Assembly (NCBI GenBank): GCA_021296255.1
Contig: JAGWAU010000002.1
Location: forward strand, 1 to 64,000
Origin: Alphaproteobacteria bacterium
GTDB lineage: Bacteria; Pseudomonadota; Alphaproteobacteria; UBA2966
Length of the DNA: 64,000 bases
Direction: 5' to 3'
Shown here: positions 1 through 64,000 of the stretch, one piece after another
How the letters are laid out: every line of letters begins with the position of its first letter
Position numbering within the stretch: position 1 is the stretch's first letter
Notes under the pieces: model-generated
Seen by the model: only the letters and a program-made list of their open reading frames with translations
Database searches by the model: none
What the model was told of the DNA's origin: nothing
Translations under genes and position numbers: made by a program

Positions 1-2
1 AG

Positions 3-983
3 GCTTGGCACATCGATGTCTGCGCATGGATCCTCGGGGAATCGGGGCAAATCCTCGTAACCCGAGCCTTCAGCATCGCGTTGGTTCTTCTGGTAGGACT
101 GGCCATTTGGGAACTGGTCAGTCTCCTCATTTCGGTTTACCTGGAGCGGGCCGACGCCGAGGATTCGTCAGTCACGGCCAGTGCGCGTGTAAGGACGCTT
201 CTCCCGCTGGCAAGGAATGCTCTGCTGATCGTCATAGGTTCCGTAGTGACGCTGACTGTGCTCTCGGAACTGGGTGTCGACATTGGCCCACTTCTTGCCG
301 GTGCCGGTGTCGCGGGACTTGCGATTGGCTTCGGCGCACAGACTCTAGTCAAGGATGTCATCACGGGCGCCTTCATCCTGTTCGAGGATCAGATCGCGGT
401 GGGCGACGTCGTGAGCGTCGGCGGTTACACGGGCGTCGTCGAGGGGCTCACGGTTCGCACGATAAGCCTGCGGGATCTGCACGGTCGCGTTCACGTCGTG
501 CCCTTCGGTGCGGTCACCGACGTCACGAACTTCACGAAGGAATACTCGTACGCCGTCATCGATGCTGGCGTCGCCTATCGGGAGAATACGGATCACGTCA
601 CGCAGTTACTTGAAGAGATCGGCGCGGAGCTCAGGGAGGATCCGGATTTTGCCGATGATCTGCCGGAGCCTCTCGAGGTATTGGGTGTGCAGGAGCTCGC
701 GGACTCCGCGGTCGTCGTTCGTGTGCGCCTCAAGACGAGTCCGGGACGACAATGGGCGGTCTCGCGAGAGTTCAATCGACGGATGAAGCGCAAGTTCGAC
801 GACCATGGAATTGAAATTCCTTTCCCGCATCAAACCATCTATTTCGGGGAAGACAAGGATGCACAAGCGCCGCCGTTACGCGTGAGCCGGCATCGGGGTG
901 ACTACGCGAAACCGTCAAGCGGCATCGTGCCGGAACTGTCACAACGCCGTGCGGCCGACGTTCTCGACGGGAGCAACGATTAG
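3..983 (+). CDS. MscS-family mechanosensitive channel, 5' end outside the window
   Basis: This is the C-terminal part of a small-conductance mechanosensitive channel of the inner membrane, which releases solutes on hypo-osmotic shock. The frame is open from the first complete codon, so the true start lies upstream; 326 residues are visible. Two hydrophobic helices are followed by the Gly/Ala-rich pore helix (AGVAGLAIGFGAQ, about residues 98-110), which is the MscS signature. The beta domain follows (VGDVVSVGGYTGVVEG) and then the alpha/beta vestibule domain. The last 40 or so residues are a hydrophilic tail. It is followed by a 326-base gap before argD, so it is probably transcribed separately. 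Confidence 0.93.
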   Translation, partial: AWHIDVCAWILGESGQILVTRAFSIALVLLVGLAIWELVSLLISVYLERADAEDSSVTASARVRTLLPLARNALLIVIGSVVTLTVLSELGVDIGPLLAGAGVAGLAIGFGAQTLVKDVITGAFILFEDQIAVGDVVSVGGYTGVVEGLTVRTISLRDLHGRVHVVPFGAVTDVTNFTKEYSYAVIDAGVAYRENTDHVTQLLEEIGAELREDPDFADDLPEPLEVLGVQELADSAVVVRVRLKTSPGRQWAVSREFNRRMKRKFDDHGIEIPFPHQTIYFGEDKDAQAPPLRVSRHRGDYAKPSSGIVPELSQRRAADVLDGSND

Positions 984-1309
984 GCGGGCTTCGAGACTCC
1001 TTTCGGAAACCGAGCACCGAGAGTCGCGATGACGATATCCGGCGTGTCGCTCGACCGAATGAACCGCTTGGTGTTTGGACACTGTATCTCAAGGAAATTC
1101 GGCACTTTCGTAAGGTCATTCGGCGGACCGTCTGGCACCATCCGAATCGGGGTTTCTATTCCTGAGGATGTTCTCTTTGGCGTTGAGCAACGTAGTCCGG
1201 ACCGTGGATGGTTCCGCGCGTTGACACCATGCGGCGCCATCACCATACTCCCCGCCTTTCTCCGCCCGTCGCCCGAACGTATCCATGCGTGGTGCACAGG
1301 CCAAGATCA
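984..1309. other. intergenic region between MscS gene and argD
   Basis: This 326-base gap holds no convincing gene: the short open frames in it have no recognisable domains. The one feature I can support is the promoter-like sequence near its right end. I see no clear hairpin plus T-run terminator for the MscS gene. Confidence 0.6.
1221..1249 (+). promoter_or_regulatory. sigma70-type promoter candidate for argD-argF
   Basis: A perfect -35 box TTGACA (1221-1226) is followed after exactly 17 bases by CATACT (1244-1249), which matches four of six -10 consensus positions. The expected transcription start is near 1256, leaving a leader of roughly 54 bases before the argD ATG. No ArgR-type operator was recognised. 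Confidence 0.55.
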
Positions 1310-2482
1310 ATGAATACACTGCTCTATCCGACTTATGCCCGCTATGACGTCGCCTTCGAGCGTGGCGAAGGGGCTTATCTGTTCGACACCGATGGGCGGC
1401 GGTATCTCGATTTTGCCGCGGGAATTGCCGTCAACGCCCTCGGCCATTGCCACCCGAGAATGGTGCAGGCAGTGAAACGTCAGGCTGAAAGGCTTTGGCA
1501 CGTTTCGAACCTTTACCGCATCCCGGAGCAGGAACGGGTAGCTGCGAAGCTGACGGCGAATTCCTTCGCGGACGCCGTGTTCTTCTGCAATTCGGGTGCC
1601 GAGGCCGTGGAAACCGGCCTCAAGACCGTTCGTAGATTCCATCACGAGGAAGGCAACCCGAGGCGGTGGCGGGTCGTCACGGTGGAGGGCGCGTTTCACG
1701 GACGGACGCTGGCAGAACTCGCCGCCGGCCGCCAAGAGAAGCACCTTGTCGGGTTCGGTCCGTTGGTCGATGGCTTCGACCAGGTTCCGTTTGGGGATCT
1801 GGAGGCGATGAAACGGGCCGTTACGGACGAGACAGCGGCGATACTTGTCGAACCCGTTCAAGGCGAAGGCGGCGTTCACCCCATGCCTCCAGGTTACCTC
1901 AAGGCACTCCGCGGAATCGCGGATGCAGCGGGAATTCTCCTGTTCTACGACGAAGTCCAGACGGGAATGGGGCGCACGGGGAAATTGTTTGCGCACCAAT
2001 GGGACGATGTTGTCCCTGATGTCATGGCCGTCGCGAAGGCCCTGGCGGGCGGGTTCCCCGTCGGTGCCTGCCTCGCCTCCGCAAAGGTAGCCTGCGCCAT
2101 GACGTCGGGCAGTCACGGATCGACCTTCGGGGGCAATCCGCTCGCCATGGCGGCGGCGGGCGCCGTGCTGGATGTCATGCTGGAGGACGGTTTCCTCGCC
2201 AACGTACAACGCCTCGCCGGCCTCATGAGTCAGAAACTGAGTTTTGTTGCGGACGCCTATCCCGAGATCGTGGAGGAGGTGCGTGGCCTGGGCCTACTAG
2301 TTGGATTAAAATGTACCGTCCCGGCCGGCGACGTAATCGATGCGCTTCGGGACGACGGTCTGTTGGCCGTGGCCGCCGCCGACAACGTGGTTCGTTTCTT
2401 GCCGCCTCTCATCGTTGACGAGGATCAGGTCGACGATGCCGTACGAATACTCGAAGTCGTATGCGAACGCCTCAGAGGATAA
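1310..2482 (+). CDS. argD: acetylornithine aminotransferase
   Basis: PLP-dependent class III aminotransferase that converts N-acetylglutamate semialdehyde to N-acetylornithine in arginine synthesis; many members also act on N-succinyl-diaminopimelate semialdehyde in lysine synthesis. It has 390 residues, the usual family length. Visible motifs are CNSGAEAVE (phosphate binding), [15 protein letters not shown], the [12 protein letters not shown] segment carrying the PLP Asp, and the PLP lysine in VAKALAGG (Lys243). The frame is open further upstream, but the ATG at 1310 begins the conserved [11 protein letters not shown] region. argF follows with a 22-base overlap, so the two genes form an operon. 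Confidence 0.96.
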
Positions 2483-3426
2483 TCGAGCCCGGGGCACGCC
2501 ATGACATTCCCCGGCATTTCTTGGATATCGATGTCGTTGACGCATCGGACCTGAGAGCGATTCTGGACGACTCGCTGCGCAGGAAGGTAGCGCGGCGAGG
2601 ACGCGGTCAGGTTGAGTTGGATGAAGATCCTCCCTGCGTCGGACGCTTGCTCGCAATGATCTTCGAAAAGGCTTCGACGCGGACGCGTGTCTCGTTCGAC
2701 GTGGCGATACGGCAACTCGGAGGTGAAAGCCTTCTCCTGCGCGGGGAAGACACGCAGCTTGGTCGTGGTGAGACGATCGGGGACACTGCTCGCGTGCTGT
2801 CAAGATATGTCGACGCCATCATGATTCGCACATCGGCGCATGAAAATCTGCTCGAGATGGCGGCCTACGCGACCGTGCCCGTCATCAACGGACTCACTGA
2901 TCGTACCCATCCATGTCAGGTGCTGGCAGACATCATGACGTTTGAAGAGCATCGCGGGCCACTAGCCCGAAGGGTCGTGGCTTGGTGCGGGGATGGCAAC
3001 AATATGGCGACGACATGGATGCACGCTTCGGCAAGCTTCGACTTCGAACTAAGATTGGCGTGCCCCCCGGAGTTGGCGCCATCGCCCTCCGAGCTCGAGT
3101 CGGCGGCGAGGAAAGGTGGGCGCGTACTGGTCACGCAGAATCCTGAAGAGGCCGTCGAGAGCGCGGACTGCGTCATTACCGATGCCTGGGTGTCGATGGG
3201 CGACGATGAGCTGGAGCGTCGACACGATCTGCTTGCACCCTATCGCGTGGACGAGCGGCTCATGAGTCGTGCTCACAAGAATGCGGTGTTCATGCATTGT
3301 CTGCCGGCGCATCGTGGTGAGGAAGTGACGGATGCGGTTATCGACGGCCCACAGTCGGTCGTCTGGGACGAGGCGGAAAATCGGCTACACGTCCAGAAGG
3401 GCATCCTCGCCTGGTGTTTGTCCTGA
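2461..3426 (+). CDS. argF: ornithine carbamoyltransferase
   Basis: Transfers the carbamoyl group of carbamoyl phosphate to ornithine, giving citrulline. The carbamoyl-phosphate motif STRTR lies at residues 72-76, HPCQ near 150, the ornithine-loop region around WVSMGDDE, and the catalytic HCLPAHR near the C-terminus. The start is uncertain: family homology begins at RHFLDID (about residue 18), ahead of which only ATG 2461 or TTG 2521 is available in frame. An ATG at 2501 is out of frame by one base yet would give an almost canonical N-terminus. The gene overlaps the end of argD. Confidence 0.94.
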
Positions 3427-3530
3427 CCTCTTAATCGGAACGAGCATGGGGCACCTAAGAGTCTTGTAAAGGTGCATCTCTGGCACCATCTTTGGGCGCA
3501 CGAAGCTCCGCATCAGGGAACCGCCTTGGT

Positions 3531-4130
3531 ATGATGAACGGTTCGACCCGTGCCGTAACCGCGACGGCAGTCTTGCTGGTGAGTTTCTGGGTCACGTCGT
3601 GCGCTGTTCCCGCTCCGCCCGTAGCTTACCCCGAAATCACGTTCAGCCACCTGCCGCCGATCCGCCTGAACGTTGCCGAGGTGGAAATCGTCGAAAACTA
3701 TGTTCCGCCCCTTCATGCGCCGCATGTGGAGCATCAGTTTCCCCTCACGCCTCTGTCGGCGATGCGTCAGTGGGCCATTGATCGCATTCAGGCGGCGGGA
3801 GAGACCCGCCACGGTCGCGTCATCATCGAGGACGCCCGCGTGGTCGCCGTTCCGCTGAAGGTACGTAAGGGATTGCGAGGCCTTTTGTACAAGGAGCAGG
3901 GAGTTCGGTACGACGCGGCGCTCGAAGCGCGTGTCGAAGTTAGAGCGGAGCGCGGGTATCGCGATTCGTTCGCGACCGCGCGCGTGGTCCGATCGCGCAC
4001 GATGCCCGAGGAGATGACGCTGGCGGAACGGGATCGGCTCTTCTTCGAAATGACCGAGGAGATGATCAAGGAGCTGAATTCCGTACTGGAAGCCAACATC
4101 CGTCAGCATATGCGGAAGGATCTCTTGTAG
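3531..4130 (+). CDS. putative lipoprotein of unknown function
   Basis: A protein of about 199 residues that I do not recognise. It begins with MMNGSTRAVTATAVLLVSFW followed by VTSC, which fits a signal peptide ending in a lipobox-like Cys, so it is probably a membrane-anchored lipoprotein. The mature part is soluble and rich in charged residues, with a C-terminal helical stretch (about the last 35 residues) that may be amphipathic. Start candidates are ATG 3531 and ATG 3534; the upstream extension lacks a signal peptide. It lies 104 bases after argF and converges on argE. I infer a cell-envelope role only from the signal sequence. Confidence 0.7.
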   Translation: MMNGSTRAVTATAVLLVSFWVTSCAVPAPPVAYPEITFSHLPPIRLNVAEVEIVENYVPPLHAPHVEHQFPLTPLSAMRQWAIDRIQAAGETRHGRVIIEDARVVAVPLKVRKGLRGLLYKEQGVRYDAALEARVEVRAERGYRDSFATARVVRSRTMPEEMTLAERDRLFFEMTEEMIKELNSVLEANIRQHMRKDLL

Positions 4131-4413
4131 ATCGGTCCCTGTAACGTCAAATGCCCCAGCCGGGTGTCTTCTCCCCCGTGCGTAGAAAACATCAACTTCC
4201 TAGAAAACACGTCAATATCCCGGAATCCAGCGTTCACCAGCCGATGCGGGTGCTCGGGAGGGGAATCGGAGTGTCCCTCTCCTGTCCGGTCTTCGTGCTG
4301 TCTATTTCCAGGTCCGTGGCACTGAGCCTCTGGGCTTCATCGCGCCAAGCGGCGCGGCGGCGCTCCGCTGGGGCGGCTCCGGTCGAGCTTGAACTGTCAT
4401 GGGGTGCGCCTTG

Positions 4414-5580
4414 TCAAGACTCGGCAACGTGATCTAGGACCCGGCGCAGGAAATCGGTGCACGCCTCTATTTGCTCGATGGTGATGAATTCATTCGGCCT
4501 ATGCGCTTGCATGATATCGCCGGGGCCGCAGACAACAGCGGGTATGCCGGCCTCGCGAAACACGCCAGCCTCTGTCCCGTAGGAGACGGTGAAGGTCTGG
4601 TTCGTTCCCGCTAAAGCCATGATCAATGTCTCGATGGACGAGTCATCTTCTGGAATCAGCGGTGGGACTCGCGCCAGCGCGGCGGTCTCGACCGACACCT
4701 TGTTGGAGATCTGACGCAGGGGGGGCAGGACGTCGTCTTCCGCATATTGCATGAAGCGCTCGAAGATTTCGTTTTCTTCAGCATCGGGGAGGGGTCTGTA
4801 CTCCCATACAAAACTGCAGTGCCGGGGGATGATGTTGAGCGCCGTTCCTCCCGAGATGGGCCCTACGCTGACGCTCGTGAAGGGCGGGTCAAAGCGGGAT
4901 TCTGGATCGGCAGTGGCCTTTTCGTCTTCGGCCACCCGCGACAGGAAGGAAATCAACTCTGCGGCAACCATCACGGCGTTAACGCCCTTGTGGGTGGCGC
5001 TTGAGTGCGTCTCCAATCCGGTCACGGTCGTCCGAAAGGCGCGAACGCCCTTGTGCGCATTGACCACTCGCATATTGGTCGGTTCGCCGACGATGACGGC
5101 CTTGGGAGTGACGCCGGGCACGACGACACAGGGAATCATGCCGTGGACACCGACACAGCCCACCTCCTCGTCGTAGGAGAACGCAATGTGAAGCGGCGCC
5201 TTGAGCGTCCGTGACAGGAACTCGGGAACCATCGCCAACACGGCGGCGCAAAAACCCTTCATGTCGGCGGTCCCGCGACCGAAAAGCCTGCCGTTGGATT
5301 CTACAAGAGCGAAGGGATCCGTGTGCCAGTCCTGGCCGTCCACCGGTACGACGTCGGTGTGGCCTGACAACACGATTCCGCCGTCCCGCTTGGGGCCTAG
5401 CGTCGCATAGAGATTCGCCTTCGTTTTCGTATCATCGTGGATCACCGCCGCGTCGACGCCGTTTTCGGCGAGATAGTCTGTGGCAAACTGAATCAACTCA
5501 AGATTTGAATTGCGGCTCGTCGTGTCGAATGCGACGAGTTTCTCGAGAAGTTCCACTGCGGAAGGTGCGGGTTCTGACAT
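4414..5580 (-). CDS. argE: acetylornithine deacetylase (M20 family)
   Basis: Zinc-dependent M20 hydrolase that removes the acetyl group of N-acetylornithine to give ornithine. It has 388 residues. Metal-site motifs are GHTDVVPVDG, the bridging Asp in GRGTADMKG, the catalytic Glu pair in YDEEVGCVG, EPT (residues near 180) and a C-terminal His (QAHRPNEF). The chosen ATG at 5580 begins MSEPAPSAVELLEKLVAFDT, the normal N-terminus; the open frame runs 22 codons further upstream. It is convergent with the argF side, and the 283 bases downstream (4131-4413) hold nothing I recognise. A related M20 specificity cannot be fully excluded. Confidence 0.92.
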   Translation of the reverse strand: MSEPAPSAVELLEKLVAFDTTSRNSNLELIQFATDYLAENGVDAAVIHDDTKTKANLYATLGPKRDGGIVLSGHTDVVPVDGQDWHTDPFALVESNGRLFGRGTADMKGFCAAVLAMVPEFLSRTLKAPLHIAFSYDEEVGCVGVHGMIPCVVVPGVTPKAVIVGEPTNMRVVNAHKGVRAFRTTVTGLETHSSATHKGVNAVMVAAELISFLSRVAEDEKATADPESRFDPPFTSVSVGPISGGTALNIIPRHCSFVWEYRPLPDAEENEIFERFMQYAEDDVLPPLRQISNKVSVETAALARVPPLIPEDDSSIETLIMALAGTNQTFTVSYGTEAGVFREAGIPAVVCGPGDIMQAHRPNEFITIEQIEACTDFLRRVLDHVAES

Positions 5581-5712
5581 AAGACTCTTCCGGAACACGG
5601 ATGGGTCAGCGCCTACCGATTCATACGCGGCGACCAGAAGGCGCACGATAGCGCTGCCGCCGCCGGAGCGTCCACCCGCGCGAGACCGAGCCGTAGGTTG
5701 GTTGAAGTGACC

Positions 5713-7158
5713 TCAGGCCCGCCAGAAGCCCGGCGTGAACAGTACCAGTACGGTGAGCAGCTCAAGCCGCCCGAGAAGCATGCCGGCGCTCAACATCCAT
5801 TTGGCCGAGTCCGGCAGTGACGTGAAGGTGCCGCCCGGCCCGATCGTGTCGCCAAGCGCAGGTCCGACGTTCGCAATGGCGGTTGCCGCGCCCGAAATAC
5901 TCGTCACGAAATCGAGTCCGACGACGGTAAGCGCGAGCGCGAGTACACCAAACGTCAAGATGAACAGGAAGAAGAACACCATCACCGCTTCAGTGACCGA
6001 TTCGTCGATAGGTTTCCGGTTGTAGTAGGGGACGAACACGCCGTGCGGCTGCCACAATCGGAGCAACTGGGTGCGCAGGACCGAGAACAGGATTTGGAAC
6101 CGAAAAATCTTGATGCTGCACGACGTAGACCCTGCGCATCCTCCCACGAACATGAACAGAAAAAATGCCGAGACGGCGAACGTTCCCCACGTTGTGTAGT
6201 CGGCGGTTGAGTATCCGGTCCCCGTAAGGATCGAGGTCACATTGAAGGCGCAGTCCCGAAGCGTGTCGTAGAAGGGTCTGTCGGTGTCACGCCAGCGCCA
6301 ATAGACCATGGCAGCGAAGCTGAGGATCGTAATGCCGCAGAACCAGCGCACCTGGGTGTCTTGCCAGAGAGCGGTTGCCCGTCCGCGCACTGTCTCGAAA
6401 TAGAGTAGGAACGGCAGACTTCCCAGAATCATGAAACACACCGCGATCCAGTGAACCGCTGAGGATTGGAAATGACCAAGCGATGCATCCGAGGTGGAAA
6501 AGCCGCCTGTCGCGATGGTCGTCATCGAATGAGCAACCGCGTCGAAGGGTGACATTCCCGCCGCCCAATATGCAGCGAAGCACGCGGCAGTCAGCAGAAG
6601 GTATATCGCGGCGATGGTCGTGGAGACTTGAGCTGCCCGCGGCATCATCTTGTCGGAGCGATCGGATGATTCCATATGAAACAGCTGCATGCCGCCGACA
6701 CGCAACATGGGAAGCACCGCGATAGCCATCACGACTATGCCGATCCCCCCAAGCCACTGCAGGAGTGACCGCCACAATAAGATTCCCGGAGGAGCCGAAT
6801 CCAACCCTGTCACCACGGTCGACCCAGTGGTCGTAATTCCGGACATCGCCTCAAAGAACGCGTCGGTATAAGTGAGTTCCAGGTTGGAGAACGTGAATGG
6901 CAAGGCGCCAAACGCCGCAATGACGATCCAGCTCATGGTGGTAAGGACGAACGCTTGCCGGACGCCAAGGAATCCGAACCGCGAACGGTTCATGAGTATG
7001 AAAGTGCCGCCCACGAACAGCGTTAGAAAAGCCGATGCCAGGAACACGGGCCAATCCGGATTATGGGCGGCCGCGTCCACGATGGCCGGTATCAGCATCG
7101 CAACGCCGAGCATGACCAGCAGAATGCCAACGATGAAGAAGATGGGCCGATAGTCCAT
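5713..7158 (-). CDS. trkH: Trk/Ktr-type potassium uptake transmembrane protein
   Basis: Inner-membrane K+ translocating subunit that works with a cytosolic NAD-binding TrkA partner (not in this window). The 481-residue protein is strongly hydrophobic and contains the four pore-loop repeats with the selectivity-filter glycines: TTTGSTVVTG, IATGGFST, TGTGYSTADY and the loop ahead of AGSTSCSIKIFR. The start at ATG 7158 gives MDYRPIFFIVG; an in-frame TTG six codons upstream is less likely. It lies 61 bases after folE on the same strand, with no functional link obvious. Confidence 0.94.
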   Translation of the reverse strand: MDYRPIFFIVGILLVMLGVAMLIPAIVDAAAHNPDWPVFLASAFLTLFVGGTFILMNRSRFGFLGVRQAFVLTTMSWIVIAAFGALPFTFSNLELTYTDAFFEAMSGITTTGSTVVTGLDSAPPGILLWRSLLQWLGGIGIVVMAIAVLPMLRVGGMQLFHMESSDRSDKMMPRAAQVSTTIAAIYLLLTAACFAAYWAAGMSPFDAVAHSMTTIATGGFSTSDASLGHFQSSAVHWIAVCFMILGSLPFLLYFETVRGRATALWQDTQVRWFCGITILSFAAMVYWRWRDTDRPFYDTLRDCAFNVTSILTGTGYSTADYTTWGTFAVSAFFLFMFVGGCAGSTSCSIKIFRFQILFSVLRTQLLRLWQPHGVFVPYYNRKPIDESVTEAVMVFFFLFILTFGVLALALTVVGLDFVTSISGAATAIANVGPALGDTIGPGGTFTSLPDSAKWMLSAGMLLGRLELLTVLVLFTPGFWRA

Positions 7159-7219
7159 CGCCGCTTCGCCCGCCAATGGCCGTCGTGCTTCGTCCGAGGC
7201 AGAGCCTCAGCGACTTCGG

Positions 7220-7867
7220 TCAGAGATTCGTCGAGCCGCTTTGGTGGTTGATCAAGGACATGAATTCGCGCCGAGTTCTGGAGTCACTTCGGAACCTGCC
7301 GAGCATCTGGCTGGTCACCATGGTGACACCGGGCTTATGGACACCCCGCATCGTCATGCACTGGTGCGCGGCCTCGACCACAACGCCAACTCCCTGAGGC
7401 TGCAGCACCTCGTTCACCGTATTCGCGATCTGCGCGGTGAGTTTTTCCTGTATTTGCAGCCGCTTGGCGTAGGTCTCGACGACCCGCGCGAGCTTGCTGA
7501 TCCCGACGACCCGACTCGTGGGCAGGTAGGCGACGTGGGCACACCCGATGATCGGAAGCATGTGGTGTTCGCAGTGCGACTCGAAGCGGATGTCCCGCAG
7601 GACGACCATCTCGTCATACCCATCCACTTCTTCGAACGTCTGCTGCAGATATCCGACTGGGTCGTCCTCGTAGCCGCTGAAAAATTCTTCGTAGGCGCGT
7701 ATGACCCGTCTGGGTGTGTCGGTCAGGCCCTCACGACTCGGATCGTCGCCGAGCCACGCGATGAGGGTCCGAATCGCGTCCTCCGCCTGTGCCCGGGTGG
7801 GTCGCTGGTGCGCGGCGATATTCGCGTCGTCATTCTCGTCCACTTCGGCGGTCATTTGCGCGGTCAA
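7220..7867 (-). CDS. folE: GTP cyclohydrolase I
   Basis: Zinc enzyme that converts GTP to 7,8-dihydroneopterin triphosphate, the first step of tetrahydrofolate synthesis. The 215-residue protein has the family core from about residue 30. Zinc ligands are visible in [10 protein letters not shown] and in the second Cys of [10 protein letters not shown]; the substrate motif GISKLARVV is present. The first 25 residues are acidic and not conserved, so ATG 7867 or the internal Met5 could be the start. It sits between apaG and trkH on the same strand. Confidence 0.96.
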
Positions 7868-7983
7868 CGGATATCTCCCCGATCTCGCATGTGGTTTTTC
7901 CTAATGAGCCTTCAATCACCATACACGCGGCCGCAAGCCCGCTCGCGTTGCTGGCAATTGGGTGGATCCTGTACAACCAAGGT

Positions 7984-8376
7984 CTAGTTGATCAACTTCT
8001 CCTGATATGGGCTGTCCAGCGAGAACGCAGGAATGTCGATTTCGAATCTCTCCCCCTGCTCCGATTCCATCTCGTAGCGGCCTAGCATGATGCCGGACGG
8101 TGTGGGCAGCGGCGTTCCACTCGTGTACTCAAAGGACTGACCTGGTTGCAGAATTGGTTGCTCGCCAATCACCCCCGCACCACGGACTTCTTGGATGCGG
8201 CCCGCCGCGTCCGTGATATGCCAATACCGTGACCGGAGCTGTACGGTTTCCGATCCCTGGTTCTCGATGCGGACCCAATAGGCCCACACGTAATGATCGT
8301 CCGACGGCGAGGACTGGTCGTCGAGGTACATGGGCTTGACCGTGACCTCGATCGACCGCGTCTTCTGGCTGTACAT
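7984..8376 (-). CDS. apaG: ApaG protein
   Basis: A 130-residue single-domain protein of the ApaG family, a fibronectin-III-like beta sandwich. In enterobacteria it was linked to Co2+/Mg2+ homeostasis, but the biochemical role is unsettled. Family motifs seen are [10 protein letters not shown], the [10 protein letters not shown] segment, [11 protein letters not shown] and the [20 protein letters not shown] block. The ATG at 8376 gives a normal length. The region upstream (8377-8628) holds only the tRNA gene leader on the other strand. Confidence 0.95.
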
Positions 8377-8628
8377 GATCTGCTCCGAAACGATTATCGG
8401 TCCAGCAATGCATATCTGTGTCAGAATATCGATCCAAGACTCGGCAATGTCCAGTATCCGGCAAGATCATCCTGGCCAAACCCGAACGTAATCACGCCAC
8501 AACCGTGAGCCTTCGTGCCGGGATCCGGGGAGTTTTCAGCTTGACTGGACCTGCCTTGGATCCCGGTGCGTTCAAGCGAACCTGGAAGTATGCTATCTAG
8601 ACGTTCGGCTGACTGCCGGTATCGGTGG

Positions 8629-8702
8629 GCGGGCGTAGCTCAATGGCAGAGCAGAAGCTTCCCAAGCTTACGACGGGGGTTCGATTCCCCTCGCCCGCTC
8701 CA
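8629..8702 (+). tRNA. tRNA-Gly (anticodon CCC), CCA end encoded
   Basis: A complete cloverleaf can be drawn. The acceptor stem GCGGGCG pairs with CGCCCGC, the D stem is GCTC/GAGC, and the anticodon loop TTCCCAA carries CCC. The T arm has the TTCGATT loop. The discriminator T at 8699 is followed by genomic CCA (8700-8702). The outermost anticodon-stem pair is G-A, which I recall as common in alphaproteobacterial tRNA-Gly(CCC). A weak promoter-like pair, TTCAAG (8571) and TATCTA (8594) 17 bases apart, lies just upstream. Confidence 0.96.
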
Positions 8703-8721
8703 ACAGCTCGCCAAAGCTGAT

Positions 8722-8943
8722 TCAGCCCGGGACCAGACCGGCGGTTTCCTTGTCCGTGGGAAAACGCCTGAGTTCCTGCTTGGAGAACTTCAACACGCCG
8801 TCCACGGTGACTTCGAAGTCACCCGTGTTCCCTTTTACGAGCTGGACATTGGCTTCTGGCACTTTGGCCAAGATCTGTTCCCTCGCACGGAGGGCCCTAG
8901 GCTCGTAGTTTCAAACTGAGCAGTAAGCGATCTCGATGTTCAT
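8722..8943 (-). CDS. SelW/Rdx-family selenoprotein, in-frame UGA read as selenocysteine
   Basis: A small gene of 73 codons, open from ATG 8943 to TGA 8722-8724 except for one TGA at codon 11 (8911-8913). The residues before and after it read MNIEIAYCSV and then NYEPRALRAR, so the TGA is the last position of a C-S-V-U motif (Cys8, Sec11). This is exactly the CxxC/CxxU redox site of the Rdx family (SelW, SelT, SelH). The rest also fits: the GDFEVTVDG strand, LKFSKQE and FPTDKE near the C-terminus, at normal family length. An in-frame stop at 8959-8961 leaves ATG 8943 as the only start; AGGAG lies 12 bases upstream. The role is inferred as a thioredoxin-like thiol or selenol oxidoreductase. It converges on tRNA-Gly. 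Confidence 0.85.
8880..8913 (-). promoter_or_regulatory. candidate bacterial SECIS hairpin after the UGA
   Basis: On the coding strand, 16 bases after the UGA, CCCTC pairs perfectly with GAGGG (plus-strand 8890-8894 with 8880-8884) around a five-base loop CGTGC (8885-8889) that contains GU. Bacterial SECIS elements are stem-loops inside the coding region just after the UGA, with a G (often GU) exposed in the apical loop for SelB binding. Position and loop both fit; the stem is short at five pairs. Confidence 0.6.
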
Positions 8944-9122
8944 ACTCGGTCGTGTCTCCTAGGAACAAGCCTACAAGGTTACAGAATCAAGCGTGCTGGA
9001 GCCAACGGTTCTTGGTGCTTCCAGCTTGCGGTTGGCGGCTTGGGCATGAATATGAGATGGACGACCATAACGTGGTGGCCGGGATCTGAGAACCTGTCGC
9101 GGTGCTCCCTCACGAAAGCTGA

Positions 9123-9815
9123 TCAGCGATCTTCGTACAACGTCTCGCCGTCTTTGATGCAGCTCGCAACGAGAATTTCGCTGCACAAGCCACCGGGACA
9201 CACGACGCGGCGAAATCGGGCTTCCCAGTAATCCGCGTAGATATATCGCCACAGCCTGATCGGCCGGCAACCGCCCACAAGGGCTGGGCTGATCAGGTAG
9301 GTGAGTCGCCACAGCCCTGTCGCTAGCTTGGCTCCGAATCCATGGGCCGCGGTCAACGACGCAAGACACAACAATCCGCCCGGTCGCAAGATACGGTGCG
9401 CCTCTTCAAGTAGTTTGTGGATGTCGTTGGTGCTCAAAAGATCGCATACGTATGTACAAATGAACCTGTCGAAGCTGGAATCATCGACTTCGAGATCCAT
9501 TTCTCCGGTGGTTAGATAAACCTCGGTCCGCGATGGCCACTGCGCCAATCGCTCGCGTGTCAACCCGAACATGGTGTCGCTGACATCCACGGCCGTATAG
9601 GTTGTCTGCTCCGACAAATGATCGCACAACAGGCGTTCGGCTAAGCGGCCGGTACCGCATCCAAACTCGAATACAGCAGTCGCCTCGCCTAGTTCGGCGT
9701 TCTCGATCAGTAGCTCGAGGGGGCGTTCCTCGTAGAGCGTGCTGCGGTCCTGTCTGGTTCCGAATCGGTCGTAAAACCTTTTTGCCTGGGCATGTGAGAG
9801 CGTGCGCACGGTCAA
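9123..9815 (-). CDS. class I SAM-dependent methyltransferase, substrate unknown
   Basis: A 230-residue Rossmann-fold methyltransferase. Motif I is FEFGCGTGRLAE (about residues 49-60), the acidic motif II is TAVDVS, and the post-motif LRPGG lies near residue 147. The N-terminal block KRFYDRFGTRQD resembles UbiE/Methyltransf_11 enzymes that methylate small molecules or lipids. It has no ATG: it starts at TTG 9815 or GTG 9809, directly against the stop codon of the lipid-kinase gene, so the two are translationally linked. The coupling suggests a lipid or membrane substrate, but that is inference. Confidence 0.85.
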   Translation of the reverse strand: MTVRTLSHAQAKRFYDRFGTRQDRSTLYEERPLELLIENAELGEATAVFEFGCGTGRLAERLLCDHLSEQTTYTAVDVSDTMFGLTRERLAQWPSRTEVYLTTGEMDLEVDDSSFDRFICTYVCDLLSTNDIHKLLEEAHRILRPGGLLCLASLTAAHGFGAKLATGLWRLTYLISPALVGGCRPIRLWRYIYADYWEARFRRVVCPGGLCSEILVASCIKDGETLYEDR

Positions 9816-10751
9816 CTAGCTCTCGGCACCATTCAATGGGCACAAAACATTGAGCGGATTGGGATGAGAACGTACGATCGCCGGTAGACGCCCGACGATT
9901 TCGCCGTCCGCGTGGATGGGGTCGCCCTCGGGACCGTCGAGTAGCGCCTCTCGGAACTCAATGGTCGAGACATCGCTCAAACGTGTCAGGCGGTTTCCGG
10001 TCAGCGCTACGCCGTACCGTATGAGGTTCCATACCCCGCGGCCCGCAAGCAAACAAGCGTTCAGGGACCGCTCCTCCAGACGGGCTTTCGGAACGCTGAT
10101 GAAACGCCCGCTGTAGAAGTGCCCATTTGCGAAAATGGCGGAACCTGCCTCGTGACGAACGCCGTCGATGGTCACGCCATAGGCAGAGGACGGAAAGCGG
10201 ATGAGCTCGATTAGAGCCTGCCAGACGTAAGCCCCTTTTCCCGTAAGCCGCTTCAACGTCCGGGATACGTCGCGAACCACATGCGTGTCGATACCGATCC
10301 CGGCCATCATCATGAATTTGCGGTCGTTGACGACTCCCACGTGTACGGTCGTGGGCTGTTGCCGGGCGATCGTATGGGCAATGTGAGCCGGGTCGATCCG
10401 AAGCCCGAGTTCCGCGGCCAGGACGTTCGCCGTACCGAGCGGCACGATAGCTAGTGGTGGAGCGTCGGCACGCAGGCCATTTACGGCTTCATTGATGGTG
10501 CCATCACCCCCCGCCACGGCAATCACGTCGAACTCTCCAGGCCGAACGCCGGTCGCAAGCCTTTCCGCGTCACTGCGTCCCCCGGTACGCAGTTCGGTCA
10601 CCGACACGCCGAGTTCGCCAAGAACCTTCATGACGGATTTGTAGCGCCGTCGCTTGCGTTGCCCGGCGGTCGGGTTATAGATGACCGCAATCCTGCGATT
10701 ATGTGCGATGAAGGGAGGCGGGGTTCCCTCCACGGCGACGGGATGGCACAC
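9816..10751 (-). CDS. diacylglycerol-kinase-family lipid kinase
   Basis: A DAGK-catalytic-domain protein (YegS/DgkB/LCB5 type) that phosphorylates a lipid such as diacylglycerol. Motifs are VIYNPTAGQ at the N-terminus, the nucleotide loop AVAGGDGTINEAVNG, and PLGTANVLAAELGL. The C-terminal lobe carries the DGE motif in HADGEIVG. The frame is open about 80 codons upstream, but that part lies across sixA and lacks homology. I place the start at GTG 10751, five bases after the sixA stop; GTG 10733 is an alternative. Predicted length is 311 residues. Confidence 0.88.
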   Translation of the reverse strand: MCHPVAVEGTPPPFIAHNRRIAVIYNPTAGQRKRRRYKSVMKVLGELGVSVTELRTGGRSDAERLATGVRPGEFDVIAVAGGDGTINEAVNGLRADAPPLAIVPLGTANVLAAELGLRIDPAHIAHTIARQQPTTVHVGVVNDRKFMMMAGIGIDTHVVRDVSRTLKRLTGKGAYVWQALIELIRFPSSAYGVTIDGVRHEAGSAIFANGHFYSGRFISVPKARLEERSLNACLLAGRGVWNLIRYGVALTGNRLTRLSDVSTIEFREALLDGPEGDPIHADGEIVGRLPAIVRSHPNPLNVLCPLNGAES

Positions 10752-10755
10752 AGCG

Positions 10756-11286
10756 CTATCGTAGTTGCCGGGGGCGGACGAAATCCACGAGTTGCGCCTG
10801 TCCATACGCGGTCTCGGACCAGGAACGCGCATCGACGGACAGGATGGCAAGTGCGGCCGTCGGAAATTTCGCGTGCACCTCGCTGGGCTGAGCACGAGTG
10901 CGCTCGTCGTCAGATCTCGCTTCGAGCCGCACCGCCAACTCCTGTATTCCCGGGTTGTGGGCAATGACGAGGAGGCGCCCGATTCCATCGGGTACGCGAT
11001 GAATCACTCGCAGGAGTTGGCTGGGGGACGCCAGGTACAGGCTCTTCATCATCTTGGACTGAACCTCGTCGCCAATCGATTTCTGCATGAGCTTCCATGT
11101 TTCGCAGGTGCGGCGTGCGGTGGAGCACACGACGAGATCCGGAATCAAGCCGTTGCTTTCGATGTAGCCGCCCATGCGCGGGGCTGCCTTTTGACCCCTT
11201 GCATTGAGCGGTCGGTCGAAGTCGTCAAGAGTGAGATCGTCCCAGCTTGACTTGGCGTGGCGCATGAGGAGTAGCGTTTTGGACAT
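10756..11286 (-). CDS. sixA: SixA-type phosphohistidine phosphatase
   Basis: Histidine-phosphatase-superfamily enzyme of the SixA type, which removes phosphate from phosphohistidine proteins such as HPt domains. The catalytic motif LMRHAKSSW is at residues 7-15, the arginine segment CSTARRTCET near residue 55, and the second histidine motif IAHNPGIQE near residue 109. At 176 residues it is a little longer than E. coli SixA. It appears to head an operon with the lipid kinase and methyltransferase. The 188-base region upstream is shared with the divergent TIM-barrel operon. Confidence 0.9.
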   Translation of the reverse strand: MSKTLLLMRHAKSSWDDLTLDDFDRPLNARGQKAAPRMGGYIESNGLIPDLVVCSTARRTCETWKLMQKSIGDEVQSKMMKSLYLASPSQLLRVIHRVPDGIGRLLVIAHNPGIQELAVRLEARSDDERTRAQPSEVHAKFPTAALAILSVDARSWSETAYGQAQLVDFVRPRQLR

Positions 11287-11395
11287 TCAACCGAAAACCA
11301 CCCGTGTCGTTGGGTCGCCAGGGGTTCTAACGTCTGATTGCGAGCCATGACAAGCTTGGTTGTGGGCTCACATGCAGCCAAGCGGAGTAGGTCGC

Positions 11396-11401
11396 TATAC
11401 T
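11396..11401 (+). promoter_or_regulatory. possible -10 box for the TIM-barrel/TPP operon
   Basis: TATACT matches five of six -10 consensus positions and lies 73 bases before the start of the TIM-barrel gene. No good -35 hexamer is present at 16-18 bases, so an activator-dependent promoter or chance match is possible. Confidence 0.3.
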
Positions 11402-11474
11402 GGGATCAGGTTTCGGTGGGGCGGCGCATGAAGGAAAAAGCGTCAATGCGCCGTGGTCGAGCAGGGGGGACGGG

Positions 11475-12290
11475 ATGGCGAATACGAGCTTCTCTATAAA
11501 TACGTTCTCTTGGATCTGGACTCACAAGATCGAAGACTGCCTCAATCACCTTGCGGATCAGGGACACACGCGATTTGAGGCGATCATGACGCCGGGGCAC
11601 CTGTGGACGACGGAACTCGATGCCCCGGCACGAAAGGCTATCGGCAAGCTGCTCAGCGACCGGGGGCTTGTGTTCACGTCTTTCAATCCTGGCGGCTGGG
11701 ACAACAACGTTGCGAGTTCGTCCCGAGAGATGCGTGATCACACCTGCCGCTATCTCGGCGGCATCGTCGGACTGGCGGGAGAGTGGGGCGTACCGGGGGT
11801 AGTCATTTCACCGGGTCTTGCGCGACCGCTGCTAGCAGCGCCCCGAGAGCGCATGATGGATTGGCTCAAGGAGAGCCTTGATCGCTTGGTGCCCGAGGCG
11901 GAACGCGCGGAAACGAATCTGCTATTCGAAAACATTCCTTACACGTGGCTTCCCAAGGCTGCGGATCTGATGACGGTTCTGGACGAGTTGGGATACGGCG
12001 ACTCCCTGGCAATCATCTACGACGTGGCCAACGGCGTGTTCGCCAAGGACGATCCTGTCGCCGATATCGCGCTCGTGGAATCGCGAATGAAGCTGGTGCA
12101 CATCTCGGATACGACGACGGAGGAGTTTCGCCACGATCCCATCGGAAAGGGCGACGTTCCTTTCCAGGAGGTGGCCGAAGCGTTGCAACGGGTCGGGTAT
12201 GACGGGCCGGTGGTACTTGAGATCATATCGTCCGAACCTGATGTGGATTTTCCGGACGGAATCGAGAAATTGGGCGCGATGGGTTGGTAG
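11475..12290 (+). CDS. sugar phosphate isomerase/epimerase-like TIM-barrel protein
   Basis: A 271-residue protein of the AP-endonuclease-2-like TIM barrel family, which includes hydroxypyruvate isomerase, IolE/IolI and xylose-isomerase-like enzymes. Probable metal ligands are the Glu in NLLFENI, the Asp in IYDVANG, the His in KLVHISD and the C-terminal Glu in VVLEII. The ATG at 11475 follows a purine-rich stretch (GGGGGGACGGG). Its partners downstream are an ABM-fold protein, a TPP enzyme and an MFS transporter, which points to breakdown of a polyol, sugar acid or keto-acid. The exact reaction cannot be read from the sequence. Confidence 0.85.
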   Translation: MANTSFSINTFSWIWTHKIEDCLNHLADQGHTRFEAIMTPGHLWTTELDAPARKAIGKLLSDRGLVFTSFNPGGWDNNVASSSREMRDHTCRYLGGIVGLAGEWGVPGVVISPGLARPLLAAPRERMMDWLKESLDRLVPEAERAETNLLFENIPYTWLPKAADLMTVLDELGYGDSLAIIYDVANGVFAKDDPVADIALVESRMKLVHISDTTTEEFRHDPIGKGDVPFQEVAEALQRVGYDGPVVLEIISSEPDVDFPDGIEKLGAMGW

Positions 12291-12322
12291 GCGCGTTTGG
12301 GACCGATTTTGAAGGGTTGAGG

Positions 12323-12619
12323 ATGTCTTACGTACATACGGCGCACTTGGTGTTGAAACCGGAATACATTGATCGATTCAAAGAGAGGATACGGCGCCAC
12401 GCGATGACCAGCCTGGCGGACGAGGAAGGTTGTTTGGTGTTTCGTACGCTTCAGGACCGCGATGATCCCACGCGCTTTATGATGTTCGAGGTGTATGCCG
12501 ATCAAGCAGCAGACATGGCGCACCGCAACTCCCCCCACTTCAAGGAGTTGAGAGCAGAGATCGACGACTGGGTCGTCAGCCGGGAGTGGTGGTTCTGGGA
12601 AGAGTTTCCGGAGTCCTGA
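12323..12619 (+). CDS. ABM-domain (antibiotic biosynthesis monooxygenase fold) protein
   Basis: A 98-residue dimeric alpha-beta barrel (ABM/YgiN type). The family pattern is visible: HTAHLVLKPEYIDRFKE for the first strand and helix, the CLVFRTLQDRDDPTRFMMFEVYAD centre, and the usual segment HRNSPHFKELRAE. Family members include quinol monooxygenases and autoinducer-2 processing proteins (LsrG type). The ATG at 12323 is preferred over an upstream in-frame ATG that would overlap the preceding gene. It sits between the TIM-barrel and TPP-enzyme genes and probably acts on an intermediate of their pathway. Confidence 0.82.
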   Translation: MSYVHTAHLVLKPEYIDRFKERIRRHAMTSLADEEGCLVFRTLQDRDDPTRFMMFEVYADQAADMAHRNSPHFKELRAEIDDWVVSREWWFWEEFPES

Positions 12620-12676
12620 CTGGCCCGTTTCGGGACGGCGCAGCCTGGGAAACGCGAGCAAGAAAGGTAGACATGG

Positions 12677-14467
12677 ATGCCCAACATGAAAGGCGGCGAA
12701 TACATCGTTGATTTCCTGATCCGGGAGGGGGTGCCGTACGTCTTCGGAGTCTGCGGACATGGAAACGTCGGTATTCTCGACGCCATGTACGAGCGACAGA
12801 GCGAGATCAAGTTGATCTCTCCGCGCCACGAGCAAACCGCGGGCCACATGGCCGACGCCTATTGGCGGGTCCGGCATTCGCCGGTTGCAACGCTCACGTC
12901 CTGTGGTCCGGGTTCCGTCAACATGATGCTGCCCCTCGCGAACGCATTTCTCGACTCGTCCGCCTATCTGGCCATCACGGCAAATGTTCCCACCCAGCAT
13001 TTTGGGTTGGGGGCATTCCAGGAGGTCTACCGCCATCAGCCTGCAGACTTCCCGTCGAGTGTCAAGCCGTACGTGAAGAGGTGCCTGCAGCCGACGCGGG
13101 TGGACATGCTGCCTCTGGCCATGCGCCAAGCCATGACCGTAGCGACCAGCGGCCGGCCGGGACCGGTCTGCGTCGACGTGCCCTACAACGTTTTCCAGGA
13201 GGCGGATGATGTCAGTTACGAACCTTCCAACCGGCATGCTTTGGCCGGGCGTCCAGGTGCGTCCTCGGAGGAAATTCGACGGATCGCGGATCTCCTGTAT
13301 ATGGCGGAGAGGCCGCTGATCTACGTCGGCCACGGGGTTGCGTTATCCGAAGCGAGTGCCGAGCTGGTCGATCTTATTCAAACTCTTCAGTTCCCCGTAG
13401 GGTCGATGCCCAATGGCATGGGTGTCGTCGATGCGCGCGATCCCCTCTATGTCGGCCACAATGGCCGCAACGGCGCCTATCAGGCCAATCAGGCCGGTCG
13501 GCATTGCGATGTGCTGCTCGCTGTCGGCGTCCACTTCGACGACCGATCGTCATCCAGTTGGCTGCCCGGCTATTCCTGGAATATTCCCCCGACTAAGCTC
13601 ATCCATGTCGACATCGATCCGGAAGAGCTTGGCCGGGCATACCCCGCGGAAGTGGGCGTCATCGCCGACGCGAGAACCTTCCTTCGGCAGTTGCTCGAGG
13701 AGGTAGGTCGGCGGAGTGCCCCGGATCCGGCACGGACCGCCGCTTGGCGTGCCGAGATCCAGTCCTGGAAAAGCGAATGGGAAAGATTTCTTGCGCCGAA
13801 GTTCGAGGAAAGTGCTTCTCCGGCCACGCCCGAGGGCATCGTTCGTGACGTCCGGCACGTGCTCCCGGACGATGGTATCCTGGTGCTCGATGTCGGGGCT
13901 CACCACAACTGGTTTGTTCAGTTGTGGGAGGCTCGTCGTCCCCAATCGATGCTCAACGCGTTCGGGTTCGGAGCCATGGGGTTCGGAACCAGTGGCGCGC
14001 TGGGCGCCAAACTCGCAGCGCCCGAACGGGAGTGTGTCGCGGTTGTGGGGGACGGGAGTTTCATGATGACGCCCCACGTCGTGGCGACGGCGGTCGAATA
14101 CAACATCGCGGTAGTTTGGGTGGTGTGGAACAACTTCGGTTGGACATCCATCCGGGACATTCAGCTTGGGATGTTCCAGGGCCGGGAGCTTGGCACGCTG
14201 TTCTACAAGGATGGGGAACGCTACAACCCGGACTTTGCCATGATGGCGCGTGCCGCCGGGTGTGAAGGTATCACCGTGACGCACAACAAGGACTTTGCCG
14301 GCGTATTGGAACACGCGCTCGGCCTCGGGAAGCCCTGTCTCATCGATGCCCACGTCGACGGCGATATCAGGCCGGTACCTACCGGGGCGTCCCAGTATCC
14401 TCCGATGCCCGAGAAGACGCCGGCCTACGGGGAGCGATTCCTCCCCGAGTCCATAGCGGGAGAGTAG
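12677..14467 (+). CDS. thiamine-pyrophosphate-dependent enzyme, acetolactate-synthase-like
   Basis: A 596-residue three-domain TPP enzyme of the acetolactate synthase/glyoxylate carboligase superfamily. The N-terminal domain keeps the TPP-activating Glu in PRHEQTAGHMADAY (near residue 53), which glyoxylate carboligase lacks. The central domain is at about residues 195-340. The C-terminal domain carries the GDGSFMM...WNNFGW cofactor motif (near 455-490). No regulatory small subunit lies nearby, and the gene is not linked to ilv genes, so a catabolic carboligase, decarboxylase or lyase is more likely than valine synthesis. Met4 (12686) is an alternative start. Confidence 0.86.
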   Translation: MPNMKGGEYIVDFLIREGVPYVFGVCGHGNVGILDAMYERQSEIKLISPRHEQTAGHMADAYWRVRHSPVATLTSCGPGSVNMMLPLANAFLDSSAYLAITANVPTQHFGLGAFQEVYRHQPADFPSSVKPYVKRCLQPTRVDMLPLAMRQAMTVATSGRPGPVCVDVPYNVFQEADDVSYEPSNRHALAGRPGASSEEIRRIADLLYMAERPLIYVGHGVALSEASAELVDLIQTLQFPVGSMPNGMGVVDARDPLYVGHNGRNGAYQANQAGRHCDVLLAVGVHFDDRSSSSWLPGYSWNIPPTKLIHVDIDPEELGRAYPAEVGVIADARTFLRQLLEEVGRRSAPDPARTAAWRAEIQSWKSEWERFLAPKFEESASPATPEGIVRDVRHVLPDDGILVLDVGAHHNWFVQLWEARRPQSMLNAFGFGAMGFGTSGALGAKLAAPERECVAVVGDGSFMMTPHVVATAVEYNIAVVWVVWNNFGWTSIRDIQLGMFQGRELGTLFYKDGERYNPDFAMMARAAGCEGITVTHNKDFAGVLEHALGLGKPCLIDAHVDGDIRPVPTGASQYPPMPEKTPAYGERFLPESIAGE

Positions 14468-14537
14468 CCGCGCGGCCGGGATGCGCCGGTACATGAGGTC
14501 TCCGCCCTCCTATTCGATGGGGCAATAGACGCACCGC

Positions 14538-15731
14538 ATGTACCCAACGGGATTCACGATCCGTTTGCCGGATGATTTCCGCCCAGGTCCCGGCGCTCGC
14601 CTGTCGCTGTTCTATTGGTGCCTGTTCCTGATCATCGGGGTCTATCTGCCTTTCTGGCCGATATGGTTGGAAAGCCGGGGAATGACAACGGCAGAGATCG
14701 GCTTCCTGCTCGCGGTTGGCACGTGGGTCAAGGTGTTCGCAAATCCGCTCGTCGGGCACGTCGTGGATCGTCGGGGCGACAGGCGGCGTCCGATGATCGC
14801 TCTGGCGAGTGCGAGCCTCGTGTTCGCCATGCTCTTCGCGATGGCGACTGACTTCTGGACGCTGCTCTTGATCTCAGGCCTGTTCGGCTTTGCACTCTCA
14901 TCGCTGTTCCCGCTTTCCGACAATTTGACCGTACGTGTCGCCAGCCAACGGGAGTTGCAGTACGGACGTGTACGATTGTGGGGGTCCATCAGTTTCATCG
15001 TAGCCGCGATTCTGGGTGGCCGCGTTCTTGAAGGCCGTCCAGAGGGATGGGTTCTCGCGATGGTGTTGATGGCAGTCGCTGCCACTTGGTTGTCGACGTT
15101 TCTCCTCCCCGATGCCCGTTGGCCGACCGCACACGAAAGGAAATCGATATCGTTCCGGCTGTTGCGTAATCCGGTGTTCGTCCTTTTTCTCGTCGGTGCA
15201 AGCCTCATACAGTCAAGTCACGCGGTCTATTACGGTTTCGCCACCCTCTACTGGCGTTCGGCCGGGTACTCCGACGTGATGATCGGATGGCTGTGGGCGG
15301 AGGGCGTTATCGCGGAGGTGGTATTGTTCATCTTTGGTGGGACGCTTCTCGCTCGTCTTGGGCCGGTCTGGCTGATGGTCGTAGCCGGACTGGCGGGTGC
15401 GTTGCGGTGGGGTGTCACCGGACTAACCGCCGATCTCGTACCGCTTTTGGTGGTTCAGGCTCTGCACGCCTTTACGTTCGCAGCCACCCATCTCGGTGCC
15501 GTCCACTTCATCGCCCGGGCGGCGCCGCCGAGCCTATCCGCCTCGGCCCAGTCGATCTATTCGGCGCTCGGCACAGGGGTTGGCTTCGGTGTAACGATGC
15601 CGCTGGCGGGATACTTGTATGCCCAGTTTGGCGGCAGTGCGTTCCTGTTCATGGGCATGATGGCCCTGGTCGGCGCCGGTTGTGCGGTGCTCTTGGCGCG
15701 ACGCTGGGACGGAAATACGATCTCCCTCTAG
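14538..15731 (+). CDS. MFS transporter of the phenylpropionate/nucleoside permease-like group
   Basis: A 397-residue major facilitator with about 12 hydrophobic segments. It resembles the MFS_1-like group containing HcaT (3-phenylpropionate permease): the first helix pair FYWCLFLIIGVYLPFWPIWL, the loop GHVVDRRGDRRRP between helices 2 and 3, and the YGRVRLWGSISFI block are typical. It starts 70 bases after the TPP-enzyme gene on the same strand and probably imports that pathway's substrate. The gene ends 15 bases before the convergent glyoxalase gene. Confidence 0.87.
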   Translation: MYPTGFTIRLPDDFRPGPGARLSLFYWCLFLIIGVYLPFWPIWLESRGMTTAEIGFLLAVGTWVKVFANPLVGHVVDRRGDRRRPMIALASASLVFAMLFAMATDFWTLLLISGLFGFALSSLFPLSDNLTVRVASQRELQYGRVRLWGSISFIVAAILGGRVLEGRPEGWVLAMVLMAVAATWLSTFLLPDARWPTAHERKSISFRLLRNPVFVLFLVGASLIQSSHAVYYGFATLYWRSAGYSDVMIGWLWAEGVIAEVVLFIFGGTLLARLGPVWLMVVAGLAGALRWGVTGLTADLVPLLVVQALHAFTFAATHLGAVHFIARAAPPSLSASAQSIYSALGTGVGFGVTMPLAGYLYAQFGGSAFLFMGMMALVGAGCAVLLARRWDGNTISL

Positions 15732-15746
15732 CGGGTTTCCTTGGCG

Positions 15747-16184
15747 CTAATCCGATGACGGGACATCGGGGACCCACAGGTAGCCATCGGGATCCAGGAT
15801 GTAGGCTTCACGAAGTCCGTGCGGCTTGTCGCTAGCACCGTCGAGGACGGTATACCCGTGCTCGCGCGCAGCCTGCTCCGCTTCGTCTGGATCACGGCTA
15901 TGCAGGCGCAATTCGCTGCCGATCCCTCGGACGAGTTCACCACTCAGACTGCCGTAGAGCGGATGGTCCTGATAGGTGTGATCGGCATGCAGCATCCATT
16001 CCGCGTCGCGAGATCGCAAGACCGCGAAATCCTGATCGCAGTAGACAATTTCTGCGCCCAGTACCTCGCGCTGGAACGCGAGTGCCGTCTCGATGTCGCG
16101 GACCAGCAGGTTCACGGTCAAGCCCGACAAGGACCGGCCGTATTCCGGTGCTGGCATCCACGGTTCGCAGGTTCTCAACTTCAT
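15747..16184 (-). CDS. glyoxalase/bleomycin-resistance/dioxygenase-fold protein
   Basis: A 145-residue vicinal-oxygen-chelate protein. The first beta-alpha-beta module is VNLLVRDIETALAFQREVLGAEIVY and the second ends in REAYILDPDGYLWVPD, with the usual DPDGY metal-site segment. Family roles include glyoxalase I, epimerases and extradiol dioxygenases; nothing here decides between them. The 282 bases upstream (16185-16466) have no gene that I recognise. Confidence 0.8.
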   Translation of the reverse strand: MKLRTCEPWMPAPEYGRSLSGLTVNLLVRDIETALAFQREVLGAEIVYCDQDFAVLRSRDAEWMLHADHTYQDHPLYGSLSGELVRGIGSELRLHSRDPDEAEQAAREHGYTVLDGASDKPHGLREAYILDPDGYLWVPDVPSSD

Positions 16185-16374
16185 TTTGGTTTCCCTGGTC
16201 CGGCCACTTGGCTGATAGATCAGTGAGACAAACTACCTTGGATCCCTCGGTTAACGTCAGGCGGTAGTATCGATGTTCTGGCCGTGAATGAGGTGCAGCA
16301 GCGCGGTGGCGGCCGAAATGACAGCGTGGACTCTACTTCACCGCTATACCTCGGGCATCGTGTTTCGACGGAGT

Positions 16375-16403
16375 ATGATGTATTCTGAGGCTGGGTACAT
16401 CAT
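16375..16403. repeat. 8-base inverted repeat with 13-base spacer in an intergenic region
   Basis: ATGATGTA (16375-16382) is exactly repeated in reverse complement as TACATCAT (16396-16403). It lies in the gap between the starts of no gene: the glyoxalase start is to its left and the desaturase stop to its right. It could be an operator-like dyad or a decayed terminator; there is no T-run beside it. Confidence 0.4.
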
Positions 16404-16466
16404 GCGCGCCGGTGTATGTCATGGCAGTAAATTGATTCTTCCGCTCCGTCGTTGCACCGGTTAACC

Positions 16467-17321
16467 TCACTCTGACGGATCTGGATCTTGGACTTTTCGC
16501 GCGATCGGATAGCCACCGGTCTGATCGATAAACGGCATTAGCAACAGACGGTACACGCTAAGCCGGGATGGTTCCCGAAATTGCTCCAGGCCGATGGTCA
16601 TTTCTGTGTGCCCTGTCGCGGGCTGTGCGCGATACGTGCCGAATAGCCGGTCCCACCAAGGAAAATTGAATCCGAAGTTGCTGTTCGTCTCCGCCTTGTA
16701 GATGGAGTGATGGACCCGATGCATGTCCGGTGTCACCACGAACAGGCGAAGCACGCGGTCGACACCGTCGGGCAATCGCACATTACCGTGGTTGAACAGC
16801 GACGTCCCGTTCAACAGGACTTCGAACAGAATGACAGCCTCTGGTGGCAACCCAAGCACCAGGACCGCTATCATCTTGATGCCCATCGAGATGACGATTT
16901 CGATTGGATGAAACCGCACGCCGGTTGTCGTATCGAAGTCGAGGTCGCTGTGGTGCATCATGTGGAGACGCCAGAGCGGCGACACGGAATGAAACAGCAC
17001 GTGCTGGCCATAGATCAAACAATCGAGCGCCAGCACCGCGATGGGCACGGATATCCATGGGGGGAGCGCCCAAGCATGCAGCAACCCCCAGTTCTGTGCC
17101 GACGCAACCTCCGCCGTGCCCACCGCCAGGATCGGGAACACGACTCTCAAGACCCCGGTATTGATGGCGACCATCAACAGGTTGGCGGTCCAACGGCCAT
17201 CCCGGCTCTGGGAAGGTTGCCGTCGCGGGGACGCAACTTCCCAGATCATCATCGCAATGAGAACCGACAGAAAGGTGCTGAGCCGGATTCCCGGTTCATG
17301 GACCGCTAGCCAATCCTGCAT
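16467..17321 (-). CDS. sterol desaturase/fatty acid hydroxylase family protein
   Basis: Membrane-bound di-iron hydroxylase or desaturase of the sterol desaturase family. All His clusters are present: HVLFH, HMMHH, the FNHGN region and HRVHH. The helices before and between them are hydrophobic, as expected for an inner-membrane enzyme with its iron site facing the cytosol. Start ATG 17321 gives MQDWLAVHEPG and 284 residues; the frame opens further to 17390, which would run into the divergent hydrolase leader. Lipid or carotenoid-like substrates are typical, but specificity cannot be told. Confidence 0.88.
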   Translation of the reverse strand: MQDWLAVHEPGIRLSTFLSVLIAMMIWEVASPRRQPSQSRDGRWTANLLMVAINTGVLRVVFPILAVGTAEVASAQNWGLLHAWALPPWISVPIAVLALDCLIYGQHVLFHSVSPLWRLHMMHHSDLDFDTTTGVRFHPIEIVISMGIKMIAVLVLGLPPEAVILFEVLLNGTSLFNHGNVRLPDGVDRVLRLFVVTPDMHRVHHSIYKAETNSNFGFNFPWWDRLFGTYRAQPATGHTEMTIGLEQFREPSRLSVYRLLLMPFIDQTGGYPIARKVQDPDPSE

Positions 17322-17419
17322 CGGCGTCACTCCAGGCTGCAGCACCGATAAAGGTACAATGCTCGATGCCTCCTCGGCGAGATGGATCACGGCCCTTCTT
17401 TGACGCTGGAGAGGAGCGG

Positions 17420-18052
17420 ATGACCGGAATCCTGCTTGACGGCCCGCTTGATGCCCGCCGTGGGGTGATCCTCGCGCATGGCGCCGGCGCGCCGATGGAC
17501 AGCACCTTCATGTCCGCGTTTGCCGAAGGAATTGGTGCGGCCGGTATCCGTGTCGCGCGGTTCGAATTCCCGTACATGACTCGACGCCGCGAGGACGGTA
17601 AGCGGAGGCCGCCGGACCGGAGACCCGTGTTGATCGAGTGCTGGCGCGCCACCATAGTCGGCCTGTATCAGACCGGGATTCCGCGTGAGCGGTTATTCAT
17701 CGGCGGGAAGTCGATGGGCGGCCGGATTGCCAGCCTGATCGCCGATGAGGCGGGAGTCGCGGGCGTGGTTTGCGTGGGCTATCCCTTCCATCCCCCGGGC
17801 AAGCCGGAGCGCACCCGGATCGAGCATCTCGTGTCGCTTCGGACCCCCACCCTCATCGTTCAAGGCGAGCGGGATCCGTTAGGGACGCGCGAGGACTTGG
17901 CCGGCTACGCGTTGTCGGCCGCAATTCACCTGCATTGGCTTGCCGACGGTGATCACAGTTTCAAGCCGCGTAAGGCTTCCGGTCGGACGGAAATGCAAAA
18001 CTGGGAGGAGGGGATTCAGGCCGTGGTGGAATTCGTTGAACATGACTTCTGA
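17420..18052 (+). CDS. alpha/beta hydrolase of the TEX30/dienelactone-hydrolase-like group
   Basis: A 210-residue alpha/beta hydrolase. The oxyanion segment is LAHGAGAPMDS, the nucleophile elbow is GGKSMGGR (Ser near residue 103), the acid is the Asp in QGERDPLG, and the His is in DGDHSF. This pattern matches the KANL3/TEX30-type hydrolase family, whose bacterial substrates are unknown. The start at ATG 17420 has a strong GGAGAGGAG sequence just upstream. The last 37 bases overlap the end of the convergent dehydrogenase gene. Confidence 0.85.
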   Translation: MTGILLDGPLDARRGVILAHGAGAPMDSTFMSAFAEGIGAAGIRVARFEFPYMTRRREDGKRRPPDRRPVLIECWRATIVGLYQTGIPRERLFIGGKSMGGRIASLIADEAGVAGVVCVGYPFHPPGKPERTRIEHLVSLRTPTLIVQGERDPLGTREDLAGYALSAAIHLHWLADGDHSFKPRKASGRTEMQNWEEGIQAVVEFVEHDF

Positions 18053-18939
18053 AGGTCCTTGATCAGCTTGTATAGAGCGGAGTGATCGAGATCGCCCCAC
18101 CCACGGTCCAACAGCTTGTCATATAGCTCCAAATTCAAGTTCAAAGCGGGCAATTCGATCCCGAGAGTGGATGCAAACTCCGTGGCTTCGAACATGTCCT
18201 TCCGCTGGGTCTTCGCGCGGCCGCCAGGTTCGAAGTTGTCGTCGATCATCCGTTTCCCATGCAGCTCCAGAATTCGGGATGTCGCGAATCCTCCTATCAG
18301 GGCATCGCGGACCTTGGCGGGGTCGACACCGGCGGTCTCTGCCAAGACCAAGGCCTCCGACACCGCGCCGATGGTCAAACCGACAATGACTTGATTGACT
18401 GTTTTCGCGACCTGACCCGCGCTGACGTCACCGACGTGACTGATGTTCCGACCGAGGACTTTGAAAATGGGTTCGGCGCGATCAAAGGCTTCCGGGCTGC
18501 CGCCCACCATGATCGACAACGTGGCATCCCGTGCGCCGACGGCACCACCCGAGACGGGGGCATCCACATAGTGGCCGTCGGCATCAGCGACTGTAGACGC
18601 AAATCGCCGCGTGGCCATGATTGCCGTCGTCCCCATGTCGATGACGAGGGCGTCCGCTTGGAGGTCCCCGACGACACCCTGTTCGCCCAGCAAGATCTGT
18701 TGGACCGTGTCCGTATCCGGCAGCATGAGGATTACGGTATCGGCGGCTTTCGCGACTTCACTGGGGCTGCGGGTGGGCCGGAGCCCACTGGCGGATAGTT
18801 CCTTGATCACCACCTGACTTCGGTTGTAGCCAACCACGGTCGCACCGGCTGCGAGGAGGTTTTCCGTCATCGGCCGCCCCATCAGGCCGAGCCCGATGAA
18901 CCCGATGGTCCATCCGTCAAGCGCCGCCATTTGAGACAC
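18016..18939 (-). CDS. 3-hydroxyisobutyrate dehydrogenase-family NAD(P)-dependent oxidoreductase
   Basis: A 307-residue beta-hydroxyacid dehydrogenase of the HIBADH/tartronate semialdehyde reductase family. It shows the dinucleotide loop GFIGLGLMGRPM (residues 12-23), the substrate motif DAPVSGGAVGA, and the catalytic Lys in AGQVAKTVNQ (near residue 178). It oxidises or reduces a small beta-hydroxyacid. The C-terminal 12 or so codons run across the end of the convergent hydrolase gene. Met1 and Met4 are both possible starts. Whether it links functionally to the TPP operon 3.5 kb away is open. Confidence 0.88.
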   Translation of the reverse strand: MSQMAALDGWTIGFIGLGLMGRPMTENLLAAGATVVGYNRSQVVIKELSASGLRPTRSPSEVAKAADTVILMLPDTDTVQQILLGEQGVVGDLQADALVIDMGTTAIMATRRFASTVADADGHYVDAPVSGGAVGARDATLSIMVGGSPEAFDRAEPIFKVLGRNISHVGDVSAGQVAKTVNQVIVGLTIGAVSEALVLAETAGVDPAKVRDALIGGFATSRILELHGKRMIDDNFEPGGRAKTQRKDMFEATEFASTLGIELPALNLNLELYDKLLDRGWGDLDHSALYKLIKDLQKSCSTNSTTA

Positions 18940-18988
18940 CCCTGGTTTCGACGGTCAGGCCTTCACATCTCTTTTCGGTAAGACCGTT

Positions 18989-19387
18989 CTATACCCTCTG
19001 ACAACGCGCGCGAACGCATCGTTCGATCGCAGCGGCGGGGAGCCGTCCGATCTTGAGGCGGTGCCGCAGCATCTCGAGTAACCTGAGTTCCTCGGGCTGA
19101 AGATGTCCGTCCGACGCCGCGATTTCACACGCCAGAACGTAGGCCGTTTCCCGAAGATTGTCGGGCAGATTCTGGTCGATAAACCCGATTACCGTATCGA
19201 GTCCGTTCCCCTCGGCGAGAAGTTCGGCACAGTCCTCCGCCGTGCGCGGCAGTAGTTCCTGGTCGAAATCCTCGAATGCCGGCAACGTCCGGATGATGTC
19301 GCCGATGGTGAATAGTTCCTTGTCTGTCATATCGCTGTCGGCAGCGGACATGATGACCATCGTGTAGATCAGGGCGGCGTGTTCCAT
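18989..19387 (-). CDS. TerB-like tellurite-resistance/DjlA N-domain protein
   Basis: A 132-residue all-helical protein of the TerB-like family. The pattern YTMVIMSAADSDMTDKELFTI near the N-terminus and CEIAASDGHLQPEELRLLEML near the C-terminus are the two repeated acidic helix motifs that form the metal-binding site in TerB proteins. The ATG at 19387 begins the conserved MEHAALIY; the frame is open 19 codons further. It is 74 bases downstream of the helicase stop, on the same strand. Function in tellurite resistance is not implied by this domain alone. Confidence 0.78.
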   Translation of the reverse strand: MEHAALIYTMVIMSAADSDMTDKELFTIGDIIRTLPAFEDFDQELLPRTAEDCAELLAEGNGLDTVIGFIDQNLPDNLRETAYVLACEIAASDGHLQPEELRLLEMLRHRLKIGRLPAAAIERCVRARCQRV

Positions 19388-19461
19388 CCGGGGCTGGCCT
19401 TTTTCGGTGATCTGGGGTGCGCAACATATGGGACCCGATGTCACGACGGCAAGTCCGCCGC

Positions 19462-22221
19462 CTATTCACCTTGTTGGAGAAACGTTCGAGTGACTTTGAT
19501 TGCCTCTGCAAGTCCGACGCGTTCCACCTCGACATCACCCGGAAATGCGTCGAGCAGGCGGGAGGGAGTCATCCGATCAAGCAGAACGAACACGCCACGG
19601 TCCGTGGTACGCCGGATCAGCCGGCCATAGGCCTGTTTCAATCGAAGGCGCGTGATCATGTCGTCGTAACGATTCCCGCCGAACATCGAACGGCGAGCCT
19701 TATGGAGGATGTCTGGACGTGGCCAGGGAATACGGTCGAAAACGATGAGCCGCAGGCTGTCTCCTGGTACGTCCACGCCGTCACGCACTGCGTCGGTTCC
19801 TAGCAGACATGAATCGGTTTCGGTCCGGAAAATATCAACCAATGTCGATGTATCGATCGCGTCAACATGTTGGGCGTACAGCTGTAGGCCCGCTGTCTCG
19901 AGCGGCTCGGCGATCCTCCGGTGAACTTGGCGAAGCCGGGCGATAGCCGTGAACAGACCAAGGGCGCCGCCTTCGGACGCCCGGAACAGTTCGCGATATG
20001 CAGCTGCCACCCTATCGGGATCTTCCCGCCGCAGGTCGGAGACGATCAGTACGCGCGTTTGCAGGCGATAATCGAACGGCGACGACACGCTGCTTCGTCG
20101 TGCCGGAAGGGCGAGATGCTGGGCGCCCGTCCGGATCTCCGCAGCCATCCAGTTTTCATCATCGTCGACGCTCCGGTCCCGCAGGCTGGCCGACGTTATG
20201 ATGGCCCCGTGGGCTCGGCTCAACACCGATTCGGCGAAGGGGATCGTGGGATCCAGCCAATGCCGGTGCATGCCGATGTCAACCACCCTGCCGTCCGTTC
20301 GACTGACCTCGAACCAGTCGACGAAAGCCTCGGGCGGGATTCCATCGATATCGTCCAGCATGGCCGCCCACATGCGTACCGTGTCGGCTCGTCTGTTCAG
20401 GCCGTTACAGGCAGCTTCGATGCGCAAACGCACGGACGGGTTCAACTCCCCGGCCTCGGCATCGAGACGCTCGGCAAGAAAGCGGCCAAGGGATGTCAGC
20501 GGTTCGACGAGCGCTCGTAGGGCCGCGCCAGCGTCCCCCGCCGCGTCGGTCAGTGTTTTCCCGGGGTGAGACGTGTCGGCCTCAAGGCTATATCCAAGCT
20601 CGGCGTTCGACTGCCGCGCTTCTACGTGTTCGCGTACACCGACGAAAAACGTCTCCAAGGGTCCGCGAGGCTGGTTCTGCTCGACCCGGCCGAGCCATCC
20701 GGTACCCGGCAACGCGACTGCGGCACGAACGGCTGTCGACAGCATCTTCTCGCCCGACTCGTGCTCCGCGACAAGATCAGCCACCCGGCGCTCAAGACCT
20801 CGGGCACGGCGGCGGCGCCTGCCTTCGGCTCCTCGAATCCAGTGCCTCAATTCCGCCGCTTCCAGTCCGCTCAAATGGGCAGAGAAGGCATTGTCCGCCG
20901 CATCGAACAGGTGATGTCCTTCGTCGAATACGTAGCGAGTCGGGGATTCGCGATCGTCTCCCATCGTCGCCGCCCGAACGATCACCAGGGCATGATTGGC
21001 GATCACCAAGTCCGCGCGCCATGACTTCCGCTGCGCGACCTCGATGAAACAGCGCTGATAATGGGGACACGCGGAATAGACGCATTCACCTCGGCGATCG
21101 GTCAGCCCGATCGTGTGTTTGGGGCCAAGCAGATGGTTCAGCCAAGCGGGAAAGTCACCGCCCATCATGTCACCGTCGCGCGTGGACAGAGCCCAGCGTG
21201 CCATGAGGCCGAGAGCGACGCCGCCGCCCCCGAGGCCCGCCCGGCTCGCGTCCTCCTCGAAGTTGAGAAGGCAGAGGTAATTCTCCCGTCCTTTACGGAC
21301 AACGGCCTTTGCCGTTTTCTCCGCATGATCCGGAAACAGGCGGTCCAGTTCCTGGTCTATCTGACGTTGAAGGTTCTTGGTGTAGGTCGAAAGCCAGACC
21401 GTGCCGTCGTTGCGACGTGCCCAGATTCCTGCCGGGGATATATATCCAAGGGTTTTGCCGACCCCGGTCCCCGCTTCGGCGAGTACGACATTGGGTTCGC
21501 CAACCGACTCCGGTGGTGCGAAAGCCGGCGTAACCGATCGCGTGTAGGTCCGCTGTTGGGGGCGCGCCTCGGCGCCATCTCCCAGAAGGCGTTTGAGTTC
21601 GATCTCAGCCTCGTCGGCCGAGACAGGAGCATGGCCAGGTGGAGGCGGCGGTGTGCGCTCGTCCCAATCAGGTAGCTGTTCCCAGATGGCCAGACCCTGG
21701 CGTACGGCGCTCGGGCCGACATCAGCCTCGTCAATCCTCAAGGCCGCAAGTACGCATGGCGCCCAGAACCAGCCCGAAGCCGCAAGGCCTCGGGCCGATG
21801 AAGCCAGTTGGGCATCGTTGCCCAGGTTCGCGAGCTCTGCCAGGAGGTTGCTCGTCGCCCGAAGCAGTGTCACGGCCGCTTCCTCCAATGCGTTGGGCGT
21901 CGGCAGATTCAGGGACTTTGCAATGCCGGCCGGTGTAGGCAGGCAGAACTGGGCGGGGCGAACGAACGCGAATAGCTCGAGGACGTCCAGAGCTTCGAAA
22001 CGCTGGACGGAGAGACGTCGCGCGATACCCGGCCGATAGCAGACGATGGCGCGCTCTTCGGTGATCCGCCTCGCCGCGTTCTCGATACTGAGTTCCGTGA
22101 TCTCGCCATCCGGGGTAAGCCAAACCGTGCGGCTCAGGCCCGCGACCACGATGGGACACCGCGGAACCGTATCCGGGTCGTTGGCAATCGACAGGTGAGA
22201 ATTGTCGGCCTTGAGCGCCAT
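19462..22221 (-). CDS. DinG/XPD-like superfamily 2 DNA helicase with iron-sulfur cluster
   Basis: A 919-residue ATP-dependent 5'-3' helicase of the DinG/Rad3 type. About 200 N-terminal residues precede the motor and are not assignable. Walker A is EAGTGVGKT (near 247-255). Iron-sulfur ligands are likely the Cys in YLCLLNFEE and the CVYSACPHYQRC group, and the Walker B box is DEGHH. Helicase motifs V and VI near the C-terminus include GTDAVRDGVDVPGDSL and QAYGRLIRR. Such proteins unwind DNA or R-loops during repair. It starts at ATG 22221, divergent from the lysyl-tRNA synthetase gene. Confidence 0.93.
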   Translation of the reverse strand: MALKADNSHLSIANDPDTVPRCPIVVAGLSRTVWLTPDGEITELSIENAARRITEERAIVCYRPGIARRLSVQRFEALDVLELFAFVRPAQFCLPTPAGIAKSLNLPTPNALEEAAVTLLRATSNLLAELANLGNDAQLASSARGLAASGWFWAPCVLAALRIDEADVGPSAVRQGLAIWEQLPDWDERTPPPPPGHAPVSADEAEIELKRLLGDGAEARPQQRTYTRSVTPAFAPPESVGEPNVVLAEAGTGVGKTLGYISPAGIWARRNDGTVWLSTYTKNLQRQIDQELDRLFPDHAEKTAKAVVRKGRENYLCLLNFEEDASRAGLGGGGVALGLMARWALSTRDGDMMGGDFPAWLNHLLGPKHTIGLTDRRGECVYSACPHYQRCFIEVAQRKSWRADLVIANHALVIVRAATMGDDRESPTRYVFDEGHHLFDAADNAFSAHLSGLEAAELRHWIRGAEGRRRRRARGLERRVADLVAEHESGEKMLSTAVRAAVALPGTGWLGRVEQNQPRGPLETFFVGVREHVEARQSNAELGYSLEADTSHPGKTLTDAAGDAGAALRALVEPLTSLGRFLAERLDAEAGELNPSVRLRIEAACNGLNRRADTVRMWAAMLDDIDGIPPEAFVDWFEVSRTDGRVVDIGMHRHWLDPTIPFAESVLSRAHGAIITSASLRDRSVDDDENWMAAEIRTGAQHLALPARRSSVSSPFDYRLQTRVLIVSDLRREDPDRVAAAYRELFRASEGGALGLFTAIARLRQVHRRIAEPLETAGLQLYAQHVDAIDTSTLVDIFRTETDSCLLGTDAVRDGVDVPGDSLRLIVFDRIPWPRPDILHKARRSMFGGNRYDDMITRLRLKQAYGRLIRRTTDRGVFVLLDRMTPSRLLDAFPGDVEVERVGLAEAIKVTRTFLQQGE

Positions 22222-22266
22222 GATGCCAGTATATCGAGCGGTCTATCGGGTCACTACGCGATGCCA

Positions 22267-22295
22267 TTGACCGTATTTCTGCTTCCGCCTAGGTT
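22267..22295 (+). promoter_or_regulatory. promoter candidate for the lysyl-tRNA synthetase gene
   Basis: TTGACC (22267-22272, five of six -35 positions) and TAGGTT (22290-22295, three of six -10 positions) are 17 bases apart, ending 42 bases before the start codon in the divergent region. The -10 match is weak. Confidence 0.35.
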
Positions 22296-22336
22296 CGACC
22301 CCTCACCAAGAGTTTCGGATTTCGGACACGCGATCG

Positions 22337-23959
22337 ATGGTTTCTGATCGTCATTTGGCGCTCGATAGCAAGGCATGGCCGTTCGTTGAGGCGGGCAGGC
22401 TTCTTGACCGCCTTGAAGCACGTCCCAATCCCAAAGGTTATGTCCTGTTCGAAACCGGCTACGGTCCCTCGGGGCTGCCCCACATCGGCACCTTCGGCGA
22501 GGTCGCGAGAACCACGATGGTACGGAACGCGTTCTCGCTGCTCAGTGAAGCACCGTCTCGCCTGTTCGCATTCTCCGACGATATGGATGGCCTGCGGAAA
22601 GTGCCGGACAACATCCCAAACCAGAAAATGGTTGCCGAGCACCTGGGAAAGCCGCTAACGAGCGTACCGGATCCCTTCGGGACGCACGAAAGCTTCGGCC
22701 ATCACAACAACGCGCGCCTGCAAGCGTTTCTCGACGACTTTCGGTTCGACTATGAATTTGTCTCGGCGACCGAATGCTACCGATCCGGCAGGTTCGACGA
22801 GATACTGATTCGCGTTCTCGAGCACTTCGACGAGATCGTCGATGTTGTCTTGCCCGCGCTGGGGCCCGAGCGCCGCGCGACGTACAGTCCTTTCCTGCCG
22901 TTGTGCCTGGATACCGGTCGGGTGCTGCAGGTTCCGATCGAACACCGCGATGGCGACGCGGGAACGGTAGCGTACCGAAACGAGAAAGGGCGCCTCGTCG
23001 AGGTTCCCGTGACGGGCGGTCACTGCAAGCTTCAGTGGCGGGTGGACTGGGCGATGCGCTGGGTGGCGCTCGATGTCGACTACGAAATGTCGGGCAAGGA
23101 TTTGATCGACTCGGTCAAGCTGTCGAGCCGGATTTGTCGAATCCTCGACGGTGCGCCGCCGGAAGGCTTCACCTACGAGCTCTTTCTCGACGAGAACGCA
23201 GAGAAGATCTCAAAGTCCCGAGGAAACGGGCTCGCCATCAAGGAGTGGCTCCACTATGCGGCGCCTGAGAGTCTCTCGCTCTACATGTATCAGTCACCTC
23301 GCAAGGCGAAGCGCCTGTACTTCGACGTGATCCCCAGGGCCGTTGACGACTACCTCGACCAGCTGCGGAAGTTTCCCGATCAAACTCAAGAGGAGCGGTA
23401 CGCGAATCCGGTTTTTCATATCCACAACGGTCGGCCGCCGGGAGAAACCGTTCCCATCACCTTCGCCATGCTTCTCAATCTGGCGAGTGCGTGCAACGCC
23501 GGGGATAAGTCGGTGTTGTGGGGTTTCATCGGCAACTACGCGGAGGACGTAAGTCCGGAAACTCATCCGATCCTTGATTCGCTCGTCGGATTTGCACTCG
23601 CCTACTACGAAGGTTTCGTGAAGCCGACCAAGCGCTATCGCCCGCCCAACGACCAGGAGCGAACGGCCTTGGAAGACCTCGCGACCTCGCTGACGGCGTT
23701 CCCGGACGGCACCGGCCCGGAAGCCATCCAGTACGAGGTGTACGAAGTCGGCAAGCGCCATGGATTTGAGAATCTTCGGGACTGGTTTGGGGCGCTTTAC
23801 GAGATTTTGTTTGGTCAATCCCAGGGTCCGCGGATGGGATCATTCATCGCGCTCTACGGCATCGACGAGACGGTTGCTCTCGTGCGGCGTGCCTTGGCGG
23901 TCAAGGATCTTTCGGAGTCCGGTGATGGTATGGCTGCCGAGCAAGGCCAGGTGAAATAG
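22337..23959 (+). CDS. lysK: lysyl-tRNA synthetase, class I
   Basis: Charges tRNA-Lys using the class I (Rossmann) fold found in archaea, many alphaproteobacteria and spirochaetes, in place of the usual class II LysS. It has 540 residues, the usual length. The HIGH-type signature is [10 protein letters not shown] (near residue 48) and the KMSKS-type signature is KISKSRGNG (near residue 295). The middle [15 protein letters not shown] segment is typical of this family. The C-terminal helical part binds the anticodon. It ends 29 bases before the convergent aminotransferase gene. Confidence 0.96.
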
Positions 23960-23988
23960 TGCTTCGCCGTGAGCGACCCGGTATGCTG

Positions 23989-24834
23989 TTAGAACACGCT
24001 GGTGGATTTCGCGAACTCGAAATAGAGGTCGTGAGCCATGGTCGCGATGGGACCGGGCTGCAGGTCGCGGTCCTCCACCTGCGTGACCGGCATGACCTTG
24101 CCGTAGTTGCCCGTACTGAATACCTCGTTGGCGGTCATCACGTCGTCCCAGGTCGTCGTGCGTTCTTCGACGTGCACACCGTTGTCCGCAAGGAGATCCA
24201 TCACGCGCCTTCGTGTCACCCCGGCAAGAAAGGTACCGTTGTCGACCGGTGTCGAGACCACACCATCTTTTGCGATCCAAATGTTCGCCGTGGCGAACTC
24301 GGCGATGTTGTTGCTTGGATCCCGGATGATGGCGTTGTCGAAGCCACGGTCTGCCGCCTCACGCAACGCACGCTGTGAGTTCGGATAGAGGCAAGAAGCC
24401 TTGGCGTCCGTCGGCGCCATGTCCCTAGCAGGGCGCCTGTAGCTCGACAAACAGGCTTTGACGCCCGTGAAGCCCGGCAGGGGACTGTCGTAGACGGCAA
24501 GAACGAATTTCGTGCTGTCGGGTTCGGGAAGAACGAACCCCTCCGTCGCGTAGAACATGGGTCGGATGTACAGCTCGGCGTCCCTTGGGCACTTACGCAC
24601 CGCCTCTCGACACAATTCTGCGACCTCTTCGGCGTCCAACGTCGGATCCAAGCCCATGGCGACGGCCGAATGCACGAGGCGGACGCAGTGGGGTTCAAGG
24701 TCGGGCACCAGACCCTGAAATGCCCGGGCGCCGTCGAACGCGACAGATGACATCCAGAAAGCATGATCCATGGGGCCCGTGAGCTTGGGATTCTCGTCCG
24801 TCCACTTGCCGTCCGCGTAATAGATACCGGCCAT
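23989..24834 (-). CDS. class IV PLP aminotransferase, branched-chain-type
   Basis: A 281-residue fold-type IV PLP enzyme close to branched-chain amino acid aminotransferase (IlvE). The PLP lysine is in TDAKASCLYPN, and the following SQRALREAADRGFDNAIIRD block is the usual family core, with NIAEFATANIWIAKDG after it and TGNYGKVMPVT near the C-terminus. The start at ATG 24834 (MAGIYYADGKW) has AAAGGAG at good spacing; 20 upstream codons in frame are not conserved. A D-amino acid or 4-amino-4-deoxychorismate role is less likely but not excluded. Confidence 0.87.
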   Translation of the reverse strand: MAGIYYADGKWTDENPKLTGPMDHAFWMSSVAFDGARAFQGLVPDLEPHCVRLVHSAVAMGLDPTLDAEEVAELCREAVRKCPRDAELYIRPMFYATEGFVLPEPDSTKFVLAVYDSPLPGFTGVKACLSSYRRPARDMAPTDAKASCLYPNSQRALREAADRGFDNAIIRDPSNNIAEFATANIWIAKDGVVSTPVDNGTFLAGVTRRRVMDLLADNGVHVEERTTTWDDVMTANEVFSTGNYGKVMPVTQVEDRDLQPGPIATMAHDLYFEFAKSTSVF

Positions 24835-25044
24835 AGCTCCTTTCCCGCCCGAAATGATGTTGAAGCGATCAACAACAGGTCTCGGTCGCAGCATATCCTC
24901 GAACTTGCGATTGTCCAGAAGTCACCCACCTCTCCATGACCGCTTTAGCGGCAACCATGTCGTGGTGAACGGGCGTTTTTCCCCACATATGGTGTGAATT
25001 GAAAGATCCGGATGCCCGGTACATGCGGTACAGTGTCCTAACTC

Positions 25045-26103
25045 GTGGCTGAACTCTTCAACATCGCCGCGCCGTTCTTGCGCCGCCTTGATCCCGAGAC
25101 GGCGCATCGTCTCACGATCGCGGGCCTGCGCATGCTCCCGCCACGTCGAGCAAGGGTCGTTGATCCGCCATCTCTTAAGACATGCGTCCTGGACCGGGAC
25201 TTCCCCAACCCCGTGGGCTTGGCCGCTGGCTTCGACAAGCATGCGGAGGTGCCCGATGCGATGCTGGCATTGGGGTTCGGCTTCGTTGAAGTCGGAAGCG
25301 TAACGCCACGCCCTCAACCCGGAAATGCCCGTCCCCGCGTGTTCCGTCTGGACGAAGACCGTGCGGTCATCAACCGCTACGGGTTCAACAGCGAAGGCTT
25401 GGCCGCCGTCGCGAACCGATTGCGCGCGCGCATGAGTCGGTCCGGAATCATCGGTGTCAACCTTGGGGCGAACAAGGAGAGCGATGACCCGTTCGCAGAT
25501 TACGTCGAGGGCATCGAGGAACTGGAAGGACTCGCCGCCTACTTCGTCGTCAACGTATCGTCTCCCAATACGCCGGGACTACGGTCGTTGCAGGCACGCG
25601 ACTCTCTCGAAGCCTTGCTCGGACGTGTTTTGCGAGTCCGTAGCGACGAAAGCCAGCGGGTTCCGCTGTTCGTGAAAATTGCCCCCGATTTGTCGAACGA
25701 AGAATACGGTGGAGTCGCGGATGTCGTTCTATCCCACGGAGTCGACGGCTTGATTATCAGTAATACGACGGTCGATCGCCCGCCGTTGCTGGGTGCCCAT
25801 CGGAAAGAGAGCGGCGGTCTCAGCGGCGTGCCTCTCTTTGAACCGTCGACGCGTCTCCTTTCCGAGATGTATCGGCTGACGGAGGGGCGGCTCGTTCTCA
25901 TTGGCGCGGGGGGCATCGCATCGGGAAGAGATGCCTATGAAAAGATCAAGGCCGGTGCGAGCTTGGTGCAGATCTACACGGCCCTGGTGTTCGAGGGTCC
26001 CCGGCTGATCGACAAGATAAAGCGGGAGCTGGCGGAGCTCCTGTCCGCCGACGGCTACGACAACGTCTCGCAGGCGGTTGGCGTCGATGTCGGAAATCGC
26101 TAG
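25045..26103 (+). CDS. pyrD: dihydroorotate dehydrogenase, quinone-linked (class 2)
   Basis: FMN enzyme at the inner membrane that oxidises dihydroorotate to orotate in pyrimidine synthesis and passes electrons to quinone. The class 2 form is indicated by the N-terminal amphipathic helix (FNIAAPFLRRLDPETAH) and by the Ser base in NVSSPNTPGLR. FMN-phosphate motifs are GAGGIASGRDAYEKIKAGAS and VQIYTALVFEGP. It starts at GTG 25045, with 352 residues. The 210 bases between it and the divergent aminotransferase gene hold only leader sequence, with no clear promoter. Confidence 0.96.
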   Translation: MAELFNIAAPFLRRLDPETAHRLTIAGLRMLPPRRARVVDPPSLKTCVLDRDFPNPVGLAAGFDKHAEVPDAMLALGFGFVEVGSVTPRPQPGNARPRVFRLDEDRAVINRYGFNSEGLAAVANRLRARMSRSGIIGVNLGANKESDDPFADYVEGIEELEGLAAYFVVNVSSPNTPGLRSLQARDSLEALLGRVLRVRSDESQRVPLFVKIAPDLSNEEYGGVADVVLSHGVDGLIISNTTVDRPPLLGAHRKESGGLSGVPLFEPSTRLLSEMYRLTEGRLVLIGAGGIASGRDAYEKIKAGASLVQIYTALVFEGPRLIDKIKRELAELLSADGYDNVSQAVGVDVGNR

Positions 26104-26209
26104 AACGTGCGCAGATCGATCTCGATGTGGAGTTCGCCGAAGGGATCTGTTCGGGAAGCTGGGTCCAGCAGCAACGCGGCTTGAGCGTTACAACATTTGC
26201 GGAGTGCCG

Positions 26210-27082
26210 ATGACGGTTCCCATCCTGGAAGGTGTGTCGTCCTTTGCGTCGTGGTATGACGCCATGATTCTCGACTTGTGGGGCCTCATGCACCACGCCG
26301 TGGCGCAGTATCCCGGCGATCCGGAATGCCTGGACCGTCTTCGCGGTGATGGAACGCGCGTTCTGCTGTAGTCCAACGCGCCGCGGCCCAGCGACGAAGT
26401 CGTCAAGCGGCTTTGGGAAATGGGAATCCGAGATGACCAGTACGAACGCGTGATTACTTCGGGCGACATTACCCGTGACGCGTTGACGAGACGCTACGAC
26501 GACTGGCACGCCGCACTCGGCGACCGTTGTTGGCTGATCGGGCCGGAACGGGATTGGGGCTTGGTCGAGGGATTGACGCTCGAGCTTGTGGACAGTGTCG
26601 AGAATGCCGACTTCATGCTCAACACGGGGCTTTTTGACGACGAGACAGAAGGGTTGGCGGATTACGCTGGCCGACTGGAAACAGCGTCGGCGCGGTCTCT
26701 TCCCATGGTGTGCGCAAATCCGGATCTTGCTGTCATGCGGGGTGATAGGACGGTGCTCTGCGCTGGCTCCCTCGCCAGGGCGTATGAGGAACTTGGGGGG
26801 GATGTGCGCTACCACGGCAAGCCGCACATGCGGCCATACCAATTTTGCTTCGAGGTGTTGAACGGGATTCCCAGAGATCGAATCTTGGCCGCTGGCGATT
26901 CGCTTCGTACCGATATCGCCGGCGCGAACGCCGCCGGCATTGATGGCATATTCGTCATGGGTGGCCTCCACGCCGAGGATCTTCTGGGCGGAGGGCAAGG
27001 AGATCCCGCCGGCGTGTTGCAAAGGATGGTGGATGAGTCGGGACACCGTCCGATAGGAGCCGTACACCGTTTCAACTGGTAG
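26210..27082 (+). pseudogene. HAD-superfamily class IIA hydrolase gene interrupted by an amber codon
   Basis: A single frame from ATG 26210 to 27082 encodes about 290 codons of a HAD IIA hydrolase (TIGR01459-like group) but carries TAG at 26369-26371. Before the stop the product has the nucleophile segment MILDLWGLMHH. Immediately after it reads SNAPRPSDEVVKRLWEMG, the conserved motif II region, where relatives have LLLSNAPRP; a TTG or CTG codon changed to TAG would explain it. The rest is intact: KPHMRPYQFCFEVL and the acidic motif AAGDSLRTDIAGANAAG. No restart codon with a good ribosome site follows directly, so the product is likely inactive, unless this is a sequencing error or suppressed stop. 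Confidence 0.82.
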
Positions 27083-27173
27083 CGACACCACGGGATGCGG
27101 ACTTGTCCCGAGTCTTTCGCTCGGCCATAGCTGATTTACGGAGGGCGCCGGCCGGAATTTCGATGAACGGGAG

Positions 27174-28304
27174 TCAGGCCTGATGTTCCTTGGCCAGATA
27201 CTCCTCGGATTGCATCTCCATGAGGCGAGAGGCCGCGCGTTCGAATTCAGAGGTGCCGTCACCTTCGGTGTATAGCTGGTCGGGCGCGCCCTCGGCGCTG
27301 CAGATCAGATTGACTCCGTGATCGTAGAGCACGTCGATCAGGTTGATGAACCGTTTGGCTTCGTTCCGGTAGTTGGCTTTCATCACGGGAATATCCGACA
27401 GGAACACCGTGTGGAACTGGCGGGCGATCTCGATATAGTCCGCGGCTCCCAAGGGTTGGCGGCACAGGTTGTCGAAAGTGAAGCGCGCAATACCTGCCGC
27501 GGCCACCGGAACGGCTGTGGTTCGACCTTGCACCTCCAGGATCTGCGATGCCGTGACCGCGCCGTCCGCGAGGTTGGCGAACGCCTCGTCGAGCCGCGCG
27601 TCCGTGTCGCCGTCGAGCGGCGAGAAATAGACGGGCATGGTTTTCAGCCGCGACAGACGATAGTCCCGGGCGCTGTGCAAGGCCAGTATCTCGATCTGAG
27701 ATTTGAGCAGGTCGATGAAGGGCAGGAAGAGTTCGCGGTTCAAGCCTCCCTGATAAAGATCGTCCGGCGCACGATTGGACGTCGTCACAACCACTACGCC
27801 GCGATCAAAGAGCTCGGAGAACAACCGGCTCAGAATCATCGCGTCGGCGGGGTCGTGAACCTGAAATTCGTCAAAACACAGGAGGACGGCTTCATCCGCG
27901 ATATCCGTAGCGACGGGCGGAATCGGATCCGCCTTGGCCTTACCTTCCTTGATCCGTCGGCGGTGGGCGTGGATGCGCGCATGCACGTCGAGCATGAACG
28001 CATGAAAATGGACCCGGCGCTTTCTCTTCACCGGCGCGCCGTCGAAAAACAGGTCCATGAGCGCGGACTTCCCGCGCCCCACGGCGCCGAAAATGTACAG
28101 CCCCTGCCGAACGTCTTCCTGTTGACGGAGGCCCAGCCGTTCCGCCCAGCTCCTCCGTTTCGATGGAACATAGTGAACCAGGCGGTTGCTCAGGATCTGA
28201 AGCATCTCGGCAGCGAGCTCTTGTGCGGGATCGCGCTGCCACGTCCCATCGCGAACGAGCGCGCGATAGGCAGCCATGACGCCGGGAGAGGACTGATCGC
28301 GCAT
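27174..28304 (-). CDS. zapE: cell division protein ZapE (AFG1-like ATPase)
   Basis: AFG1/ZapE-family AAA+-type ATPase linked in E. coli to FtsZ ring stability under stress. The 376-residue protein has Walker A GAVGRGKSAL (residues 73-82), the RVHFHAFMLDVH block, Walker B VLLCFDEFQVHDPADA and sensor segment VVVTTSNRAPDDLY. The C-terminal RFINLIDVLYDHGVNL is typical of the family. It sits 122 bases downstream of sdhB, and placement next to the succinate dehydrogenase and TCA genes is common in proteobacteria. Confidence 0.94.
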   Translation of the reverse strand: MRDQSSPGVMAAYRALVRDGTWQRDPAQELAAEMLQILSNRLVHYVPSKRRSWAERLGLRQQEDVRQGLYIFGAVGRGKSALMDLFFDGAPVKRKRRVHFHAFMLDVHARIHAHRRRIKEGKAKADPIPPVATDIADEAVLLCFDEFQVHDPADAMILSRLFSELFDRGVVVVTTSNRAPDDLYQGGLNRELFLPFIDLLKSQIEILALHSARDYRLSRLKTMPVYFSPLDGDTDARLDEAFANLADGAVTASQILEVQGRTTAVPVAAAGIARFTFDNLCRQPLGAADYIEIARQFHTVFLSDIPVMKANYRNEAKRFINLIDVLYDHGVNLICSAEGAPDQLYTEGDGTSEFERAASRLMEMQSEEYLAKEHQA

Positions 28305-28426
28305 GGTCAGTTATGGAGAGCAGTCCGGCATTGATTCCCCCCAACGGAGGTCACACCGAGGCCCGCCGGTCCACTGCTGCGAGCGGTAGGAAATGCCGGC
28401 GCGGCTCCGGTCAAATTGAAGCCGCC

Positions 28427-29206
28427 CTAGCGGCGCTCCAGCATCTTCTTTTTGATTTCGGCGATGGCCTTGGCTGGATTGAGGCTCTTGGGACACGTCT
28501 TTGTGCAGTTCATGATGGTGTGGCAGCGATAGAGCCGGAAGGGGTCCTCCAGGGCATCGAGACGTTCGCCGGCAGCCTCGTCGCGCGAGTCGGCGATCCA
28601 TCTGTATGCCTGCAGAAGTGCGGCGGGACCGAGATAGCGTTCGCCATTCCACCAGTAGCTCGGGCAACTCGTCGAGCAGCAGGCGCAAAGTATGCACTCC
28701 CACAACCCGTCCAATCTGGCGCGATCTTCTCTAGACTGAAGGCGCTCCCCGCCCTCCGGCGGCGGGCTATCGGCCTGGAGCCATGGCGTGACGGACGCGT
28801 ACTGGGCATAGAACATGGACATGTCGCCCACTAGGTCCTTGATGACGGGCAGGTGCGGCAATGGGTAGACACGGACGTCCCCTTTCACGTCCGCGGTTGC
28901 CTTGGTGCAAGCAAGCGTGTTGGTGCCGTCGATGTTCATGGCGCAGCTACCGCAGACCCCTTCTCGGCACGAGCGACGGAACGTCAACGTCGAGTCGATC
29001 TCGTTCTTGATCATGATGAGGGCATCGAGAATCATCGGACCGCAGCGTTCGAGGTCGATGATAAAGGTGTCGACCATCGGACTGTTGCCGTCGTCCGGAT
29101 TCCAGCGATAGATCTTGAAGGTTTTGGACCGGGATGTGCTGTTGGCGGAATTTACCGTCTTACCGGTGCCGATCTTGGAATTGGCGGGCAGAGTGAACTC
29201 AACCAT
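28427..29206 (-). CDS. sdhB: succinate dehydrogenase iron-sulfur subunit
   Basis: Iron-sulfur subunit of complex II that passes electrons from FAD to ubiquinone. The [2Fe-2S] site is [12 protein letters not shown], followed by the Cys in TLACTK. The [4Fe-4S] site is [17 protein letters not shown]. The [3Fe-4S] site is [17 protein letters not shown]. At 259 residues it is of normal length, with an extra N-terminal region rich in Ser/Thr. It is the last gene of the sdhCDAB operon, 50 bases after sdhA. Confidence 0.98.
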
Positions 29207-29256
29207 GGCGCTCTCTAATTGCCGTTAACCGTCTTGTGCTTTCGTTTGACGACCGC

Positions 29257-31047
29257 TCAGTAGACTCGGGCTTGAGGCGGGAAGTACTGCACGTCGTTGC
29301 TCAGAGTGTGGGTGTGCACGGGCCGGTAGTCGAGCGTCACGCCATACGAGGCGTTCAGCCAACTCAAGGTATGTTTCATCCATTCGTCGTCATTGCGATC
29401 GGGATGGTCCTCCCGCGCATGGGCTCCCCGGCTTTCTTGGCGGTTCGCCGCAGAGTGAAGCGTGACCACGGCCTGCTGCATCAGGTTCTCCAGCTCCAAC
29501 GTCTCGACCAGGTCCGAGTTCCAGACCATGGAGCGGTCGCTCAAACCGATATCGGCAATGGAACTCACGACGTCGGCGATGAGCTTCTTGCCTTCCTCGA
29601 GGATCTCGCCGGTGCGGAACACGGCACAATTGCTCTGCATCACACGCTGCATGTTCAGCCGGATTTCCGCCGTGGACGTGCCACCCTTCGCGTGCCGGTA
29701 CCTGTCCAGCCGTTCGAGCGCATGATCGGACGCGCCGTTGATCAATGTCTTGTGTGGCGATCCGGGATTGATGTTTTCCGCCGCCTTGAGCGCCGCGGCG
29801 CGGCCGAACACGACGATATCGAGCAGCGAATTGGAACCCAGCCGGTTGGCCCCGTGGACCGACACGCAGGCCGCTTCTCCGATCGCCATCAATCCGGGAA
29901 TGACGGTATCGGGATCATCGTCCTTCAGGGTTACGACCTCGCCGTGGAAGTTGGTTGGAATGCCGCCCATGTTGTAGTGGACCGTGGGTAGGACGGGGAT
30001 CGGTTCCTTGGTGACGTCGACGCCGGCAAATATGCGGGCGCTCTCGGAGATGCCGGGCAAACGCTCTTCCAGGATGTCTGGATCGAGATGGTCGAGATGA
30101 AGGAAGATGTGATCCCGGTCATTGCCCACACCGCGGCCCTCGCGAACCTCGATCGTCATGGCGCGGCTGACCACGTCGCGGGATGCTAGGTCCTTCGCGG
30201 ACGGTGCGTAGCGCTCCATGAAACGCTCGTTCTCTGAATTCACGAGGTAGCCGCCCTCGCCGCGGGCTCCTTCTGTTATCAGACAGCCGGCGCCGTAAAT
30301 GCCGGTCGGATGGAACTGAACGAACTCCATGTCCTGCAACGGCAGCCCGGCACGCAATACCATGGCGTTGCCATCCCCGGTGCAGGTGTGCGCCGACGTA
30401 CAGGAGAAATAGGTACGGCCGTAGCCGCCTGTCGCCAGCACGACGACATGGGCGCGGAAAGCGTGGAGGGAGCCGTCGTCTAGGTTCCAGCACAGGACGC
30501 CTCGGCAGGCGCCTTCATCATCCATGACCAGGTCGATCACGAAATATTCGACGAAAAACTCCGCGTTGTGCCGTAGGGATTGCTGATACAGCGTATGCAG
30601 GATGGCGTGGCCGGTCCGGTCGGCCGCCGCACACGTGCGTTGCGCGATGCCCTCTCCGTAGTGGGTCGTCATGCCGCCGAAGGCCCGTTGATAAATCTTT
30701 CCCTCCGGCGTGCGCGAGAAGGGCACGCCAAAATGCTCCAGCTCGATGACCGCCGCAGGCCCTTCGCGGCACATGTACTCGATCGCATCCTGATCGCCGA
30801 GCCAGTCCGATCCCTTGACGGTGTCGAACATGTGCCAGTGCCAGTCGTCGTCCCCCATGTTGCCGAGGGCGGCCGACATGCCGCCCTGCGCTGCGACGGT
30901 GTGGCTGCGGGTGGGAAATACCTTGGTGATGCAGGCCGTTTTCAAGCCCGCATGCGCCATGCCGAGCGTCGAGCGCAGGCCCGCTCCTCCGGCGCCGACG
31001 ATCACGGCGTCGTAGTGGTGGTTTTGGATGTGGTAGGTCTCGGTCAT
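29257..31047 (-). CDS. sdhA: succinate dehydrogenase flavoprotein subunit
   Basis: Catalytic subunit of complex II; it oxidises succinate to fumarate with covalently bound FAD. The dinucleotide site [12 protein letters not shown] is near residue 16, the FAD-linking His is in [16 protein letters not shown], and substrate motifs HPTGIYGAG and [12 protein letters not shown] follow. The C-terminal part has [16 protein letters not shown]-like family sequence. The frame opens upstream to 31173, but [18 protein letters not shown] at ATG 31047 is the normal start, four bases after the sdhD stop. Length is 596 residues. Confidence 0.98.
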
Positions 31048-31051
31048 GCCC

Positions 31052-31432
31052 TTACCCCATGACCGCCACTTTGATAACGGCGAACGCACAGGCCGTACCG
31101 AGCGACACGCAGGCAAAATTGTTGAGTACGAGCAGCATGACGTTCCAGCCACGCTCGTGGACGTAATCTTCAATCACCACCTGCAGTCCCAGCTTCATGT
31201 GATAGAAGGTCGCTATGACGAGCAACAGCATGGCGACAGCCCGTCCCGGCATCGACAGCCAGGAGGTGAATGTGACGTGATCCGTCCCAATCAGGCCGAT
31301 GATCGAAATGCAGAACCAGATGATCAACGGAATGAGGGCGAGGGCCGTCAAGCGCTGGGCCCACCAGTGATCGACGCCGTGTTGAGCGCTTCCCAGGCCG
31401 TGTACCCGGCCGGCCGGTGTTCGGTGGCTCAT
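31052..31432 (-). CDS. sdhD: succinate dehydrogenase membrane anchor subunit
   Basis: A 126-residue hydrophobic subunit with three membrane helices that anchors SdhAB and helps bind quinone and heme b. The helices are around [38 protein letters not shown] and [19 protein letters not shown]. The His in FYHMKLG is the likely heme ligand, followed by VVIEDYVHE. The start at ATG 31432 overlaps the sdhC stop by four bases (ATGA), implying translational coupling. A longer upstream open frame lies across sdhC and lacks homology. Confidence 0.94.
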
Positions 31433-31824
31433 AGGGCGTCTCCGCTCGCGTAACCGGCGATCCAACTGACCGCCGTGAGCCCCAGGGACGCGATGACCAC
31501 CAGCCAGCCGGAGGTGTACACGGTCTTGAGCTCGAACCCCCGGCCCGCATCCCAGAACAGGTGCCGAATGCCGTTGCAGAGGTGGTAGAACAGGGAAAAC
31601 GTGAAGCCGAACAACAGGAGACGACCGAGCCACGACGCTATGAAGGCTTGGGCCGCCTCGAACTGGTCGGGTCCATAGGCGGCCGCAACGAGCCACCAGG
31701 CGAGCAACAGGGTGCCGGCTCCCAGTCCCACGCCCGTGATGCGATGTAGAATGGAAAGAACTGACGTGAGCTGTGGCTTGTAGACATGTAAATGCGGGGA
31801 AATCGGCCTTTCAACCTGGGCCAT
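31429..31824 (-). CDS. sdhC: succinate dehydrogenase cytochrome b556 subunit
   Basis: First gene of the sdhCDAB operon. The 131-residue protein has the family N-terminus RPISPHLHVYKPQLTSVLSILHRITG, in which the SxxHR pattern lines the quinone site, and three membrane helices. The His in FSLFYHLCNGIRHL is the predicted heme b ligand. The start ATG 31824 is 48 bases downstream of the expected start site of the promoter at 31879-31907. Confidence 0.96.
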   Translation of the reverse strand: MAQVERPISPHLHVYKPQLTSVLSILHRITGVGLGAGTLLLAWWLVAAAYGPDQFEAAQAFIASWLGRLLLFGFTFSLFYHLCNGIRHLFWDAGRGFELKTVYTSGWLVVIASLGLTAVSWIAGYASGDAL

Positions 31825-31878
31825 AATTGTATGTCTCCGCCTACTCGGGGGCGTACCATCGCCTTCTTGGTGGGCAGA

Positions 31879-31907
31879 TTTAAGACCCAGGTCCGATGCA
31901 AGTCAAC
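31879..31907 (-). promoter_or_regulatory. sigma70-type promoter for sdhCDAB
   Basis: Read on the minus strand, TTGACT (31907-31902, five of six) and TTAAAT (31884-31879, four of six) are separated by exactly 17 bases. The predicted start is near 31872, about 48 bases upstream of sdhC. It is placed where the operon needs a promoter; regulators cannot be identified. Confidence 0.6.
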
Positions 31908-31982
31908 GCGAGTATATGGCTTGTCCGTCATTCATTCCCTGAAGACTTCTTGACGGTCCGCGACTGACAAGACGGAATTTAG

Positions 31983-32834
31983 ATGAACGTTCTCTCTCTG
32001 CAGTCCCATGTGGTCTACGGACACGTGGGAAACTCGGTTGCCGTATTTCCCCTTCAGCGGATGGGTCACGAGGTATGGGCCATCAGCACCGTGGCCTATT
32101 CAAATCATCCCGGTCACGGGAGATTTCGCGGTCGCGTGACGGAAGCGGCGTTGGTCACCCAGTTGATCGCCGGACTGGATGATCTCGGTATGGCGAAGTG
32201 CTGCGACGCCATAATCACCGGCTACGTTGGTGACGTTTCGGTGGGACGGGCCACAATTGAAGCGGTCCGCCTGGTGAAGTCCCGAAACCCGAGTGCTCTG
32301 TACGTTTGCGATCCGGTCATGGGTCGCGAGCGGGACGGGTTCTTCGTCCCCGAGGATCTTCGGGATCTGTTCCGGGAACGGATCGTTCCGGCTGCGGACG
32401 TCATCGCGCCCAACCAGTTCGAGCTCGAGTATCTGGCGGGCGAGTCCCTTTCCTCGCTGGCTGCCGTGACCGAGGCATGCGCTCGGTTGCGCCCTCGAGG
32501 TACTGAAGTCGTGATCGTGACGTCGGTGGGCGTTGAAGAAGTCCCCGAGTCTCAAATCGCGACTCTCGCTGTTGCGCCGGAGGGGAGTTGGCTCGTCGCG
32601 ACGCCGCGCCTGACCGGAGGCCTGTTCGGCGCGGGCGATCTGTTCGCCGCTCTGTTCCTCGGCAATTACCTGGGGTTTCGGGATGTCGAGAACGCGCTTA
32701 AAATTTCCGTGGCAGCCACCTATGGCGTTCTTCGCACCACCGTCGATACGGATGCTCGGGAGCTCGAAATCCTGAAGGCGCAGGACGAGATCGTCGCTCC
32801 CTCTCGATATTTCGACGTGAAACGGATCAATTAG
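31983..32834 (+). CDS. pdxY: pyridoxal kinase
   Basis: Ribokinase-fold kinase of the PdxY/PdxK group that phosphorylates pyridoxal in the vitamin B6 salvage pathway. The start MNVLSLQSHVVYGHVGNSVAVFPLQ is the canonical N-terminus. The anion hole and catalytic Asp are in TGGLFGAGDLFAALFLGNYLG (Asp near residue 222), and the YVCDPVMG motif is near residue 115. Its 283 residues are the normal length. It is divergent from sdhC and convergent with asd. Confidence 0.94.
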   Translation: MNVLSLQSHVVYGHVGNSVAVFPLQRMGHEVWAISTVAYSNHPGHGRFRGRVTEAALVTQLIAGLDDLGMAKCCDAIITGYVGDVSVGRATIEAVRLVKSRNPSALYVCDPVMGRERDGFFVPEDLRDLFRERIVPAADVIAPNQFELEYLAGESLSSLAAVTEACARLRPRGTEVVIVTSVGVEEVPESQIATLAVAPEGSWLVATPRLTGGLFGAGDLFAALFLGNYLGFRDVENALKISVAATYGVLRTTVDTDARELEILKAQDEIVAPSRYFDVKRIN

Positions 32835-32853
32835 CGGGGCAAGGCCCGTGCGG

Positions 32854-33903
32854 TCAGGCGGAACCGGCCGCCGCCCTTGGCGCCGTTTCCGACAAGTGTC
32901 GGTTGATCAGAACTTCCGCGATCTGGACCGAATTGAGCGCCGCACCCTTCCGCAAGTTATCTGCAACCACCCAGATGTTGAGACCGTTCTCAAGCGTCGA
33001 GTCCTCGCGTATGCGGCTCACATAGGTGGCATATTCGCCGGTCGCCTCCACGGGCGTGACGTAACCACCGTCCTCCCGTCGGTCAACGACCATGAGGCCC
33101 GGCGACTCACGCAGGATCTCGCGAGCCCGCTGCGCCGTGATCGGATCCTCGAATTCGATGTTCACGGCCTCCGAGTGGCCGACGAAAACAGGCACCCGAA
33201 CGCAGGTCACCGATACCTTGATATTCGGATCGAGGATTTTTTTGGTCTCGGCGACCATCTTCCATTCTTCCTTCGTGGATCCGTCGTCCATGAAGTCCTG
33301 AATGTGGGGGATGACGTTGAAGGCGATTTGTTTCGTGAATTCCTTCGGCTCGAGCGGATCGTTGACGTAAATCGCCTTGGTTTGCTCGAACAACTCGTCC
33401 ATCGCCGCGTTGCCGGCCCCCGAGACCGACTGATAGGTCGCCACCACCACCCGTTTGATGGTCGCCTCGTCATGCAGGGGTTTGAGCGCGACGACCAGTT
33501 GGATCGTCGAACAGTTAGGGTTGGCGATGATGTTTCTCTTGTCGTAGTCCGCGACGGCCTCGGCATTCACCTCCGGGACGACGAGCGGGACGTCCGGGTC
33601 CATCCGGAACTGCGAGGTGTTGTCGATGACGACGCAGCCGGCCTGGGCGGCGCGCGGTGCATGGACCGCTGAAACCCGTGCACCCGGCGAAAACAGGGCG
33701 AAGTCGAAGCTGGCGAAGTCGAAGCATTCGAGGTTTTGGACCTTGAGCACGTCATCGTCCCCGAAGGAAACCTCGCGACCCGCCGAGCGTTCCGAAGCGA
33801 CCGCCACCACCTCGTCTATCGGAAACTCCCGCTCGAAGAGAATTTGAAGCATTTCGCGACCGACGTTCCCGGTCGCACCCACGACAGCGACTCTGTATCC
33901 CAT
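32854..33903 (-). CDS. asd: aspartate-semialdehyde dehydrogenase
   Basis: NADP enzyme that reduces aspartyl phosphate to aspartate semialdehyde, a branch point to lysine/diaminopimelate, threonine and methionine. The coenzyme loop is VVGATGNVGREM (residues 7-18), the catalytic Cys lies in NPNCSTIQ (near 133), and the SGAGNAAMDEL segment follows. At 349 residues it is slightly longer than many relatives. It is the last gene of the leuCDB-asd cluster, 51 bases after leuB, a gene order I associate with alphaproteobacteria. Confidence 0.96.
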   Translation of the reverse strand: MGYRVAVVGATGNVGREMLQILFEREFPIDEVVAVASERSAGREVSFGDDDVLKVQNLECFDFASFDFALFSPGARVSAVHAPRAAQAGCVVIDNTSQFRMDPDVPLVVPEVNAEAVADYDKRNIIANPNCSTIQLVVALKPLHDEATIKRVVVATYQSVSGAGNAAMDELFEQTKAIYVNDPLEPKEFTKQIAFNVIPHIQDFMDDGSTKEEWKMVAETKKILDPNIKVSVTCVRVPVFVGHSEAVNIEFEDPITAQRAREILRESPGLMVVDRREDGGYVTPVEATGEYATYVSRIREDSTLENGLNIWVVADNLRKGAALNSVQIAEVLINRHLSETAPRAAAGSA

Positions 33904-33954
33904 ATCCCAATTCCCGTGCCGTCACGGCGGTGCCGCGACGAACAAGTTCCGATG

Positions 33955-35067
33955 TCAGGCTCCGATCTCGTCCAACTCCCGAAGCAGCGCGTCGCCCATG
34001 ACGCTGGTCGACACCTTGGCTTTCCCCGGTTGCATGATGTCAGCCGTCCGGAGACCTTCCGACAGGACATTCGACACCGCGGTTTCGATAAGGTCGGCTT
34101 CACTTCCCAAATCGAACGAGTAACGCAGCATCATTCCAAGGCTGAGGATGCAGGCCAATGGGTTCGCCAATCCCCGGCCCGCGATGTCAGGCGCGCTGCC
34201 ATGGACCGGTTCATAGAGCGCGCGCCGTTGCCCCGTACCGTCGGGAGCGCCCAGGGATGCGCTCGGCAACATGCCGAGTGACCCCGTGAGCATGGCCGCC
34301 TCGTCCGAGAGGATGTCCCCGAAGAGATTGTCCGTGACGATGACATCGAACTGCTTGGGATTGCGAACCAACTGCATCGCCGCGTTGTCGGCGTACATGT
34401 GCGTGAGTTCGATGTCCGGGTATTCCTCGTCGCGGATGCGTTGCACGTCCTCGCGCCAGAGAATGCCGGACTCCATTACGTTGGCCTTTTCGGCGGAGCA
34501 AACACGTCCCTGCCGTTTGCGGGCGAGTTCGAAGCCGACACGCGCCACGCGCTCGATCTCGGACGTCGTATATACCTGGGTATTGATGCCTCGCCGGGTG
34601 CCGTCCTCCAGGGTCTCGATACCCCGCGGCTCACCGAAGTAAATACCCCCGGTCAGCTCCCGGACGATCATGATGTCCAGACCTGAGATGATCTCCGGCT
34701 TAAGGGTCGAGGCCTCCGCGAGGGCGTCGAAGACGATAGCCGGCCGCAGATTGGCGAACAGATCCATTTCCTTGCGCAGTCGCAAGAGGCCACGCTCCGG
34801 CTTCAAGGAGAAATCCAGATCATCCCACTTCGGCCCGCCCACCGAACCGAACAGCACGGCGTCGGCGTTCATGGCCGCATTCATCGTGTCGTCTGTCAAG
34901 GGCGTGCCGTGCGCATCGTAAGATGCGCCACCTACCAGGTCTTCCGTGATATCGAATCCCAAGGCACGGCTGGCCTCCAGCCACTCCAGAATCCGCCGCA
35001 CTTCCGCCATGACTTCGGAGCCGATTCCATCTCCCGGCAGAAACAGGATTTTCTTGTTCGATGCCAT
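33955..35067 (-). CDS. leuB: 3-isopropylmalate dehydrogenase
   Basis: NAD- and Mg-dependent oxidative decarboxylase of leucine synthesis. The start [20 protein letters not shown] (ATG 35067) is canonical; a much longer frame upstream crosses leuD and is spurious. Substrate arginines are in the [15 protein letters not shown] block, and the metal Asp region is [13 protein letters not shown] with [15 protein letters not shown]. The cofactor end carries [18 protein letters not shown]. Length is 370 residues, normal for this family. Confidence 0.97.
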
Positions 35068-35096
35068 TGGTGTTCCGCCGCCCTGCCGGGTATCGG

Positions 35097-35720
35097 CTAG
35101 CCGCCTGCCGCGGCGTAGAGCCAGGGTTGGCTGGCGCGTTGGGACTCTTCGAAATCGTCGATCGACTTGGCTTTCCGCATCGTCAGGCCGATGTCGTCGA
35201 GCCCGTTCAACAGACAATGCTTGCGGAACGGATCGATCTCGAACGAGATGGTGTTGCCGTCCGCACCCGACATCACCTGCGCTTCCAGATCCACCCAAAA
35301 GGTTGCATTGGCGCCGCGCGCGGCGACTTCTGCCAGCCCGGCAACGGCGTCCTTCGGCAGTGTGATGGGAAGCAGGCCGTTCTTGAAGCAGTTGTTGTAG
35401 AAAATATCCGCGAAACTCGGTGCGATGACACAACGGATACCGAAGTCCGCGAGGGCCCATGGCGCATGCTCGCGGCTTGAACCACAGCCGAAATTGTCGA
35501 ACGCGATCAAGATCTTCGCCTTGCGGTATGGCGCCTTGTTGAGCACGAATTCCGGACGTTCGCTGCCGGTCTCGTCAAAGCGCAGATCATTGAATAGGTG
35601 GACTCCCAGGCCGGTTCGCTTGATGGTTTTGAGAAACTGCTTGGGGATGATGGCGTCGGTGTCGATGTTGACCATCGGGAGAGGCGCCGCGATACCGCTC
35701 AGCGTCGTGAATTCTTCCAT
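35097..35720 (-). CDS. leuD: 3-isopropylmalate dehydratase small subunit
   Basis: Small swivel-domain subunit of isopropylmalate isomerase, partner of LeuC. The family motif [16 protein letters not shown] is near residue 18, the substrate loop [14 protein letters not shown] near 78, and the [16 protein letters not shown] segment near 100. It has 207 residues. It starts 11 bases after the leuC stop, as expected for subunits made together. Confidence 0.97.
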
Positions 35721-35731
35721 GATGGGTTCCT

Positions 35732-37138
<1,407 letters not shown>

Positions 37139-37182
37139 TTGTCGCTCCACCGGGCGATCACCCATTGAGGATGGGAACGCCG

Positions 37183-37626
37183 TCATTCCTCGCCGTTGGA
37201 AGCCTCGCTCTCCGGGACCGGATCGGCCTCCAAGGCCGCCGCTACCGCGTCCCGCATGGGGCGCCGGTCATCGCGCCGTTCGGCGATGCGAGCCTTCTTG
37301 CCGCGCAATCCACGAAGGTAATAGAGCTTGGCGCGGCGTACGTCGCCGCGCCGCACGATCTGAATATCGGCGATCTGCGGCGAATAGAGCTGGAAGATAC
37401 GTTCCACGCCCTCGCCGTAAGAGATTTTCCGCACCGTGAAGGACGAATTGAGGCCGCGGTTTCGGCGCGCGATGCATACACCCTCGAACGCCTGCAATCT
37501 CTCACGCGAGCCCTCGACTACCTTGACCATCACACGGACCGTGTCGCCGGGTCCGAATTCGGGAACGGGACGTTCGGCCTGGATCTTTTCGGTCTGGGTC
37601 TCTTCAAACTTCTGCAGAATATCCAT
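37183..37626 (-). CDS. rplS: 50S ribosomal protein L19
   Basis: Large-subunit ribosomal protein at the interface of the 30S and 50S subunits. From ATG 37626 it has 147 residues. The conserved core reads [45 protein letters not shown] and a C-terminal KARIAERR segment. The last 30 or so residues (acidic, ending ESEASNGEE) are an extension beyond the usual 115-residue protein. It begins five bases after the trmD stop. Confidence 0.97.
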
Positions 37627-37631
37627 TGTCG

Positions 37632-38405
37632 TCACCTCGCTTTGTCCCGCGCTCCCGCGTACCGTTTCCACAGATCCGGTCGGCGTGTCCTGGTCGTCCG
37701 CTCCGCCTGTTCGCGGCGCCACTGGGAAATCCGCTCGTGATGACCCGACAGCAGAACTTCCGGGACGGTACGGCCTTCCCACTCCTGTGGCCGCGTATAT
37801 TGCGGGTACTCCAACAATCCTCTCTCAAAACTGTCGTCCGTCACCGAGCGTGGGTCTCCCGCGACACCGGGCAGCAGGCGAACAACCGCATCAACGATCG
37901 CCATCGCCGCGGGTTCACCGCCGGACAGCACGAAATCGCCGAGACTTACTTCCTCGATCGGCCGGGCTTCAAGTAGCCTCTCGTCAATCCCTTCAAATCG
38001 GCCACACAGCAACACTACGCCCGCACCTTCCGCCAAAGACCTCGCCAGCGGTTGATCGAAGGGACGGCCACGTGGACTAAGGTAGAATATTGGCACCTCG
38101 GGTCCCGCGGCCGCGGCGGCTTCGTCGACCGATCTGGCAAGGATGTCGGCCCGGAGAACCATTCCCGGACCGCCGCCGAACGGGGTGTCGTCGACCGAGC
38201 GGCGTTTATCGCTCGCAAACTGCCGAATGTCCACTGTTTCGAGACGCCAAATCCCCTTTTTCAGCGCCGTCCCCGCTAGAGACTCGCCAAGCGGACCGGG
38301 GAATATCGCAGGGAACAGCGTCAACACCCATGCCGTCCATGGCGCAGCCATGCCGCGTGTCGTGGCCCCGGACCGTTTCGGCGATGTTTGCTCGACCTTG
38401 GCCAT
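37632..38405 (-). CDS. trmD: tRNA (guanine-N1-)-methyltransferase
   Basis: SPOUT methyltransferase that makes m1G37 in tRNAs and prevents frameshifting. The N-terminal [20 protein letters not shown] is canonical, [13 protein letters not shown] is the substrate loop, and the trefoil knot lies around [16 protein letters not shown] and [18 protein letters not shown] 38405 and ATG 38351 are both usable; the family match begins near the second. The C-terminal [10 protein letters not shown] is basic. It lies between rimM and rplS in the usual order. Confidence 0.95.
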
Positions 38406-38422
38406 GTCCGGTACGAACCCCC

Positions 38423-38947
38423 TCAATTCACCTCATCGTCGTTCAGCAGTCCCGGCGGAGGAATCAGGACGAGATAGCCCTTGTCCGTATCGATCTCCGG
38501 AACGGTGTCGCGGGTGAACGGCACGACGAGCGGTGGCCCATCCATGCGCTCGATTTCCAGCACGTCGCCGGCACCGAAATCATGCAGCGCCAAGACGCGT
38601 CCGAATTCCTCGCCATTCACCGTCACCACCCGCATTCCCAGCAGATCCGTGTGATAGAACTCGTCTCCCTCCGAGTCGGGCAGCGCATCCCGGGCGACGT
38701 ACAACTGCGTTCCTTTCAGCGCCTCGGCAGCCGTTCGGTCCTGGATACCCTCGACCCGAGCCGCGATGCCGCCCTTGATCGGCCTGAGGTCCACGAGGGT
38801 GAACGACCGCGCGCCGGTCTCGTCGGTCAGTGGCCCATATGCGGCGATGTCCTCTGCCCGCTCGGTGAAGGTACGGATGCGCACCTCGCCGCGGGTCCCC
38901 CTGGCGCCTGTGATAACGCCCAGACACGGTTGGTGCGGCGCGCCCAC
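38423..38947 (-). CDS. rimM: ribosome maturation factor RimM
   Basis: Factor for 30S maturation that binds ribosomal protein S19. The N-terminal RimM domain shows [21 protein letters not shown], and the C-terminal PRC-barrel domain runs from about [18 protein letters not shown] to [23 protein letters not shown]. At 174 residues it is normal. It starts at GTG 38947 and lies 27 bases after the rpsP stop. Confidence 0.93.
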
Positions 38948-38974
38948 GGCGGTCTCCGGGAACTGGCCGGGAGA

Positions 38975-39553
38975 TTAATTCTCTTCTCTCTCTTTTTCTT
39001 CTGCTTGGGCCTCCGGCTCTTCGCTGCCTTCCTCGTCCGCGGCCGACTCCTCGATAGGAGCTTCGTCGGCCGTGGCTTCCCCTGCGACCGGCTCCTCGGC
39101 CTCCTCCGCGGGCGCTTTCTCCTCGGCCGGCGCTTCTGCGGCAGTCTCTTCGGCCGACGCCTCTGATCCGCCTTCCTCCGGTTCGACTTCTTCCGCCGCT
39201 ACCGCCGCGGCAGCCGCCGCTGCCTCTTCGGCGGCCTTCAGGCGTTCCCGTGCTTTCTTTCCGGGTTGACCCTTGGTCGGATTGTTCTTCTGGGTCGGCA
39301 TGGGAATGATCTCGGCGTTGCCCAGGAACCGTGCGACACGGTCGGTCGGCCTCGCCCCGTGACCCAACCAGTGGCGAATACGATCCTCGCTCAGCGTTAC
39401 GCGGTTGGGATCGTCGCGCTTGAGCAGCGGGTTATATGTCCCCAGCTTTTCGATGAAACGGCCGTCCCGCGGGCTCCGCGAGTCGGCGACGACGATTCGA
39501 TAGAAGGGCCGTTTCTTGGCGCCCGCCCGGGCCAATCGGATCTTCAGTGCCAT
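38975..39553 (-). CDS. rpsP: 30S ribosomal protein S16 with long acidic C-terminal tail
   Basis: Small-subunit ribosomal protein needed for 30S assembly. Residues 1-82 are the normal S16 core ([45 protein letters not shown]). After about residue 90 comes a tail of roughly 100 residues made almost only of Ala, Glu, Pro, Ser and Gly, with a short basic link ([13 protein letters not shown]). The total of 192 residues is more than twice the E. coli length; alphaproteobacterial S16 proteins often carry such tails. ATG 39553 is the natural start. Confidence 0.95.
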
Positions 39554-39612
39554 TCTTGTGTTCACTCCTGGTTGGGGTTTCTCGTCGAGTTCGGATCGGT
39601 TGGCGTTTCGAC

Positions 39613-40962
39613 TCATCTCACGGGCAAGCCGGGGAGTCCGTGCCGCATCAGGCCCCGTTTCCCCACCTTGCTGACTTTCTTCATCATGGAAGACATCTGT
39701 TTGAATTGCTTGAGGAGGCGGTTCACGTCTTGGACCGAGGTGCCCGAGCCCCCTGCCACACGCCGTTTCCGCGAGGCGTTGAGGAGTTTTGCGTTGCGGC
39801 GTTCCTGTGGCGTCATGGATTGGATGATCGCTTCCTGCCGCTTTAGCAGGCCTTCGTCGATCCGGGCGTCGGCCATCTGTTGTTTCACCTTTCCGACGCT
39901 GGGCAGCATGCCCATGATTCCGTCCATCCCGCCCATGCGGCGAATTTGGCGAAGCTGCTGAGCGAGGTCGTCAAGGTCGAAAGTGCCCTTGCGCATCTTC
40001 TCTTCGAGTCGCGCGGCATCCTCCTGTTCGACCGTCTCGGCGGCTCGCTCGACGAGGCCAACCACATCGCCCATGCCAAGAATGCGGGACGCGATACGGT
40101 CGGGATGGAAGACTTCCAAGGCATCGATCGCTTCGCCGGTGCCCAAGAGCTTGATGGGACAACCTGTCGCCGCGCGCATGCTGAGCGCTGCTCCGCCACG
40201 GGCGTCACCGTCCACGCGGGTAAGGACGATACCCGTTACCCCGACCCGTTCCTTGAACTGTTCGGCAATGTTGACCGCATCCTGACCGGTCAGCGAGTCG
40301 GCGACCAGCAGCACTTCCGCGGGGCCGGTCGCGTCACGGATACCCACCACTTCGGCCATCAGCGCTTCATCCACATGCGCGCGTCCGGCAGTATCCAGCA
40401 GGATCACGTCGCATCCCTGGAGGCGGCCTGCGTTCATCGCCCGTTTGGCGATGTCTTCGGGCATCTGGCCGGGAACGATGGGCAGTGTCGCCACGCCGGC
40501 CTGTTCTCCCAGCAGCTTGAGTTGTTCCTGAGCGGCGGGCCGCCGGGTATCGAGAGAGGCCATCAGGACCTTTTTCTTCTGCCGCTCGGTAAGCCAGTTT
40601 CCGATCTTGGCGGTGGTCGTCGTCTTACCCGAGCCCTGCAGTCCGACCATCAGGACGGAGGCGGGTGGGGCCGCATGAAACTCCAGATCGGCGGTTTCGG
40701 GTCCGAGAACCTCGATCAAGTGATCATGGACGATCTTGATGACCATCTGGGCCGGCGATACCGAGCGCAGCACCTCCGCGCCGATGGCGCGATCGCGGAC
40801 GCTATCGATGAATCGCTTCACGACCGGCAGGGCGACGTCCGCCTCCAGTAACGCGACTCGCACTTCCCGAAGGGCGGCGTTGACGTCGGACTCGGAAAGA
40901 GCGCCATGCCGCTTCAGGTTCTCGAAGACCTCACCGAGGCGTTCGGTCAGACTGTCGAACAT
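39613..40962 (-). CDS. ffh: signal recognition particle GTPase Ffh
   Basis: Protein subunit of the SRP, which binds signal sequences on ribosomes and docks with FtsY. From ATG 40962 ([16 protein letters not shown]) it has 449 residues. The N and G domains carry [28 protein letters not shown] and [13 protein letters not shown]. The Met-rich M domain, which binds signal sequence and 4.5S RNA, covers about the last 110 residues ([12 protein letters not shown], the repeated [10 protein letters not shown]). A further frame upstream is not homologous. It heads the cluster that runs through rpsP, rimM, trmD and rplS. Confidence 0.97.
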
Positions 40963-41183
40963 ATCCAGCGCATTCCTCGCGTTTGACGAGAACCGACGGC
41001 GCCAGTGCGCGAAACCTCGCGGACTGGCGGACACCCGTGGGCGCTCCCGGTCACTAACCCTTTCGGAGCGCGCGGAAAGTAGCTCCGAGCGGCCTTTCCC
41101 GTCAAGAAGCGTTTGGACGCGCGAAAAGCCGTCGAGGCGCCGCACGGTGGACTTCTGCGGCCACAAGGCCATATAAGGCGGCG

Positions 41184-42038
41184 ATGAGCGAGCTTCCGTT
41201 CACCAAAATGCATGGCTTGGGCAACGACTTCGTCGTGCTGGATGGGCGCGCGCGCGCCATTTCCCTCGCGGCCGATGAAGTGCGGCGTATCGCGGATCGT
41301 AAGCGCGGTGTCGGCTGCGATCAGCTCATCACCATTGAGCCGTCGGACCGCGCCGCCGCTTTCATGCGGGTCCACAACGCCGATGGTGGCGAGGTGTCGG
41401 CCTGCGGGAATGCAGCACGTTGCGTGGCCAACATGGTGATGGACGAGCTGGGCACCGACGCGGTCGACCTCGACACCGCGGCAGGTGTGCTGGAGGCCTC
41501 CAGGGATGGTTCGGGGATAGTCACCGTCGACCAGGGTCCGGCGCGGACCGATTGGCGGGACATCCCGTTGGCGCGCGACATGGATACGCTTCACATGGAT
41601 ATGTCGGCTGGTGGACGGGCGGTCACGGCGTTGGATGATGCCGTCGGCGTGAATGTCGGGAACCCGCACGCCGTGTTCTTTGTCGACGAGGTGGACTCGG
41701 TCGACTTGACGTCGGTCGGACCCGGCCTTGAACACCACGTGCTGTTTCCCGAGCGCGCGAATATCAGCATCGCCCAGGTGCGCGCTCGCGATTCGATCCA
41801 GGTCCGGGTATGGGAGCGCGGTGTCGGCATCACCTCCGCCTGCGGAACCGCGGCCTGCGCGGTCGCCGTCGCGGGCGCTCGCCGCGGCCTGACGGACCGC
41901 TCGGCTGATATCCACTTGGACGGCGGAGTCCTTCGGCTTCAGTGGCGGGAGGACGGGCACGTGCTGATGACGGGACCCGTCTCGATCAGCTTCTCCGGCA
42001 TTCTCGACGGCACATTGCTGAACGGGAGCGGCTCATGA
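41184..42038 (+). CDS. dapF: diaminopimelate epimerase
   Basis: Cofactor-free epimerase that converts LL- to meso-diaminopimelate for lysine and peptidoglycan synthesis. The two catalytic Cys are in VSACGNAARC (near residue 75) and in ITSACGTAACA (near 218). The N-terminus FTKMHGLGNDFVVLDGRA is canonical. Its 284 residues are normal. It is divergent from ffh; TATAAG (41172-41177) lies only six bases before the ATG, so transcripts may begin at or near the start codon. Confidence 0.97.
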   Translation: MSELPFTKMHGLGNDFVVLDGRARAISLAADEVRRIADRKRGVGCDQLITIEPSDRAAAFMRVHNADGGEVSACGNAARCVANMVMDELGTDAVDLDTAAGVLEASRDGSGIVTVDQGPARTDWRDIPLARDMDTLHMDMSAGGRAVTALDDAVGVNVGNPHAVFFVDEVDSVDLTSVGPGLEHHVLFPERANISIAQVRARDSIQVRVWERGVGITSACGTAACAVAVAGARRGLTDRSADIHLDGGVLRLQWREDGHVLMTGPVSISFSGILDGTLLNGSGS

Positions 42039-43300
42039 CGGCTGGACTTCGGCATGGGCCGGACGTCGTGACCTTTGGATGCCGCCTCAATTCATATGAA
42101 TCGGAAATCATCCGGCACGAGGCTGCGGCGGCTGGCCTGATCGACGCGGTCGTTGTCAACACATGCGCCGTGACCGCCGAGGCCGAACGACAGGCGCGGC
42201 AGACCATCCGGCGGCTGCGGCGGGAGGCACCAGACCGGGAGATCATCGTGACGGGCTGCGCCGCCCAGCTCCACCCGGACGCCTACGCGGAAATGCCCGA
42301 GGTCGATCGTGTGCTCGGCAACCTGGAGAAACTCTCGCGGGAGCACTACGGCTCCACGGCGGAGGGCTCGGTCATCGTCACCGACATCGCGAGGGTGACG
42401 GAGACCGCAGGTCACTTGATCGAGGGTTTCGATGGCCGGACGCGCGCCTTTCTTGAAATTCAACAAGGCTGCGATCACCGCTGCACCTTCTGTATCATCC
42501 CGTTCGCGCGAGGCCCCAACCGCAGCGTGCCGGTCGGACATGTGATCGCCGGGGCGGAGACTCTGGTCGCGGCGGGTTACCGCGAGATCGTTCTGACCGG
42601 GGTTGATATCACGGCTTATGGCGCGGAACGGCCCGATCATCCCGGACTTGGCGGCTTGGTTCGCGTGTTGTTGCGTGAAGTGCCGAACCTTTCGCGGCTC
42701 AGGTTGTCTTCGTTGGATCCTGTCGAGATCGATGATGAACTGAAGGCGGCTATTGTCGGCGAGCCGCGGCTCATGCCGCATCTCCATTTGAGTTTGCAGT
42801 CCGGAGACGACCTTGTTCTCAAGCGTATGAGGCGTCGTCACGTGCGTAACGACGCGATCGAGCTTTGTCGGGAACTTCGGCAGAGTCGACCCGGCCTCGT
42901 GTTCGGCTCCGATCTGATCGTCGGCTTTCCCACCGAAACCCGTCCGATGTTCGAAAATTCCTTGCGTTTGATCCACGATTGCGGCCTGACGTATCTGCAC
43001 GTATTCCCCTATTCGTCGCGTCCCGGTACGCCTGCGGCGCGCATGCCCCAGGTGGCCAAGGAGGAGCGCAAGGAGCGTTCGGCGCGTATGCGCTCTGCCG
43101 GTGAAGAGGCGCTCGGGATATATTTGAAGAGCCGCATCGGCGCCACCGAATCCGTGCTGATCGAACGCTGTGGCGAGGGCCGGACGGAAGGTTACGCCCG
43201 GGTCCGGATCATTGATGGCGACCCCGGTCCCGGCACCTTCGTGCCCGTTCGGGTCACCGGCGTTTCGGAGAATCGGCTTATAGGCCGCGTTGCAGCGTGA
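42035..43300 (+). CDS. mtaB: tRNA t6A37 methylthiotransferase MtaB
   Basis: Radical-SAM enzyme that adds a methylthio group to t6A37 of tRNA. It has 421 residues. The UPF0004 domain carries three Cys in TFGCRLNSYES, VVNTCAV and VTGCAAQ for the auxiliary cluster. The radical-SAM cluster is CDHRCTFC (near residues 147-154), and a C-terminal TRAM domain is expected. The start overlaps the dapF stop by four bases (ATGA), so it is translationally coupled. MiaB-type specificity is less likely from the sequence pattern. Confidence 0.93.
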   Translation: MTAGLRHGPDVVTFGCRLNSYESEIIRHEAAAAGLIDAVVVNTCAVTAEAERQARQTIRRLRREAPDREIIVTGCAAQLHPDAYAEMPEVDRVLGNLEKLSREHYGSTAEGSVIVTDIARVTETAGHLIEGFDGRTRAFLEIQQGCDHRCTFCIIPFARGPNRSVPVGHVIAGAETLVAAGYREIVLTGVDITAYGAERPDHPGLGGLVRVLLREVPNLSRLRLSSLDPVEIDDELKAAIVGEPRLMPHLHLSLQSGDDLVLKRMRRRHVRNDAIELCRELRQSRPGLVFGSDLIVGFPTETRPMFENSLRLIHDCGLTYLHVFPYSSRPGTPAARMPQVAKEERKERSARMRSAGEEALGIYLKSRIGATESVLIERCGEGRTEGYARVRIIDGDPGPGTFVPVRVTGVSENRLIGRVAA

Positions 43301-44235
43301 CGGAACGGGACGAAGAGCGGTCCGGCTGGTTTTCGCGCCTCAAACGGGGTCTTGGAAAGTCGGCGGGCGAGCTGAGCGGAGGACTCGCGGGGATCCTGAC
43401 CAAGCGCCGTCTCGATGACGAGTCTCTGGAGGCCCTCGAGGAACTTCTCATCAGCTCGGATCTCGGCGTGTCCCTCGCGGCCCGCATGACCGCGGAATTG
43501 GGGCGGTCTCGTCTCGAGAAGGAGATCACGTCCGAGGAAGTGCGGGGGGTTCTCGCACGAGAGATCACCAGCATCCTGCAAGCCGTGGCGGTTCCCTTTG
43601 AAGTGGATGCATCGCACAAGCCGCACGTCGTGCTGGTTGTCGGTGTCAACGGTACGGGCAAAACCGCGACGATCGGCAAGCTCGCCCACAATTTTCGGGG
43701 CCGGGGGTGCTCGACGATCATCGCCGCGGGCGATACCTTCCGTGCTGCGGCGATCGAGCAGATTCAGGTTTGGGGCGAACGGTCCGGCGCCGAGGTTATC
43801 GCGCGGCAACCGGGCGCCGACGCCGCTGGTCTCGCCTATGACGCATTCCAACAGGCCCGGTCCCGGTACGCTGACGTACTCTTGATCGATACGGCCGGGC
43901 GCCTGCACAACAAGTCGGACCTCATGGCCGAACTGGGGAAGATCGTCCGCGTGTTGGGCAAGCTGGACGCCTCCGCGCCGCACAGCGTACTGCTCGTCCT
44001 CGACGCGACCACCGGACAGAACGCCCTGCGGCAGGTCGAGGTCTTTCGAGAGATCTGTGACGTCACGGGACTCGTGATGACCAAGCTCGACGGAACGGCG
44101 AGGGGGGGCGTGCTGGTGGCCGTTGCCGAGAAATTTGGGCTGCCGGTGCACGCTGTCGGCGTCGGAGAAGGGATCGAGGATCTCCAACCGTTCGAGGCCG
44201 AGAGATTCGCGGAGGCGCTCGTCGGACTCGGTTAG
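43297..44235 (+). CDS. ftsY: signal recognition particle receptor FtsY
   Basis: Membrane-associated GTPase that receives SRP-ribosome complexes. The 312-residue protein has the NG core: GVNGTGKTATIGKL, DTAGRLHNKSDLMAEL and TKLDGTARGGVLV. The acidic A domain found in E. coli is absent; a short N-terminal amphipathic part (SGWFSRLKRGLGKSAGEL) may bind the membrane. The GTG start overlaps the mtaB stop by four bases. It lies 2.3 kb from its partner ffh on the opposite strand and ends four bases into the convergent reductase gene. Confidence 0.96.
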   Translation: MTERDEERSGWFSRLKRGLGKSAGELSGGLAGILTKRRLDDESLEALEELLISSDLGVSLAARMTAELGRSRLEKEITSEEVRGVLAREITSILQAVAVPFEVDASHKPHVVLVVGVNGTGKTATIGKLAHNFRGRGCSTIIAAGDTFRAAAIEQIQVWGERSGAEVIARQPGADAAGLAYDAFQQARSRYADVLLIDTAGRLHNKSDLMAELGKIVRVLGKLDASAPHSVLLVLDATTGQNALRQVEVFREICDVTGLVMTKLDGTARGGVLVAVAEKFGLPVHAVGVGEGIEDLQPFEAERFAEALVGLG

Positions 44236-45287
44236 GGAATGATCCTCGCCGCGCGCAACTCGTCGAATTGGCGGACGAACATCTCTTCCGTGTCTACGAA
44301 ATCGAGGAACCCGGCCCGGCGGCATTTGGTGGTATCCATGCAGACGTCCCAGTCGGAGCCGAAGGCATAGTCCCCGAAGGCCCAGTTTGCGGCCTTCTCG
44401 AACGGCGTAGCCGCCAAGTCGTGCTTTTCGACGATCTCGTTCCAGAGCGGCTCTTTGTCCGCCATCATCATGGCGAGGTCGATCTGCTGTGGCGGGGCGA
44501 CCGTCATGCCGAAGTAGTCTGCGATGCGCTCCCACATGTGGTCCCAGCGGAATACGTCGCCGTTGGCGATATTGAAAGCCTCGTTGGCGCACGCCGGCGT
44601 CGTTGCTGCCCATATCATCGATTTCCCCAGGAGTCCGCTGTCGGTGACCTGGTAGATGGTGTGATAGGCCGCTGGTTTGCCGGGCCACCGCAACGGCAGG
44701 CCGAGCTCCTTGGAGATGACGGCGTAGACGGCCACGACCGACGTGAGGTTCAGTGGATTGCCGATCGAGAGGCCGCATACGGCCTGAGGGCGTACCGCCG
44801 ACCATGTCCAGGGCTGGCCTTCTTGGAGTTCGCGTAGGCAATCTTCCTGACCGAAATAGAGGCTTGGCGGCATGTGTCGGGGGTCGTCCTCCCGGGACGG
44901 AGTTTTGTAGGGGCCCAGGTGACGGCCGTAATACTTCGCGCCCTGCAGAATCTGTACGTGCCGGAGGTTGGGCGCGTTCCGAATCAAGCCGTCCATCGCG
45001 TTCTTGAACATCTCGGTATTGGGTTCCGCGGCTTCCTCCCACGTCGGGTAGTCCTTGTAGGCGGTGTAGAACACGTGCGTCACCTGCGGCACGTCCTTCA
45101 GCCCCGCCAGGCAGTCGCCGCGGTCTGTCAGATTGATAGGCAGGTGCTCGGCCCGCGTCTCGAATTCGGGAGGGTTGCGCATGACCCCGATGATGTCCCA
45201 ATCGTTGAGACCGTCGAGATGCCGGAGGAATCCCCGCCCGATGATGCCGCTGGCGCCGAACACGAGCGCGGTATTGCGATCCGTCAT
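44232..45287 (-). CDS. PRISE-type SDR enone reductase, copy 1
   Basis: A 351-residue extended short-chain dehydrogenase of the progesterone 5-beta-reductase/iridoid synthase-like (PRISE) group, which reduces activated C=C bonds of enones with NAD(P)H. The cofactor loop is VFGASGIIGRGFLRHLDG. The catalytic Lys and Tyr are in ILQGAKYYG and in SLYFGQED, as in this group. The C-terminal block ends in FDELRAARIIP. It shares the whole length with the neighbouring gene, including WAATTP, the NGD region and GFLDFVDTE. Natural substrate unknown. Confidence 0.84.
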   Translation of the reverse strand: MTDRNTALVFGASGIIGRGFLRHLDGLNDWDIIGVMRNPPEFETRAEHLPINLTDRGDCLAGLKDVPQVTHVFYTAYKDYPTWEEAAEPNTEMFKNAMDGLIRNAPNLRHVQILQGAKYYGRHLGPYKTPSREDDPRHMPPSLYFGQEDCLRELQEGQPWTWSAVRPQAVCGLSIGNPLNLTSVVAVYAVISKELGLPLRWPGKPAAYHTIYQVTDSGLLGKSMIWAATTPACANEAFNIANGDVFRWDHMWERIADYFGMTVAPPQQIDLAMMMADKEPLWNEIVEKHDLAATPFEKAANWAFGDYAFGSDWDVCMDTTKCRRAGFLDFVDTEEMFVRQFDELRAARIIP

Positions 45288-45320
45288 GACAATCGTCCTC
45301 CCGGAGGGGGCGCCCGGAGC

Positions 45321-46376
45321 TTAAGGGATGATCCGGTTGGCCCGAAGCTCAGCGAATTGATTGAGGAACATCTGCTCGGTATCGACGAAGTCCAGGAAAC
45401 CGAATTCTCGGCACTTCGTCACGTCCGACATCATGTCCCATTCGTTGTTGAAGATGTACTGGGCGAATGGCCAGTGAGCCATGTCCTCGTAGGCGTTGGG
45501 GACGAGATCGTACTTGCGCACGATTTCGTCCCAGAGCGGCGCCTTGTCGGCCATCATCAGCGGCAGGTCGATGCGCTGAAGCGGTCCCGGTTCCATACCG
45601 AAGAACTCGGCGAACTTCGGCCACATGTGTTCGAAGCGCACGTAATCGCCGTTGACGACGTTGAAGGCCTGATCGGCGCATGAGGGCGTTGTCGCGGCCC
45701 ATTCCATGGCACGCGCCAACAAGCCCGCTTCCGTGGCCATGTACATGGAGCGGTAGGTGATCGGGCTGCCCGGGAATCGCAACGGCAGACCCAGCTCCTT
45801 CGAGATGGTGGCGTAAACCGCGATGCATGAGACCAGATTCATGGGAATCCCCACCGCGTGTCCGCACACCGCGTGCGGGCGCATGCACGACCACGACCAA
45901 TTCTTTCCCTTCGACTTCTCGATCAGATAGTCCTGCTGGCTGTAATAGAAATTGGGTGGCATGTGTCGGGGATCGCTCTCCTTTGCGGGCGATTTGAAGG
46001 CGCCGAGGTGTGATCCATAGGCCTTGGTTCCTTGAAGCGAGCAGACGTGCTCGAGGCCGGTCGCGATTGGCTCGATGACCTCCATGGGATTGACGAGGAG
46101 CGCGAGGTTGGGGGCATCCTGCTCCGCCCAGGAAGGTCGCTCCGTGTAACCGGCGAAAAACACGTGGGTGACTCGGTCGAGGCCGGCGAGCTTGGTCCGG
46201 CATTCGGCGGCATCGCCGAGATCCACAGAAATGAAGGTTGCCGTCGATTCGTAGTATGGCCGGCGTCGGGACAAGCCGACGACCTGCCAATCGTCCTTGG
46301 CGTCGAGGTGCCGGATCGTGTTGCCACCGACAATTCCGGTGGCGCCGATCACAAGGGCAACTTTCTGGTCCGGCAA
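45321..46376 (-). CDS. PRISE-type SDR enone reductase, copy 2
   Basis: Also 351 residues and collinear with copy 1 from the cofactor loop (VIGATGIVGGNTIRHLDA) to the end (FAELRANRIIP). Catalytic residues sit in SLQGTKAYG (Lys) and NFYYSQQD (Tyr). Sequence between the copies has clearly diverged, so this is an old tandem duplication with possible specialisation rather than a recent one. It is separated from copy 1 by 33 bases on the same strand and is divergent from the DUF3237 gene, 126 bases away. Confidence 0.84.
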   Translation of the reverse strand: MPDQKVALVIGATGIVGGNTIRHLDAKDDWQVVGLSRRRPYYESTATFISVDLGDAAECRTKLAGLDRVTHVFFAGYTERPSWAEQDAPNLALLVNPMEVIEPIATGLEHVCSLQGTKAYGSHLGAFKSPAKESDPRHMPPNFYYSQQDYLIEKSKGKNWSWSCMRPHAVCGHAVGIPMNLVSCIAVYATISKELGLPLRFPGSPITYRSMYMATEAGLLARAMEWAATTPSCADQAFNVVNGDYVRFEHMWPKFAEFFGMEPGPLQRIDLPLMMADKAPLWDEIVRKYDLVPNAYEDMAHWPFAQYIFNNEWDMMSDVTKCREFGFLDFVDTEQMFLNQFAELRANRIIP

Positions 46377-46502
46377 CTACTCGGCGCCCCCCATCGTGCT
46401 TCGAATGCGGCCGACTGTAGGGCGCGGCTCCGGTTGGGTCCAGCATGGTGTCGACGGGGACGATGCCCTACGCTGAGATTCATCCGCGGAGCGGGAGAGA
46501 CG

Positions 46503-46970
46503 ATGCCCGAGATCAAGACACGCCATTTGATGACCTTCCGTATTCGGCCGCCTGAACCGCCGCTCGGGCCGCTTGAATATGGGGACACGCCGTTCGGCCG
46601 TCGTTGGGTCATGCCGGTTCCCGGTGGTCGCTTCGACGGAGACCGCCTTCGGGGCCGGATCGTGTTCGGCAGCGATTGGCTGATCCGGCGGCCCGACAAT
46701 GCAACGGTGCTCGACGTCCGCCTGACGATGGAAACCGATGACGGGCACTTGATCGGCATGCGCTATCGCGGGCTGCGTCTTGGTCCCGAAGAGGTCTTGC
46801 AACGCCACCTGAACGGCGATGTCGTCGATGCCTCCGAATATTACTTCCGGATCGCTCCCTTCTTCGAGACGGCGTCGGACAAGTACGGCTGGATAAACAC
46901 CATCATCGCGGTGGGGATCGGGGACCGGACCGAGGAAGGACCCGGCTACGAGATCTACGAGATCCTGTGA
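46503..46970 (+). CDS. DUF3237 domain protein
   Basis: A 155-residue protein with the DUF3237 beta-barrel pattern: PGGRFDGDRLRGRIVFGSDWLIRRPDN, then TDDGHLIGMRYRGLR, then YYFRIAPFFETASDKYGWINTIIAVGIG near the C-terminus. The function of the family is unknown. The start at ATG 46503 is preceded by GGGAGAGA at good spacing. It faces away from the reductase pair and may be made from the same divergent region, so a shared pathway is possible. Confidence 0.85.
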   Translation: MPEIKTRHLMTFRIRPPEPPLGPLEYGDTPFGRRWVMPVPGGRFDGDRLRGRIVFGSDWLIRRPDNATVLDVRLTMETDDGHLIGMRYRGLRLGPEEVLQRHLNGDVVDASEYYFRIAPFFETASDKYGWINTIIAVGIGDRTEEGPGYEIYEIL

Positions 46971-47167
46971 ACGCGGATGCAGTCCGCCACATCCATTGCG
47001 CGATCGTCTTTGATGGTTTGGCGCTCGATAACTGCGGTCGGTGCGTCTCGCTGTCCCTGCCGGAGCCGCCTGGACCGGCGCCGACCGGCTGGGACGCGGC
47101 GTTTCCACGGACCGTTCCGCCGCCATCCTGAACCCCGGGTCAGGTGAACGATCGAGGCGCCCGTCAA

Positions 47168-48061
47168 ATGGTGAACCCGCGCATCCCGTTTCAGTATGCT
47201 CCGAGGAGAGGCCGTCTTCCGCCGCCGGACGGCAAGCCGTTGATCGTCCAGATCGTGGTCGCGGTCGAGATATTTCGCTACGACCAGCCGATACCCCGAA
47301 AGATACTCACCAACCCTCACGGCATCGATCCTGTCCCGGATCTCGTTAACTATGCCTGGATGGAATACGGCATGCGCTGCGGCATCCCGCGCCTCATCCG
47401 CACGTTGACAGAGCGAGGCGTGCGGGCCGTCGCCTGCATCAACTCCGACGTGATCGACGCGTATCCGGACGTGGCCGAGGCCATCCTCGAGGCAGGCTGG
47501 GAATTTCAGGGTCACGGCAAGTTTCAGCGTTCCATGACGGAGGATGACGAGGAAGAGATCATCAACGTCTCCCTGGAACGGATCCGGTCGTTCACGGGCC
47601 GGCCGGTGCGCGGTTGGATCGGTCCTGGGTTGAAGGAGTCCACTCGTACGCCCGAACTGCTCAAGGCCGCGGGTGTCGAGTACATCTCCGATTGGGGCGT
47701 GATCGACGATCTGCCGGTCTGGATGTCCACCCAATCGGGGCCCGTTGTCGTAGTGCCCTACACGGCCGAGCTCAACGACGCCTACGTCTATCACATCGGC
47801 CAGCACGGCCCCGACGAACAGTACAACCGGATGCGTGACATGGTGGCGGGCCTTGAACCGGAGCTCGGAGAATCCCCGCGAGTCCTGTCGATGTCCTATC
47901 ACCACTACCTCATGGGTCAGGCTCACCGCGCCCATTGGGTGGGGCGGATGCTGGACTATCTCCTGGAACGCCCCGACACGATATTCATGCCGGGGGAAGA
48001 GATCTGCGATTGGTTCACGGGAACCGAGACGGCGAGGAAGGAGAAGGCGGCGTTGCTCTAG
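47168..48061 (+). CDS. NodB-type polysaccharide deacetylase/PuuE-like hydrolase
   Basis: A protein of about 297 residues with the NodB (CE4) fold, closest in style to the PuuE/allantoinase-like branch. The metal His residues are probably in FQGHGKFQRSM, with the RPVRGWIGPGLKES motif after it. The first acidic motif, normally TFDDG, appears as VAVEIFRYD. A strongly conserved SMSYHHYLMGQ segment lies near the C-terminus. The start at ATG 47168 has GAGG upstream; GTG 47144 is possible. The substrate is likely a small amide or ureide rather than a polysaccharide. It overlaps the convergent gene by four bases. Confidence 0.82.
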   Translation: MVNPRIPFQYAPRRGRLPPPDGKPLIVQIVVAVEIFRYDQPIPRKILTNPHGIDPVPDLVNYAWMEYGMRCGIPRLIRTLTERGVRAVACINSDVIDAYPDVAEAILEAGWEFQGHGKFQRSMTEDDEEEIINVSLERIRSFTGRPVRGWIGPGLKESTRTPELLKAAGVEYISDWGVIDDLPVWMSTQSGPVVVVPYTAELNDAYVYHIGQHGPDEQYNRMRDMVAGLEPELGESPRVLSMSYHHYLMGQAHRAHWVGRMLDYLLERPDTIFMPGEEICDWFTGTETARKEKAALL

Positions 48062-48819
48062 AGGCACCCGCTGCCGGTGCTCCGAATCGGGACGTCGCTG
48101 CCGACGGCAAGGCCGAGTTCCCGGTCGGCGCGGCCGCGATTGACGGCGATTTCAACCAGTCCGTTCGAATTCTCGTACCACATCGCGGATCCCTCCGGCA
48201 CGTCCGCGAACGTGAAGGCCCGCGGCAGCGTCCTGCCGCCGAAATCGATGACGGCGTCCTCCGCGACCGTCTTGGCGCGTACGCCGGTGACGGCATTGCC
48301 GAACCGGTCGATGTAGATGACCCGTGTCAGATCCAGGGGCCATTCCAGATTGACGGCATTGGACAGTTCGCAGGTCCGGCCTGGCCTGTGCCGTCCGAGC
48401 GAGATCCGTGCCGCGACCGGGGCGAAGATGTCGCGGCCGTGGAAACTGGGGGAGACGCGCTCCGGCCGCCAGGTGACCGTCCAGGCCTCGGCCGAGGCGG
48501 CCTGCCCGACGACCGACGAGAACAATCCGTTTCCTGGCCCGACGAACCATCGTCCTTCGGCCTTGACGACGACCGGTTCGCGCTCGTCGCTGCCGACCCC
48601 GGGATCGACGATGGCGGCGAAGACCGTACCCACCGGAAACTCGCCAACCAGAGCGGCAAGGAGGTAGGCCGCCGACTTGACGTCGTGCGAGGGTACGTCG
48701 TGCATCAGATCGATGACCGGAACTTCCGGCGCGAGACGGCTGATGACGGACTTCAACTGGCCGACGTAGGGCCCGTCGAATCCGAAGTCCGTGTACAGTG
48801 CGATCTGCGGCGTCCGCAT
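48058..48819 (-). CDS. S-adenosyl-L-methionine hydrolase (DUF62/SAM_HAT family)
   Basis: A 253-residue member of the SAM hydroxide adenosyltransferase family that splits SAM to adenosine and methionine; relatives include halogenases. The N-terminal domain has LYTDFGFDGPYVGQLK, the water-binding Asp in DPGVGS, and NGLFSS. The C-terminal domain shows the YIDRFGNAVTGV strand and an adenine pocket near SNGLVEIAVNRG. ATG 48819 is preferred to the in-frame GTG 48825. Physiological role in bacteria is poorly known. Confidence 0.88.
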   Translation of the reverse strand: MRTPQIALYTDFGFDGPYVGQLKSVISRLAPEVPVIDLMHDVPSHDVKSAAYLLAALVGEFPVGTVFAAIVDPGVGSDEREPVVVKAEGRWFVGPGNGLFSSVVGQAASAEAWTVTWRPERVSPSFHGRDIFAPVAARISLGRHRPGRTCELSNAVNLEWPLDLTRVIYIDRFGNAVTGVRAKTVAEDAVIDFGGRTLPRAFTFADVPEGSAMWYENSNGLVEIAVNRGRADRELGLAVGSDVPIRSTGSGCL

Positions 48820-48847
48820 GCGCACACTATGGCGGGGCGCGCGCGGA

Positions 48848-49128
48848 CAGGGAATCCAAATTCCCGTGTGTCGCTTGTCATATGCCGTTGATGACGGGAT
48901 CTATCTGAACGAGCGCGGCGCCGTGATCGATCTTGCCGGCGTGGCGCCGGAGCATCGGGGCGAAGGAAGTGGCGGAAAGCTGGTCGACGCTGCCGTGGCG
49001 CATTACGCGAACGCTGCGCCACGATTGTCCTCGGGCACCCAGTCTCGGAATATCGAATTGCTCCGGCTCTACCAGTCCGGGGTTTCAGGATAGACGCGTC
49101 GGCATTCACGCTTCATCTGCACGTGTGA
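48848..49128 (+). pseudogene. remnant of a GNAT-family acetyltransferase, 5' truncated and frameshifted
   Basis: Frame two encodes a GNAT C-terminal half: VIDLAGVAPEHRGEGSGGKL is the acetyl-CoA motif (V/L-x-V-x-P-x-x-R-G-x-G), followed by SSGTQSRNIELLRLYQS. Near base 49080 the frame is lost: it stops at once, while the next frame continues with GFRIDASAFTLHLHV to a TGA at 49126-49128, which restores the family's usual ending. One lost base explains this. No 5' half exists, because the upstream DNA is the SAM hydrolase gene. It resembles WecD-like acetyltransferases. The exact left limit is a guess. Confidence 0.65.
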
Positions 49129-49228
49129 GGGGTGCGCCGCGGCAGGCCTTGACCATTTCGGTGCGCGCGCCCACGTTATGTCGCGATCCCAGGTCGCGCA
49201 CATCTCCGAGGTCCGCAACGCACCGCCC

Positions 49229-49807
49229 ATGACCACTCAGGCCAATCGATATCAGGCGATGAATCCGGTCCTCCGGCTTGGGATCGAGATGGGGCCGCTG
49301 CTCGTCTTTTTCGCCGTCAACGCGGGTTACGGGATCTTCGCCGCGACCGGCGTGTTCATGGGCGCCATCGTCGTGTCGCTCGGTGTGGCCTACGCTGCGG
49401 CCCGGCACATTCCCACGTTGCCCCTCGTGTCGGGGCTGATCGTGCTCGTGTTCGGCGGTTTGACGCTCTATCTCCAGGACGAGATGTTCATCAAGCTCAA
49501 GCCCACCATCGTCAACGCGCTGTTCGCGGCGGCGATCTTCGGAGGAATGGCGTTCGGCAAGAACTACGTCAGGACGCTGCTAGGCACCATGGTCGCGCTG
49601 AGTGACGAGGGTTGGCGTCTCCTGGCCATTCGCTGGGGGCTCTTTTTCGTGGCAATGGCCGTTGTGAACGAGATCGTGTGGAGGAATTTCTCCACCGACA
49701 CCTGGGTCACGTTCAAGGTTTTCGGGTTTCTGCCGCTGACGATCGTGTTCGCGCTGGCGCAGACGCCGCTGATGCACCGATACGCCGAGCAGCGCGATAC
49801 CGCCTGA
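49229..49807 (+). CDS. yciB: septation protein A (YciB/IspZ)
   Basis: An inner-membrane protein of 192 residues with about five helices, linked to cell division and envelope integrity in E. coli. The family sequence begins NPVLRLGIEMGPLLVFFAVNAGYGIF and includes LTLYLQDEMFIKLKPTIVNALFAAAIFGG, and VVNEIVWRNFSTDTWVTFKVFGFLPLTIVFALAQTP near the end (shown here in parts). ATG 49229 is chosen; the upstream 17 codons in frame are not conserved. Its place after ftsY matches alphaproteobacterial gene order. Confidence 0.92.
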   Translation: MTTQANRYQAMNPVLRLGIEMGPLLVFFAVNAGYGIFAATGVFMGAIVVSLGVAYAAARHIPTLPLVSGLIVLVFGGLTLYLQDEMFIKLKPTIVNALFAAAIFGGMAFGKNYVRTLLGTMVALSDEGWRLLAIRWGLFFVAMAVVNEIVWRNFSTDTWVTFKVFGFLPLTIVFALAQTPLMHRYAEQRDTA

Positions 49808-49843
49808 CGGGCCGTCGCGCCGGCACGCTTCCGATGGAGATGC

Positions 49844-50434
49844 CTATTGTCCGGGATGCCGGGTTTCGCCCGGTCTCCGGTCTCCGGTTTCGCCTTCCGG
49901 ATTCGCGAACGGCGGGAAAGAGCGCAATTCCCTGACCTCGCGAAAATGATTGAGCGCCCAGTGGACGCTGGGAAACGCGATGTCGTCCCACGGAATCTCG
50001 TCCCAGGTCAGCAGGGCCACCTCTTGGGACTCCGGCCCCGGTGCCACATCCGGCGACCGCAGGGTTCCGCGATAGATGATTTGAACCTGGCTGATGCGGG
50101 GAACGGTGTAGATGGAGAGAACGCTGTCCAGGTCTACGTCCGCGCACGCTTCCTCCCTGGCTTCCCGTTTGGCCCCATCCATCACCGTTTCCTTTTCTTC
50201 GAGATATCCTGCCGGGATCGTCCAGAACCCGGTCCTCGGCTCGATGGCGCGCCGGCACATGAGGATACGTTCCCGCCAAGTGCAGACGGTACCCACGACG
50301 ACACGCGGATTTACGTAATTGATGAATCCGCAGGTATCGCATACCAGACGCGGACGATCCTCCCCGTCGGGGATTCGGAGGGCAAAGTTTCCGGCGCTGC
50401 CCGGAGGGTCGCCGGTGCCGGTTTTGGAGGGCAT
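49844..50434 (-). CDS. Nudix hydrolase with N-terminal Cys pair
   Basis: A 196-residue Nudix protein. The Nudix box reads GYLEEKETVMDGAKREAREE, with its Glu cluster intact, so pyrophosphohydrolase activity is expected. An N-terminal CDTCGFINYVNPRVVVG segment is the start of the zinc-ribbon type found in NUDIX proteins close to NADH pyrophosphatase-like and ADP-ribose enzymes; only one Cys pair is visible. It is downstream of the ccm operon on the same strand by 80 bases. Confidence 0.85.
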   Translation of the reverse strand: MPSKTGTGDPPGSAGNFALRIPDGEDRPRLVCDTCGFINYVNPRVVVGTVCTWRERILMCRRAIEPRTGFWTIPAGYLEEKETVMDGAKREAREEACADVDLDSVLSIYTVPRISQVQIIYRGTLRSPDVAPGPESQEVALLTWDEIPWDDIAFPSVHWALNHFREVRELRSFPPFANPEGETGDRRPGETRHPGQ

Positions 50435-50514
50435 GGTGCAAACTTAAGTCAGGCGTTCCGACCGGGTCCAGACGGCGCCGGGCATGCGCGGCCCGCAGGG
50501 TAGGGGAATCGGTA

Positions 50515-52167
50515 TCAGCGTGTAGCAAGACTTTCGATCTGTTGCCGAACGGTGGCATAGGCGCGACTGGTTTCGTCGAGTTGCGCGAGGAGCCGGTTCC
50601 AGACTTTTCGAGCCGAGTCTATGTCGCCGGACTGGGCGTGGGCCATCCCGACGAAGTATTGCGCGTCAGCGTTCCGGGCATCGAGATCCAGTGCTCGCCG
50701 AAACAGCGCGACGGCTTCCGCCGGCAACGGTCCGTCCCGGTCGCCGGCATCGACGATCGCCGCGCCCAGTTGAACCAGCATCCCGGGGTCGTCGGGTGCC
50801 GCCTCCCGTGCCCGGCGGAGAGCGTCCCGTGCCTTTTCGGGTCGATTGAGGACCCGATAGGACCGGGCCAGCATGATCCATCCCTGGATATCGTCAGAGT
50901 TTTCTTCCAGGCGGGCCGCCAGCCCCTCGACCATGCCTTGAATCATGATGGAGCGGTCCTCCGGGGACATTTCCTCCATTCGCGCGATGTCTTCCCGGGC
51001 TGGTCCTTTCCGCGCGGGTCGGAGAGGCGGCCTGCCTGCCGCGGAGCGGAGGGCATGCGCTCTCCGGCGCGCCTCTTCGGCCTTCTCGGCCTCGCCGAGA
51101 ACTTCGTAGGAGCGGGCAAGGCGCTCCCACCCCCGCAAGTCGTCAGGGGTTTCCTCCAGGCGTTCCGCGAGTCCCGCGACCATTCCTCGGATCATTTCGG
51201 CGCGGTCGCCGGCGGACATGTCGGCAGCCGCTTCGACATCTTCCCGCGTAGGACCTCGTACCGGGACGGATTCGCCGGCTGTCCTTCCGGCGGGCGTGTC
51301 CTTCAGCACGGCTGCGGTATCCTTCTCCAGTTCGGCGCCGACCTCCTCGAGGCGCGCGATCAACTCGGGCCGCCATGGCGCATCCGGCTTCGAGTCGTTG
51401 GCGAGCGCGAGCCAGATGTCGTAGGCCTCTCGTGGATCTCCTGCCTGCGCGCGCGCCAACCCCATGTAGAACCGCGGGCCGGGGAGCCGGTTGTCCAGGG
51501 CGTGGGCGCTGCGGAATACCGCCTGCGCCTCGGGTGTCACCGTGCCGCCCGCCGCGAGGACGAGCGACTCTCCGAGCGCGGCCATGATGTTCGGGTCATC
51601 CGGCTGCAAACCGTCCGCCTGCCTGTATGCCGCCACGGCGTCGTCGAAGCGCCGCATGGCCGTGTACGACTGACCGAGGAGCAGCCAATCCGCGAGGCTT
51701 TCCGAACCGCGTGCCAGACGGGCCCGAAGGCGGCTGACGGCCGTTTGCAGGTCGTCGACGGAGGCCGGTCGCGTTGTCGCCGCGGTAGGCCGGTCGGCGA
51801 GCGGTCGATCCGGTGATTGCGGCGAGCCCAGGTAGAGGTACAGGCCCGACGCCAGCGCCGGTATCCCGACGGCCGCCACGATGGCACCGGCGATCTGAGA
51901 TGTTGCGGATGGCATGCGGAGCCGCTGCCCATCCGCGGTTTCGGTCGATAGGATTCGGCGCTCGATTTCCGTGCGGGCGGCCGCTTCTTCCTCGGTCGAG
52001 ATGGCCCCGCGGTCGAGGTCGTTCTGGAGTTCGTCGAGCTGATGGCGATAGACCTGAAGATCGTATTCGGCGCGCGGGTGTTCGTCGCCGGTGCCGCGCA
52101 ATAAAGGCAATACCGCGCCGAGGAGTGCGATGACGGTGAGAATGGCGAAGACCACCCAGAGCAGCAT
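50515..52167 (-). CDS. ccmI: cytochrome c maturation protein CcmI, long form
   Basis: Apocytochrome c chaperone of System I, anchored by N-terminal helices. Residues 1-22 and 93-113 form two membrane helices, with an acidic linker (YDLQVYRHQLDELQNDLDRG) between. The periplasmic rest is TPR-rich. Residues 305-373 and 388-456 are an internal duplication of one alphaproteobacterial CcmI block, making the protein 550 residues, longer than most. It starts by sharing one base with the ccmH stop (TGATG). The last gene of ccmABCDEFGHI. Confidence 0.9.
   Translation of the reverse strand: MLLWVVFAILTVIALLGAVLPLLRGTGDEHPRAEYDLQVYRHQLDELQNDLDRGAISTEEEAAARTEIERRILSTETADGQRLRMPSATSQIAGAIVAAVGIPALASGLYLYLGSPQSPDRPLADRPTAATTRPASVDDLQTAVSRLRARLARGSESLADWLLLGQSYTAMRRFDDAVAAYRQADGLQPDDPNIMAALGESLVLAAGGTVTPEAQAVFRSAHALDNRLPGPRFYMGLARAQAGDPREAYDIWLALANDSKPDAPWRPELIARLEEVGAELEKDTAAVLKDTPAGRTAGESVPVRGPTREDVEAAADMSAGDRAEMIRGMVAGLAERLEETPDDLRGWERLARSYEVLGEAEKAEEARRRAHALRSAAGRPPLRPARKGPAREDIARMEEMSPEDRSIMIQGMVEGLAARLEENSDDIQGWIMLARSYRVLNRPEKARDALRRAREAAPDDPGMLVQLGAAIVDAGDRDGPLPAEAVALFRRALDLDARNADAQYFVGMAHAQSGDIDSARKVWNRLLAQLDETSRAYATVRQQIESLATR
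50800..51255 (-). repeat. tandem internal duplication within ccmI
   Basis: Two copies of a block of about 69 residues with an 83-residue period: GPTREDV...MSAGDRAEMIRGMVAGLAERLEE and GPAREDI...MSPEDRSIMIQGMVEGLAARLEE, each followed by DD..GW..LARSY.VL and a KA..A.RRA helix. In the CcmI proteins I know this block occurs once. Confidence 0.75.
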
Positions 52168-52667
52168 CAGGAGGCGTCTCCATCGCGCTCGAGCAGTGCC
52201 TTGACGCGAGCTCGTTCTTCGGGTGTCAAGGCGTCGGATGCAGGTTCCGGGCTACGTCGTTGCGGACGGAAGACGGCAATGGCGAACCCTGCGCCCAGAA
52301 GCAGCAGTGCAGCGGGGCCCAGCCAGAGAGCGAACGTCCGAACGTTGAGCGGCGGGTCGAGCAGCACCCAGTCGCCGTAACGGTCGACGACGAAGTCGAG
52401 AACCTCCGCGTCGGAATCTCCCAACGAAATGCGTTCCCGAACGAGAACGCGCAGATCCCGCGCGAGATCGGCGTTGGAGTCGTCGATCGACTGGTTCTGG
52501 CAAACGAGGCAACGGAGCTGCTTGTGAATGGCACGAGCCCGCGCTTCTAGTGCCGGATCGGGGAGCGGCCGGTCCACGCCGATGGCAACCGCCGCTGGAG
52601 GTGCCGCCAGCGATACCACGCAGGAGGCGGCGGCCAGCAGCAGAAAACGATGAAAGGCCTGTATCAC
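52167..52667 (-). CDS. ccmH: cytochrome c maturation protein CcmH
   Basis: Membrane-anchored thiol oxidoreductase that keeps apocytochrome CxxCH cysteines reduced for heme ligation. The protein has 166 residues with a signal peptide (FLLLAAASCVVSLAA) and the active site LRCLVCQNQS, then a second hydrophobic segment near residue 110 and a cytosolic tail. The GTG start at 52667 overlaps the ccmG stop by three to four bases. A long upstream open frame lies inside ccmG and is not real. Confidence 0.93.
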   Translation of the reverse strand: MIQAFHRFLLLAAASCVVSLAAPPAAVAIGVDRPLPDPALEARARAIHKQLRCLVCQNQSIDDSNADLARDLRVLVRERISLGDSDAEVLDFVVDRYGDWVLLDPPLNVRTFALWLGPAALLLLGAGFAIAVFRPQRRSPEPASDALTPEERARVKALLERDGDAS

Positions 52668-53197
52668 CGGTCCTGGAGCTCCCTGACGAGCGGCAGTATC
52701 CGCTGATGCATGTCTTCCGGCATCATCGGTCCGACGTGCTTGAAGGCGATGCGTCCCCGTCGATCGACCACGAAGGTCTCGGGAACGCCGTAGATGCCCC
52801 AGTCTATGCTGACCCGGCCGTTTCGGTCGGAGCCGACGCGCCGATAGGGATCTCCATATCGTTTGAGCCAGGCCATGGCATTTCGGGGCAGATCCTTGTA
52901 GTTGATCCCGTGAACCGGGACTTCGCCACTGCGCGCGACTTCCATCAACAGCGGATGCTCTATTCGGCAGGGGCCGCACCACGACGCGAAAACGTTGACG
53001 ATGGCGACCTCTCCCGTCCGGAGATCGGCCGCGGCCAACCCGTCGGGCCGCCCGTCGATGGGGGGCAGGGAGAAGTCGGGGACCGGTTTGTCGATGAGGG
53101 CCGACGGAATGAGACGGGGGTTGAGCGTCAGACCGATACCGAGCGCGACCGCGACGACCGCGAACAGCGCCAGTGGCAGGACGTAGCTGAGCCGCAT
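52664..53197 (-). CDS. ccmG: thiol:disulfide interchange protein CcmG/DsbE
   Basis: Periplasmic membrane-tethered thioredoxin-like reductase that passes electrons to CcmH and apocytochromes. The 177-residue protein starts with a single helix (PLALFAVVAVALGIGL) and has the active site FASWCGPCRIEHP (near residues 76-88), the GINYKD loop and the cis-Pro region GVPETFVVD. It is seven bases after ccmF. Confidence 0.95.
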   Translation of the reverse strand: MRLSYVLPLALFAVVAVALGIGLTLNPRLIPSALIDKPVPDFSLPPIDGRPDGLAAADLRTGEVAIVNVFASWCGPCRIEHPLLMEVARSGEVPVHGINYKDLPRNAMAWLKRYGDPYRRVGSDRNGRVSIDWGIYGVPETFVVDRRGRIAFKHVGPMMPEDMHQRILPLVRELQDR

Positions 53198-53204
53198 GGG
53201 CCGC

Positions 53205-55199
53205 TCACGCTCTCGCGGCTCGTGCCGTGCCTGACCCGGCGCGCCCCGCCTTGCGCCTGGGTGCGCCCACCCGGTGCCTCCGGTCGGTTAGCGAGACGAT
53301 TCCGCCGGCGGCCACGAGGATGGCCCCGAGCCAGATCCAGTTGACCAAGGGCTTGTGATAGAGACGCGCCGCCCAGCCGCCCGAACCGTCCGGGTCGCCG
53401 ATGACGGCGTAGAGATCCGAAGTCAGGGTCGGATGAATGGCCGCTTCCGTCGTGGTTTGCGGAGACGTATCGTAGATTCGTGTTTCCGGGGTCATCACGG
53501 TGACGAGGTCGCCGTCGCGCGTCACGTTGAAAATGCCCCGGACCGCATCGTAGTTGGGGCCCCTGACGTCCTCGACGCCCCGGAACGTGAACTCGTATCC
53601 GCCCACGGGGACGGATTCGCCGGCCTGGACGACTTGGAGCCGTTCGGTCTCCCAGGTCACGCTAACGACGATCCCCAGGATGACGACACCCGCGCCGGCG
53701 TGTGCGATGGTCATGCCGTACACCGCTCGCGGGAGGTGCTTGGCGCGCCGCCAGGTCTCACGAGGGGACGCACCGAACAACCGAACGCGCTCCGCGAATT
53801 CACCGATGGACGCCGCGACGAGCCAAGTGCCGAGCGCGGTGCCCAGCACCGCGAGCATCGGGGCTTTCGCCGCGAACATCAGCGTCGCCAGCGGGACCGC
53901 GAGGGCGAACACCAGGGCCAGGCGCAGGCGGGAGAGGGCGCCCGCCAAGTCACCCCTCTTCCAGGCCAGCAATGGGCCGATGCCCGCCGCCACGACGGCC
54001 GGCACCATCAGCGGTACGAATGTTGCGTGGAAATACGGCGGGCCCACCGAGACCTTCTCGCCGGTCAGGGCATCGAGGAACAGCGGATACAACGTGCCCA
54101 GCAGAACCGTCGCGCAGGCGGTCGTCAGCAGCAGGTTGTTGAGAACCAGAGCCCCTTCACGGCTGACCGGCGCGAACAGGCCGCCTCCCGTCAAGCACGG
54201 TGCCCGAATAGCGAACAGGGTCAGCGAGCCACCTACGACGAGCACGAGGAATGCCAGGATGAAGACGCCCCGCGACGGATCTGTCGCAAAAGCGTGCACG
54301 GACGTCAGAACTCCCGAGCGCACCAGGAACGTGCCCAGAAGGCTCAGCGAGAACGTCAGGATCGCGAGCAGGATGGTCCAGCTCTTCAGCGCGTCGCGCT
54401 TCTCGACCACGATGGCGGTGTGCAACAGCGCCGTACCGGCAAGCCAGGGCATGAAAGACGCGTTTTCGACGGGGTCCCAAAACCAGAATCCGCCCCAGCC
54501 GAGTTCGTAGTAGGCCCACCAAGAACCCAGTGCGATACCCACCGTCAGGAAGCACCAAGCCGCAAGCGTCCAGGGCCGGACCCAGCGCGCCCACGCGGCA
54601 TCCACCCTGCCTTCGACAAGCGCCGCCAGGGCGAAGGAGAACGCCATCGAGAACCCGACGTATCCGAGGTAGAGGAACGGCGGGTGGAACGCCAGCCCGG
54701 GATCCTGAAGAAGGGGGTTCAAGCCCTGACCGTCCGTAGGTGCGGGGACCAGCCGCTCGAAGGGATTGGACGTGAGCAGCATGAACAGGAGGAAGCCGGT
54801 GCCGATCAAAGCCTGGACCGACAGCACGCGGGCCCGCAACTCGGGCGGCAAGTTGCCGCCGAAGGCGGCGACGGTCGCGCCGAACAGGGTGAGTATCAGA
54901 ACCCAGAGCAGGAGCGAGCCTTCGTGATTCCCCCAGACCCCTGACACCTTGTAAAGGAGCGGCTTCGCCGAATGCGAGTTCATGGCGACGTTGAGCACGG
55001 AGAAATCGGAAACCACGTAGGCGTGGGTCAGGGCGGCAAAGGAGATCGCCACGAACCCGAATTGAACGATGGCGACGGGCCGGGCCATGGCGATCCAGGG
55101 GGCATAGCGAAGCTGAGCGCCGATCAGGGGAAACGTGCCCTGAACCAGAGACAATGCCAGCGCCAGAATCAGTGCATAGTGTCCGACTTCGACGATCAT
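53205..55199 (-). CDS. ccmF: heme lyase CcmF
   Basis: Large inner-membrane heme lyase subunit of 664 residues with many helices. The WWD heme-binding motif is in GWGGFWFWDPVENASFMPWL (near residue 235), and flanking His residues for heme are present. The periplasmic loop near the C-terminus (VPVGGYEFTFRGVEDVRG) is typical. It joins the CcmE-delivered heme to apocytochrome with CcmH and CcmI. It begins four bases after ccmE. Confidence 0.97.
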   Translation of the reverse strand: MIVEVGHYALILALALSLVQGTFPLIGAQLRYAPWIAMARPVAIVQFGFVAISFAALTHAYVVSDFSVLNVAMNSHSAKPLLYKVSGVWGNHEGSLLLWVLILTLFGATVAAFGGNLPPELRARVLSVQALIGTGFLLFMLLTSNPFERLVPAPTDGQGLNPLLQDPGLAFHPPFLYLGYVGFSMAFSFALAALVEGRVDAAWARWVRPWTLAAWCFLTVGIALGSWWAYYELGWGGFWFWDPVENASFMPWLAGTALLHTAIVVEKRDALKSWTILLAILTFSLSLLGTFLVRSGVLTSVHAFATDPSRGVFILAFLVLVVGGSLTLFAIRAPCLTGGGLFAPVSREGALVLNNLLLTTACATVLLGTLYPLFLDALTGEKVSVGPPYFHATFVPLMVPAVVAAGIGPLLAWKRGDLAGALSRLRLALVFALAVPLATLMFAAKAPMLAVLGTALGTWLVAASIGEFAERVRLFGASPRETWRRAKHLPRAVYGMTIAHAGAGVVILGIVVSVTWETERLQVVQAGESVPVGGYEFTFRGVEDVRGPNYDAVRGIFNVTRDGDLVTVMTPETRIYDTSPQTTTEAAIHPTLTSDLYAVIGDPDGSGGWAARLYHKPLVNWIWLGAILVAAGGIVSLTDRRHRVGAPRRKAGRAGSGTARAARA

Positions 55200-55203
55200 C
55201 CGG

Positions 55204-55641
55204 CTATTCGCCCTGCCATTGACCCGCTTTTTTCAACGCCGCCGCGACCTCGGGCGGCATATAGGCTTCGTCGTGCTTGGCGAGGATTTCGGTCGCGATG
55301 AATGTTCCGTCCTCGTCTAGCGAGCCGTCCGCGACGACTCCCTGACCCTCGCGGAACAAGTCGGGCAGCAGTCCGCGGTAGCGGACGGGCACCGATGCCG
55401 CCGTATCCGTTACGCGAAACGAGATCGTGACGCTGTCGTCCCCTTTGACCACGCTGTTCTCTTCGACCAGCCCGCCCAGCCGAAAGCGCCGCTCCCCGGA
55501 GATTCCCTTCTCGGCGATCTCGCTGGGACTGTGAAAGAACACGAGATTTTCCTGAAAGGCATTGAGTATCAGAGCCGCTGCGATTCCGAGCATCACCATA
55601 CTCGAAGCGATGAAGTAGAGACGCCGCCGTCTACGAGTCAT
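55204..55641 (-). CDS. ccmE: heme chaperone CcmE
   Basis: Periplasmic heme chaperone that carries covalently bound heme from CcmC to CcmF. The 145-residue protein has an N-terminal membrane helix ([17 protein letters not shown]), an OB-fold, and the His-x3-Tyr heme site as KHDEAY near residue 126. The E. coli-type His form is kept, not the Cys variant. It overlaps ccmD by 11 bases. Confidence 0.96.
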
Positions 55642-55828
55642 CTTCTGCCTCGGCGGGTTGGGCTTTGGATCGCCGTCTGGGGAGCGATTCGAGCAGGTCC
55701 CGTTCCCTGCGGAGATCGCGAATGCTCCACACGAGGAGCACCGTCAGCACCACCGCGGCGACCGCGAACGCTGGCCACACGAACAGGGCGTAGCCGCCCA
55801 TATGCAAAAACTCGCTCACGGGCTCCAT
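55631..55828 (-). CDS. ccmD: heme exporter subunit CcmD
   Basis: A 65-residue single-helix protein that helps release holo-CcmE from the CcmABC complex. It begins [21 protein letters not shown], the usual CcmD pattern, with helix [18 protein letters not shown] and a basic then acidic tail. The frame extends 12 codons upstream without homology. Its place between ccmC and ccmE supports the call. Confidence 0.92.
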
Positions 55829-55958
55829 TCGCGGAATGCTCTCCCGCCGTGGCGTCCGGCACATGCTGGGCTGCGGGAGTCGCCTCCGGCCTGACCGCGG
55901 ATACGACCCGGGGCCTCCCCCAAGGATATGCCGTCGATTGAATGCATCTTTCGGATCC

Positions 55959-56687
55959 TCAGCTCCGCAACTGCGCGCGCCGCAAGACCTGCGCTTGGCG
56001 GGCCAGAATTTCGCGCTCCAGACGGATCAGCAGGACCACTATGAAGTAGCCAGTGAAGGCGCCTCCCATCACCAGCAGCGGTACCAGAAGACTGGGATGG
56101 ATGGATGGGCCGTCCATTCGGAGCACGCTTGCCGGCTGATGCAGCGTGTTCCACCAATCCACCGAGAATTTGATGATCGGGATGTTGACGACCCCGACCA
56201 GGGCCAGGATGGCTGTGGATTTGGCGGCCCGCGTGTAGTCGTCGATCGCTTCCCAGAGCGCGATGTACCCGAGGTACAGGAAAAACAGGATCAGAACCGA
56301 GGTGAGGCGTGCATCCCAGACCCACCACGTGCCCCACATGGGTTGACCCCACAGGGCTCCCGTCACCAAGGCGAGCAGGGTAAACGACGCACCGATGGGA
56401 GCCGCGGCCTTCGCCGTCAAATGGGAGAGCGGGCTTTTCCAGATCAAACCTGTGGCGCTGGCGCCCGCCATGACGGCATAGGTGAACAGCGCCATCCAGG
56501 CCGACGGCACGTGGACGAACATGATGCGAACCGTTTCGCCCTGCTGGTAGTCCGGCGGTGCCACGAACAGGCTGAGATAGAGTCCGGCGGCCAGCAAAAT
56601 GACGGTCGTGACGCTGGCCCAGGGAAGGACGCGGCGGCTCCACTTGAGGAACGATGTCGGGTTCGCGAGGCGATGCCAGTTCACCAT
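55959..56687 (-). CDS. ccmC: heme exporter CcmC
   Basis: Inner-membrane protein of 242 residues with six helices that loads heme on CcmE. The WWD motif is in WGTWWVWDARLTS (near residue 122), with His partners in neighbouring loops. The segment FVHVPSAWMALFTYAVMAG is family-typical. It is 90 bases after ccmB; the 130 bases from its end to ccmD hold nothing I recognise. Confidence 0.95.
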   Translation of the reverse strand: MVNWHRLANPTSFLKWSRRVLPWASVTTVILLAAGLYLSLFVAPPDYQQGETVRIMFVHVPSAWMALFTYAVMAGASATGLIWKSPLSHLTAKAAAPIGASFTLLALVTGALWGQPMWGTWWVWDARLTSVLILFFLYLGYIALWEAIDDYTRAAKSTAILALVGVVNIPIIKFSVDWWNTLHQPASVLRMDGPSIHPSLLVPLLVMGGAFTGYFIVVLLIRLEREILARQAQVLRRAQLRS

Positions 56688-56777
56688 GGCCGCGTTATAG
56701 CACCATCTGCCGGATCGAACGTTTTATGGCTCGTACGAGCACGTGGCGGAAAGCCATGTTCCTCAAGTCGCGGTCGA

Positions 56778-57443
56778 TCATTCCAGGTTGAGGCGGAGCG
56801 CGCCGGCGATCGCCCACGGCGCGAGCGGGAGCGCGGCAGCGAGCAGCGCCGCCAATACCAGCAGATGAGCGCCGCCTTCCAGGCCCATGGCCGCCGCATC
56901 GATCGCGCCGGTCCCGAAAATGAGGACGGGGATGTAGAGCGGTAGGACGAGCAGGGACAACAGCACGCCGCCCCTTCGGATACTCACGGTCAGGGCAGCT
57001 CCAATCCCGCCCACCAGGCTGAGGGCCGGCGTGCCTGCGGCCATGGCCAGCAGCAATGCGGCATGTGCCTCGCCGTTCAGCTCGAGCAGGACGCCGAGAA
57101 GCGGCGAGATGACGACAAGAGGCAGGCCCGTGGAGAGCCAATGCGCGAGGCATTTCGCTGCCGCTACGAGTTCGAGCGGCAGAGGCGCCAGGGCCAATTG
57201 ATCGAGGCTGCCGTCCTCGAAGTCGACTTGGAACAGACGGTCGAGGGAGAGCATGGCCGCGAGCAGCGCCGCGACCCAGATCACGCCGGGCGCAATGCGC
57301 CGAAGGACAGCGGTTTCGGGCCCGACCCCGAGAGGGAACAAGGCGACGGCAAGCACGAAGAAAACCACGACCAGCATCGTCGCGCCGCCTTGTCTGAACG
57401 CGAGGCGGACATCGCGGGCGACGATCTGGAGGAACGTGGTCAT
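56778..57443 (-). CDS. ccmB: heme exporter permease CcmB
   Basis: ABC permease of 221 residues with six helices that pairs with CcmA in the CcmABC complex. It starts with FLQIVARDVRLAFRQGGATML, and carries FQVDFEDGSLDQLALAPLPLELV as the conserved cytosolic region near residue 60 (in parts). The start at ATG 57443 overlaps the ccmA stop by four bases (ATGA). Confidence 0.95.
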   Translation of the reverse strand: MTTFLQIVARDVRLAFRQGGATMLVVVFFVLAVALFPLGVGPETAVLRRIAPGVIWVAALLAAMLSLDRLFQVDFEDGSLDQLALAPLPLELVAAAKCLAHWLSTGLPLVVISPLLGVLLELNGEAHAALLLAMAAGTPALSLVGGIGAALTVSIRRGGVLLSLLVLPLYIPVLIFGTGAIDAAAMGLEGGAHLLVLAALLAAALPLAPWAIAGALRLNLE

Positions 57444-58084
57444 GACATTCCGTCCATTCGGCACTCTCCCAATCGGATCGTGACCGCATCGTCGACGGCG
57501 ATGGAACCATGGACGGCCGCCAAAACCATCCCTCCGTTAGAACGGTGATCGGAAATGAGGCCGAGCAGCGTTTCCGTACCTGCATCGTCGAGCGAGGCCG
57601 TGGGTTCATCGAGCAGCCAGAGGGGTCTGGAACACACGATGAGCCGCGCCAGTGCCAGGCGCCGCCTCTGGCCGGCGGACAGGTAGCGCGTCGGCACGTC
57701 TGCCAGCCCCGAGAGTCCCATCCTGTCGAGCGTCCGATCGTGGTCGAGGCGTGAAGAAGCCGGGGTTTTCGGGGCCAGCACCCTGCTCCAGAACGCCAGG
57801 TTTTCGGCCACGGAGAGCGCGGGCTTCAGGGCATCGAGATGGCCGACGTAGTGCAGGCTCGTCCGGTGTCGTTCCGGATCGTCCGCGATCGGCACTCCGT
57901 CGCGCCGGAGTTCGCCCTCGGTCGGCGCGAGGTATCCCGCGGCCAGCCGCAGGAGCGAGGATTTCCCGCTGCCGTTCGCGCCTCTAACGACGACGATATC
58001 ACCGGGGGCGATGTCGAAATCGAGCCCGGTGAAGACGGTGGTATCTCCGCGCGTGCAGGTGAGGTTTCGGCCGGTGAGCGGCAA
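57440..58084 (-). CDS. ccmA: heme exporter ATPase CcmA
   Basis: ABC ATPase of 214 residues that drives release of heme-loaded CcmE. Walker A is GANGSGKSSLLR (near 35-46), the signature is YLSAGQRRRLALAR and Walker B is LWLLDEPTASLD. It heads the ccm operon. The 203 bases upstream (58085-58287) hold no gene or clear promoter. Confidence 0.96.
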   Translation of the reverse strand: MPLTGRNLTCTRGDTTVFTGLDFDIAPGDIVVVRGANGSGKSSLLRLAAGYLAPTEGELRRDGVPIADDPERHRTSLHYVGHLDALKPALSVAENLAFWSRVLAPKTPASSRLDHDRTLDRMGLSGLADVPTRYLSAGQRRRLALARLIVCSRPLWLLDEPTASLDDAGTETLLGLISDHRSNGGMVLAAVHGSIAVDDAVTIRLGECRMDGMS

Positions 58085-58287
58085 GGTCCTTGGCGTCCGG
58101 AGTTGTTGTCGTGGCGCTCGGCCGCAGTCCGCACGCGCGCGGGCAACGGCGAGGCCGGAGCCTATCGGGTGCTGCTCAAGGCGTCGATATTCAATCCGTC
58201 AACCACCGGCGGGACACGCGCCACTCCGCTCTGGTCGCATCGATCGCCGAATTGGCGGCGTCGAACCCCGCTTGTCGCAGACTGGAC

Positions 58288-59091
58288 CTATGAGCTGCCG
58301 AGTACGCTTCGCCAGTACTTACGGTTCAGCGCCCAGATCTGTTTGTCGTGAAGGCGGCCGAGGCAGCCTCGCATACTGTCCGTCGTGTACTTGGCGACGG
58401 ATGCCAAGCAGTTCGAGTAACCGCGTCTGGCAATGCTCACGGCGATCCGGTGCGAGCTATCGACATCTTCGGCAGAGATGGCGCGCCGCCAGAGCGAGGC
58501 TCGTTCACTGTCTGTCAGCGTGCCGACCTCGGGCAAGGCATTGAGAAGCTTGCTGACGAGATCGGCCGTGGCTCGCCGAGCGCCACCGTTGTCGACGATT
58601 TGCGAACCGATCTCTCGGTTCCGACCTACCGCCCGAGCGATTTCCGCGGCTTCGTGCGGACGCTTGTAGTAGTCGCGCGACGACGGGGCCAACACGACTC
58701 CGGTGCCGATCCTGACCAACATCCGGGATGCGCCATGGGTTCGCAGCAACTCCTCGTTCGCGCTGATTCGCACGGCAGCGAACCCGCGTTTGCTGGTGAA
58801 CCTCAGGTGTGCGTCGGCCGGCACCCGGATGGCATCGCCATCGGCGGATACCGCCAGGAGCTCGATGTCGTTCGCCTGGGGGATCAGGTCGTATGCGGTC
58901 ATATGGGTCGGCGAGGCGCGATCGGGCTCCATGCAGAAGGATGTAAACTCGGCGCTGCATTCTCCGTCGACGCAGTTCAACGCTTTCGCGTCATTCGTCG
59001 CCAGCAGGCCGAGAACCTGTGGTTCTGCAACGGCCTGGGTCCAAGACAACGTGAGCAGGGCGGGCACGGCGATCAACCAACGAATGGACAT
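58288..59091 (-). CDS. secreted protein of unknown function
   Basis: A 267-residue protein that I do not recognise. The first 23 residues (IRWLIAVPALLTLSWTQAVA) form a clear signal peptide, probably cut after AVA. The mature part has a cysteine-rich patch near its start (NCVDGECSAEFTSFC) and further Cys near the C-terminus (NCLASVAKY, GCLGRL), so disulfides in the periplasm are likely. It lies upstream of ccmA on the same strand, separated by 203 bases, and may or may not be related to cytochrome maturation. The 279 bases before it (59092-59370) hold nothing I recognise. Confidence 0.65.
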   Translation of the reverse strand: MSIRWLIAVPALLTLSWTQAVAEPQVLGLLATNDAKALNCVDGECSAEFTSFCMEPDRASPTHMTAYDLIPQANDIELLAVSADGDAIRVPADAHLRFTSKRGFAAVRISANEELLRTHGASRMLVRIGTGVVLAPSSRDYYKRPHEAAEIARAVGRNREIGSQIVDNGGARRATADLVSKLLNALPEVGTLTDSERASLWRRAISAEDVDSSHRIAVSIARRGYSNCLASVAKYTTDSMRGCLGRLHDKQIWALNRKYWRSVLGSS

Positions 59092-59370
59092 GGCGGTCTC
59101 CCTTCAGGGGTTGGCTCTCGCCCGAGTGGGACCAGCCGGACGCGGTACCCCTCTCGCGGTACGGCGAGGTTCCCCGCTGTTCGTACCGGCTTTCCGTGGC
59201 AACTGATCTAGGCGGCAATCCATATTGAACCGGCGCAAACCGCGTCAGGATCGGATCAGCAACAGATTACCACGAAAACGCTACTCAGGTCATCGAACGC
59301 GGCGTTCATTCCTTCGTGAGGCGACGAAACATACCAGCCGATAGCTCGATGCCCAGGCCGCCCGCCGGCC

Positions 59371-60615
59371 CTATTCGTATGTGCGGACGTCGTCTATCAC
59401 CTTGCCGTCGTTGGCGAGACTACCCGGTTCGACGATGTCGACCCGTCCGCGCACTTTGCAAACCGATTGGAGCGTCCCGGCGATGGCCGATGCGAGGCCT
59501 TCGTCGCCGCCCGCAGCTTCGCAGTTCAAGGTCATGACGTCCTGTGCATTTTCCTGGCTGACCACGAGGCGTGCCTTGATGACCTCCGGGTGACGCGCGA
59601 CGATCTGGTTGATCTGGCTCGGATGGACGAACATGCCCTTCACCTTGGTAGTCTGATCGGCGCGCCCCATCCAGCCCTTGATCCGCGTGTTGGTCCGCCC
59701 GCACGGACTCATCCCCGTCATCACCGCGGACAGGTCCCCGGTCGCGAAGCGAACGAGCGGGTAGATGGGATTGAGCAGAGTCACGACGACTTCACCGACT
59801 TCACCTTCCGCGACCAGGTCGCCGCTCCCGGGTCGGACGATTTCGACGATGATCCGCTCGTCGAGGATCATGCCCTCCATGGCCTCGGACTCGTACGCGA
59901 TGAGCCCGAGGTCCGCGGTCCCATAGCTCTGCAGGACGAAAACGCCGCGCTCGTTCAACTCCCGGCGCAGACCGGGCGGCAGTGCCTCGCCGCCCACTCC
60001 GGCCTTGTTGATGCTCGAGACGTCGAGCCCACTTTCCTCGGCCCGGTCCAGCAGAATCTTCAGAAACGAGGGCGTACCGGCGTAGGCCGTGGGGCGAATG
60101 TGAGAGATGGCGGCGAGCTGCAGTTCCGTGTTGCCGACGCCGCCCGGGAACACCGGGCATCCGATGGCGCGGACGGCGCTTTCCATCATCTTTCCGGCGG
60201 GGGTCAAGTGGTAGGAGAACGTGTTGTGAACGATGTCGCCGGGGCGGAATCCACCCGCCCAGAAGGCGCGAGCGAACCGCCAGAAGTCCGGTGCATCGCC
60301 GCCCGGCTCGTAGATCGGACCGGGAGACTGAAACAGGTACGCGAGATCGCCGAGCGCCACACCGCCGAGACCGCCCAGTGGCGGGTCTTCGGCCTGCCGT
60401 TCGATGAGATCCGATTTCCGGGTGACCGGCAGCGTCACCAGCGCGTCGCGGCTCGTGACGTCCGCCGTCTCCACCCCGGCGAACAGTTCCGCGAAATACG
60501 GCGCAGTGTCCTTCGCGGCCGCGAGCTGATCCGGCAACTGATTCATCAGATCGGCCTCGCGCGCCTCGGGGTCGCGCGTCTCCAGGTCGTCGAAGTATCC
60601 GCTCGTCTCTGACAT
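59371..60615 (-). CDS. phenylacetate-CoA ligase-family (PaaK-like) acyl-CoA ligase
   Basis: An ANL-superfamily adenylate-forming enzyme of 414 residues, similar to phenylacetate-CoA ligase. The nucleotide region has GVGGEALPPGLRREL and YGTADLGLIAYE, the substrate region near GTPSFLKILL, and the C-terminal domain begins around GRADQTTKVKGMFVHPSQ. It activates an aromatic or other organic acid with ATP and CoA. The start at ATG 60615 is chosen over an upstream in-frame codon. It follows livF by 45 bases, so substrate import and CoA activation are probably coupled. Confidence 0.88.
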   Translation of the reverse strand: MSETSGYFDDLETRDPEAREADLMNQLPDQLAAAKDTAPYFAELFAGVETADVTSRDALVTLPVTRKSDLIERQAEDPPLGGLGGVALGDLAYLFQSPGPIYEPGGDAPDFWRFARAFWAGGFRPGDIVHNTFSYHLTPAGKMMESAVRAIGCPVFPGGVGNTELQLAAISHIRPTAYAGTPSFLKILLDRAEESGLDVSSINKAGVGGEALPPGLRRELNERGVFVLQSYGTADLGLIAYESEAMEGMILDERIIVEIVRPGSGDLVAEGEVGEVVVTLLNPIYPLVRFATGDLSAVMTGMSPCGRTNTRIKGWMGRADQTTKVKGMFVHPSQINQIVARHPEVIKARLVVSQENAQDVMTLNCEAAGGDEGLASAIAGTLQSVCKVRGRVDIVEPGSLANDGKVIDDVRTYE

Positions 60616-60660
60616 CTCCCGGATGTTGGGCCTCTCCCTGGACGCGTGTGGCACCTCGGG

Positions 60661-61485
60661 TCAGGTCAACCAGCGTTTGCGCCGCCGGTAGAACTTCACG
60701 TCCCGATAGCTCTTCCGGCCCGATGCGCCGAGGCCGAGGTAGAACTCCTTCACGTCTTCGTTCTGGGATAGCACGGACGCTTCCCCATCCATGACGACCC
60801 GCCCGTTCTCGAGGACGTAGCCGTGACTGCCATAGCGAAGCGCGATGGTCGCGTTCTGCTCGGCGATCAGAAAGCTCACGCCTTCCTGCGCGTTGAGGCG
60901 TCTGACGATTTCGAAGATCTCTTCGACGAGCTGGGGCGCCAGCCCCATGGAGGGCTCGTCGAGGAGGATGAGTTTTGGCCTCGCCATCAGCGCGCGGCCG
61001 ATGACCGTCATCTGCTGTTCGCCCCCCGATACATAGCCCGCGGACGCGCGCCGGCGCTCCAAGATCCGTGGGAAATAGCTATAGACCATGTCGAGGTCGC
61101 GTTGGATCTCGGCACGGCCGTCGCGGCGGGTATAGGCCCCCGTCAGAAGGTTTTCCTCCACGGTCAGATGCCCGAAACAGTGCCGTCCCTCCATCACCTG
61201 GCAGATGCCGCGCTTGACCAAGTCAGGGGCGCTCCATTTACCGATCGGCTGTCCTTGATACTCGATCGAGCCCTTGGTGATCTCGCCGCGCTCCGATTGG
61301 AGAAGGTTCGAGATCGCTTTGAGGGTCGTCGTCTTTCCGGCGCCGTTGGCCCCGAGGAGAGTGATGACACCCCCCTCGGGCACCTCCAGCGACACGCCCT
61401 TGAGGACCAGGATGACGTGGTCGTAAATGACCTCGATGTTGTTGACCCGAAGCAGCGGCCGTTCGGGCACGCTCGTCTCAGTCAC
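60661..61485 (-). CDS. livF: branched-chain-type ABC transporter ATP-binding protein
   Basis: LivF-type ATPase of 274 residues. Walker A is LGANGAGKTTTLKA (near residue 44), the signature is YVSGGEQQMTV, Walker B is LILLDEPSMGLAPQLVEE, and the C-terminal part has the longer basic tail KFYRRRKRWL. It powers uptake with LivM and LivK, and the partners livG and livH are presumably past the window. Substrates of this transporter class include amino acids, urea and aromatic acids. Confidence 0.93.
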   Translation of the reverse strand: MTETSVPERPLLRVNNIEVIYDHVILVLKGVSLEVPEGGVITLLGANGAGKTTTLKAISNLLQSERGEITKGSIEYQGQPIGKWSAPDLVKRGICQVMEGRHCFGHLTVEENLLTGAYTRRDGRAEIQRDLDMVYSYFPRILERRRASAGYVSGGEQQMTVIGRALMARPKLILLDEPSMGLAPQLVEEIFEIVRRLNAQEGVSFLIAEQNATIALRYGSHGYVLENGRVVMDGEASVLSQNEDVKEFYLGLGASGRKSYRDVKFYRRRKRWLT

Positions 61486-61528
61486 CGACCACTCTCTTCA
61501 ACTCGACCCTCAACCGACGCTCGGACGA

Positions 61529-62872
61529 TCATGCCGGCGGGCAGTCGCGCGGCGTGATCCCCTTTTCCTTGGCGTATTTGGCGGCCGAGGCCTCGATCAT
61601 CTCGCGGACCAAGTCCTTGTAGGGCGGGATCCAGCCGGTGATCATGTTCCACTTGGAACCGTCCCACTGCTGGAACCGGACCGACCCTCCTCCCTCGTGG
61701 TCGAAGCAGGAGATTTTGGTCGGCGGCATGAGTCCCTCGGCGCCGATTTCCTTGATCCGGGCTTCGGTGATGTCGAGATTTTCGAGCGCCCATTGCATCT
61801 CTTCCCCGCCGATGGGGCCGACACCGTACTTGGTGTGTGCGAGACGGATGGCCTCGGTCACCACGATAGCCGTCACCACGCCGCGGTTGTAGTACACGCT
61901 GCCTACGCGCGCCGCACTGATGTTGCCCTTCATCTGGCCGTAGACGACCTCGAAGATCTCCTGAATCACGGGGATGTCCCTGCCCGCTGCGTGGAAGGCC
62001 GCGGTGATGTATCCCTTGGCGGCAGCGCCTGCGGGAATCACATCTTCCTCGGATCCGCACCACCAGACGCCGATGATCCTCTCGCGCGGGAAGCCGATCC
62101 GGGCTGCCTCGCGTAGAGGAACCGTGCAGGACACGCCCCAGTTTCGGTTGATCACGTACTTGGGTTGAATCTGCCGGACCTGCAGCCATAGCGACTTCTG
62201 GTCGATGCCGGGCCAGGGCACGGGAATGTGGGTGACCTCGAAGCCGAACTTCTCGGCCAGCTTGTTCCAGACGGGGATGGTCTCGTTGCCGTAGGGGTGC
62301 TTCAGGTGCAGATTGACGATCTTCATCCCCTCGAGCTTGTCCTCGCCGCCCTCGAGCTGCGCGATGTAACGGAGCTTGGCCGAGCTCTGATTCCAGTAAT
62401 TGGTGATCATGGGGAACACGTACGGGAATACCCGTCCGTCGGTCGCGTCCGTACGGCCGTAACCAATCGAAACCAGAGGGATCTTGTCCTTCAACGACCG
62501 TTCGATGAGGGCATAGGTGACCCCCGTCGACCACGGTTGGATCACCGGAGCGCCCTTCAGGCCCCTGGCCTTGAGCCGCTCGTAACATTCGACCCCGCGG
62601 TCGGTGTTGTAACCGAAATCGCACTCTTCCCAGACCAGCTTGATGCCGTTGATGCCGCCATCACGAAGGTTGAGCAGGGCCAAGTAGTCTTCCCCGCCGC
62701 TGGCCGTTCCCGATCCACCAGCGGCAAAGGGGCCGCTGCGGTAGGTCAAGAACGGGATGAATTGTTCCTTGGTGGGATCCGACTCCTTCTTGTCCTGGGC
62801 GACCGCGGGCGTACCTATCGAGGCGACCATCGCGGCGGCAAGAAGAGAAAGCGACAGCTTTTTTAATCGCAT
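61529..62872 (-). CDS. livK: branched-chain-type ABC transporter substrate-binding protein
   Basis: Periplasmic ligand-binding protein of 447 residues (type I fold). A signal peptide with cleavage near PAVAQD is clear. The LivK/AmiC-like core includes GINGIKLVWEECDFGYNTDRGVECYERL (in parts) and the second-domain ITNYWNQSS. At this length it belongs to the group near aromatic-acid and amide binders. It lies between livM and livF in the same operon and binds the solute that the neighbouring ligase probably activates. Confidence 0.93.
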   Translation of the reverse strand: MRLKKLSLSLLAAAMVASIGTPAVAQDKKESDPTKEQFIPFLTYRSGPFAAGGSGTASGGEDYLALLNLRDGGINGIKLVWEECDFGYNTDRGVECYERLKARGLKGAPVIQPWSTGVTYALIERSLKDKIPLVSIGYGRTDATDGRVFPYVFPMITNYWNQSSAKLRYIAQLEGGEDKLEGMKIVNLHLKHPYGNETIPVWNKLAEKFGFEVTHIPVPWPGIDQKSLWLQVRQIQPKYVINRNWGVSCTVPLREAARIGFPRERIIGVWWCGSEEDVIPAGAAAKGYITAAFHAAGRDIPVIQEIFEVVYGQMKGNISAARVGSVYYNRGVVTAIVVTEAIRLAHTKYGVGPIGGEEMQWALENLDITEARIKEIGAEGLMPPTKISCFDHEGGGSVRFQQWDGSKWNMITGWIPPYKDLVREMIEASAAKYAKEKGITPRDCPPA

Positions 62873-63032
62873 GAGGTCCTCCCTTGACTAACTCTTCGCG
62901 TCCATCACGTTTTCGTTCACGCGGACCGAAAACTTAGCATGATTGGCGACGTGGGGCTAACGACTTCAGGGGAGTGTGGCTGTCACCGGAGCGGGTTTGG
63001 CACCAACTCCCTGCCCGACGATCGATAAAGTC

Positions 63033-64000
63033 TCAATGTGGGAATGGCCAGAGGCGGAGTTTTTCTTTCGCCGTCATCCAGAGGCGGGCGAGGCCGAAAG
63101 GCTCAACGATCAGGAAGAAGATGATGAGGCCGCCGAAGATCATCAGTTCGGCGTTGGTAATGAAGTCGGGCTTGATCTGATCGGAAAAGTTGTGCGCGAC
63201 GACGTTTATGAAGATGGGCAGCAGGATGATGAACGCCGCGCCCAAGAACGAACCGAGGATGCTGCCAAGGCCCCCGATGATGATCATGAACAAGACCAGG
63301 AAAGAGCGGAACAGGTCGTAGGCCGTGATATCGAGCGACTTCAAGAACGCGAAAGCGTAGAGCGCGCCCGCGACACCGGCGTAGAACGAACTCACGGCGA
63401 ACGCGGTCAATTTGGTTCGCAGCGGCCGGATGCCGATTACCTCGGCGGCGACATCCATGTCCCGGATGGCCATCCAGGCACGTCCGAGCTGACTTCGCAC
63501 CATGTTCTTCGCGGCGAGTGTCAGCACCAGCACGATGCCGAGGGTCAACAGATAGTGATCCCGCGTGCTCTCGATGGCATAGCCGAACACCACCATGCTG
63601 GGAGTATCCAAGGTCATGCTCATGGTGCCCCCGGTGAACCAGGGGAAGTTCGCGAACACCCACTCGATGAAGAACTGGGCGGCCAGCGTCGTCACCGCCA
63701 AGTAGAAACCCTTGATGCGCAGGCTGGGCAGGCCGAACACGACGCCCACGGCAGCCGCGATCAGGCCCGCGATGATAAACGTACCGAGAATAGGGATCTC
63801 CGGCACGCGCACGGCGAGGTTGTAGGCGGCGAATCCTCCGACGGCCATGAACCCGCCGTGGCCTAGCGACAACTGGCCCGCGTATCCCGTCAGGATGTTG
63901 AGTCCGATGGCCGAGAGCCCCCAGATCAGGAACGGGATCATGAGCGATCCCATGATGTAGTCGGATGTGAACAGGGGGATGATCACGACCGCTATAACGA
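63033..64000 (-). CDS. livM: branched-chain-type ABC transporter permease, 5' end outside the window
   Basis: LivM-type permease with eight or more helices. The family motif TGYAGQLSLGHGGFMAVGG is near residue 40 of the visible part, and the conserved cytosolic EAA-type loop is GRAWMAIRDMDVAAEVIGI. The C-terminal helix ends FFLIVEPFGLARLW. A GTG at 63986 could start it, but the frame stays open to the window edge with hydrophobic codons, so the real start may lie beyond. It is the first liv gene seen; 160 bases separate it from livK. Confidence 0.92.
   Translation of the reverse strand, partial: VIAVVIIPLFTSDYIMGSLMIPFLIWGLSAIGLNILTGYAGQLSLGHGGFMAVGGFAAYNLAVRVPEIPILGTFIIAGLIAAAVGVVFGLPSLRIKGFYLAVTTLAAQFFIEWVFANFPWFTGGTMSMTLDTPSMVVFGYAIESTRDHYLLTLGIVLVLTLAAKNMVRSQLGRAWMAIRDMDVAAEVIGIRPLRTKLTAFAVSSFYAGVAGALYAFAFLKSLDITAYDLFRSFLVLFMIIIGGLGSILGSFLGAAFIILLPIFINVVAHNFSDQIKPDFITNAELMIFGGLIIFFLIVEPFGLARLWMTAKEKLRLWPFPH

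Follow-up and report, generated by a model that had tools for sequence, protein, structure and literature searches.

Evidence for a SelW-like selenoprotein gene with a conserved in-frame UGA and a covarying SECIS-like hairpin in an alphaproteobacterial genome

Background

Does a short reading frame that is interrupted by a single TGA encode a small selenoprotein, or has it simply been broken by a stop codon? The window analysed here, a stretch of DNA of 64,000 nucleotides, raises this question on its minus strand, where an earlier note, made from the letters alone, had proposed a SelW-like gene whose UGA specifies selenocysteine (Sec) and is followed by a SECIS-like hairpin. The same note had named two observations that would speak for a pseudogene instead, namely a genome without selA, selB, selC and selD, and relatives with other stop codons or frameshifts at random positions. 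The question matters for annotation, as the gene is omitted by standard callers and is easy to overlook.

The reading frame and its family

Translation reproduced the frame of 73 minus-strand codons (window 8943-8722) that the earlier note had described as broken only by one TGA. This TGA is codon 11, a further TGA at 8722-8724 serves as the stop, and the translation, with U for Sec, reads MNIEIAYCSVUNYEPRALRAREQILAKVPEANVQLVKGNTGDFEVTVDGVLKFSKQELRRFPTDKETAGLVPG. The upstream in-frame stop that had been invoked to set the start at ATG 8943 was found as well; it is a TAG, 18 nt upstream of the ATG (Table 1).

Table 1. Features of the selW-like locus (positions in the window)
Feature	Position	Strand	Basis
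selW-like selenoprotein gene (putative)	8722..8943	-	translation, Pfam Rdx, TIGR02174, 30 UGA-bearing relatives
in-frame UGA read as selenocysteine (predicted), U11 of the CSVU motif	8911..8913	-	same codon in 31/31 genes
TGC codon, resolving Cys C8 of CxxU (predicted)	8920..8922	-	invariant in alignment
bacterial SECIS apical hairpin (candidate)	arms 8894-8890 + 8884-8880, loop CGUGC 8889-8885	-	fixed position, covariation
in-frame TAG stop upstream, bounds the reading frame	8959..8961	-	

For the profile searches the TGA was read as Sec and entered as Cys for the programs. Searched in this way against the Rdx family, as had been suggested, the read-through protein scores well over the cut-off of Pfam Rdx PF10262 (64.3 bits, cut-off 22.6, E 1.2e-17), the match covering profile positions 1-69 of 74, and it also matches TIGR02174, CXXU_selWTH (52.3 bits, cut-off 34.2). 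The SelW-like reading follows from this family match, which extends across the whole protein and spans the UGA. The claimed CxxU site, Y-C-S-V-U at residues 7-11, lies near the N-terminus and aligns with the CxxC of Cys homologues, so that the assignment to the Rdx/SelW family and its redox motif both stand. The best-scoring curated model is NF041051, SelTWH_Campy, with 84.7 bits, a score below its equivalog cut-off of 88, and the protein is therefore filed in the broader Rdx/SelW family only and not as an NF041051 equivalog. Of the proteins with a solved structure, C17orf37 (2ljk), Agrobacterium Atu0228 (2fa8) and mouse selenoprotein W (2npb) give matches.

Conservation of the UGA codon

Seen in one genome only, such a frame could equally be a Cys-form Rdx pseudogene in which a premature stop codon had arisen. 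In the relatives and the class searched, however, 30 further genomes carry the gene with an internal TGA, at 41-73% identity, and in all 31 extracted genes the codon with the TGA is identical in position and is preceded by a conserved Y/F-C-x-x. These genes come from many families of the class and none has another type of stop at that codon; the stops are thus not randomly scattered, as the earlier note had expected them to be in a pseudogene. The coding sequence goes on past the UGA in the 30 relatives, and in the alignment the downstream half is conserved too (GxFEVTVDG, FSK, GRFP), which likewise argues against a decaying gene. One member of the set, L122 (G200), has an extra TAA inside the aligned stretch, where reading ends near the normal C-terminus.

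Eleven genomes in the same class sampling contain only a lower-scoring Cys form that lacks the internal stop, and Cys homologues have TGC or TGT in place of the UGA codon. In a tree of the family the Sec and Cys forms parted once in 16% of the bootstrap trees. Since a phylum sample of 398 genomes yielded the UGA form only in the window's genome and in one already known carrier, the UGA form has a patchy distribution within this class in the samples examined. The gene is also absent from the same-genus genome G001 and from the same-family genome G005, both of which have selA, and is therefore not essential to the lineage.

A covarying hairpin downstream of the UGA

The SECIS-like hairpin that had been proposed from the window (CCCTC-CGTGC-GAGGG) was recovered with its 5-bp stem and CGTGC loop beginning 16 nt after the TGA; it has a small apical loop with a G and lies directly downstream of the UGA, as is typical of a SECIS-like element. 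When the gene of the window is considered alone, 74% of its codon-resampled versions contain some stem of at least 5 bp nearby, though only 1.7% have a stem at the exact place of the hairpin. Moreover, folding this one sequence by itself gives a z-score of about 0, the energy being no lower than that of shuffles. In a single sequence the hairpin is thus weak evidence, and its support comes from its conservation and covariation in the 31 genes.

Every one of these 31 genes has CGTGC or CGTGT as its loop, with an unchanged offset, and 97.4% of the stem cells are paired. The stem is perfect in 27 genes, whereas 1000 trials of synonymous codon resampling yielded 0.96 perfect stems on average and never more than 6; the resampling is an approximation, as it applies the window's codon usage to every genome and the genes, being related, are not independent of each other. 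In the other four genes one stem pair is broken. Changes on both sides of the stem occur in 8 cells and affect two of the five pairs (CG to GC or UA in pair 2, UA to GC in pair 4), and the covariation amounts to 0.170 as opposed to 0.033 when shuffled and at most 0.031 with slid partners. The claim of a SECIS-like element therefore holds at the level of the gene set.

The codons used in the hairpin are in line with this. The Arg codon CGT of the loop is invariant and that of the stem is mostly AGG, neither of which is a preferred Arg codon here. Several of the compensatory changes even come at an amino-acid cost, with AGG (Arg) becoming AGC (Ser) in L121, L124, L135 and L141 and CTC (Leu) becoming CGC (Arg) in L126 and L131, and such changes point to selection on the RNA. 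Of the 62 Cys homologues that served as a control set, which come for the most part from other groups and were returned by a scan of genome contigs with Cys for U, none has the stem at this place. Covariation of the hairpin is a further argument against a pseudogene, and with UGA and hairpin both conserved across genomes we reject that reading, to which we would give a vanishingly small chance of being correct.

The Sec machinery and the decoding of the UGA

But is the UGA read as selenocysteine? An open frame alone does not name the residue that is inserted, and a non-Sec residue could be placed there by decoding as Trp or by near-cognate read-through. The genome of the window (4.25 Mb, 97% complete) contains all four of the genes whose absence had been named as telling against a selenoprotein. 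SelA (C64:19487-20602, 506 bits), SelB (C64:20668-22554, 436 bits) and tRNA-Sec (selC, C64:22622, 71.7 bits, anticodon UCA) are contiguous on one contig, with SelA and SelB scoring over their cut-offs and SelB comprising the GTPase, beta-barrel and C-terminal winged-helix domains; SelD (309 bits) is on a different contig.

Two details of this machinery may be added. SelD (L031:22-2529, G000:C65) carries a pyridine nucleotide-disulphide oxidoreductase domain at its N-terminus, giving an Ndh-SelD protein of about 835 aa, and this fusion is already known from marine metagenomes (PMC2398784). The selC gene (L025:8618-8713, G000:C64) begins about 4 nt past the selB stop codon and so lies directly after selB without overlap, whereas an overlap is reported in some Alphaproteobacteria.

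Of the 30 relatives that carry the UGA gene, 29 have SelA; it was not found in G025, whose genome is 77% complete, and was seen only in part in G362. A full-length SelA was present in one of the 11 relatives that have the Cys form only. The presence of the Sec form thus follows the Sec machinery across relatives, which would not be expected of a pseudogene either. Besides the four sel genes, the Cys that homologues carry at the UGA position argues against a non-Sec residue, as does a hairpin that is kept in the UGA form and missing from the Cys form. In addition, the selW-like gene itself ends in TGA, which shows that TGA is not simply recoded. Given the Cys in homologues, the Sec machinery and the UGA-form-specific hairpin, we reject decoding as a non-Sec residue and consider it very improbable.

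Selenocysteine insertion in this organism would then proceed in the standard bacterial manner: SelB carrying Sec-tRNA(Sec) would bind the mRNA hairpin close behind the UGA, and the ribosome would insert selenocysteine at this codon instead of stopping. The predicted product is a 73-residue protein of thioredoxin-like fold with a Cys-x-x-Sec redox site and is most likely a small thiol/selenol oxidoreductase, a role suggested by its family and motif. By sequence comparison, the family, the conservation of the UGA, the covariation of the hairpin and the completeness of the Sec machinery are established, and positions 8722-8943 are almost certainly a functional selenoprotein gene of the SelW-like type (Rdx family).

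Genomic neighbourhood

The gene is flanked by the protein genes for ApaG (7984-8376) and a methyltransferase (9123-9815), and a tRNA-Gly(CCC) (8629-8702) on the other strand follows it closely downstream. In the genomes compared, for most of which the comparison covered about 1.5 kb on each side, neighbours are common only to the same-genus genome G002, which shares ArgE, TrkH, FolE, ApaG, the methyltransferase, a lipid kinase, a SixA-like protein and a sugar isomerase. The pairing with tRNA-Gly is, among the relatives checked, also kept only in G002. As shared neighbours are limited to this genome, no functional link of the gene to its neighbours is inferred.

Formate dehydrogenase and the use of Sec

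A 2006 paper reported that every alpha- or betaproteobacterium known at the time to use Sec had selABC beside fdhA as the sole selenoprotein gene (PMC1794560). The present genome differs from this arrangement in that no fdhA adjoins selABC, none being evident in the surrounding 16 kb, and in that SelW would be a selenoprotein. Matches to the formate dehydrogenase alpha subunit are found elsewhere (G000:C63:66701-68752 and G000:C130:2583-5102), both without an in-frame stop, and the enzyme represented by the best-scoring match hence appears not to need Sec. It is conceivable, though on balance we doubt it, that this lineage retains the Sec machinery for the sake of small redox proteins with CxxU, SelW among them, and not for formate dehydrogenase; this reading is weakened by G001, which has selA but no SelW match.

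The mechanism is not new. The 31 genes nevertheless provide a clean comparative case of a hairpin that is fixed within a coding region and whose compensatory changes sometimes alter the protein, and the set should be useful for annotation and for the calibration of SECIS models.

Comparison with known SelW-like proteins

Mouse selenoprotein W is a distant relative by sequence (E 0.0081) within the Rdx family and has a CxxU motif as well, but its SECIS is of the eukaryotic type and lies in the 3' UTR, unlike the hairpin just after the UGA in the window. By sequence, Agrobacterium Atu0228 (E 1.3e-4) falls into the same fold family and represents the Rdx proteins without Sec; the Cys homologues sampled carry Cys where the window protein has Sec, and they lack the hairpin. 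Closer in kind is Campylobacter jejuni SelW (CJnc60), likewise a small UGA-containing SelW that was overlooked by annotation, whose full-length translation has been confirmed by Ribo-seq and proteomics (PMC11955535); it comes from a different class, and the score of the window protein narrowly misses the NF041051 cut-off. In Epsilonproteobacteria, too, SelW-like genes were wholly missed by annotation (PMC4607533).

That the family itself is not new, as the earlier note had acknowledged, is borne out by C. jejuni SelW and by the marine surveys that precede this work. SelW-like selenoproteins account for 48 sequences in the Sargasso Sea survey (PMC1088965) and, as CxxU proteins, form the most numerous family in GOS with 427 sequences (PMC2398784); a 2026 review tabulates them, with CxxU, under PF10262 (PMC13188914). 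SelW-like CxxU selenoproteins dominate marine selenoproteomes. With these bacterial proteins the window gene shares the Pfam family, the CxxU site and a SECIS hairpin with an apical-loop G near the UGA, and it shows no difference in kind from them, being a copy in another genome. In the light of these earlier reports we regard it as a well-supported addition to a known selenoprotein family.
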